A stretch of DNA of 35,301 nt from Neisseriaceae bacterium (lineage in GTDB: Bacteria; Pseudomonadota; Gammaproteobacteria; Burkholderiales; Neisseriaceae), in the NCBI GenBank assembly GCA_017645365.1, contig JAGCOT010000065.1:1-35301 (forward strand), written 5' to 3'. Under the pieces are notes generated by a model that saw only the letters and a list, made by a program, of their open reading frames with translations, was not told the DNA's origin and made no database searches. Below, in pieces: positions 1 to 35,301 of this stretch; the stretch's first letter is position 1, and every line of letters begins with the position of its first letter. Made by a program: the position numbers and the translations under genes.

Positions 1-93
1 ATCGGCTGCACTTCTTGCTGTAACTTCTAATACAAAAAATTCAAGCAGTTTCTTCTGTACAGATTTCTTTAATTTACAATGCGTTATCTTCAT
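1..93 (-). CDS. IS1595-family transposase, N-terminal fragment (runs off window)
   Basis: The ATG at 93-91 opens a frame of 31 codons that continues past the left edge. It begins MKITHCKLKKSVQKKLLEFF and includes VTARSAAD, which I recognise as the N-terminus of IS1016-like transposases of Neisseriaceae. The catalytic DDE-type domain lies outside the window. The start codon is 20 bases inside the terminal repeat, as expected for this compact family. Whether this copy is intact cannot be judged. Confidence 0.82.
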   Translation of the reverse strand, partial: MKITHCKLKKSVQKKLLEFFVLEVTARSAAD

Positions 94-132
94 TTTTGCA
101 GTCTATCATAACTGCTAATCTAATACAGCCCC
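1..132 (-). mobile_element. IS1595-family (IS1016-like) insertion sequence, transposase-start end, cut by window edge
   Basis: The first 132 bases are the end of an insertion sequence next to the transposase start codon. The outer 19 bases (114-132) are the exact reverse complement of GGGGCTGTATTAGATTAGC at 35163-35181, so they are the element's terminal inverted repeat. The transposase reads leftward off the window. The element inserted into bioH. IS1595 elements usually duplicate 8 bp of target, so AAATTTTT at 133-140 is the expected duplication, but the partner flank lies outside the window. Confidence 0.88.
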
Positions 133-528
133 AAATTTTTTTATTTGATGAAGATAATCGCCTGCCAATTTTTGGGCGTATTCCGTCATATTTGGTTGTC
201 CAAACGGATAATCTTCCGCCATACTAAAACGCGAAAAAGAAGAACACAATGTCAGCGTTTTGATTTTTTCAGGGTGCCTGTATGCCATCAGCAAAGCAAT
301 ATAGCCCCCCAAAGACCAGCCAAAAACATGAATCGCTTGCGAATATTGGCAAGCAATTTCATCAGCGATTTTTTCAGGCATAAAATTTTCCACCGCTTTT
401 GCTTGTCCATGTCCTGCCAAATCTTGTGCAAGACAGGAAAAACCTTGCAAACGCGGTAAAAAATCATCAAAAACCGCACGATTGGTTGCCCAACCGTGCA
501 ATAAAACGCTTTGCGTCATCGCATTCAT
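115..528 (-). pseudogene. bioH: Pimeloyl-ACP methyl ester esterase BioH, truncated by IS insertion
   Basis: This is the N-terminal half of an alpha/beta hydrolase resembling BioH, which removes the methyl ester from pimeloyl-ACP in biotin synthesis. The oxyanion-hole motif HGW (residues 11-13) and the nucleophile elbow GWSLGG (Ser72) are present. Family members have about 250 residues. Here 132 native codons are followed by GAVLD and a TAG, both read from the terminal repeat of the IS at 114-132. The catalytic Asp and His in the C-terminal half are missing, so the product should be inactive. The start lies 1 base after the stop of the upstream LOG-family gene, so the two were probably co-transcribed. 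ATG at 519 is an alternative start. The specific assignment rests on half a protein; another small esterase is possible. Confidence 0.78.
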
Positions 529-529
529 C

Positions 530-1174
530 TTAATGATAAAAATTTTGAATTGCCGTTAAAACTTCCTGTGGGTCGTCCATCACAGTGATTAAATCCAAAT
601 CTTTGGCAGCAATCATATTGTTTTTTAACAACTGATTTTTAAACCAATCGACCAAACCTGTCCAAAAATCGCTGCCGAACAAAATCACAGGCATCAGCGG
701 AATTTTTTGCGTTTGGATTAAAGTTAGGGCTTCCATCAATTCGTCCAAAGTGCCAAAACCACCAGGCATGACAACATACGCCACAGAATAGTTGATAAAA
801 GTTGTTTTGCGTGTGAAAAAATAACTAAAATCCAAAGCGATGGTTTGATAGTCATTCGGTTTTTGTTCATGTGGTAATTGAATATTCAAGCCAATCGAAG
901 CACTTTTCCCCGCAATCGCCCCTTTATTGGCCGCTTCCATCATGCCTGGACCGCCACCTGAAATCACCGCAAAACCAGCATCAGACAATAATTTTGCCAA
1001 TTCTTGACATTGTTGATAAATGGGATTTTCAGGTTTTGTGCGTGCACTGCCAAAAATGCTCACAGCAGGACAAACGCAGGATAAATTCTTGGCAGCATCG
1101 ACAAAATCGGACACCATTTCGCTGACCATTTCAGAAACATGGTACGATTCTCGTCCTTGACAATTAAATTCCAT
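530..1174 (-). CDS. LOG-family (TIGR00730) Rossmann-fold protein, likely nucleotide-5'-monophosphate phosphoribohydrolase
   Basis: This 214-residue protein carries the two signature loops of the LOG/lysine-decarboxylase-like family: SGGGPGMMEA (about 72-81) and PGGFGTLDE (137-145). Family members split nucleoside 5'-monophosphates into a free base and ribose 5-phosphate; some plant and bacterial members release cytokinins. The bacterial role is probably nucleotide turnover, and the exact substrate cannot be read here. The start at 1174 is supported by AAGGA 7 bases upstream. A repeated VSEM segment lies near residues 13-21. It is divergent from polA with only 12 bases between start codons, so its ribosome-binding site overlaps the polA start. 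It runs into bioH with a 1-base gap. Confidence 0.85.
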   Translation of the reverse strand: MEFNCQGRESYHVSEMVSEMVSDFVDAAKNLSCVCPAVSIFGSARTKPENPIYQQCQELAKLLSDAGFAVISGGGPGMMEAANKGAIAGKSASIGLNIQLPHEQKPNDYQTIALDFSYFFTRKTTFINYSVAYVVMPGGFGTLDELMEALTLIQTQKIPLMPVILFGSDFWTGLVDWFKNQLLKNNMIAAKDLDLITVMDDPQEVLTAIQNFYH

Positions 1175-1186
1175 ATTTTTTCCTTG

Positions 1187-3994
1187 ATGATGAAAACACT
1201 TTTACTGGTTGATGGCTCATCTTATTTATACCGTGCATTTCACGCACTTGCACCGCTAACTTCTCCGCAAGGCGAACCCACTAACGCTCTATTTGGCGTA
1301 TTGAATATGTTGCGGCGTTTAAAACAGGAAACGCCACATGATTATGCAGCGGTTATTTTTGACGCCAAAGGGAAAAATTTCCGACACGCATTATATCCTG
1401 AATACAAGGCAACTCGTCCGCCAATGCCAGATGATTTGCGTTTGCAGGTCGAATGGGTTCATGAATTAACTGCTTTAAGCGGTTGGCATGTTTTATCAGT
1501 ACCCAATGTTGAAGCGGACGATGTGATTGCCACTTTGGCAAGGCAGGCTGAAAAACAACAATGGCAAGTCATCATTTCATCAGGCGATAAAGATTTAACG
1601 CAACTGGTGAATGAGCAAATTACGATGGTCGATACCATGCAGCATAAAGCGTATGACATTGCAGGCGTGATTGAAAAATTTGGCGTTACTCCACAACAGA
1701 TTGTGGATTATTTGACTTTGGTAGGCGATACCGCTGACCATATTCCAGGTGTGATGAAATGCGGTCCGAAAACTGCTGTTAAATGGTTACAAGAATATCA
1801 AAATTTAGACAATCTGCTGGCAAATACCGACAAAATCACGGGCAAAATTGGTGAAAATTTGCGTTTGGCCATGCCACAACTGCCTCTTTCTAAACAGTTG
1901 ATTACACTCAAAGAAGATGTTGATTTATCGCAGGAATTGCCCAATGGTTTGGAAGATTTAATTGTTCAAGAACCCCAATGGCAGGCGTTGAGTGAACGAT
2001 TGCGTTATTTTGGATTTAGGGCTTTGCTAAAAGAGGCCGAAAAACATATTGCTCAAAACAATCAAGATTTATTCGGGCATGAAAACATTTCAGAAACCAT
2101 TTCTCAAAGCAACAGGCAGGCTGAAAGCATTTCAGAAACCATTTCGCAAAGCAATAGGCAGGCTGAACATTTCAGGCAACCTGAAAACATTTTGGTTACT
2201 GAACATTCACAATGGCAAGAAGTTTTATCGCGTTTTCAGGCTGCCTCTTGTATCGCTTTGCATTTGACAACCACTTCGCCAACGCCGATGGACGCCAAAA
2301 TCATTGGCATTGGCGTGGCTTTTGATGAAAACACCGCTTTTTATTTACCGTTGGCACATACGGGGTCTTTTACAGAAACTTCGCTTGATGAAAACACGGT
2401 TTTTCCCGCCTTAAAACCCTTTTTGGAAAATCCTCATCTGCAAAAAATCGGACACGATTTAAAAACCATGCGTCATGTTTTGGCAAATCACAACATTCAA
2501 CTTCACGGCATGACGCACGATGTCATGCTGATTTCCTATTTATTGGAAAGTCATCAAAATCACCAACTTTCCGCTCTATTGCAACGGCATTTTCCTGAAT
2601 ATGCCGATGATTTTATTGACGAAGAACAACTGTGTGGCAAAGGCAGTAAAGCCATTTCTTTTGCTGATGTGGATTTAAATGACGCTTGTGCCTTTGCTTG
2701 TCAAAACGCTGTTTGGTCATGGCGATTGTCTGATGTGTGTACGCAAGCATTTACAGAAGCCCAAAAAAATCTTTATCAAAATATGGAAATGCCCATGATT
2801 GAGATTTTGTTTGCGATGGAGCGTACGGGGATTTTATTGGATAAAAACGAGTTGTATCGTCAAAGTCAGGCATTGGGCAGCCTGATGCTGGATTTAGAAC
2901 AGCAAGCCTACAAGGAAGCAGGACAGCCATTTAATTTAAATTCCCCCAAGCAGTTATCTACTATTTTGTTTGAACACTTGGCAATCCCTACGCAAGGCAT
3001 CAAAAAAACCGCCAACGGTGGATTTTCCACCAACGAAAGCGTTTTGGAAAAATTGGCTCTTAATTATGCTTTACCACAAATCATTTTAGAAAATCGTGGA
3101 TTAAGTAAACTGAAATCTACTTATACCGATAAATTGCCACTTCTTGCCGATCATCAAAACAGAATTCACACTTCGTACGCACAAGCGGTTGCGGTTACTG
3201 GGCGTTTGGCAAGCAATCATCCCAATTTGCAAAACATTCCTATTCGCACCAAAGAAGGACGCAAAATCCGCCGTGCTTTTATTGCTGATTCAGGTTGCCT
3301 GCTTTTATCCGCCGATTATTCGCAAATCGAACTGCGAATTATGGCTCATTTGTCAGGCGATTCAACGCTATTGCAATCATTTCAAAACAATGAAGATGTG
3401 CATCGCCGTACCGCTGCGGAAATTTTTTTCATTCCACCTGAAAGCGTTACTGCCGACCAACGCCGTTATGCGAAAACCGTCAATTTTGGCTTGATTTACG
3501 GCATGGGCGTGCATGGATTAGCAGAATCTTTAAAAATCACACACGGCGAAGCCAAAATGTTTATCGACCGCTATTTTGCACGCTATCCACAGGTTTTGGC
3601 GTATATGGAAAATACCAAAAATCAAGTGCGTCAAGAGGGTTTCGTGGAAACTTTATTTGGCAGACGCTTGTATTTGCCCGACATTCATTCGGAACAAGCC
3701 AAAATTCGTGCTATGGCAGAACGAGCCGCCATTAACGCTCCCATGCAAGGCACGGCATCAGATTTAATTAAACTGGCCATGATTGGCGTAACGCGTTTTT
3801 TAAACGAAGGACATTTTCGCACTCGTCTATTATTGCAAGTGCACGATGAATTGATTTTTGAAGTGCCTGAAAACGAAATCGACATCATGCAAAACCAACT
3901 TCCTGAAATTATGTCGGCAGTGGGGAAAAATGTATTGCAAGTGCCTTTGCTGGTGGAAACTGGTATCGGAAAAAATTGGGACGAAGCTCATTGA
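1187..3994 (+). CDS. polA: DNA polymerase I
   Basis: This 935-residue protein performs gap filling and RNA-primer removal. The N-terminal 5' nuclease domain shows DGSSYLYRAFHA, VEADDVIATLA and SSGDKDLTQLV. The C-terminal polymerase domain has motif A (SADYSQIELR), motif B (RRYAKTVNFGLIYGMG) and motif C (QVHDELIFEVPE). The middle 3'-5' exonuclease-like domain keeps the fold (for example DVMLISYLLES), but the positions of the E. coli metal ligands appear replaced: LHL for the DTE motif, KTMR for KYDR, and CQNA where E. coli has EDAD. Proofreading is therefore probably absent. The linker after the nuclease domain (residues 300-328) holds a 14-residue tandem repeat plus an uptake sequence read as FRQPEN. 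The start is ATGATG at 1187; no clear Shine-Dalgarno is visible, but upstream codons do not match the family. Confidence 0.97.
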   Translation: MMKTLLLVDGSSYLYRAFHALAPLTSPQGEPTNALFGVLNMLRRLKQETPHDYAAVIFDAKGKNFRHALYPEYKATRPPMPDDLRLQVEWVHELTALSGWHVLSVPNVEADDVIATLARQAEKQQWQVIISSGDKDLTQLVNEQITMVDTMQHKAYDIAGVIEKFGVTPQQIVDYLTLVGDTADHIPGVMKCGPKTAVKWLQEYQNLDNLLANTDKITGKIGENLRLAMPQLPLSKQLITLKEDVDLSQELPNGLEDLIVQEPQWQALSERLRYFGFRALLKEAEKHIAQNNQDLFGHENISETISQSNRQAESISETISQSNRQAEHFRQPENILVTEHSQWQEVLSRFQAASCIALHLTTTSPTPMDAKIIGIGVAFDENTAFYLPLAHTGSFTETSLDENTVFPALKPFLENPHLQKIGHDLKTMRHVLANHNIQLHGMTHDVMLISYLLESHQNHQLSALLQRHFPEYADDFIDEEQLCGKGSKAISFADVDLNDACAFACQNAVWSWRLSDVCTQAFTEAQKNLYQNMEMPMIEILFAMERTGILLDKNELYRQSQALGSLMLDLEQQAYKEAGQPFNLNSPKQLSTILFEHLAIPTQGIKKTANGGFSTNESVLEKLALNYALPQIILENRGLSKLKSTYTDKLPLLADHQNRIHTSYAQAVAVTGRLASNHPNLQNIPIRTKEGRKIRRAFIADSGCLLLSADYSQIELRIMAHLSGDSTLLQSFQNNEDVHRRTAAEIFFIPPESVTADQRRYAKTVNFGLIYGMGVHGLAESLKITHGEAKMFIDRYFARYPQVLAYMENTKNQVRQEGFVETLFGRRLYLPDIHSEQAKIRAMAERAAINAPMQGTASDLIKLAMIGVTRFLNEGHFRTRLLLQVHDELIFEVPENEIDIMQNQLPEIMSAVGKNVLQVPLLVETGIGKNWDEAH
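2086..2169 (+). repeat. In-frame 42-bp tandem repeat inside polA
   Basis: Two copies (2086-2127 and 2128-2169) of a 42-base unit encode ISETISQSNRQAE-type 14-residue repeats. Each unit ends in AGGCAGGCTGAA, a one-base variant of the uptake sequence. A third start of the unit runs into TTCAGGCAACCTGAA at 2171-2185. The repeat lies in the linker between the 5' nuclease domain and the degenerate exonuclease domain. Confidence 0.85.
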
Positions 3995-4002
3995 GTATTT
4001 TT

Positions 4003-4207
4003 CAGCACTTCCCGTGCTGGGGATGCACTTCCCGCGCTGGGATACTTTTTCAGCTTGCCTGAAATTTTAAACAGGCAACCTGAAAGCACTTCCCGCGCTG
4101 GGATACTTTTTCAGCTTGCCTGAAATTTTAAACAGGCAACCTGAAAACACTTCCCGCGCTGGGATACTTTTTCAGGCTGCCTTAAATTATCAATAGGCAG
4201 CCTGAAA
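4003..4207. repeat. 61-bp composite tandem repeat between convergent polA and gmhB
   Basis: The units start at CACTTCCCGCGCTGGGATAC at 4026, 4087 and 4148, exactly 61 bases apart, with an extra partial unit at 4006. Each unit contains a short hyphenated palindrome (TTCCC-gcgc-TGGGA), then an uptake-sequence-like inverted pair: TTCAGCTTGCCTG paired with CAGGCAACCTGAA in the first two units, and TTTCAGGCTGCCT with AGGCAGCCTGAAA in the last. The array fills nearly the whole gap between two genes that end toward each other. Confidence 0.85.
4170..4207. terminator. Inverted uptake-sequence hairpin at the polA/gmhB junction
   Basis: TTTCAGGCTGCCT (4170-4182) pairs perfectly over 13 bases with AGGCAGCCTGAAA (4195-4207), with a 12-base AT-rich loop. 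T-rich and A-rich flanks allow it to terminate transcripts from both sides. Closely spaced inverted uptake sequences are known to serve as terminators in Neisseria. Confidence 0.7.
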
Positions 4208-4222
4208 TATTGAATACGCAAT

Positions 4223-4774
4223 TTATACAGAATTACCCGTACAAATGGCTTGGGCAAAGCCCCATAAATCATCGAATATTTGTGTGTTGGTGGGCAGTTG
4301 GTCTTCGTATTTTTCCAAAGTGCTTTGCCCTTTGCCTGTCAGAACCAAAATCGGCAAGCCTCCAACAGCACTAATCGCCTGCAAATCACGCAAACTGTCG
4401 CCGACTAAATAGGTGCTTTCAGCTTCTGCGTTTAAGCGGTCTATAATGTCTTCAATCATGCCCGATTTGGGTTTACGACAATCACACTCATCTGCTGCCG
4501 TGTGCGGACAATACCAAATCCCCGCAATATCACCGCCTGCTTGCTGAATGATCCGCATCATTTTGGTGTTCATCTGATTAAAATCATGCACCGTAAACAA
4601 ACCTCGACCAATCCCCGATTGATTGGTCGCAATCACTACGGTGTAACCAAATTGACATAAAAACGCTATCGCATCCGCACTGCGTGGCAAAGGAACCCAT
4701 TCCGTAGCGGATTTAACAAAATCATCGCGATCTTCGTTAATCACGCCATCGCGATCCAAAATGACTAATTTCAT
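4223..4774 (-). CDS. gmhB: D-glycero-beta-D-manno-heptose 1,7-bisphosphate 7-phosphatase
   Basis: A 183-residue HAD-superfamily phosphatase. Motif I is DRDGVIN with nucleophile Asp7 and acid/base Asp9. TNQSG (50-54) is motif II. The zinc site CPH...CDC (89-99) and the RKPKSGM loop are characteristic of GmhB/HisB-type enzymes, and GDSLRD is the final motif. It removes the 7-phosphate during synthesis of ADP-heptose for the lipopolysaccharide core. Its ATG overlaps the stop of the upstream lipoprotein gene by 4 bases, indicating translational coupling. The 3' end faces polA across a hairpin-rich repeat. Confidence 0.95.
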   Translation of the reverse strand: MKLVILDRDGVINEDRDDFVKSATEWVPLPRSADAIAFLCQFGYTVVIATNQSGIGRGLFTVHDFNQMNTKMMRIIQQAGGDIAGIWYCPHTAADECDCRKPKSGMIEDIIDRLNAEAESTYLVGDSLRDLQAISAVGGLPILVLTGKGQSTLEKYEDQLPTNTQIFDDLWGFAQAICTGNSV

Positions 4775-5112
4775 CTTTGTGCTTGACAGGGAAAATATTG
4801 AACAATGCCATCAACAGGATAAGTTAATTCCGCCCCTTGTGCGTTAGATACCCAACGAATTTGCTCTTGGGTATTTTCATAAGCGGAACCGTTTTTTTGC
4901 AAAGCAACCGTTTTGGCTTCTACATTGCCTTGACGCACTTGCGACATGGTCAAAACGCTGCCTGTTTGAGTTTGTGCAAAAATCACTTGGCTTGAACCAC
5001 ATTGAAAATGTTGTTTGTTGCTTGTCGCTGTAACGCTTGTGGAATTGTTTTGGGCACAGGCAGCCAGAAAACAAATCCCGGCAGCAACCATGACTGTTTT
5101 GATTGTGTTCAT
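4771..5112 (-). CDS. Small lipoprotein, possibly MliC-like
   Basis: The 113-residue product begins with a lipoprotein signal: a short basic N-terminus, a hydrophobic stretch and the lipobox FLAAC near residue 20. The mature part has two cysteines, one in FQCGSS and one at the C-terminal end in YFPC, enclosing a beta-rich segment with a Tyr-x8-Trp arrangement. That resembles MliC-type lysozyme inhibitors, but the match is loose and the function is not established. The ATG at 5112 follows AAGGATAAATTG, a good ribosome-binding site; an in-frame TTG just upstream is not needed. It overlaps gmhB by 4 bases. Confidence 0.72.
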   Translation of the reverse strand: MNTIKTVMVAAGICFLAACAQNNSTSVTATSNKQHFQCGSSQVIFAQTQTGSVLTMSQVRQGNVEAKTVALQKNGSAYENTQEQIRWVSNAQGAELTYPVDGIVQYFPCQAQR

Positions 5113-5195
5113 CAATTTATCCTTTTATAGAATGCAATTCTGCGTTAAGACTGTGGACAATGAAGAAAAGTTTCCGTAACAGGCAGCCTGAAAAA

Positions 5196-5483
5196 TCATT
5201 CAATCACTTTGGGAACAATAAACAAACCATTTTCCACTTGTGGTGCAACCGCTTGATAATCTTCGCGGCGTTCAGGTTCAGTAACCACATCTTCACGCAA
5301 GCGTTGGGCATAATCGTGCGGATGGGACAAAGGTTCTACTTGATCGGTATTCACCGATTGCATTTTGGCTACCAAATCAAAAATGCCGTTTAATTGGGTT
5401 AAGTGTCGCTCTTTTTCTTCATCGGATAAAGACAGACGCGATAATTTTGCGATTTTTTCTACATCAGCAAGTGTTAAAGACAT
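5196..5483 (-). CDS. gatC: Asp/Glu-tRNA(Asn/Gln) amidotransferase subunit C
   Basis: A 95-residue GatC, starting [17 protein letters not shown] and containing the conserved V-x-P-L-x-H-P stretch (VEPLSHPHD). GatC stabilises GatA and GatB, which convert Glu-tRNA(Gln) and Asp-tRNA(Asn) to their amidated forms. gatA and gatB are not adjacent: after a gap holding an uptake sequence (5182-5193), the next gene is the small lipoprotein. AGGAAT lies 8 bases before the ATG. It is divergent from mreB; the shared 215-base region is AT-rich and shows no promoter I would commit to. Confidence 0.95.
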
Positions 5484-5698
5484 AATCTAATTCCTATTTC
5501 ATCAACTGTTTGTTGTTAAAAGAAATAAAACAAGCATTTATTGATATAAATCATGCTTATGTGAGATGATTTAAAAGACAATTTAGGGTAAAATTAACCG
5601 TTTTTTGTGTGCCCTAATCTTTTTTTCAAGGGCGATTATAACCGAGACGGAGTGGTTGATTGTGAATCTTTTGCCACCATCATTCAAGGATAAGAATA

Positions 5699-6739
5699 AT
5701 GTTTCGTTTTATTTCTCAATTTTTTTCTAATGACATTGCCATTGACTTGGGCACTGCCAACACTTTAATTTATGCACGCAATAAAGGCATTGTGTTAGAT
5801 GAGCCTTCTGTGGTTGCTATGGAAACCGACCCATTCAGCAACAAATTATCCATTCGTGCAGTCGGTCGTGAAGCAAAAACCATGTTGGGGAAAACCCCTG
5901 GTACCATTCAAGCTATTCGTCCTATGAAAGACGGTGTGATTGCCGATTTTCATATCACCGAAAAAATGTTGAAAGAATTTATCCATCGCGTTTCTGGCAG
6001 TCGTTTTTCTGCCTCACCACGCATTGTGATTTGTGTTCCATGCGGTTCAACACAGGTAGAACGCAAAGCGATTCGTGATTCTGCACTGGCTGCTGGTGCT
6101 TCCAGCGTGAATTTGATTGAAGAACCTATGGCTGCTGCCATCGGTGCGGATTTACCTATTGAAGAAGCACGCGGTTCTATGGTGGTAGACATCGGTGGTG
6201 GAACCACAGAAGTGGGCGTTATTTCTTTATCTGGCGTGGTTTATTCCAATTCTATTCGTGTGGGCGGTGATGCTTTTGATGAAGCGATTGTGAATTATGT
6301 TCGTCATCATTACGGTATGCTGATTGGTGATATTACTGCTGAAAATATCAAAAAAAGCATCGGTCGTGCCTTTCCTGGTACAGAAATCGAAGAAATGGAA
6401 GCCACAGGTCGCAATTTGGCAGAAGGGGTGCCGCGTACATTCACCATTTCATCCAACGAAGTATTGGAAGCCTTAAACGCTCCTTTGCATCAAATCATTC
6501 AAGCTGTGAAAACCGCTTTGGAACAAACTCCACCAGAATTAGGGGCGGATATTGCCGAGCGAGGTTTGGTACTCACGGGCGGCGGTGCTTTGCTGACTGA
6601 TTTAGAGCGTTTATTATCCGAAGAAACTGGCTTGCCCGTTTCGGTTGCGGCAGATCCACTCACTTGCGTGGTGCGTGGCTCGGGTCGTGCGTTGGATATG
6701 ATTGGCAAAACATCTTCTATTTTTGCTCGCAATCCATAA
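5699..6739 (+). CDS. mreB: Rod-shape actin homologue MreB
   Basis: A 346-residue actin-fold ATPase that polymerises under the inner membrane and guides lateral wall synthesis. Phosphate-binding loops are visible: [14 protein letters not shown] near the N-terminus, [16 protein letters not shown] in the middle and [15 protein letters not shown] near the C-terminus. Length and sequence are typical. The ATG follows AAGGATAAGAAT. It is the first gene of mreB-mreC-mreD-mrdA, but a 220-base gap holding an uptake sequence and a small inverted-repeat element separates it from mreC. Confidence 0.98.
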
Positions 6740-6772
6740 ATTCAGATATGGCTATTTCAGGCTACCTTTATT

Positions 6773-6787
6773 TTCAGGCAGCCTGAA
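6773..6787. repeat. Full palindromic DNA uptake sequence
   Basis: TTCAGGCAGCCTGAA is an exact 15-base uptake palindrome just after mreB. It is preceded by the variant TTCAGGCTACCT at 6757-6768, giving a weak inverted pair. It abuts the left end of the small element at 6790. Confidence 0.85.
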
Positions 6788-6789
6788 AA

Positions 6790-6932
6790 AGACCCTTGCA
6801 AAACTGATAGATGCGTGCATCGTTCAAAGTTGTAGTAGCACAGAAAGACATATCATTTTAGCTTCGCGGAAACTCGTTTTCGAGCAACGCACAACGAAGA
6901 AATATGCCATAAATGCCAGTTTTGCATGGGCT
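6790..6932. mobile_element. Small non-coding inverted-repeat element (MITE-like), degenerate copy between mreB and mreC
   Basis: The left end AGACCCTTGCAAAACTG and the inverted right end (CAGTTTTGCATGGGCTT, 6916-6932) form imperfect terminal repeats. It shares blocks with the element at 20828-20959: the left end, GTTCAAAGTT, GCACAG, GCAACGCACAACGAA (versus GCAACACACAACGAA) and the right end. It has no coding capacity. The ends resemble those of IS5-type elements in Neisseria, which is an inference. It separates mreB from the rest of its operon. Confidence 0.65.
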
Positions 6933-6959
6933 TCTGAAAGTGTTTAATTCAGGAATAAC

Positions 6960-7859
6960 ATGTCGCAAGAATCACTTGATTTTGCAGGAAGAGGGTTTAA
7001 ACCAGTAACACAATGGTTTATTTACTCCATGCTTGCATTCCTCTTATTGATTGCAGATGTGCGTTTTGAATGGGGGAATCGCATACGCAGTTCCATGCTT
7101 CGTTGGGTTTCACCTATTCAAACTTCTGTATCCTTGCCCACTGGAACATTCAAACAACTTCGTTGGTTTTGGACGCGTCAAGATGTATTGGTCAAACAAA
7201 ATCAAGAATTGATTAAACAACAAGCGTTTTCACAAGCACGAATTCAAGAAAATCAAGCCTTAATCGCCGAAAATCAAGAACTGAAAAATCTTCTGGATTT
7301 AAAAAACGCACATGCCAAAGTAGTGGCTGCGGCAGAAGTGGTTTCGATGGGCAGCGATCCATTTTCTATACGAGTTACACTGAATAAGGGAACAGACGAT
7401 GGCGTGCAAACAGGACAAGCGGTGGTTGATGCTGATGGTTTGATTGGGCAGATTACATCAGTCAATTCGCATCAATCGTTGATGACGCCAGTCAATCATC
7501 AAAAATTTGTTTTGCCTGTAAAAGTCGAAAGAACAGGTTTTCGTACGCTAATTTATGGCGAAACCACACATTTAAGTTTGCGTTATGTCCCAACAGACGC
7601 CGATTTGCGTTTAGGCGATGTTTTAATCACATCAGGCATTGACGACAATTATCCTGCCGGAATTCCAGTAGCACGCGTGGTTCATTTAGAAACCGCCGAT
7701 GATTTACCTTATTATCGAGTGCAAGTCGTTACATTAGGGCACCCTGACAGTGCACGCTATGTTTTGGTTTTGCCACAAACCAATCCACAATCGTTCAGGC
7801 AGCCTGAAAATGCTGAAACGACATCTCAATCCAAATCTAAATCCAAAGGAAAATCATGA
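6960..7859 (+). CDS. mreC: Rod shape-determining protein MreC
   Basis: A 299-residue bitopic protein with a short cytoplasmic start, one membrane segment (about residues 18-35) and a periplasmic coiled coil rich in Gln/Glu (about 70-115, QNQELIKQQ...ENQELKNLLDLK). A beta-rich domain follows, with the family motifs VTLNKGTDDGV and GLIGQI. It links MreB to the wall-synthesis machinery. The C-terminus contains FRQPEN, encoded by an uptake sequence (7794-7808), and then a low-complexity Ser/Lys tail. AGGAATAAC lies before the ATG. It overlaps mreD by 4 bases. Confidence 0.97.
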   Translation: MSQESLDFAGRGFKPVTQWFIYSMLAFLLLIADVRFEWGNRIRSSMLRWVSPIQTSVSLPTGTFKQLRWFWTRQDVLVKQNQELIKQQAFSQARIQENQALIAENQELKNLLDLKNAHAKVVAAAEVVSMGSDPFSIRVTLNKGTDDGVQTGQAVVDADGLIGQITSVNSHQSLMTPVNHQKFVLPVKVERTGFRTLIYGETTHLSLRYVPTDADLRLGDVLITSGIDDNYPAGIPVARVVHLETADDLPYYRVQVVTLGHPDSARYVLVLPQTNPQSFRQPENAETTSQSKSKSKGKS

Positions 7860-8356
7860 GTATTTCATCGTTCTTCGTGATTCGTTCCATGCGTAAATTG
7901 ATTTTTATCAGTTGTTTGATTGGTTTTTTGCTGACCATTATGTCTTTGGATTCCACCTACTTTTTCTGGGTGCCTGATTTCTTGCTGATGGTTTTATTCT
8001 TTTGGTTACTGCATCAGCCTGCGTCCATACAACTGGGTATTGTGTTTTTATTGGGATTAGCGGTTGATTTTTGCACCAACACTTCATTAGGATTGCATGC
8101 TTTGGGTTATGTGTGTGCAGGTTTTGTAATTTTGGCAAGGCGTAATCGCATACGAGTGTTTCATTTTGGCATACAATCCGTGATTATTGTGCTTGCACTA
8201 TTGTTGGCACAAATAGTTATGGCGATTGTTTGGAGTTACCAAACCCATCAATGGGTTTCATGGCGATTTTTCATTTCGCCTTTGTTGGCCATTTTGATTT
8301 GGCCTGTGTTGAATAAAATCATCATGTCCGTACCAGCATTTAAGCATCAACTGTAA
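7856..8356 (+). CDS. mreD: Rod shape-determining protein MreD
   Basis: A 166-residue integral membrane protein with about five hydrophobic segments, including the characteristic GLAVDFCTNTSLGLHALGY stretch in the middle. MreD works with MreC in the elongasome. Translation is coupled to mreC through an ATGA overlap, and mrdA starts on the base after its stop codon, so the three genes form one tight transcription unit. Confidence 0.95.
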   Translation: MSISSFFVIRSMRKLIFISCLIGFLLTIMSLDSTYFFWVPDFLLMVLFFWLLHQPASIQLGIVFLLGLAVDFCTNTSLGLHALGYVCAGFVILARRNRIRVFHFGIQSVIIVLALLLAQIVMAIVWSYQTHQWVSWRFFISPLLAILIWPVLNKIIMSVPAFKHQL

Positions 8357-10270
8357 ATGAGTAAGCATCAATTAAATTTACCTGAACCACAAACAGGGCT
8401 TGACCACAATACCAAGCGACTTCGCTGGCGGTTGCGGATTATGTTTGTGTTTGTGTTACTCATGTTGGGTGTTCTGTTGACACGCTTTTACTGGTTACAA
8501 ATCAAACGCTATGATTATTACACCAACGCGGCACGCCAAAACCGTGTTTCGCTGATTCCCATTGCCCCTGTGCGTGGAGAAATTGTTGATGTGAATGGCA
8601 TCCCACTGGCACGCAATTATTCTGCCTTTTCATTGGAAATCATACCCAAACAACTTTCAGGCAGCATCGAAGATGCCATAGAAGCCTTGCGACCCTATGT
8701 TGACATCACAGAAGGTGATTTGCGGCGATTTAAAAAATTCCGTGAAAACATGCGGAATTACGACAATATTCCACTCAAACTTAAACTTACCGACCAAGAA
8801 GCGGGGCGTTTAGCATCCGAGTTATACCGTTTTCCAGGTGTAGAAATCAACGCCAGAACTTTTCGCGAATATCCTTATGGTGCATTAACTGCTCATTTTG
8901 TCGGTTATATTGGTCGAATCAGTCAAAAAGACCAAAAAGATATTGAAGAAAAACATTACAGCACCTTATATCGAGGCAGTACACATATCGGCAAATCAGG
9001 ATTAGAAAAATTTTATGAAATCCAACTTCATGGAGCACCAAGTTTTCAGGAAGTAGAAAAAGATGCACAGGGCAATATCGTCAAAGTATTGCGTACCATT
9101 CCCCCCAAAAACGGACAAACCGTTAAGCTTTCGATGGACATTCGTGTTCAGCAAGCGGCAGACCGCATCATGGGCAATCGGCGTGGTGCAATGGTCGCCA
9201 TCAATCCGCAAACAGGCGGAGTGATTGCCTTTGTTTCTAAACCCAGTTTTGACCCTAATTTATTTATTGACGGCATTGATACCGAAAACTGGAATCGACT
9301 CAATAACGATTGGCAACACCCTTTAATCAATCGCGTAACACAAGGTTTATATCCGCCTGGTTCAACCTTTAAACCATTTGTTTCGATGGCTGCATTAGAG
9401 GCTGGCACTATTTCTACTGGAACAATGATTTATTCGCCTGGTTCTTGGAGTATTCCAGGTTCACGCCACAAATTCCGTGATTCTGCACGTGCAGGACATG
9501 GGACGATTGCTTTGGGGAAAGCCATTCAAGTTTCTTCGGATACCTTCTTTTATCAAGTGGGTTATCGTATGGGTATCGACAAACTTACCAATGGATTAGA
9601 ACCCTTTGGTTTTGGGAAGAAAACAGGGATTGATTTACCAGGTGAGTATATTGGCGTTTTGCCATCACGAACATGGAAGAAAAAACGATTTGCCAAAGCA
9701 TCTGAAAAAGTGCAAGAATGGCAGACGGGAGATACTATCAGCATCAGTATTGGTCAAGGGTACAATATTTACACGCCATTACAAATGGCGTTTGCCACTG
9801 CTATTTTGAGTACCAACGGCAAAGTATATCGTCCGCATTTAGCAGAACAAATATTAGACCGAGACCGTCAGCAAATTACTTTAATTGAACCCAATCCAGA
9901 TCGCACCATTCCTTATCGTGCAGGGCATTTTAATTTTGTTAAGCGAGCCATGCAGCAGGTTTTGCAAAGAGGTGGAACCGCTGCCCATATTGGCGTTGGT
10001 TTAAAACATACCATGGCAGGCAAAACAGGGACCGCACAGGTGGTGAATATTAAACAGGGGGCGACTTACAACAAAGCCGCACTGGCAGAACAACACCGAG
10101 ATCACGCTTGGTTTATTGCTTTTGCTCCTGTTGAAAAACCTACGATTGCCGTTGCGGTCATTATTGAAAACGGCGGTTGGGGTGCTTCTGCCGCACCTTT
10201 GGCACGAGAATTGATTGATTTTTATTTGAAAAATCAGCAAGAAAACGATAGCGAAACCACGAAAAAATAA
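8357..10270 (+). CDS. mrdA: Penicillin-binding protein 2 (elongasome transpeptidase)
   Basis: A 637-residue class B penicillin-binding protein. It has a single N-terminal membrane anchor (about 25-45), a pedestal domain starting with RGEIVDVNGIPLARN, and a transpeptidase domain with the SxxK motif STFK (Ser336), the SSD motif in place of SxN (393-395) and KTGT (556-559). It cross-links peptidoglycan during cell elongation. The start directly abuts the mreD stop codon. Many bacteria place rodA next; here an uptake palindrome and an antiporter gene follow, so rodA must lie elsewhere. Confidence 0.97.
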   Translation: MSKHQLNLPEPQTGLDHNTKRLRWRLRIMFVFVLLMLGVLLTRFYWLQIKRYDYYTNAARQNRVSLIPIAPVRGEIVDVNGIPLARNYSAFSLEIIPKQLSGSIEDAIEALRPYVDITEGDLRRFKKFRENMRNYDNIPLKLKLTDQEAGRLASELYRFPGVEINARTFREYPYGALTAHFVGYIGRISQKDQKDIEEKHYSTLYRGSTHIGKSGLEKFYEIQLHGAPSFQEVEKDAQGNIVKVLRTIPPKNGQTVKLSMDIRVQQAADRIMGNRRGAMVAINPQTGGVIAFVSKPSFDPNLFIDGIDTENWNRLNNDWQHPLINRVTQGLYPPGSTFKPFVSMAALEAGTISTGTMIYSPGSWSIPGSRHKFRDSARAGHGTIALGKAIQVSSDTFFYQVGYRMGIDKLTNGLEPFGFGKKTGIDLPGEYIGVLPSRTWKKKRFAKASEKVQEWQTGDTISISIGQGYNIYTPLQMAFATAILSTNGKVYRPHLAEQILDRDRQQITLIEPNPDRTIPYRAGHFNFVKRAMQQVLQRGGTAAHIGVGLKHTMAGKTGTAQVVNIKQGATYNKAALAEQHRDHAWFIAFAPVEKPTIAVAVIIENGGWGASAAPLARELIDFYLKNQQENDSETTKK

Positions 10271-10278
10271 AAATATCT

Positions 10279-10293
10279 TTCAGGCTGCCTGAA
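10279..10293. repeat. Full palindromic DNA uptake sequence
   Basis: TTCAGGCTGCCTGAA lies between mrdA and the antiporter gene. As a single 15-base palindrome with no long T run it is a weak terminator at best. Confidence 0.85.
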
Positions 10294-10333
10294 AAGGGTG
10301 TTGTTTTGAAAGGTAAATTTAAGGATTTATTTT

Positions 10334-11728
10334 ATGCGTTTATTTTTTGTCGCTTTGTTGAGTTTATCTTCTGTGGCGAATGCATCAGCATTAGATGGTT
10401 CATATTTGAATTTATCATGGGGCATACCATTTGCGATGATTTTACTGTTTATCGCATTAGGTGGCGTATTGATTCCCAAATTATGGCATCATCATTACGG
10501 CAAAATCACATTGGCTTGGACACTGTTATTTTTAGTGCCATTCAGCATTTTTTTTGGTGGCGAAACCACGCTTCATGTTGTCGCTCACGCTTTAATTGAA
10601 GAATACATTCCATTTATTTTATTGCTTTTGGCGTTATATACCGTTTCAGGTGGCATTTTAATTTGGGGCACCCTGAATGGAACGCCTGCAACCAACACTA
10701 AATTATTAGCCATTGGCACATTGCTTTCATCTTTAATGGGGACAACAGGGGCAGCGATGCTGATGATCCGTCCGCTTTTGCGTGCGAATGGATACCGCAA
10801 ACATCGTGTGCATACTGTTGTGTTTTTTATTTTTTTAGTAGCGAATATCGGTGGCGGATTAACACCATTAGGAGATCCACCTTTATTTTTAGGTTTCTTA
10901 AAAGGCGTTACCTTTGGTTGGACAGTCAAACATATGTTGGTGCCTGTTTTATTAAGCAGCGTGATTTTATTGATTGCCTTTTATTTCATCGACAATCATT
11001 TTTATCGACAAGATGGTGAGATTTTGCCACACGAAAAAGAACCACCAGCCAAAATTAAAATTTTCGGCAAAGGGAATTTTTTGTTATTGATTGGCATTGT
11101 TGGCACAGTATTATTATCGGGCATCTGGCGGTCAGGGGCTTCGTTTACGATATTGGGGACTACGGTTACATTAGAAGCCGTAACTCGTGATTGTTTACTG
11201 ATTGTCATCACTTTAATTTCATTATGGTTGACGCCCAATCCCGTGCGTGCTGGGAATGAATTTAATTTTGAACCCATTATTGAAGTTGCCAAACTGTTTG
11301 CGGGGATTTTTATCACCATTGCCCCTGTTTTGGCGATGTTGCAGGCAGGAGAACAAGGTCCGTTTAAATTTTTACTCACGATGGCACACAACAATAATAA
11401 TGAGCCCATCAATGCCATTTATTTTTGGCTCACAGGTATTTTGTCATCTTTCTTGGATAATGCCCCCACCTATTTGGTTTTCTTTAACATGGCATCAGGC
11501 AATGCGGACTATTTAATGAGCACAGGGGCAAGTACTTTGATGGCGATTTCTATGGGAGCGGTATTTATGGGAGCGATGACCTACATCGGCAATGCCCCCA
11601 ATTTCATGGTGCGTTCGATTGCCAAAGCACAACGCGTAGAAATGCCCAGTTTCTTTGGTTATGTTTTATGGTCAGTGGCAATATTAGGACCATTATTCTT
11701 ATTGCACACACTGATTTTCTTCTGGTAA
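10334..11728 (+). CDS. NhaD/ArsB-like Na+/H+ antiporter
   Basis: A 464-residue inner-membrane transporter with about 11-12 hydrophobic segments. Family-like motifs are MGTTGAAMLMIRPLLRAN (about 136-153), NIGGGLTPLGDPPLFLG and, near the C-terminus, SSFLDNAPTYLVFFN and YIGNAPNFMV. These match the ion-transporter superfamily that includes NhaD sodium/proton antiporters. The hydrophobic start MRLFFVALLSLSSVANASA looks like a cleavable signal or first helix, as in NhaD proteins. AAGGA lies 9 bases before the ATG. Transported ions cannot be proven from sequence. It follows mrdA after 63 bases and ends at a strong hairpin. Confidence 0.85.
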   Translation: MRLFFVALLSLSSVANASALDGSYLNLSWGIPFAMILLFIALGGVLIPKLWHHHYGKITLAWTLLFLVPFSIFFGGETTLHVVAHALIEEYIPFILLLLALYTVSGGILIWGTLNGTPATNTKLLAIGTLLSSLMGTTGAAMLMIRPLLRANGYRKHRVHTVVFFIFLVANIGGGLTPLGDPPLFLGFLKGVTFGWTVKHMLVPVLLSSVILLIAFYFIDNHFYRQDGEILPHEKEPPAKIKIFGKGNFLLLIGIVGTVLLSGIWRSGASFTILGTTVTLEAVTRDCLLIVITLISLWLTPNPVRAGNEFNFEPIIEVAKLFAGIFITIAPVLAMLQAGEQGPFKFLLTMAHNNNNEPINAIYFWLTGILSSFLDNAPTYLVFFNMASGNADYLMSTGASTLMAISMGAVFMGAMTYIGNAPNFMVRSIAKAQRVEMPSFFGYVLWSVAILGPLFLLHTLIFFW

Positions 11729-11734
11729 AAAACT

Positions 11735-11771
11735 TTTCAGGCTGCCTGTCAATCACACAGGCAACCTGAAA
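11735..11771 (+). terminator. Inverted uptake-sequence terminator after the antiporter
   Basis: TTTCAGGCTGCCTGT (11735-11749) pairs with ACAGGCAACCTGAAA (11757-11771) with one mismatch and a 7-base loop. It starts 7 bases after the stop codon. One arm is a consensus uptake sequence and the other is the AGGCAACCTGAA variant. Confidence 0.75.
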
Positions 11772-11894
11772 CTTCTACTCATACAAAAACTTAACTTTCC
11801 AATTAAATGTTAGAAAACATCGCGTTGCTTGCACTTTGAGGAGCGATAAATCCAAATTGGAAACAACGCCATTTCTACATCATCAGCAACAATT

Positions 11895-13097
11895 TTAATC
11901 GCTTACATGAAAAACTTGTTTCAAATACGCCAAGAACACAGCATCGTTGGTCATGGTTTTGCCTTTGCTGTCGGAAATTTTGGCAACGGTTTGACCGTTA
12001 CATTCCACCAATTTTAAGACAATATTCAAAGGAATATGCCCCATGTCGTTGGTAAGATTAGTACCAATGCCAAAAGTAGGTTTAAAGCGGTCTTTGAAAT
12101 GTTGATACAACGCCCAAGCACGCTCTAAATCCAAGCCGTCCGAGAATGTGAGCGTTTTGGTTCGTGTATCAATGCGTAATTTGGTGTAATGTTGATAAGC
12201 TTTTTCGCCCCAAACATAAGGGTCGCCGCTATCGTGGCGTAAGCCATCAAATAATTTAGCGAAATACAAATCGAAGTCTTCTAAAAAGGCATCCATACCA
12301 ACGACATCGGTTAAGGCAATTCCCAAATCACCGCGATATTCTTGCACCCAACTTTCCAATGCGGCTTTTTGGAAATCACGCAAGCGGAAGTCCAATGACT
12401 GAAATGCCTGTAAAAATTCATGTGCCATTGTGCCAATCGGTACTAAATTTAAATCTTTTGCCAGCAAGACATTGCTGGTCCCGCGAAAAATTTCAGGCGA
12501 CGCTTCGTGCAAAACTTGCAAAACATGCTTTTGCCATGCGAAATTGTAACGACGACGCGTACCAAAATCGGATACCGCAAAGGGTGGATCTTCTGCTTTT
12601 TGTTCTTTTTCGTAACGGCGGAGAAGGTCCGCTTTGGCTTGCAAGCGGCGTTCGCCCTCTGCCAAAACTTCGGGCGTCTCTAATCGGCGGAAATACAATT
12701 CATTCACCAACGCCAAAACGAAAATTTCAAAGAACATCGCTTGAATCATTGGCCCTTCCACACGAATATCCAAACGATTTTGTTCGTCAATGCCTACTTT
12801 AATAAAACGGCGTTTGAGTTGGAATAGTTCTAAATAATCGACAAAATCGTTTTTGATAAAACGCAAAGAACGCAAATAATCCAACTCATCAGGCTGAAAT
12901 TTCAAACCGCATAATGCGTCTAATTCTTGCTCTAAATCTTCACGAATTTCACGCAAGGGATAGGTACATTCTTCCAAATTGCGACAGCGAAAATGATATA
13001 CGCCATAAGTTTGCGGAAATTGATGCAAAATAGCTTGCAACATGGTGAATTTATATAAATCCGTATCCAATAAAGAGCGAATGATGGGTTGTGTCAT
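11895..13097 (-). CDS. pncB: Nicotinate phosphoribosyltransferase
   Basis: A 400-residue enzyme starting [21 protein letters not shown], the typical PncB N-terminus. It joins nicotinate to PRPP to give nicotinate mononucleotide in NAD salvage. Other family segments are [12 protein letters not shown], the GTSNVLLA stretch after it, and [10 protein letters not shown], which includes the conserved active-site histidine. Near the C-terminus are [14 protein letters not shown] and [10 protein letters not shown]. Length matches the family. AAGGA lies 7 bases before the ATG. A variant uptake site, TTCAGGCATCCTGAA, sits between pncB and smpB. Confidence 0.97.
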
Positions 13098-13132
13098 TTT
13101 AAAGTCCTTCTAAATTCAGGCATCCTGAAAGA

Positions 13133-13576
13133 TTAACCTTGTTTGAGTAAGCGTTGTTTTTCTCTTTGCCAATCTTTTTCTTTGGCGGCTTCGCGTTTAT
13201 CGTGTTGTTTTTTACCTTTGGCAAGTCCAATATCCATTTTGATGCGACCGCGTGAATAATGCAAATTCAATGGCACCAAGGTGTAGCCATTGCGTTCCAC
13301 TTTGCCAATCAGTTTATTGATTTCTGATTGATTTAATAAGAGTTTGCGTTGGCGTACAGGGTCTGGTTTGACATGGGTAGACGCTTCTGCCAATGCAGTG
13401 ATATGACTGCCCACCACATAAAACGCCCCTTTTTTCCAGTGGATATAACTTTCTTTCAGTTGTACGCGTCCTGCTCGAATGGCTTTGACTTCCCAGCCTT
13501 GCAAAACCAAACCTGCTTCGATTTGGTCTTCGATAAAGTAATCGTGAAATGCTTTTTTGTTATTGGCAATGCTCAT
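13133..13576 (-). CDS. smpB: SsrA-binding protein SmpB
   Basis: A small basic protein that delivers tmRNA to stalled ribosomes. It contains the OB-fold segments [20 protein letters not shown] and [16 protein letters not shown], then [21 protein letters not shown], and ends in the Lys/Arg-rich helix that enters the empty mRNA channel ([19 protein letters not shown]). Two ATGs lie 6 bases apart (13582 and 13576). The ribosome-binding site AAGGAG is only 1 base from the first but 7 from the second, so I chose 13576 (147 residues). Confidence 0.96.
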
Positions 13577-13624
13577 CGCCATACTCCTTAATTTAAGGCA
13601 TCCTGAAAACCAATATCAATACTT

Positions 13625-14212
13625 TCAGGTTGCCTGATTTGTTTGATAAGTATCTGGCAAAATCAAAAAATGATCGCGGTAATACCGCATTTCTTCAATA
13701 CTTTCCATAATGTCGTCCAGTGCTTGATGAGCCCCGCGTTTTTTCACGCCGCGATAAATTTCTGGATTCCAACGGCGTGCCAATTCTTTGAGTGTAGAAA
13801 CATCGACATTACGATAATGAAAATAACTTTCCAGTTGTGGCATATATTTAGCCAAAAAACGGCGATCTTGATGAACACTGTTGCCACACAAAGGCGTTGT
13901 TTTTTCAGGCACCCATTGACGCAAAAGCTCTAACATTTGATTTTCGGCGGTAGCTTCATCCAAATCAGAAGCACGCGAACGCTCGGTAAGCCCTGTTCTG
14001 CCGTGTGTTTGCGTATTCCATTCGTCCATATTGTTCAGTAAATCATCACTTTGATGGATCACCAGAACTTCGGACTGTGTCAAAACATTCAGATGTGCAT
14101 CGGTGATGATCAACGCCATTTCCAAAATACGGTCGTGTTCAGGATTTAACCCAGTCATTTCTAAATCTAACCACGCCAAACAATAGTGATTTATTTTCTT
14201 TTCCATATTCAT
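13625..14212 (-). CDS. orn: Oligoribonuclease
   Basis: A DEDDh 3'-5' exoribonuclease that clears 2-5 nucleotide RNA fragments (and pGpG). The active-site motifs are WLDLEMTGL near the N-terminus, the [12 protein letters not shown] stretch, and GAHQALDD with the catalytic His and Asp. The product is about 195 residues, close to the family's usual 180. The frame extends upstream to 14290, but that part reads through an uptake sequence (SFRLPLL) and does not match the family. ATG 14212 or ATG 14206 is the likely start; neither has a strong ribosome-binding site. Confidence 0.95.
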
Positions 14213-14280
14213 CAATAAAGGCAGCCTGAAAGAAAAAAGACGGATTATATATCCGCCTGTTGATATTGAATACGCCCCAT

Positions 14281-14640
14281 TTATCGGCAACTTCCACCTA
14301 CAAAATGAGGGTCAGCAAGGACTTTGCCACTTTTATCACAATAAACTTGACGAGAAATCCGCTTGGTTTCTGTATTGTAATCTGCGGCGATGTACATCAT
14401 TTTTTCACGACCTGTGGCAGTAAACAGATAGCGTTTTTTGATTTTGCAATCTTCCCCTTTACAAGTAGAAACATCTGCACTGTTTTTCATGGAAAAATCA
14501 ACCATATCGCCAATATAATTGGAAACAATTGGATCATCTTTAATGGCGTTTTTGCCAACATCACGAGAATTCATCCAAACAGAACCATAATAAATAGTAA
14601 TTAAACTAATAATAATGCCTATCACAACTTTTGCATTCAT
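14281..14640 (-). CDS. Hypothetical small membrane-anchored or secreted protein
   Basis: I do not recognise this 119-residue product. It begins [21 protein letters not shown], a single hydrophobic segment that could be an uncleaved anchor or a signal peptide. The rest is polar and basic with four cysteines: CKGEDC in the middle (two, 5 apart), one in VYCDKSG and one in the C-terminal GGSCR. This would suit disulfide bonds in the periplasm. AAGGAATAATC precedes the ATG, a good ribosome-binding site. It lies between orn and rlmL on the same strand. It looks genuine from its start signal, cysteine pattern and fit with neighbours. Confidence 0.72.
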
Positions 14641-14658
14641 GATTATTCCTTTTTTACT

Positions 14659-15807
14659 TCATGGCTTTCTATGAGAACCTTCAACAATATCAAATAGATA
14701 CAATCGGCAATCTAACTTTCCATTATACACAGGAATTTTGCGTTTCGCTTGCAATCGCAACAAACTGGGAAGTTCGCGATCGGCAGAAATAATCCCTGCC
14801 GTCCAAGAAGTAAATTGCTTTTTCAGGGTGCTGCCCCAGTTGGGATATTGGTTGCGAATTTCGGTTACCTCCCCCAAACGCTCGCCGTATGGTGGATTGG
14901 TAACCAAAATCCCATTTTCCGCAGGAGCTTGTATGCTGGCAAAATCGCCCTTTTGAAAACGCACAATATCATCCACTTTTGCCTTTTGTGCGTTGATTAA
15001 AGCAGATTTCATCATGGCAGCTGATACATCTGATGCCACAATTTTGATGGTAGGCGTGATGATTTGGCTTTCTGCCTGTTGTCGTAAATCATTCCACATG
15101 GCAGCCTGAAAATGATTGAACTTTTCAAAAGCAAAAGAACGCCCTAATCCTGCTGCTTTTTTTGACGCCATCAAGGCTGCTTCAATCGCAATCGTACCGC
15201 TGCCACACATAGGATCGAAAAAGTTTTGCGTACCATCAAATCCAGACAACATCAACAAACCCGCCGCTAAATTTTCACGCAAAGGAGCGATGCCTGTTTC
15301 TTGACGATATCCGCGTTTAAACAAGGCTTCACCACTGGTATCCAAATAAATAAAACTTTCTTTATCGTTGATAAAAACCGAAATAATGATGTCTGGATTG
15401 CTTTTATCCACATTCGGACGGCGTCCTGTGGCTTCGCGGAAAAAATCACAAATACCATCTTTGCAACGCAAAGCAATAAAATTGATGCTTTTAACAGTGG
15501 CATGACGCGATTCAATGCGAATTTTAATGCTGTGGTCAGGGGTGAAATGTTGTTGCCAATCAATGTTTTTTGCGGTGCGATAGATGTCGTCTTCTTTCAA
15601 AAAAGGCTGATGGGCAATTTCCACCAACACTCTGGACGCCGTGCGAAGATGCAAATTTAAAGCATAAACATCACGCCAATTTGCCTGTGAAAGACGCACC
15701 ATGCCTTTATCTGCTTGGGCTTTTTTGCCTGTAATCGCGTTTATTTCTGTACATAAAACTTCTTCCAGTCCGCGTGGGCAGGTCATCAGTACATTTAAAT
15801 CGGACAT
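14659..15807 (-). CDS. rlmL: 23S rRNA (guanine-N2) methyltransferase, RlmL-type
   Basis: A 382-residue class I SAM-dependent methyltransferase with an N-terminal THUMP RNA-binding domain (about 1-160), then the SAM-binding motif DPMCGSGTIAIEAALMA and the catalytic NPPYGERLG for exocyclic amine methylation. It corresponds to the N-terminal half of E. coli RlmKL, which modifies G2445 of 23S rRNA; the RlmK half is absent, as in many betaproteobacteria. An uptake-like sequence within the gene is read as HFQAAMWND. It is divergent from mutY, with 40 bases between start codons (64 if mutY starts at TTG 15872). Confidence 0.9.
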   Translation of the reverse strand: MSDLNVLMTCPRGLEEVLCTEINAITGKKAQADKGMVRLSQANWRDVYALNLHLRTASRVLVEIAHQPFLKEDDIYRTAKNIDWQQHFTPDHSIKIRIESRHATVKSINFIALRCKDGICDFFREATGRRPNVDKSNPDIIISVFINDKESFIYLDTSGEALFKRGYRQETGIAPLRENLAAGLLMLSGFDGTQNFFDPMCGSGTIAIEAALMASKKAAGLGRSFAFEKFNHFQAAMWNDLRQQAESQIITPTIKIVASDVSAAMMKSALINAQKAKVDDIVRFQKGDFASIQAPAENGILVTNPPYGERLGEVTEIRNQYPNWGSTLKKQFTSWTAGIISADRELPSLLRLQAKRKIPVYNGKLDCRLYLFDIVEGSHRKP

Positions 15808-15847
15808 GATTTTCTCTTAAACTGTGTCAAAATAATGCGATTGTATC

Positions 15848-16939
15848 ATGACGCATCATAAGGAAAATGGCTTGAATACTGAATTTACGCAAGGCTTGAT
15901 TGCTTGGCAGAAAACTTCTGGCAGGCATCATCTGCCATGGCAATCGCAAAATGTTTATCACATTTGGCTTTCGGAAATGATGTTGCAACAAACACAAGTG
16001 GCAACTGTGCTTGATTATTTTGTACGCTTTATTCAACGCTTTCCGACTATGGAAGATTTGGCGAATGCTGATATTGATGATGTTTTCGCCCTTTGGGCTG
16101 GACTGGGTTATTACCGCCGTGCCCAGTTTGTGCATCAAGCGGCAAAAATCATGGTGCATCAATGGAAAAAACAATTTCCATGTGAAAGAAAAAAATGGGA
16201 AACCTTGCCTGGTATTGGTCGCAGTACAGCAGCAGCGATTGTGGCATTTGCTTTCAGGCAGCCTGAAACCATTTTGGACGGTAATGTCCAAAGAGTTTTA
16301 TGTCGTGTTTTTGCTTTGGATGGCGACCTGATTCAGCCTGCCTTCATCCAACAATTATGGCAATTTGCCGAACAATTACTTCCTGAAAACACTCGCGATA
16401 TTCCTGCTTATATTCAAGGATTGATGGATTTAGGAGCTACTATTTGCACTAAAAATCCGCATTGTGAGCAGTGTCCGCAACAAAAAATTTGTTTGGCAAA
16501 ACAACAAAATCGCATATCAGAATTGCCGCATAAATCCAATAAAATCCAAGTAAAAAAACAAGAATTATTTTGGGCGTTGTGTGTGGATAAGCAAAATCGC
16601 ATTTTGCTTGTCAAACGCCCTCATCACGGCATTTGGGCAAATTTATTCTGCCTGCCTTGTTTTGAAAATGAGCAAGCATATCAAGATTTTATTGATGAAC
16701 ATCATCTGGTCAAAATGCAAACACTTTCAGCCTGCCCACATCGTTTAACGCATCGAATGTTGAACATCCGCACCCAAGTTTTCAGGCTGCCTGAAAAACC
16801 ATCTGCCCTTGCAAATGGTTTGTGGATATCGTTTGAAAATTTGTCTGATTACGCCAAGCCTAAACCGCTTGATCGTCTGTTGATGGATTTTTATGCACAA
16901 AGCCATCCATCAGCATCAAAAAAACGCCAAGACAAATAA
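15848..16939 (+). CDS. mutY: Adenine DNA glycosylase MutY
   Basis: It excises adenine opposite 8-oxoguanine. Visible features: catalytic Glu43 in LSEMMLQQTQV, the helix-hairpin-helix LPGIGRSTAAA, catalytic Asp144 in ILDGNVQRVL, an iron-sulfur cluster motif at Cys200/206/209/215, and a C-terminal NUDIX-like domain (ILLVKRPHHGIWANLFCLP) that reads 8-oxoG. Two uptake sequences are translated as FRQPE (137-141) and FRLPE. The cluster spacing is C-x5-C-x2-C-x5-C, one residue shorter in the first gap than the usual x6. ATG 15848 has no ribosome-binding site. TTG at 15872 has AAGGA at good spacing and gives an N-terminus matching E. coli in length, so it may be the true start. The 3' end overlaps lspA by 80 bases. 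Confidence 0.96.
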   Translation: MTHHKENGLNTEFTQGLIAWQKTSGRHHLPWQSQNVYHIWLSEMMLQQTQVATVLDYFVRFIQRFPTMEDLANADIDDVFALWAGLGYYRRAQFVHQAAKIMVHQWKKQFPCERKKWETLPGIGRSTAAAIVAFAFRQPETILDGNVQRVLCRVFALDGDLIQPAFIQQLWQFAEQLLPENTRDIPAYIQGLMDLGATICTKNPHCEQCPQQKICLAKQQNRISELPHKSNKIQVKKQELFWALCVDKQNRILLVKRPHHGIWANLFCLPCFENEQAYQDFIDEHHLVKMQTLSACPHRLTHRMLNIRTQVFRLPEKPSALANGLWISFENLSDYAKPKPLDRLLMDFYAQSHPSASKKRQDK

Positions 16940-17354
16940 AACTGTCGGCAATATTGAATGCAGGATAATAATGGTTTTGCCAGTAAAACAATAAAAAATC
17001 TACTACTTGACCATGCCAAAGACGGTCGATGACATTGCCAATCGCACCGCCAATCACCATCACCGCCCCCACCGCAGCAGGCTTGCTCATCTTTTGTTTG
17101 ATGACGCTGTATGCCAACCAAAAGCAAATGCCCGCAGCCAACAGCAGAAAAAAATATTTCTGCCAACCACCTGCCCCAGCCAAAAAACTAAACGCCGCAC
17201 CAGGATTGAATACCAAAGTTAAATCAAAAAAATCAGGAATCACATTCACTCGCTCACGAAAAGCAATATTCTGCAAAACCCAATATTTACTTAATTGATC
17301 CACCACCACTACGGCAAGACTGATACCAAATAACGCAATGTTTTTATTCATCAT
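16860..17354 (-). CDS. lspA: Lipoprotein signal peptidase (signal peptidase II)
   Basis: A 164-residue inner-membrane aspartic protease with four hydrophobic segments that cleaves prolipoproteins before the lipobox cysteine. Conserved motifs are VVDQLSKYWV, VFNPGAAFSFL, GGAIGNVIDRLWHGQVVDF (first catalytic Asp) and FNIADSFI (second Asp). The length is exactly typical, so the last 80 bases overlapping the convergent mutY gene appear real. Likely substrates in this window are the HtrA-type lipoprotein and the small lipoprotein beside gmhB. The start is ATGATG at 17354/17351. Confidence 0.97.
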   Translation of the reverse strand: MMNKNIALFGISLAVVVVDQLSKYWVLQNIAFRERVNVIPDFFDLTLVFNPGAAFSFLAGAGGWQKYFFLLLAAGICFWLAYSVIKQKMSKPAAVGAVMVIGGAIGNVIDRLWHGQVVDFLLFYWQNHYYPAFNIADSFICLGVFLMLMDGFVHKNPSTDDQAV

Positions 17355-17369
17355 TTTTTCTTAAAGTCA

Positions 17370-17834
17370 TTAAATACAAGAAGCCTGATGTTCCTGACTT
17401 TGCAACCAAATAATAAAACGCCGACAAGTTGCAGCATCCATCATGCCTCGATAAATGATTTGATGGTGCAGTGTATGATTATCTACCTCTCGCCAGCGAA
17501 TATAAATCATTACCCAAAAGAGATGCTGCACAGCATCAAAACGCACCCTGAAAATATTTTGGCTTTCGCCTAACTTGCTTTCAGGGTGCCTGCTGCGATG
17601 CAAAATCACTTGTCCATCAGGCAAAATATCCATTTGTGTGATTTGACATAAGCGATAAATCCGCTGATGTTGATAAATCGCACTTGCGAATAATAACAAC
17701 AAAAAAACCCAAGAAAGATGAAAACCTACTGTAAAAACCACTGCCAGCATGGCGACAATATGCCAAAAATCCACCCACATCAACGGCAAAGTCCGATGGC
17801 GGATAAAAATAGTCATTTGCTGAAAATGATTCAT
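17370..17834 (-). CDS. Hypothetical inner-membrane protein, possibly YgfX/CptA-like
   Basis: A 154-residue protein with two close membrane segments (about 22-50, VDFWHIVAMLAVV and WVFLLLLFASAIY) followed by a cytoplasmic beta-rich domain of about 100 residues ending near RRFIIWLQSQ. This layout resembles the YgfX (CptA) family of small membrane proteins, but no diagnostic motif lets me assign it. An uptake-like segment in the gene is read as RHPESKL. It sits 6 bases after the nagZ stop and 15 bases before lspA, so it is probably co-transcribed with both. Confidence 0.68.
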   Translation of the reverse strand: MNHFQQMTIFIRHRTLPLMWVDFWHIVAMLAVVFTVGFHLSWVFLLLLFASAIYQHQRIYRLCQITQMDILPDGQVILHRSRHPESKLGESQNIFRVRFDAVQHLFWVMIYIRWREVDNHTLHHQIIYRGMMDAATCRRFIIWLQSQEHQASCI

Positions 17835-17840
17835 CAGATT

Positions 17841-18923
17841 TTATTCACCCACTTTCGGAGCACAGGGCGTTAAATCGCTTGCCTGTGCCAACAATGCTAC
17901 TTCTTGCTGCATTTGTTGTGCTTCGTCTGTTTGTAGCCATTGAGCAAAATCTTCCGCCCTGCCTTTGCCTGCTATTTTTTCCCAACGCTCTGCCAAATGA
18001 GGCTCAAAAGAATTTTCAGGCTGCCTGAAAGATAAATATTCATCAACCAAATCAGGACGATTGCAAATTAAAGCAATATCACAACCTGCTTGCAAAGAAC
18101 GATGTACGCGTTCAACAATCCCCCCCGCACAACACGCCCCTTCCATGGTCAAATCATCAGAAAATATGGCACCCTGAAAACCCATTTGCTCCCGCAAGAT
18201 TTTTTTCAACCAAAAAGCAGAAAATCCCGCTGGTTGCTCATCTATTTTGGGATATACCACATGGGCAGGCATCACCGCTTGCATTCCGTTTTGCACCATG
18301 TAAGCAAAAGGTTTTAAATCGTTTGCCTGAATTTCTTCCCAACTGCGTTCATCGCAGGGCAAAACGGTATGGCTGTCGCCTGACACAAAACCGTGTCCTG
18401 GAAAATGCTTACCACAAGCAATCATACCGCCTTGATGTAGACCTTTTTGCAAAGATTTTGCCAATAGTTCTACATTTTCAGGTTGCCTGTGAAAACTGCG
18501 ATTGCCGATCACCGCACAACGCCCATAATCCAAATCCAATACAGGCGTAAAAGACAAATCAATGCCACAAGCACGCAATTCTGATGCCAAAATCCGCCCC
18601 GTTTTTTCTGCCATGATACAGGCAGCCTGAATGCCTTGTTGATCGGCAATTTGACCTAAATTCGCCATAGCGGGCAGGCGTGTAAATCCCGCAATAAACC
18701 GCTGAACGCGTCCACCTTCGTGATCGACAGCAATAATCAATTCAGGCTGCCTTAACGATTTAATTTCTCGCACCAAAGATTTCAGTTGTTCGATGGATTC
18801 AAAATTGCGGCGAAATAAAATCACACCACCAACTCGTGGGTCGCACAGGCGGTGCCGTTCGTCATCAGTTAAATGAAATGACGCCACATCAATCATTAAA
18901 TAGCCACGCTGTTGTGTTTTCAT
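17841..18923 (-). CDS. nagZ: Beta-N-acetylhexosaminidase NagZ
   Basis: A glycoside hydrolase family 3 enzyme that removes GlcNAc from 1,6-anhydroMurNAc peptides in cytoplasmic wall recycling. Motifs: DPRVGGVILFRRNF, AVDHEGGRVQRF, KHFPGHGFVSGDSH (the flexible loop with its catalytic Asp-His dyad) and IFSDDLTMEGA with the nucleophile Asp. The ATG at 18923 lies 2 bases after the htrA stop; an upstream in-frame TTG is unlikely. Uptake-sequence-derived peptides are unusually many: SLRQPELI, HRQPENVE, GIQAAC and SFRQPENSFEP. Confidence 0.95.
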   Translation of the reverse strand: MKTQQRGYLMIDVASFHLTDDERHRLCDPRVGGVILFRRNFESIEQLKSLVREIKSLRQPELIIAVDHEGGRVQRFIAGFTRLPAMANLGQIADQQGIQAACIMAEKTGRILASELRACGIDLSFTPVLDLDYGRCAVIGNRSFHRQPENVELLAKSLQKGLHQGGMIACGKHFPGHGFVSGDSHTVLPCDERSWEEIQANDLKPFAYMVQNGMQAVMPAHVVYPKIDEQPAGFSAFWLKKILREQMGFQGAIFSDDLTMEGACCAGGIVERVHRSLQAGCDIALICNRPDLVDEYLSFRQPENSFEPHLAERWEKIAGKGRAEDFAQWLQTDEAQQMQQEVALLAQASDLTPCAPKVGE

Positions 18924-18925
18924 GA

Positions 18926-20371
18926 TTATTTTAAAGGGCAAGATAAAAAGAAAGGCTGACCATTGATCAACACAAATAAAGGAACAGATTCCTGACCTTG
19001 ATATGCCTGCAAAGCAGCACGGAAAGTAGCTTCATCACTCACAACAGTTTGTCCAACGGACATAATAATTTGTCCTTTACGAAAACCTGCGGTTTGTGCC
19101 TGACTTTCAACATTCATTACCATCAAACCGTTAGGAATTTTGTAATGTTGAGCGGTTTTTTCATCTAATGGAGCCAAAGTCAAACCCAATTCAGGCAGCC
19201 TGAAAGCCTTATCCTGATATTGCGATGTTGCAGGTTCGTGAAAACTGATGGCTTTTTTATTTTCCAATTCGTCCAAAACCACTGGCATATCCATTGTGGA
19301 AGCGTTTCGCCAGATTTTTAATTGAACAGTGCTTCCAGGTGCAGAATAACCAATGATGATGGGTAAATCAGTAGAAGTTTCTACAATTTCACCATTGACT
19401 TCTAAAATAATGTCGCCCACTTGCAAGGAGGTTTTGGACGCAGGACCATTCGGAGTAATTTGAACAATGACTGCCCCACGCGGACGATCCAGTTTAAAGT
19501 TTTGTGATAATTCATGCGTTACAGGCTGCACCATCACACCCAAATGACCACGCCGTACATGACCTGTTTTTTTCAGTTGTTCTACAACATTCATCGAAAC
19601 ATCAATCGGCACAGAAAACGATATCCCCATAAAACCGCCTGAACGACTGAAAATTTGGGAATTCATGCCCACCACTTCGCCACGCAAATTAAACAGCGGA
19701 CCTCCCGAATTGCCAGGATTGATGGCAACATCAGTTTGAATAAAAGGAATGTAATTGGAATCAGGTAAAGTGCGTTTTTTAGCAGAAACAATTCCAGATG
19801 TAACACTGTTATCAAAACCAAAAGGAGCACCAATCGCCGCTACCCATTCGCCCACTTGCAAAGATTTGGAATGACCAATTTTGACCGCAGAAAGATTATC
19901 CGCCTTTACCGAAAGCAAGGCGGTATCCGAATCTTCATCAATACCCACCAGTTGAGCACGCAATTCTCGCTTGTCTTTTAAAGTAACAATAATCGTGCCA
20001 CCGCCACGCACCACATGGGCATTGGTTAAAATATCACCATCACTGGAAATAATAAAACCAGAACCGTAATTGTACGCATTCTGATCGTCCTGATTAAAAG
20101 GATCTTCCTGCATAAAATCGCGAAACAATTCAGCAAAAGGATCTATTTTTTGATTTCTCGATTCGTTTTCAACACGAATATTGACCACAGACGCCCCCAC
20201 TTGCTCTACTAATTGAGCAAAATCAGGCAATGCCATTTCTGCTTTTTTTTGTTCATCAGATTTTGTTTGAACATCCGTATTCTGAACAGGTTGTTGCTGA
20301 ACCAATGTTTCTAAACGGTCGCACGATGCCAGCAAAGGCAAAACCGCTACCACAGCAAGTAATTTTTTCAT
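18926..20371 (-). CDS. htrA: Periplasmic serine protease HtrA/DegP-type, predicted lipoprotein
   Basis: A 481-residue protease-chaperone with a trypsin-like domain: His119 in LTNAHVV, Asp149 in DEDSDTALL and Ser222 in NPGNSGGPLF. Two PDZ domains follow (around GHLGVMVQPVT and LGLTLAPLDEKTAQ). The signal ends in the lipobox LLASC (Cys17), so it should be lipid-anchored; a lipobox HtrA is also known in Neisseria, while E. coli DegP is soluble. An uptake sequence encodes AFRLPELGLT at the start of the second PDZ domain. The ATG at 20371 follows AAGGGAA. nagZ starts 2 bases after its stop. Confidence 0.95.
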   Translation of the reverse strand: MKKLLAVVAVLPLLASCDRLETLVQQQPVQNTDVQTKSDEQKKAEMALPDFAQLVEQVGASVVNIRVENESRNQKIDPFAELFRDFMQEDPFNQDDQNAYNYGSGFIISSDGDILTNAHVVRGGGTIIVTLKDKRELRAQLVGIDEDSDTALLSVKADNLSAVKIGHSKSLQVGEWVAAIGAPFGFDNSVTSGIVSAKKRTLPDSNYIPFIQTDVAINPGNSGGPLFNLRGEVVGMNSQIFSRSGGFMGISFSVPIDVSMNVVEQLKKTGHVRRGHLGVMVQPVTHELSQNFKLDRPRGAVIVQITPNGPASKTSLQVGDIILEVNGEIVETSTDLPIIIGYSAPGSTVQLKIWRNASTMDMPVVLDELENKKAISFHEPATSQYQDKAFRLPELGLTLAPLDEKTAQHYKIPNGLMVMNVESQAQTAGFRKGQIIMSVGQTVVSDEATFRAALQAYQGQESVPLFVLINGQPFFLSCPLK

Positions 20372-20420
20372 GAAATTCCCTTGAAAATAAATCAAAACAT
20401 CAAAATATCATCGGCGAAAG

Positions 20421-20451
20421 ATTATACACATAATGTACGCAAAATAAGCAA
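20421..20451 (-). promoter_or_regulatory. Possible htrA promoter
   Basis: Reading the minus strand, TATAAT lies at 20426-20421, about 50 bases before the htrA start. A TTGCTT at 20451-20446 could be the -35 box, but the spacing of 19 is long. No heat-shock (sigma-32) signature was recognised. Confidence 0.4.
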
Positions 20452-20452
20452 T

Positions 20453-20467
20453 TTCAGGCAGCCTGAA
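20453..20467. repeat. Full palindromic DNA uptake sequence
   Basis: TTCAGGCAGCCTGAA sits just upstream of the proposed htrA promoter, between htrA and the tRNA gene. It is a lone site, not part of an inverted pair, so it is unlikely to be a terminator. Confidence 0.85.
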
Positions 20468-20554
20468 AACCCAAAAAGAGTGTTACGCCACATAACATCC
20501 GCCATATTGATGAAACGAATATTCAAATAGTTACAAAAAATATCTTGCTGATTA

Positions 20555-20583
20555 TTGACAAAATTTTTAAATGCTAATAGAAT
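20555..20583 (+). promoter_or_regulatory. Sigma-70 promoter of tRNA-Asn
   Basis: A perfect -35 box TTGACA (20555-20560), a 17-base spacer and the -10 box TAGAAT (20578-20583) lie just before the tRNA gene. This is the clearest promoter in the window. Confidence 0.85.
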
Positions 20584-20597
20584 GTGCAGTCTTACAT

Positions 20598-20673
20598 TCC
20601 TCGATAGCTCAGTCGGTAGAGCGACGGACTGTTAATCCGCAGGTCCCTGGTTCGAGCCCAGGTCGGGGAGCCA
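20598..20673 (+). tRNA. tRNA-Asn (anticodon GUU)
   Basis: A 76-base cloverleaf: acceptor stem TCCTCGA/TCGGGGA with one G-U pair, D-arm GCTCAGTCGGTAGAGC, anticodon GTT at 20631-20633, T-arm CTGGTTCGAGCCCAG, and an encoded 3' CCA. It has its own promoter and terminator, so it is an independent transcription unit. I saw no attachment-site duplication next to it. Confidence 0.97.
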
Positions 20674-20682
20674 AATTTAAAG

Positions 20683-20712
20683 CAGTGTAATCAATCGGTT
20701 ACACTGTTTTTT
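20683..20712 (+). terminator. Rho-independent terminator of tRNA-Asn
   Basis: CAGTGTAA (20683-20690) pairs with TTACACTG (20699-20706) around an 8-base loop, followed by TTTTTT. It starts 9 bases after the tRNA CCA. Unlike most hairpins in this window it is not built from uptake sequences. Confidence 0.85.
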
Positions 20713-20789
20713 CTTTTCGGCGTTGCAAAATCTCATTCTACACAGGGGCATACCGCAATTTTGCAGAAGTTCCTAACATCTAAATCGAC

Positions 20790-20795
20790 TATAAT
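20790..20795 (+). promoter_or_regulatory. Possible -10 box upstream of ppk
   Basis: TATAAT in the context CGACTATAATTCG lies 182 bases before the ppk start and before the small element at 20828. No good -35 box is visible at 16-18 bases. If it is the ppk promoter, the element lies in the transcribed leader. Confidence 0.45.
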
Positions 20796-20827
20796 TCGTC
20801 CATTTTGAATGGTTCATCATTGATAAA

Positions 20828-20959
20828 AGACCTCTGCAAAACTGGCAGATTTGAGTACAGTTCAAAGTTATCGTGGCACAGCAAACGAATGGTTAGACTT
20901 TATTTACAAGCAACACACAACGAAAAAATGTGCCACAAATACCATTTTTGCAGAGGTCT
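20828..20959. mobile_element. 132-bp MITE-like element with perfect 14-bp terminal inverted repeats, in the ppk leader
   Basis: AGACCTCTGCAAAA (20828-20841) is exactly inverted at 20946-20959 as TTTTGCAGAGGTCT. Inside, GTGGCACA (20872-20879) and TGTGCCAC form a second, nested inverted repeat. It has no transposase. The ends resemble those of Neisseria IS5-type elements (AGACCTTTGCAAAA is my recollection, not checked), so it may be a short non-autonomous derivative. A degenerate relative lies at 6790-6932. The right end stops 17 bases before the ppk ATG. Confidence 0.8.
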
Positions 20960-20976
20960 CCATAAGGAAATGCTTC

Positions 20977-23055
20977 ATGTCCGAGTCATTGTTATGTCGA
21001 GAAACTGCTTTATTAGAATTTAATCGCCGCGTTTTGGCACAGGCAGAAGATGAGCGTGTTCCTTTGTTGGAACGCTTGCGTTTTGTGTGTATTGTTTCGT
21101 CCAATTTAGATGAGTTTTTTGAAGTGCGTGTGGCTTTGCTGAAACGCTTAATCAAAACCGCTCCATATCAGCCTTTGCAAACAGGTGAATTGCCGCACGA
21201 AGTTTTGAATCGAGTTCGTCATCAGGCACGAACTTTGATTAACGAACAATATGCTTTGTTTCAAAAATTATTGCCTTTGTTGCGTGATGAAGGAATTGTT
21301 TTTTATAAACGCAATGAATGGTCTGATGCTCAACGAAAGTGGATTGAAGATTATTTTCATCGCGAAATCAAACCTGTATTAACGCCAGTGGGATTAGATC
21401 CATCGCACCCTTTTCCGAAAACACTGAATAAATCGCTGAATTTTGCGGTGGAATTAAGCGGGAAAGATGCTTTTGGGCGTGCTTCCGATATGGCTATTTT
21501 ACAAGCACCACGCATTTTGCCGCGTTTGGTTCGTTTGCCTGATGAATTGTGCGATGGTCATCAAGGTTTGGTGTTTTTGTCTTCCATTATGCACGAGCAT
21601 ATTCAAACCATGTTTTTAGGTATGGAAGTCAAAGGCTTTCATCAATTTCGTTTAACGCGTGATAGTGAATTAACCGTTGGTGAAGATGATTTAAAAAATC
21701 TGCGTACCGCCATTCAAGGCGAATTGCATGAACGGCAATATGGTAGCGGCGTGCGTTTGGAGGTGGCCACCAAATGTCCTGCCCATGTTACCGATTTTCT
21801 GTTAGAACAATTTCAACTGACCGAAGCGGATTTATATCGTGTCGATGGACCTGTGAATTTGGTGCGATTGATGTCTGTGCCAGAAATGGTAGACCGTCCT
21901 GATTTGTGTTTTCCCAACGATACACCTTCTACGCCCAAGTCGTTAAGGCAACCTGAAAACTTATTGGACACCATTCGTGCAGGCGATGTTTTGCTGTATC
22001 ACCCCTATCAATCTTTTCAGCCTGTGGTCGATTTCATTCGCCGTGCTGCGGTTGATCCCGATGTGGTTGCCATCAAAATGACGATTTATCGCACAGGCAA
22101 AAAATCCGATTTAATTCGTGCTTTAATTGCTGCGGCTTTGGCTGGCAAAGAAGTTACAGTGGTAGTAGAACTGATGGCTCGTTTTGACGAAGAAGCCAAT
22201 GTTACTTGGGCAAGTCAATTAGAAGATGCTGGGGCTTTGGTGGTTTATGGCGTGTTTGGTTATAAAGTTCATGCCAAAATGGCTTTGATTGTGCGAAGAG
22301 AAAATGGCATCCTGAAACGCTATGCTCATTTGGGAACGGGCAATTATCATCAAGGCACTTCTCGCATTTACACCGATTTTGGCTTGCTAACCGCCAATGA
22401 TGAAATAACCTCTGATGTGAATGATTTATTCATTCAAATCACAGGATTAGGGCAAGCAGGAGAACTGAAAAAACTGTATCAAAGTCCGTTTTCCTTGCAT
22501 TCTATGGTGATGCACTCGATAGAACAAGAAATTCAGGCTGCCCAAGAAGGTAAACCTGCGAAAATCATTGCCAAAATGAATTCTTTGTTAGAACCACAAG
22601 TCATTCAGGCTTTGTATCGAGCATCGCAAGCAGGGGTACAAGTGGATTTAATCGTGCGTGGCATGTGTGCTTTGCGTCCGCAAGTTACAGGCTTGTCGGA
22701 GAATATTCGAGTTCGTTCGATTATTGGCAAGCAATTAGAGCACGCACGCGTATATTATTTTTATCATCACGGTGCGGAAGATGTTTATATTGCCAGTGCC
22801 GATTGGATGGCACGCAATTTTTTCAGTCGCATAGAAACCTGCATTCCCATTCAAACACCAGCACTCAAACAACGCATTATTGATGAAGGTTTATCGTTGG
22901 CACTTAAAGACAATAGTCAAGCGTGGGAGATGTTGTCGGATGGCTCTTACCAACGAGTTTCTTGCCATGCCAACGAACCAATGATCAATATGCAAGAAAG
23001 TTTATGGGATAAATATAGAGTCAATGCTAAAAAATCGTATAGGAAAAAATCATGA
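20977..23055 (+). CDS. ppk: Polyphosphate kinase 1
   Basis: A 692-residue PPK1 that makes inorganic polyphosphate from ATP. The N-terminus matches the family (ALLEFNRRVLAQAEDE, SSNLDEFFEVR). The two conserved catalytic-domain histidines are His432 in KVHAKMALI and His451 in YAHLGTGNYHQ, 19 apart as in E. coli. The ATG at 20977 follows AAGGA with 8-base spacing. The frame stays open a further 42 codons upstream, but those codons come from the inserted element at 20828-20959 and are not part of the family. An uptake variant is read as SLRQPENLLD. It overlaps ygfZ by 4 bases. Confidence 0.96.
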   Translation: MSESLLCRETALLEFNRRVLAQAEDERVPLLERLRFVCIVSSNLDEFFEVRVALLKRLIKTAPYQPLQTGELPHEVLNRVRHQARTLINEQYALFQKLLPLLRDEGIVFYKRNEWSDAQRKWIEDYFHREIKPVLTPVGLDPSHPFPKTLNKSLNFAVELSGKDAFGRASDMAILQAPRILPRLVRLPDELCDGHQGLVFLSSIMHEHIQTMFLGMEVKGFHQFRLTRDSELTVGEDDLKNLRTAIQGELHERQYGSGVRLEVATKCPAHVTDFLLEQFQLTEADLYRVDGPVNLVRLMSVPEMVDRPDLCFPNDTPSTPKSLRQPENLLDTIRAGDVLLYHPYQSFQPVVDFIRRAAVDPDVVAIKMTIYRTGKKSDLIRALIAAALAGKEVTVVVELMARFDEEANVTWASQLEDAGALVVYGVFGYKVHAKMALIVRRENGILKRYAHLGTGNYHQGTSRIYTDFGLLTANDEITSDVNDLFIQITGLGQAGELKKLYQSPFSLHSMVMHSIEQEIQAAQEGKPAKIIAKMNSLLEPQVIQALYRASQAGVQVDLIVRGMCALRPQVTGLSENIRVRSIIGKQLEHARVYYFYHHGAEDVYIASADWMARNFFSRIETCIPIQTPALKQRIIDEGLSLALKDNSQAWEMLSDGSYQRVSCHANEPMINMQESLWDKYRVNAKKSYRKKS

Positions 23056-23894
23056 AAACACTTCTTCCAGATTACAGCGTGATTCAAATCACAGGGAAAG
23101 ATGCACGCGATTTCTTGCACCGTCAATTATCCAATCATATCAATGGCTTATCATTGCATCAGGCATGTTGGGCAACATACAACACCGCACAAGGTCGTGT
23201 TTTTGCTGATTGCTATATGATTGCCGATGAAAATGATGTTTTTTGGATGATTGTGGCACAAGACTTGGCTTTTCCTATTATAGAACGCTTACGCAAATAT
23301 ATTATGCGAAGTCAAGTAGTTTTGGAATTGGCTGAAAATTGGCGTGTAGCAGGAACTTTGCTAGAAGAAAAAAATCTTTTCAGGCTGCCTGAAAATAGTG
23401 AAGCATATCTTCCCTGTGTTCAAAAAGATGGCGTTTTGAACATCACCTTATTGCACGGTGGGATATTGTCTGTTGCTCCCATGCAAAATCTTCCAAGTTA
23501 TGATGCAGAATGCGAGCACCAATGGCGGCTGTGGGAAATGCAAAACGGTTTTGCCCATATTCAGGCTGCCACTTCGGAAAAATGCGTGGCACAAATGCTT
23601 AATTATCATCGTTTGGGGGCAATTCATTTTCAAAAAGGTTGTTATCCCGGTCAGGAAATTATTGCACGCTCCCAATATCGTGGCAGCGTCAAGCGTGGCT
23701 TGATATTGGCAAAAGCGGATGTCATTTTGCCCATTGGTGATTCTATTGATAATGCAGAAGAAAAATCGATCGGCTGGGTGATGCAAAGTTTAAGCACTCA
23801 TTCAGGCAGCCTGAATTTATGCGTTGTCAAAAATGAGGCACGAAATTTATCGCTCAATCAAATCCCTTTGGAAATCGAAAAAACATTTTCATAA
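23052..23894 (+). CDS. ygfZ: Folate-dependent YgfZ/GcvT-fold protein
   Basis: A 280-residue protein resembling the T-protein of glycine cleavage, carrying the YgfZ signature KGCYPGQE with Cys197. YgfZ binds tetrahydrofolate and helps in maturation or repair of certain iron-sulfur enzymes. The N-terminus ITGKDARDFLHRQLSNHI and the segment NTAQGRVFADCYM fit the family. Uptake sequences are translated as LFRLPENSEA (23379-23393) and HSGSLNLC (23801-23815), both in regions expected to be loops. It is coupled to ppk by an ATGA overlap. Confidence 0.93.
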   Translation: MKTLLPDYSVIQITGKDARDFLHRQLSNHINGLSLHQACWATYNTAQGRVFADCYMIADENDVFWMIVAQDLAFPIIERLRKYIMRSQVVLELAENWRVAGTLLEEKNLFRLPENSEAYLPCVQKDGVLNITLLHGGILSVAPMQNLPSYDAECEHQWRLWEMQNGFAHIQAATSEKCVAQMLNYHRLGAIHFQKGCYPGQEIIARSQYRGSVKRGLILAKADVILPIGDSIDNAEEKSIGWVMQSLSTHSGSLNLCVVKNEARNLSLNQIPLEIEKTFS

Positions 23895-23898
23895 ACGG

Positions 23899-23904
23899 TA
23901 TAAT
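23899..23904 (+). promoter_or_regulatory. Possible -10 box before the TerC-family gene
   Basis: A perfect TATAAT lies 33 bases before the ATG and 5 bases after the ygfZ stop. The -35 region (CGAAAA) is poor. It may allow expression of the next gene independent of ppk-ygfZ. Confidence 0.5.
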
Positions 23905-23936
23905 GCTCCGTCTTTATTTTTAAGTGATTTTCGTTC

Positions 23937-25514
23937 ATGGACATATCTTGGCTTCTCGATGCAAGTACTTGGATCGGTTTTTTCACCCTGATGATTTTAG
24001 AAGTGGTGCTGGGAATCGACAATTTAGTCTTCGTTGCCATTTTAGCCAATAAAGTAAAACCTCACCTGCGGGACCGCACCCGCATCACAGGCTTAACGCT
24101 TGCCGTTTTGATTCGATTATTGATGTTGGGCATGATGTCGTACATCATCACGCTGACTGCTCCTTTGTTTTATTTAAACGGACAATCTGTATCAGGCAAA
24201 GATTTAGTCATGTTATTGGGCGGACTTTTTTTGCTTTACAAAGCCACCACAGAATTGCATGAGCGTTTGGAAGGTCAAATTCTTTACACGCAAAACACGC
24301 ACGAGCGTATCTATGCTGCTATGGGCGTAGTCGTTTTGCAAATTGTCATTTTAGATGCGGTCTTTTCTTTGGATTCGGTGATTACTGCCGTGCATATGGT
24401 AGAACACATCATCATTGCGATGGCAGCCGTAATAGTTGCCATGATGGTAATGATTTGGGCAAGTAAACCGCTAACCATTTTTGTGGAGCAACATCCAACA
24501 GTTGTCATGTTGTGTTTGGGCTTTTTGCTGATGATTGGCTTTTCGCTGATTGCTGAAAGTTTTCATTTTAAAATTCCCAAAGGTTATCTTTACGCTGCTA
24601 TTGGTTTTTCCATTTTGATTGAAACCTTTAATCAAATCGCTCAAAAAAATCGCAAAGAAAATACTTTTCGCAGCAGTACATGGCGAAAACGCACGGCGGA
24701 TTCTGTTTTGGGCATGATGGGGATTCGCGAAGATGTTTTGACCAAAGCCGCCAATCATGGTGAAAAAATTGAAGATGAAGATGTTTTTGAAGCCAATGAA
24801 AAAAACATGATTCGCAGTGTATTCACGCTGGCTGAAAGAGCCATTACCGCCGTGATGACGCCTCGCCGCGATATTGAACGATTGGACATTTCACAAGACA
24901 TCGAAACACAAAAAGAACAACTGAAACAAACTCCTTTTTCTCGTTTGGTCGTCATTGGCAAAGCAGGCATTGACGAACCTTTGGGCGTGGTATTCAAAAA
25001 AGATTTACTCACGCAATTACTCGATTCAGGCAACCTGAATGTCAGTACAGCATTAAAAAAACCTTTATTTTTACCAGAAACGACTAATGTCCTATCTGCA
25101 TTGGAATTATTCCGTGAATCAGGTGCGGATACGGCTTTAATTGTTGATGAATTTGGCGTGGTCTTGGGGATGGTAACCATCAAAGATATGTTGGAAACTA
25201 TTGCGGGGGATTTCCCAGAGGAATTTGAGTTAGAACGCCAAGAAGCACCCAGTATTCAAGAAAATGCAGATGAAACTTTAATGGTCGATGGTGCATTAGA
25301 ATACGAAGAATTGGCTCAAAAAATTCCACTTCCGCCTTTGCCAGAAGATACTGATTTCCATACCATCGGCGGTTTGTTGATGGAAGAAATGCAAGAAATT
25401 CCTGATGTTGATGATTTTATCGACTATTGCGGTTATCGCTTCACCGTGATTCAAAAAGAAGATCAACGCATCGAACGCGTGAAAATCGAAAAAATTGTTT
25501 CCATACAAGAATAA
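23937..25514 (+). CDS. TerC-family membrane protein with CBS and CorC/HlyC domains (YoaE-like)
   Basis: A 525-residue three-part protein. Residues about 1-235 form a TerC domain with around seven membrane helices, including VVLGIDNLVFVAILA and VILDAVFSLDSVITA, whose acidic residues are typical of the family. Residues about 300-430 are a CBS pair (AVMTPRRDIERLD, ADTALIVDEFGVVLGMVTIKDMLE). The C-terminal 90 residues are a CorC/HlyC transporter-associated domain ending in FTVIQKEDQRIERVKIEKI. E. coli YoaE and YegH have the same layout. Metal-ion export or homeostasis is the likely role; the ion is unknown. An uptake variant is read as DSGNLNV between the CBS motifs. Confidence 0.9.
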   Translation: MDISWLLDASTWIGFFTLMILEVVLGIDNLVFVAILANKVKPHLRDRTRITGLTLAVLIRLLMLGMMSYIITLTAPLFYLNGQSVSGKDLVMLLGGLFLLYKATTELHERLEGQILYTQNTHERIYAAMGVVVLQIVILDAVFSLDSVITAVHMVEHIIIAMAAVIVAMMVMIWASKPLTIFVEQHPTVVMLCLGFLLMIGFSLIAESFHFKIPKGYLYAAIGFSILIETFNQIAQKNRKENTFRSSTWRKRTADSVLGMMGIREDVLTKAANHGEKIEDEDVFEANEKNMIRSVFTLAERAITAVMTPRRDIERLDISQDIETQKEQLKQTPFSRLVVIGKAGIDEPLGVVFKKDLLTQLLDSGNLNVSTALKKPLFLPETTNVLSALELFRESGADTALIVDEFGVVLGMVTIKDMLETIAGDFPEEFELERQEAPSIQENADETLMVDGALEYEELAQKIPLPPLPEDTDFHTIGGLLMEEMQEIPDVDDFIDYCGYRFTVIQKEDQRIERVKIEKIVSIQE

Positions 25515-25648
25515 TCTTAAAAACAGGGCACTGCCCGTGATGAAAGAATTGCTTTCCGTACAAGATAAAACAGGCAGCCTGAAAAGGATTAAAATGCTTT
25601 TTTTTCAATAAGCAAGGCGAAGAAAAATCCCCCCTTGCTTGTTCTGAA

Positions 25649-25894
25649 TTATTCTTCGGCTTCGCCAAAAAAATATTGTTCCATTTGTTGTGCTAAATAG
25701 GCTCGTGCATCAGGAACGGCAAGATTTAAGCGATTTTCATTGATGATCATGGTTTGCAAACGCACCCATTGATCCCATGCGGTTTGAGAGACTTGTTCGT
25801 AAATTCTTTTTCCTAATTCATTGGGCAGTGGTGGGAATTTCAAGCCCACTTCTTCTTTGCCTAATTTAACGCAATGTACGGTTCGTTCGCTCAT
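25649..25894 (-). CDS. Probable Fe(2+)-trafficking protein (YggX family)
   Basis: An 81-residue protein starting [18 protein letters not shown], with the invariant cysteine near the N-terminus and family blocks [20 protein letters not shown] and [21 protein letters not shown]. YggX limits oxidative damage to iron-sulfur clusters and may move iron. The ATG at 25894 has AAGGAAT 8-9 bases upstream; codons further upstream do not match the family. It converges with the TerC-family gene; the 134-base gap contains an uptake sequence (25573-25584) but no strong hairpin. Confidence 0.95.
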
Positions 25895-26102
25895 GTTCAA
25901 TATTCCTTTAAGTTTAAATGCATACAACTAAAAAATCTTGCAAAACCAAATAACGCATATTGCCAATGATTCAACAGGCAGCCTGAAAAGATTTTGCAAA
26001 CCATTTTTCCTGCGAAAGATACACCATTTATCCAGCATTGCACAGTGCCAAACACCGTATTAAACGATAAAATTCGTTCTTTAAACTATTCTCATTTAAC
26101 GG

Positions 26103-26108
26103 TATGAT
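26103..26108 (+). promoter_or_regulatory. Possible -10 box before the ypjD-like gene
   Basis: TATGAT in AACGGTATGATGTCG, with weak -35 sequence upstream, lies 65 bases before the start codon. The rest of 25895-26172 holds one uptake sequence (25976-25987) and nothing else that I recognise. Confidence 0.4.
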
Positions 26109-26172
26109 GTCGCTTGATAAGATTTTTCAAAAAAGCATCTACTGTCTACCGTGATTTAAAGGTGAAATTAAA

Positions 26173-26988
26173 ATGCAATCTGTCCTGACTATTGTTTTAT
26201 TACTGATTTACAGTGGCTTGGGGGCTTATGTATGGGGCTTTTGGCGAAATCGTCCCTCCGAAAATTATCCTCTAAAAAAAGAATTGATGATTTTAGCCCC
26301 TGTTTTGCTGCTGCACACTTGGACGGTTTGGGCACCCTTAACCCAAGGTGGAATGGTCTTGTTCAGTTTTGGTCAAACTTTGAACTTGGTAACTTGGTTG
26401 ATGGTGCTGATGTATTTTATTGGCAGTTTTTTTTACTCACTCAAAGGTTTACAAATTATTTTGTATCCGATGACGGTCATTTCTTTATTTTTGGTCTTGA
26501 TTTTTCCAGGTCATACTTCCAGTTACACCGTACATCATTTGCCCTTTATCCTGCATGTTGGTAGTTCTATTTTAGCGTATGCACTGTTTGGCATTGCAAT
26601 GGTTTTGGCGGCTTTGATTTTTATGATTGAAACCGATTTACGCAAACGCAAAATGTCGCTGTTGATGCGTTTTTTACCGCCTTTATTGAGTTTAGAAAAA
26701 CTGATGTTTCAAGCTGTTTGGTTTGGTTTTATTTTGCTGACCATTTCAGTTGCCAGTGGCACGATATTCAGTGAAGCCGTCTTCGGTACGCCTTTCAAAA
26801 TTTCCCATAAAGTAGTATTTGGCATCGCTTCATGGGTGATTTATGCCTTTGTTTTATATGGACGCGTATTGCGTTCTTGGCGTGGTCGTAAGGCTGCCAT
26901 TTGGGTGATTGTGGGCTTTTTCAGCCTGATGTTAGCGTATATGGGCAGTCGATTTGTTTTAGAAATTATTTTGAATCGAACGGTGTAA
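26173..26988 (+). CDS. Cytochrome c assembly (CcsA/CcmC)-like membrane protein, YpjD family
   Basis: A 271-residue inner-membrane protein with about eight hydrophobic segments. It has the family's loop histidines (HTWTVWAP, PGHTSSYTVHHLPFILHVGSSILAY and FKISHKVVFG) and ends in an SLMLAYMGSRFVLE helix. E. coli YpjD, often next to ffh, has the same layout; the CcsA group handles haem in cytochrome c assembly, but YpjD's own role is poorly defined. AAGGTGA lies 8 bases before the ATG. It appears to be a single-gene unit ended by a hairpin. Confidence 0.85.
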   Translation: MQSVLTIVLLLIYSGLGAYVWGFWRNRPSENYPLKKELMILAPVLLLHTWTVWAPLTQGGMVLFSFGQTLNLVTWLMVLMYFIGSFFYSLKGLQIILYPMTVISLFLVLIFPGHTSSYTVHHLPFILHVGSSILAYALFGIAMVLAALIFMIETDLRKRKMSLLMRFLPPLLSLEKLMFQAVWFGFILLTISVASGTIFSEAVFGTPFKISHKVVFGIASWVIYAFVLYGRVLRSWRGRKAAIWVIVGFFSLMLAYMGSRFVLEIILNRTV

Positions 26989-27022
26989 AAAATTCTTTTC
27001 AGCCTGCCTATTTTTTTCAGCC

Positions 27023-27048
27023 TGCCTATTTTGTATGAAAAATAGGCA
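27023..27048 (+). terminator. Terminator-like hairpin after the ypjD-like gene
   Basis: TGCCTATTTT (27023-27032) pairs perfectly with AAAATAGGCA (27039-27048), loop GTATGA. Two direct copies of a variant uptake half-site (TTCAGCCTGCCTATTTT) precede it; the second forms the left arm. Confidence 0.6.
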
Positions 27049-27067
27049 AAGCCATTGTAAAAAACCG

Positions 27068-27177
27068 TTTAGCTTCACCTCCGTTTCGCAGAAATTCAGT
27101 TTCGACTTCGTCAAAACTTCATTTTAGCTTCACCTCCGTTTCGCAGAAATTCAGTTTCGACTTCGTCAAAACTTCAT
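27068..27177. repeat. Perfect 55-bp tandem duplication upstream of typA
   Basis: Bases 27068-27122 are repeated without a change at 27123-27177. The unit contains TTTCGCAGAAATTCAG and TTTCGACTTCGTCAAAAC. It lies in the 308-base gap between the ypjD-like gene and typA, which otherwise holds the two hairpins listed and the typA -10 box. Perfect identity points to a recent duplication. The start TTTAGCTTC recurs in the small element at about 6857. Confidence 0.88.
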
Positions 27178-27220
27178 TTTCAGGTTGCCTGTTTTTTAAA
27201 TCAACAGGCAGGCTGAAAAT
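27176..27220. terminator. Uptake-sequence hairpin upstream of typA
   Basis: ATTTTCAGGTTGCCTGTT (27176-27193) pairs with AACAGGCAGGCTGAAAAT (27203-27220) over 18 bases with two mismatches and a 9-base loop. It would isolate typA from upstream transcription. Confidence 0.6.
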
Positions 27221-27254
27221 ATAGAACCATCAAAACAAATATCATTTTTAGGCG

Positions 27255-27260
27255 TATAAT
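27255..27260 (+). promoter_or_regulatory. Possible -10 box of typA
   Basis: TATAAT in GGCGTATAATTTAGC lies 36 bases before the ATG. No convincing -35 box is seen. Confidence 0.5.
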
Positions 27261-27296
27261 TTAGCCCTTTTTATTTCACTAATTTTAAGAGTATTT

Positions 27297-29111
27297 ATGT
27301 CTAAACAAATTCGCAACATCGCCATTATTGCCCATGTGGATCACGGTAAAACCACTTTGGTAGATCAATTATTACGCCAATCAGGGACTTTTCGCGACAA
27401 TCAGCAGGTTGATGAACGCGTAATGGACAGTGGCGACATCGAGCGTGAACGCGGTATTACCATCTTGGCAAAAAATACGGCCATTGAATACGGCGGATAT
27501 CACATCAACATTGTCGACACACCAGGACACGCTGACTTTGGCGGTGAAGTGGAGCGTGTTTTAGGCATGGTCGATTGCGTTTTGCTGTTGGTGGACGCCC
27601 AAGAAGGTCCAATGCCACAAACGCGTTTTGTTACCAAAAAAGCATTGGCATTGGGATTAAAACCAATTGTCGTCATCAACAAAATTGACAGACCTGGTGC
27701 TCGCCCATCTTGGGTGATTGACCAAACTTTTGAATTATTCGATAAGCTCAATGCTACCGATGAACAATTAGATTTCCCCATTGTGTACGCTTCTGGCTTG
27801 AATGGTTTTGCCAAACTGAACGAATCGGACGAATCTACCGATATGCGTCCTTTATTTGAAACCATTTTAAAATACACCCCAGCCCCAGCAGGCAGTGCCG
27901 AACAGCCTTTGCAACTGCAAATTTCCCAGTTGGATTATTCTTCTTACACAGGTCGATTGGGCATTGGTCGCATTTTGAATGGTCGCATCAAAACAGGACA
28001 AAATGTGGTGGTCATGAAAGAAGACCAGCAAATAGCACAGGGGCGTATCAATCAAATTTTGGGTTTTCGTGGTTTGGAACGCGTCCCTATGGATGAAGCC
28101 GAATCTGGCGACATCATCATCATTTCTGGATTAGATGATATTGGCATTGGCGTTACCATTTGCGAAAAAGACCATCCGCAAGGCTTGCCCATGCTGAATG
28201 TTGATGAACCTACGCTGACTATGGATTTTATGGTCAACACTTCGCCTTTGGCAGGTACAGAAGGCAAATTCATCACTTCTCGTCAAATTCGCGATCGTTT
28301 GCAAAAAGAATTACTGACCAATGTCGCTTTGCGTGTGGAAGATACAGAAGATGCTGATGTTTTCCGCGTTTCTGGTCGTGGTGAATTGCATTTGACGATT
28401 CTGATTGAAAACATGCGGCGTGAAGGCTATGAATTAGCTGTTGGCAAGCCGCGTGTTTTGTATAAAGAAATCAATGGCGAAAAATGCGAACCTTACGAAA
28501 ATCTTTCGGTAGATGTGGAAGACAATACACAAGGTGCCGTCATGGAAGAATTGGGTCGCCGTAAAGGTGAATTGCTGAATATGGAAAGCGATGGTAAAGG
28601 TCGCACGCGTTTAGAATATCGCATTCCAGCACGCGGTTTGATTGGCTTCCAGAGCGAATTCATGACCATGACGCGTGGCGTTGGTTTGATGAGTCATGTT
28701 TTTGATGATTATGCACCTGTTAAACCAGATATTCCTGGTCGCCGCAATGGTGTTTTGGTATCGCAAGACAATGGCGAAGCAGTGGCGTATGCCTTATGGA
28801 ATTTAGAAGATCGTGGGCGTATGTTTGTTGTGCCAGGTGATAAAATTTACGAAGGCATGATTATCGGCATTCACAGCCGCGATAACGATTTGGTGGTCAA
28901 TCCATTAAAAGGCAAAAAGCTCACCAATGTGCGTGCCAGTGGAAAAGACGAAGCAGTGAGTTTAACCCCAGCGATTCAACTTTCTTTGGAAGGTGCAGTG
29001 GAATTTATTGATGACGATGAATTGGTGGAAGTAACGCCACAAACCATTCGTTTGCGTAAGCGTTATTTAAGCGAATTAGAACGCCGCCGCAATTTAAGAA
29101 AAGAACCTTAA
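27297..29111 (+). CDS. typA: Ribosome-associated translational GTPase TypA/BipA
   Basis: A 604-residue GTPase of the elongation-factor family. G-domain motifs: P-loop AHVDHGKT (12-19), ERGITI (G2), [14 protein letters not shown] (G3), [10 protein letters not shown] (G4) and YASGLNG (G5). EF-G-like domains and the TypA-specific C-terminal domain follow ([33 protein letters not shown]). It helps ribosome assembly and stress adaptation. AAGAG precedes the ATG. A composite uptake-sequence repeat follows the stop codon. No uptake consensus was found inside this gene. Confidence 0.98.
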
Positions 29112-29114
29112 AAA

Positions 29115-29156
29115 CTTTTCAGGTTGCCTGTTAATATCCATCAGGCAGCCTGAAAG
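29115..29156. terminator. Inverted uptake-sequence terminator after typA
   Basis: TTTCAGGTTGCCTG pairs with CAGGCAGCCTGAAAG with one mismatch and an 11-base loop, 4 bases after the typA stop. The right arm is also the start of the 48-bp repeat that follows. Confidence 0.7.
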
Positions 29157-29249
29157 CATTTTCCAATACAGAAAAGTTTTTCTTTAAAACAGGCAACCTG
29201 AAAGCATTTCCCATGCAGGGAAGTTTTCCTTTAAAACAGGCAGCCTGAA
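29143..29249. repeat. 47-48 bp composite repeats downstream of typA
   Basis: Units start at 29143, 29191 and 29238 (last one partial). Each runs uptake sequence, then GCATTT, a hyphenated palindrome (TTTCCCATGCAGGGAA in the better copy), then TTTAAAAC. The order of parts is the same as in the 61-bp repeats after polA: GCAYTTCCC...GGGA, T-run, TTTAAA, uptake sequence. Confidence 0.75.
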
Positions 29250-29340
29250 AAATGGAAATTCGCTACTCCGTAATTGCCACGCTTCTAAATCAATCACGGC
29301 TCGCAATAACAATATGGTTTGGAGGTCGTCTTATGCGTAA

Positions 29341-29403
29341 TGGTCGCCCCACGCGTAGTGGTGGTCGCCCCATGCGTAGTGGTGGACGCCCCACGCGTAG
29401 TGG
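29341..29403. repeat. Three 21-bp tandem repeats after typA
   Basis: Units at 29341-29361, 29362-29382 and 29383-29403 read TGGTCGCCCCACGCGTAGTGG with one change each in units 2 and 3; a degenerate unit precedes them. The unit length is a multiple of three, giving a Gly-Arg-Pro-rich frame on the plus strand, but no start signal or family supports a gene. The bases between 29250 and 29340 show nothing recognisable. Confidence 0.8.
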
Positions 29404-29404
29404 T

Positions 29405-30043
29405 TCAGGCTGCCCGAACATAGGGGTTATGCGTTTTTTCATGCCCAATAGTAGTGTATGCACCGTGTCCTGTAATCACTTGCACATCATCAGGCAGGGT
29501 ATACAATTTTTCACGAATACCACGCAACAGTGTTGGACCATCACCACGCGGAAAATCGCTGCGTCCTACCGATTCCAAAAACAGCACATCACCTGCAATC
29601 AACAATTTTGCCGCCTCACAATAATAAACCACTGAACCTGGTGTATGTCCTGGAATGTGCAAAACCTGAAAATAATGATTGCCCACAGAAACCATATCAC
29701 CATCAGATAACCAGTGTGTTGGCGTAAATACAGGGCATTCTGGGAATTGATATTGACGCGTGATTTCAGGCAGTTTCTGTAAAAGAAAATCATCTTCTTG
29801 GTGCGGTCCCAAAACCGTTACGCTTTGATGTTGCAATAAAGCAGGAACGCCTGAAACATGATCCAAATGCCCATGCGTCAGCCAAATCGCTTGTAAATTC
29901 AAATGACGCGATGCAACTTCTTGAAGTAAAATTTCCGCATCACCACCGACATCGGTCAAAACAGCATCTTGCGTTTGATCATCCCATAATAAAGTAGCGT
30001 TTTGAGCAAACGGCGTAACAGGAATGGTTTGAAATTGCAGCAT
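29405..30043 (-). CDS. MBL-fold metallo-hydrolase (glyoxalase II-like, YcbL type)
   Basis: A 212-residue metallo-beta-lactamase-fold enzyme. Metal-binding residues are visible in THGHLDH (near 56-62), the GHTPGS histidine, the GDVLF aspartate and the C-terminal GHGAYTTIGHE histidine. The compact size, lacking the C-terminal helical domain of true glyoxalase II, matches YcbL-type proteins; the substrate is unknown but thioester hydrolysis is likely. The last residues RAA and the TGA stop are read from a degraded uptake sequence (29404-29415). It converges with typA and is divergent from the Smr gene. Confidence 0.9.
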   Translation of the reverse strand: MLQFQTIPVTPFAQNATLLWDDQTQDAVLTDVGGDAEILLQEVASRHLNLQAIWLTHGHLDHVSGVPALLQHQSVTVLGPHQEDDFLLQKLPEITRQYQFPECPVFTPTHWLSDGDMVSVGNHYFQVLHIPGHTPGSVVYYCEAAKLLIAGDVLFLESVGRSDFPRGDGPTLLRGIREKLYTLPDDVQVITGHGAYTTIGHEKTHNPYVRAA

Positions 30044-30104
30044 AAATCATCACTCTCTATTCTAAAAAAGCAAAATAGTATCATAGTTTATCAGGGAAAC
30101 CACT

Positions 30105-30728
30105 ATGCAAAACAATCATTGGCAACGGCAATTAAAGCAATTAGGCGACTCCGAAAAAGAGCGGATTCGGCAAGAACGCATCGCACAAGAACAAGTTAAA
30201 AAAGAAGAAACCATCCATTTTGCTGATGCAATGACTGGTGTTATTCCGCTAAAAAATAGCGGTCGCCGCGAGCGTGATGTGGATTTAACGCCGATTCAAG
30301 TGCGTCCCAAAAATCACGAAGAAAATAGCGAAAACCATGTTTTCGTAGGCGACAGTGAATGGTCTTCCGATGAACCGCCAAAACAATATGCACATGGTGG
30401 TGGTGGCAAAAATGATATTCGCAAACTTTTGCAACATCAAGAACATGAAATGGTCGCAACACTGGATTTGCACGGTTATCGTCAAGAAGAAGCCCAAAAT
30501 GTATTGAATGAATTTATTGATTATGTACAAAAACGCGGTGTGATGGGGGAAATCATTCACGGCAGTGGCTTGGGCTCAAAAGGTTTTGTGTCTTCCATTA
30601 AACGATTAACCCGCCGTTGGCTGATGCAACATTCGCAGGTTTTGGCATATGTGGAACCGCCACGCAATGACGGGGCGGTTTGGATTTTATTAAAGCGAAA
30701 AAATAGGCGAAATGATGATTTTGTTTAA
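30105..30728 (+). CDS. Smr-domain protein
   Basis: A 207-residue protein with a charged N-terminal half rich in Glu, Arg and Gln, then a Smr domain from about residue 115. The domain shows ATLDLHGYRQEEA and IIHGSGLGSKG, matching the LDLHG and H-G-x-G motifs of MutS2-type Smr domains, which nick DNA or RNA. It resembles stand-alone YdaL/SmrA proteins. The biological target is unknown. AGGGAAA lies before the ATG. The next gene, rsmJ, begins 41 bases downstream. Confidence 0.88.
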   Translation: MQNNHWQRQLKQLGDSEKERIRQERIAQEQVKKEETIHFADAMTGVIPLKNSGRRERDVDLTPIQVRPKNHEENSENHVFVGDSEWSSDEPPKQYAHGGGGKNDIRKLLQHQEHEMVATLDLHGYRQEEAQNVLNEFIDYVQKRGVMGEIIHGSGLGSKGFVSSIKRLTRRWLMQHSQVLAYVEPPRNDGAVWILLKRKNRRNDDFV

Positions 30729-30769
30729 ATAGTGATCGGATTGTTTTAAAGCCTTTATAAAAATACATC

Positions 30770-31510
30770 ATGGAACTTTATCTTTCTGAAAATCATGTTT
30801 CTTGCGAAAAATACTTACAAGCAATATTGCAAGGAATTCCCATTGCAATCACTTTCAGGCAGCCTGAAAGCCCTTACTATTTGGCGTTTGAAAACAATCG
30901 AATTCTTCTGAAAAACCAACAAACCGCAGAAACCCTTGATGCGGATTTTGTTACAGGACGCATCGCCCATCGTACGCGTTTTCGAGGACATGAAAGCATT
31001 GCCAAAGCCTGTGCGGTGCATCAATATCATCATATTTGGGACGCAACAGGTGGATTGGGGCAAGATGCGTTTGTTTTAGCTTCATTGGGGGCCAATGTTG
31101 ATGTTTTTGAGCGAAATCCAGTCGCAGCAACACTGTTATTAGATGCTTTGCATCGTGCACAACAATCCACTCAAACTGCTGAAATTATTCAACGCATATC
31201 GTTTCATTTTGGCAGCATAGGCGAATATGCCACGCAAGCAAAACCCGATGTCATTTATTTAGACCCCATGTTTCCAGAAAGACGCAAATCTGCACAAGTC
31301 AAAAAAGCCATGCGTTTTTTTCAAGAAATCATTGGTGATGATGAAGATAGCGGAGCGTTATTATCCACCGCACGAAATTTAGCAAAACATCGTATTGTGG
31401 TGAAGCGTCCTTTGCGTGGTGAATTTTTAGATGCTATTTCTCCTGCCTATCAATACACAGGCAAAAGCACACGGTTTGATGTTTATTTGCCTTTTGTAAA
31501 GGCAACCTGA
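30770..31510 (+). CDS. rsmJ: 16S rRNA (guanine-1516-N2)-methyltransferase
   Basis: A 246-residue SAM-dependent methyltransferase with RsmJ signatures: WDATGGLGQDAFVLASLGANV (SAM-binding loop), FERNPVAATLL, and YLDPMFPERRKSAQVKKAM, the family's catalytic DPMFP motif. It modifies G1516 of 16S rRNA. An uptake palindrome in the N-terminal part is read as TFRQPESPYY (30854-30868). The last codons AAG GCA ACC TGA are an uptake-sequence variant, so the stop codon is supplied by it. No clear ribosome-binding site is seen. Confidence 0.93.
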   Translation: MELYLSENHVSCEKYLQAILQGIPIAITFRQPESPYYLAFENNRILLKNQQTAETLDADFVTGRIAHRTRFRGHESIAKACAVHQYHHIWDATGGLGQDAFVLASLGANVDVFERNPVAATLLLDALHRAQQSTQTAEIIQRISFHFGSIGEYATQAKPDVIYLDPMFPERRKSAQVKKAMRFFQEIIGDDEDSGALLSTARNLAKHRIVVKRPLRGEFLDAISPAYQYTGKSTRFDVYLPFVKAT

Positions 31511-31543
31511 AAAAGGGTTTCATGATTAAGTTTCAGGCTGCCT
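31500..31543. terminator. Inverted uptake-sequence terminator at the rsmJ/hydrolase junction
   Basis: AGGCAACCTGAAA (31500-31512, containing the rsmJ stop) pairs with TTTCAGGCTGCCT (31531-31543) with one mismatch. The right arm is part of a full 15-base uptake palindrome (31532-31546). It lies between genes ending toward each other. Confidence 0.65.
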
Positions 31544-31551
31544 GAAATACA

Positions 31552-32073
31552 TTAAAGCAAAATATCCTGCATTAACGACATTCCCCATTGCCAACCGTTG
31601 AGCGGTGCATTAAGTGTATGATATTTGGGGAAAATCAAATGTTTAGCACCCAAACGCTGGGCATGGTTTTTGCTTTTTGGATAGTTTATATGAGTTTGAT
31701 TAGGCATTACCCAAGCCACAGGGAAATTCGCACGAGCACGGTTAATCGGTGCGTTGTCATCATCACTCCAAGCATTTAAATCAGGTTCTGCCAAAATCAC
31801 GCCACTAATGCGTTTTTGTAAATCCACACCCGATTGAAACAACCATTCTGCCCAAGCATTACAAGCGAATCCATGAGCAACAACCATCACGGCATCACCG
31901 CATTGCTCAAAACCCATTTGAATTTGACTGATGCGTTCTTCGATCGGTGTGTGTTGACATAGGACAACTGATTGCGACAAAGGATAGCCCATCAGCCATA
32001 CATTTTGCCAATGATTGGCGTGCTGATTTTCGTCCATCAGCAAAAATAAGCGAATGTCTTCTATATCCATCAT
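31552..32073 (-). CDS. RBBP9/YdeN-like alpha/beta-hydrolase-fold protein lacking the usual nucleophile
   Basis: A 173-residue protein of the size and layout of small RBBP9/YdeN serine hydrolases: a central VVAHGFACNAWAEWL helix turn, ISGVILAEPDLNAW, and the C-terminal acid and histidine regions (VMPNQTHIN, FPKYHTLNAPL). At the nucleophile elbow, where the family has G/A-H-S-x-G, the sequence is A-H-G-F-A, so the catalytic serine appears replaced by glycine. It may be a non-enzymatic relative. Assignment is moderate. It is divergent from the DUF945 gene, with a long inverted repeat between them. Confidence 0.68.
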   Translation of the reverse strand: MMDIEDIRLFLLMDENQHANHWQNVWLMGYPLSQSVVLCQHTPIEERISQIQMGFEQCGDAVMVVAHGFACNAWAEWLFQSGVDLQKRISGVILAEPDLNAWSDDDNAPINRARANFPVAWVMPNQTHINYPKSKNHAQRLGAKHLIFPKYHTLNAPLNGWQWGMSLMQDILL

Positions 32074-32105
32074 TTTGATTTATTTAAAATTGAAAAATCA
32101 TAGCA

Positions 32106-32177
32106 TCAGGCAGCCTGAAAGCATTTCAGCCTAATTCTTGATAAGCATTGTATGGGAAATGCTTTCAGGCTGCCTGA
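32106..32177. repeat. Perfect 22-bp inverted repeat between divergent genes
   Basis: Arms 32106-32127 and 32156-32177 are exact reverse complements: TCAGGCAGCCTGAA plus AGCATTTC, with a 28-base loop. It contains two opposed uptake sequences. The GAAAGCATTTC part matches the repeat after typA. It lies between two start codons, so it is not an end-of-gene terminator. Confidence 0.85.
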
Positions 32178-32207
32178 TTTTAATCTCAAATCACAACGGT
32201 TGTGCGG

Positions 32208-32213
32208 TATACT
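32208..32213 (+). promoter_or_regulatory. Possible -10 box of the DUF945 gene
   Basis: TATACT in GCGGTATACTTTG lies 39 bases before the ATG at 32253. The -35 region is weak. Confidence 0.4.
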
Positions 32214-32252
32214 TTGCAAGTTTTACTGTTCAATGAATTGGACTTCAATCTT

Positions 32253-33770
32253 ATGAAAAAGATTTTAGGCGGACTGTTAGCGATTATTATCCTATTGGCA
32301 ACTTATGTAATCTCGGTGGTGTATACGGGCAAAAATGTTGAAAACACATTGGCAGAACGCAGCACCATCATCAATCGCAGTGGCATATTTGAAATTGTTT
32401 CGCGTGATTATCAACGCAACTGGATCAGTGCGGACGAAACCATTGTGGTTCGCATCAAGCCACAAGTATTAAGTCAATTTGAAAAACATGTACCTAAAAC
32501 ACTCAACGGCTTTTTGCAAGACAATATTACCATGCAAAGTCATGTGCAATATGGTCCTTGGTTGGGCGATCATATTGGACAAGCACAGGTTACCACGCAA
32601 TTAAAATTTTCCGAAAATGCCACCAAAATGCTGAAACAATTATTTGGTGATGTACAAGCAGTATCCATTCAAGATGAAATTGCTTGGAATGGTTCAGGCA
32701 GCCTGAAAATCAATATCAGTCCATTCGATTATCAAGAATTATCAGGCATTCATTGGGTGTGGAAAGGCTTGGAAAGCGTTACTCAATATTCCGCCCATTA
32801 CCAAAATTATCAAACCCATATTTCCGCCCCAAACATGACGCTGACTTTGGCAGATTTGGGCGAAATTGCTTGGAGTAATCTTGCCTATCACATTCAACAC
32901 AAAGGAAACGATATTTTGCCCGAAGGCAATAGTGTTCTATCTTTACAAGACTTTCTGATGAAATGGGATAAAAGCGTGGATCACAAAATCCAGTTAAACG
33001 AATTGATTAACATGGTGAGTGATTTGCAAATTGGGGCATTTATCAATCCCACAGTTTCTGCACCACCATCTGAAATTCACCTAAAAAATTTCCGCTTTGA
33101 AGCGGAAACCAATGTTGAAAATGATATGGCCAATATGGTGGGCAAAGTCGCATTAGAACATTTGCGTTATGGTGAATCCGTTTATCAAAACTTGAATGTG
33201 ATTGCATCAGCCCAACACATTCACGCCAAAGCCTTGCAAACATTAAAAGCCAAAATGGCAGAAATTGCCAATGCAGAAGATGAACAATGGCGACAATCCG
33301 TACTGACTGCCTTGCGTCAAGAAGGAGCGGCGATTTTTACCCACAATCCAACTTTTCAATTAGAGCGTTTGAATTTAGAAACCCCCGCAGGTTTAATCAC
33401 CATGAATGCTGATTTCACCCTGCGTGATGTTAAAAACGAAGATTTGGAAGACATTCAAAAATTATTACCCAAAATCATCGCACATGCACAATACGACATT
33501 CCCCAAGCGTTGCCTGAAAAATTTACGCAAAGTCAAATTCAGCAATTTTTTCATACGGATAACGACAAAGATTGGCAGGATATGCAAGAAACCATTCGTG
33601 CAATGGTGCAAAACACATTAGACAGTATGCACAAAGAAGGTCTTATTCAAATTGAGCAAGAGAGAATTTCAGGCAACCTGAAATTGGAAAACAGGCGTTT
33701 GTTGATGAATGACCACGAAATCGAGTTGCCACAACCTGAAAATGAAGAATTGGAAGAAGAAGATATTTAA
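32253..33770 (+). CDS. DUF945 (YdgA-like) periplasmic/membrane-anchored protein
   Basis: A 505-residue protein starting MKKILGGLLAIIILLATYVISVVYTG, a single hydrophobic anchor or signal, then a long beta-rich region with family-typical segments (SRDYQRNWISADETIVV near the N-terminus). E. coli YdgA has nearly the same length. The function of the family is not established. The C-terminus is highly acidic (ENEELEEEDI). Uptake sequences are translated as NGSGSLKIN (32693-32707) and ISGNLKLEN (33668-33682). I chose the ATG at 32253 because the upstream GTG-started codons cover the promoter region. Confidence 0.82.
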   Translation: MKKILGGLLAIIILLATYVISVVYTGKNVENTLAERSTIINRSGIFEIVSRDYQRNWISADETIVVRIKPQVLSQFEKHVPKTLNGFLQDNITMQSHVQYGPWLGDHIGQAQVTTQLKFSENATKMLKQLFGDVQAVSIQDEIAWNGSGSLKINISPFDYQELSGIHWVWKGLESVTQYSAHYQNYQTHISAPNMTLTLADLGEIAWSNLAYHIQHKGNDILPEGNSVLSLQDFLMKWDKSVDHKIQLNELINMVSDLQIGAFINPTVSAPPSEIHLKNFRFEAETNVENDMANMVGKVALEHLRYGESVYQNLNVIASAQHIHAKALQTLKAKMAEIANAEDEQWRQSVLTALRQEGAAIFTHNPTFQLERLNLETPAGLITMNADFTLRDVKNEDLEDIQKLLPKIIAHAQYDIPQALPEKFTQSQIQQFFHTDNDKDWQDMQETIRAMVQNTLDSMHKEGLIQIEQERISGNLKLENRRLLMNDHEIELPQPENEELEEEDI

Positions 33771-33852
33771 TGTTGCCTATTGTTCGTTGTATATGCCTTA
33801 AAAACATGGTCTAACTACCAAGTCTTCGTGTTTTTGTGCTACTGCAACTTGA

Positions 33853-33908
33853 AATATTTCAGCCTGCCTTACCATTAGGGGTTATCGTGAGGCAAGCTGA
33901 AAAATATT
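33853..33908. terminator. Imperfect hairpin of variant uptake sequences after the DUF945 gene
   Basis: AATATTTCAGCCTGCCT (33853-33869) faces AGGCAAGCTGAAAAATATT (33890-33908) with a mismatch and a bulge. A third copy of the half-site (TTCAGCCTGCC) follows at 33908-33918. The rest of the 325-base gap to thiD holds the inverted repeat at 33994-34042 and no TPP riboswitch that I can recognise. Confidence 0.5.
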
Positions 33909-33993
33909 CAGCCTGCCATTTATAAAAATTTCCCTATTCTGTAAATCTTTTGTTTAGAATAACATCAGCTTTACCGTTTTAAAGAATCTATCT

Positions 33994-34042
33994 CAAAATG
34001 GGTAGATGAGTATGGTTTATGAATGCCCATCTACCCATTTTG
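33994..34042. repeat. Perfect 15-bp inverted repeat upstream of thiD
   Basis: CAAAATGGGTAGATG (33994-34008) is exactly inverted at 34028-34042, with a 19-base loop. It ends 53 bases before the thiD start. It could be a leader hairpin, an operator or the remains of a small element; the right end continues as CAGAAG, similar to TTTTGCAGAAG at 20760. Confidence 0.75.
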
Positions 34043-34095
34043 CAGAAGTATCAAAAACGAAACATTCACAATCAACTTAAAACAGGAGCAAGACC

Positions 34096-34944
34096 ATGTC
34101 ATTGATTAGTAAAAATCCACGAGTTTTGGTCATTGGCGGTTCTGATTCTTCCGCTGGTGCGGGCATTCAGGCAGATTTAAAAACCATCAGTGCTTTGGGC
34201 GGTTATGCCTGTACTGCGATTACAGCATTGACTGTACAAAATACACAAGGTGTGAAATCACTGAATCCTACTTCCCCAGAAATTTTATTGGCACAATGCG
34301 AAGCCATTTTGGAGGATATTGACATTCACGCTGTCAAAATTGGCATGTTGCCCGATGCTGAAAGTGTTGAAATTGTCTCTTCGGTACTCACCAAATATCA
34401 GCCAGAATTCGTGGTTTGGGATCCAGTATTGGTGGCAACCTCTGGCGATGGTTTAACCACAGAAGATATTGTGAATGTTGCCGTAGAAAAACTTTTGCCT
34501 CATGTCCATGTGGTAACGCCCAATTTGCATGAATTGGCAGATTTAACCAATAGCACCGAAGCCGCCGTTAAAGATGCGGGATTAGTTGAAGCACAATGCC
34601 AAGTTTTACTCAATCGTGGTGCGCGTGCGGTTTTGGCAAAAGGCGGGCATTTTGAAGCGGATACCGCAACCGACTGGCTATTTACTGCACAAGGTTTTTC
34701 AGAATCTTATGTAAAATCACGCATAGAAACGAAAAATACGCATGGTAGCGGTTGTACATTTGCATCTGCAATCGCATGTTTGCGTCCGCAACTGCCCAAT
34801 CTTTCCGAAGCCATTCGTGCGGCAAAAAATTATGTTCAGGATGCCATTGAATCTTCCGCAAACTGGCGTTTAGGCAAAGGCAGAGGTCCTTTGGATCATT
34901 TTTGTATGGAAAATTTAAGTTTGCATCATTTTTCTGCCAGTTAA
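34096..34944 (+). CDS. thiD: Hydroxymethylpyrimidine/phosphomethylpyrimidine kinase
   Basis: A 282-residue ribokinase-fold enzyme that phosphorylates HMP and HMP-P in thiamine synthesis. Motifs: GGSDSSAGAGIQADLKT near the N-terminus, ALTVQNTQGV, VKIGMLPD, WDPVLVATSGDGL, VVTPNLHEL and the anion-hole GSGCTFASAIA with the catalytic Cys. AGGAGCAAGACC precedes the ATG. No other thiamine gene is adjacent in the window, and no recognisable TPP riboswitch lies upstream, so control is unclear. A strong hairpin follows. Confidence 0.97.
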   Translation: MSLISKNPRVLVIGGSDSSAGAGIQADLKTISALGGYACTAITALTVQNTQGVKSLNPTSPEILLAQCEAILEDIDIHAVKIGMLPDAESVEIVSSVLTKYQPEFVVWDPVLVATSGDGLTTEDIVNVAVEKLLPHVHVVTPNLHELADLTNSTEAAVKDAGLVEAQCQVLLNRGARAVLAKGGHFEADTATDWLFTAQGFSESYVKSRIETKNTHGSGCTFASAIACLRPQLPNLSEAIRAAKNYVQDAIESSANWRLGKGRGPLDHFCMENLSLHHFSAS

Positions 34945-34958
34945 AATCCTATTTCATA

Positions 34959-35006
34959 AAATTTTTCAAGCTGCCTGTTGATTTAAATAGGCAGCCTGAA
35001 AAATTT
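34959..35006 (+). terminator. Strong uptake-sequence terminator after thiD
   Basis: AAATTTTTCAAGCTGCCT (34959-34976) pairs with AGGCAGCCTGAAAAATTT (34989-35006) over 18 bases with one mismatch and a 12-base loop. The A/T ends give a U-run in both directions. Confidence 0.75.
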
Positions 35007-35073
35007 GCAAAGCAAACAAATCGCAATTTCTGCAAATCGCAAGCGAAATTTTTAAGCCAGTGAATAAAACCTT

Positions 35074-35096
35074 AAATTGATGCGAAGCATCAATTT
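35074..35096. repeat. Perfect 10-bp hairpin between thiD and the IS
   Basis: AAATTGATGC (35074-35083) pairs exactly with GCATCAATTT (35087-35096) over a GAA loop. No gene lies in 35007-35162; this hairpin and AT-rich sequence are all I see. Confidence 0.7.
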
Positions 35097-35162
35097 ATTA
35101 TAAATACAGTGAGTAAAATAACTTGCAAAGCAGTTAAACCGCACCATTCAAACAAAGTTAAA

Positions 35163-35301
35163 GGGGCTGTATTAGATTAGCCCAAAAAATTGTTAAATTC
35201 CACACCATTTTCGCAAGGTTTTGAGTTGCTGTCTTGGTGTCCCATAGTTAAATCTAAACTCACATTCTTTCAAGAAAAGTGGGAAAGATTTGCGGTCAAT
35301 G
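35163..35301 (-). mobile_element. IS1595-family (IS1016-like) insertion sequence, transposase-stop end, cut by window edge
   Basis: GGGGCTGTATTAGATTAGC at 35163-35181 is the terminal inverted repeat, an exact inverse of 114-132. The transposase C-terminus lies just inside. The orientation is the same as that of the copy at the left edge. Confidence 0.88.
35193..35301 (-). CDS. IS1595-family transposase, C-terminal fragment (runs off window)
   Basis: The last 35 codons and TAA of a transposase, entering from the right edge. The sequence DRKSFPLFLKECEFRFNYG is the characteristic C-terminal block of IS1016-like transposases, and the product ends in RKWCGI. The stop codon lies 11 bases inside the terminal repeat. 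It cannot be joined to the N-terminal fragment at 1-93 within this window; they are different copies, or opposite ends of sequence collapsed in assembly. Confidence 0.82.
   Translation of the reverse strand, partial: IDRKSFPLFLKECEFRFNYGTPRQQLKTLRKWCGI

Follow-up and report, generated by a model that had tools for sequence, protein, structure and literature searches.

Both the gene and the mobile element at this locus have known counterparts. In the consulted portions of two studies, BioH is described as a promiscuous enzyme with a catalytic triad, and operon forms generally place its gene upstream of bioC (PMC5438404, PMC3494674). The consulted part of a third study gives 8-bp target duplications as usual for the IS1595 family of insertion sequences, which includes IS1016 (PMC8101967). 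We describe here a bioH gene of a Neisseriaceae bacterium that is interrupted by an element of this type. The window analysed corresponds to contig C87 in full (35,301 bases), which belongs to a genome of 1,781,866 bases in 144 contigs whose completeness is 99.99 and contamination 0; the features discussed are collected in Table 1.

Table 1. Positions of the bioH fragment, the insertion sequence parts and the neighbouring genes. Positions refer to the window unless another contig or locus is named.
Feature	Position	Strand	Remarks
Terminal part of IS1595-family (IS1016-like) element	1..132	-	Contig begins inside the element; terminal repeat at 120-132
Putative transposase start, first 31 codons, same direction as bioH	1..93	-	From sequence
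Codons GAVLD and stop TAG, derived from the IS and continuing the truncated bioH frame	115..132	-	From sequence
8-bp target duplication, AAATTTTT	133..140	+	Second copy at C81:12088-12095, beside the opposite IS end
5' part of bioH	133..528	-	132 native codons, nucleophile motif GWSLGG; stops at the IS junction
Rossmann-fold protein (TIGR00730), next gene upstream of bioH	530..1174	-	TIGR00730 E 4.8e-43
Further copy of the same IS, opposite end	35163..35301	+	Contig stops there
BioC homologue, own genome, frame still open	C81:11021-11755 (L071)	-	Downstream neighbour of bioH
BioC homologue beside bioH, without SAM motif I	L015, L017, L020-L022, L024, L027, L061-L066, L099-L101		

Read from the sequence, the minus-strand frame at 115-528 encodes 137 amino acids and ends ...QIKKF-GAVLD-stop. 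The 18 bases at 115-132, which in the bioH sense are GGGGCTGTATTAGATTAG, supply the final five codons with their TAG stop and are derived from the IS, whose terminal repeat at 120-132 is CTAATACAGCCCC. The initial annotation had claimed that bioH is cut by an IS that supplies its stop codon, and the junction bears this out. In a profile search the window gene matches the NCBIfam BioH family TIGR01738 along positions 4-136 of the 245 in the model (E 3.5e-30); the score of this fragment, 105 bits, is below the curated cut-off of 206.95, as are those of two whole proteins of the genus (171 and 190 bits), and one relative in the family reaches 364. The fragment also matches the Pfam alpha/beta hydrolase family, and the four best solved-structure matches of an alignment of the bioH family are BioH proteins. 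The bioH genes of six relatives in the genus (G001-G006) are 46-51% identical to the window fragment and have an uninterrupted frame. A search of the own genome for a second N-terminal half found none; there was one match only, and the other matches were to the IS end. The TIGR00730 protein encoded directly upstream is no known biotin gene. As a separate observation on the window, the 12-mers AGGCAGCCTGAA, AGGCAACCTGAA and AGGCTGCCTGAA occur 28, 14 and 13 times on the two strands together and ATGCCGTCTGAA 0 times; the recurring ones are likely a DNA-uptake dialect, and four short loci of relatives showed no AGGCAACCTGAA.

The 132 bases of the element that lie in the window are 74% identical, over their full length, to repeats that two N. 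gonorrhoeae records each contain at 16 places. Among the best 10 of 11 records, the annotated IS1595-like elements ISAba36 and ISEc69 are 71-72% identical to it over 132 bases and 76% over 120. The 31- and 34-residue transposase ends, which are very short queries, gave no match to Pfam or NCBIfam families, DDE_Tnp_IS1595 included. Many contigs of this genome start or stop in the same IS, and a pattern search, with a pattern that favours AT-rich flanks, found 82 matches to its ends.

A query made from an alignment of C-terminal parts only (A1; 13 relatives, 6 of the genus and 7 of the family) finds a single strong place for the other half of bioH in the own genome, C81:11757-12089 on the minus strand (E 2.3e-38). 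The next places resembling this half have E 0.04 and 0.25, and the first of these was rejected as a second bioH as it falls inside another alpha/beta hydrolase (C81:6863-7651). The frame of the C81 half spans 115 codons between the repeat and its stop (C81:11748-11750) and includes GEKDRLTPP and QSAHMPF, which in the alignment with solved BioH structures are the Asp and His positions. The Ser-Asp-His triad is thus not in one protein: the Ser motif is in the window half, Asp and His are in the C81 half, and the IS and a stop codon stand between them. The initial annotation had placed Asp and His in the missing half, had expected that half on another contig beside an 8-bp duplication, and had concluded that this BioH is lost. 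All three are supported, since the gene is broken into two halves on separate contigs, each abutting an IS end, with AAATTTTT at both junctions; a second intact bioH, which would have spoken against the loss, was not found in the own genome, and the frame is uninterrupted in the relatives G001-G006.

The bases at C81:12088-12108 are AAATTTTT followed by GGGGCTGTATTAG, and the junctions have a common stretch of exactly 8 bp; of the lengths between 4 and 13 bp, no other one fits. The window side and the C81 side carry two different ends of the element. The combination of AAATTTTT and an IS end has an exact match at three places in the own genome, so that the 8-mer alone is ambiguous as to the partner, and it is the continuity of the gene that identifies C81. 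Contig end C64 has a compatible 8-mer as well, and the search with the C-terminal half gave no bioH place there. Given the many contig ends that fall in this IS (the 82 pattern matches above) and the position of the junction at an assembly break, one might suppose that the contig just stopped within a repeat and that the chromosomal bioH is intact. We consider such an artefact very improbable, because a plain contig end would make no duplication at both ends of one gene, and here the IS bases 115-132 run straight into bioH, while on C81 the other half directly adjoins the opposite IS end, beside the same 8 bp. An apparent peak at 8 bp in duplication length over 84 IS ends was rejected as evidence, since the pattern that selected these ends itself contains AAATTTTT and so favours length 8; their AT content is biased by the same pattern.

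These features strongly suggest that an IS1016-type element of the IS1595 family transposed into codons ~130-132 of bioH and duplicated 8 bp in doing so. The element would share the orientation of bioH and part the nucleophile half in the window from the Asp/His half on C81, and the truncated frame takes its stop codon from the element's own terminal repeat. The IS is not assembled across the gap, and the link C87-IS-C81 is drawn from its flanks; a single element probably joins the two contigs, and the enzyme is in all probability dead.

When the halves are joined at one copy of AAATTTTT, the frames of the N-terminal and C-terminal halves differ by one base, at an A-run. A frameshift at the A-run is therefore present besides the IS, and it may have arisen before or after the element inserted. 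Both halves are free of stops in their own frames, and any decay would thus be recent. One variant of the decay explanation proposed below, and compatible with it, is that the frameshift had already killed bioH when the IS came, and that the element landed in a pseudogene. The shift of register by one base between the halves is in keeping with this order of events, as is the observation that the sampled IS ends abut open runs of at least 80 codons less often than do random points within the same flanks (27 of 84 against 62%), a figure that comes from a biased sample, the 84 ends having been drawn from 83 stretches with the AT-rich pattern. However, the A-run could equally well have gained or lost a base once the IS was in place, and both halves have remained stop-free, so that we regard the pseudogene variant as plausible and lean slightly away from it.

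Family searches for the other biotin genes were run over seven genomes of the genus (the own genome and G001-G006); non-homologous enzymes lie outside their reach. None of the seven has a bioF match over the TIGR00858 cut-off (best 29 bits), and the bioF-like match in the own genome was identified as serine hydroxymethyltransferase. Likewise, bioD was found in none of the seven, and no bioA match is over its cut-off (best 249 of 405 bits); of the bioA candidates, the best match and the best of the own genome are ArgD-type transaminases, and the second of the own genome is HemL. Matches to bioB (TIGR00433) are over the cut-off in G001, G002, G004 and G006, and those in G003 and G005 are cut by contig ends. 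No bioB was detected in the own genome, whose sole match (33 bits) is lipoyl synthase (LipA). The importer BioY was found in none of the seven genomes and rang in 9 of 14 controls; BioG was also found in none of the seven, but no control rang either, which makes this absence uninformative.

Thus none of the prototroph gene set of the BioC-BioH route (bioF, bioA, bioD and bioB) was detected in the own genome, and biotin synthesis would fail at several later steps whichever esterase is present. Of the two ways out that had been offered for the loss of BioH, another esterase or outside biotin, the first would therefore not suffice; the second stands, with no BioY found, and the strain presumably imports biotin. 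It could still be argued that the insertion was decisive and turned a biotin maker into an auxotroph, as E. coli needs BioH for the pimelate step according to the consulted portions of two papers (PMC3494674, PMC5438404). This is highly unlikely here: bioF, bioA, bioD and bioB are undetected as well, and the six relatives with an intact bioH are likewise without detectable bioF, bioA and bioD. Since these three genes are undetected in all seven genomes of the genus, outside biotin would already have been required before the IS arrived, and since most other biotin genes are missing in the own genome and its relatives, the break in bioH alone did not end synthesis. De novo biotin synthesis would then have been gone from the lineage first. 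We conclude that the IS1595-family hit in bioH is very probably gene decay in a lineage that was already without de novo biotin synthesis. Taken alone, the insertion is an ordinary case of IS-driven gene loss, and it warns against inferring auxotrophy from one broken gene.

In relatives of the genus (L073, L074, L076 and L079) bioB lies near a gene for a small membrane protein, which we take to be DUF486-like, with bioF, bioA and bioD undetected; the own genome did not show this arrangement. BioB acts on dethiobiotin, and the bioB of these relatives, without detectable bioF, bioA and bioD, could be fed by imported dethiobiotin only.

The search for bioH and bioF spanned 41 genomes, of which 16 of other families were left out of the family count, leaving 25 Neisseriaceae (BioH E<1e-15 with the window half as query; bioF E<1e-50). 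Five of these have both BioH and bioF, 16 have BioH without bioF (the own broken gene included), three have bioF without BioH and one has neither (Fisher p 0.08), where "without BioH" says only that the genome lacks a gene closely related to that of the window. The search for bioF works in Neisseriaceae, as it was found in 8 of the 25 genomes, in each with E<1e-100; two of the eight pass the curated cut-off, and the others score 366-416 bits. With 16 of 25 genomes carrying BioH without bioF, BioH is not tied to bioF in this family. One genome counted as without BioH, G017, has a distant BioH homologue (L262:1261-1974; TIGR01738 96 bits) adjoining bioA; this homologue is possibly the pimeloyl-ACP esterase of that genome. 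A tblastn search with bioF against plasmid records, including two N. gonorrhoeae chromosomes, gave 694 records, with no Neisseria among the best 8 and none of at least 60%. PLSDB records NZ_CP119140.1 and NZ_CP119142.1, N. gonorrhoeae of about 2.17 Mb, are evidently chromosomes listed as plasmids. The consulted portions of the literature on bioH and biotin in Neisseriaceae gave no report of this bioH locus, which is not proof of its absence there.

The neighbour downstream of bioH is a BioC homologue in all seven genomes of the genus. It was also seen in 7 of 14 other BioH-bearing genomes of the family, in flanks of about 1.1 kb (0.4 kb in one), so that the pairing is not universal. A BioH scan of contig records, in which 80 of 317 relatives were kept and the best of these was 36% identical, gave five Neisseriaceae records. 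The bioH-linked copy is present in Snodgrassella alvi, S. communis and a Neisseria MAG; Neisseria sp. MVDL19-042950 has none within 4 kb, and the Bergeriella record offers a flank of just 205 bases. In the two N. gonorrhoeae chromosomes the matches to bioH and to the BioC homologue are 20 bases apart, and bioB is present.

Against the BioC family TIGR02072 (cut-off about 185; 184.95), four copies of the genus score 33-61 bits, the own copy 33.3, and these four gave no Pfam match at E 0.001. An alignment of 17 sequences (A3), comprising 13 bioH-linked Neisseriaceae copies and 4 canonical beta-proteobacterial BioC proteins, shows that motif I (GxGxG) is missing in 13 of the 13 linked copies, which have GADGD, SADGG, GSDGG and similar in its place, and is AGSGTGYG or AGCGTGHG in all four canonical proteins; the own copy reads LLYGSDGG where GxGxG is expected. 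An AlphaFold2 model of the homologue has a confident methyltransferase-like fold (mean pLDDT 89.3). Its top solved match by E-value is AbBioC (8x8i/8x8j; TM 0.61, rmsd 6.0), and other methyltransferases have similar or slightly higher TM. The BioC homologue beside bioH may be a pseudoenzyme with another role.

Canonical BioC was seen apart from the bioH locus in this family. A BioC with motif I adjoins bioF in four of the eight bioF-bearing pieces (L256-L259, from G023, G008, G011 and G020), and two such bioF-linked Neisseriaceae proteins that were scored are over the cut-off (192 and 200 bits). On L262 a motif-I BioC is about 2.5 kb from bioF, and in the other three of the eight pieces none was seen. 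Comparison with loci L016 and L020-L022 showed that G008, G011 and G020 carry both a canonical BioC linked to bioF and a motif-less copy beside bioH.

For six uninterrupted bioH genes of the genus, dN/dS by the Nei-Gojobori method is 0.21-0.24 at dS 0.6-0.8, 0.31-0.49 in the three closest pairs, which have few changes, and 0.16-0.27 in saturated pairs. For the BioC homologue the same method gives 0.13-0.35 in unsaturated pairs and 0.24-0.51 in saturated ones, the highest values being those with the own gene. These ratios indicate that bioH and the BioC homologue are kept under purifying selection in relatives without detectable bioF, bioA and bioD.

Although bioH is usually taken as a biotin-synthesis gene, the 16 of 25 Neisseriaceae genomes that have a close homologue without bioF make two subjects testable: the real substrate of Neisseriaceae BioH, and what the neighbouring motif-less BioC homologue does. 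Neisseriaceae BioH may have a role outside biotin synthesis. Because the pair appears to be under purifying selection without bioF, bioA and bioD, and because several biotin makers have a separate canonical BioC, we tentatively suggest, while thinking it somewhat less probable than its contrary, that bioH and the BioC homologue form a pair outside biotin synthesis, an esterase with a partner that lacks the usual SAM binding. If so, the strain studied here would be a natural knock-out of the pair's esterase. What the IS struck here was a leftover or re-used bioH, and the stronger question is the function of the intact bioH/BioC-homologue pair in the relatives.

The three parts of the locus compare with known systems as follows. 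The element resembles the IS1016/IS1595 family in its 8-bp duplication, its short terminal repeats and its sequence, and differs in being known from its ends alone. The neighbour of bioH is homologous along its length to the malonyl-ACP methyltransferase BioC (TIGR02072); unlike true BioC, the bioH-linked Neisseriaceae copies are without motif I, and the four tested score far below the cut-off. Finally, while bioH is split here by an IS, in a genus whose genomes are without detectable bioF, bioA and bioD, it is like E. coli BioH (1m33/4etw; TIGR01738) an alpha/beta hydrolase whose Ser, Asp and His are spread over both halves of the protein.
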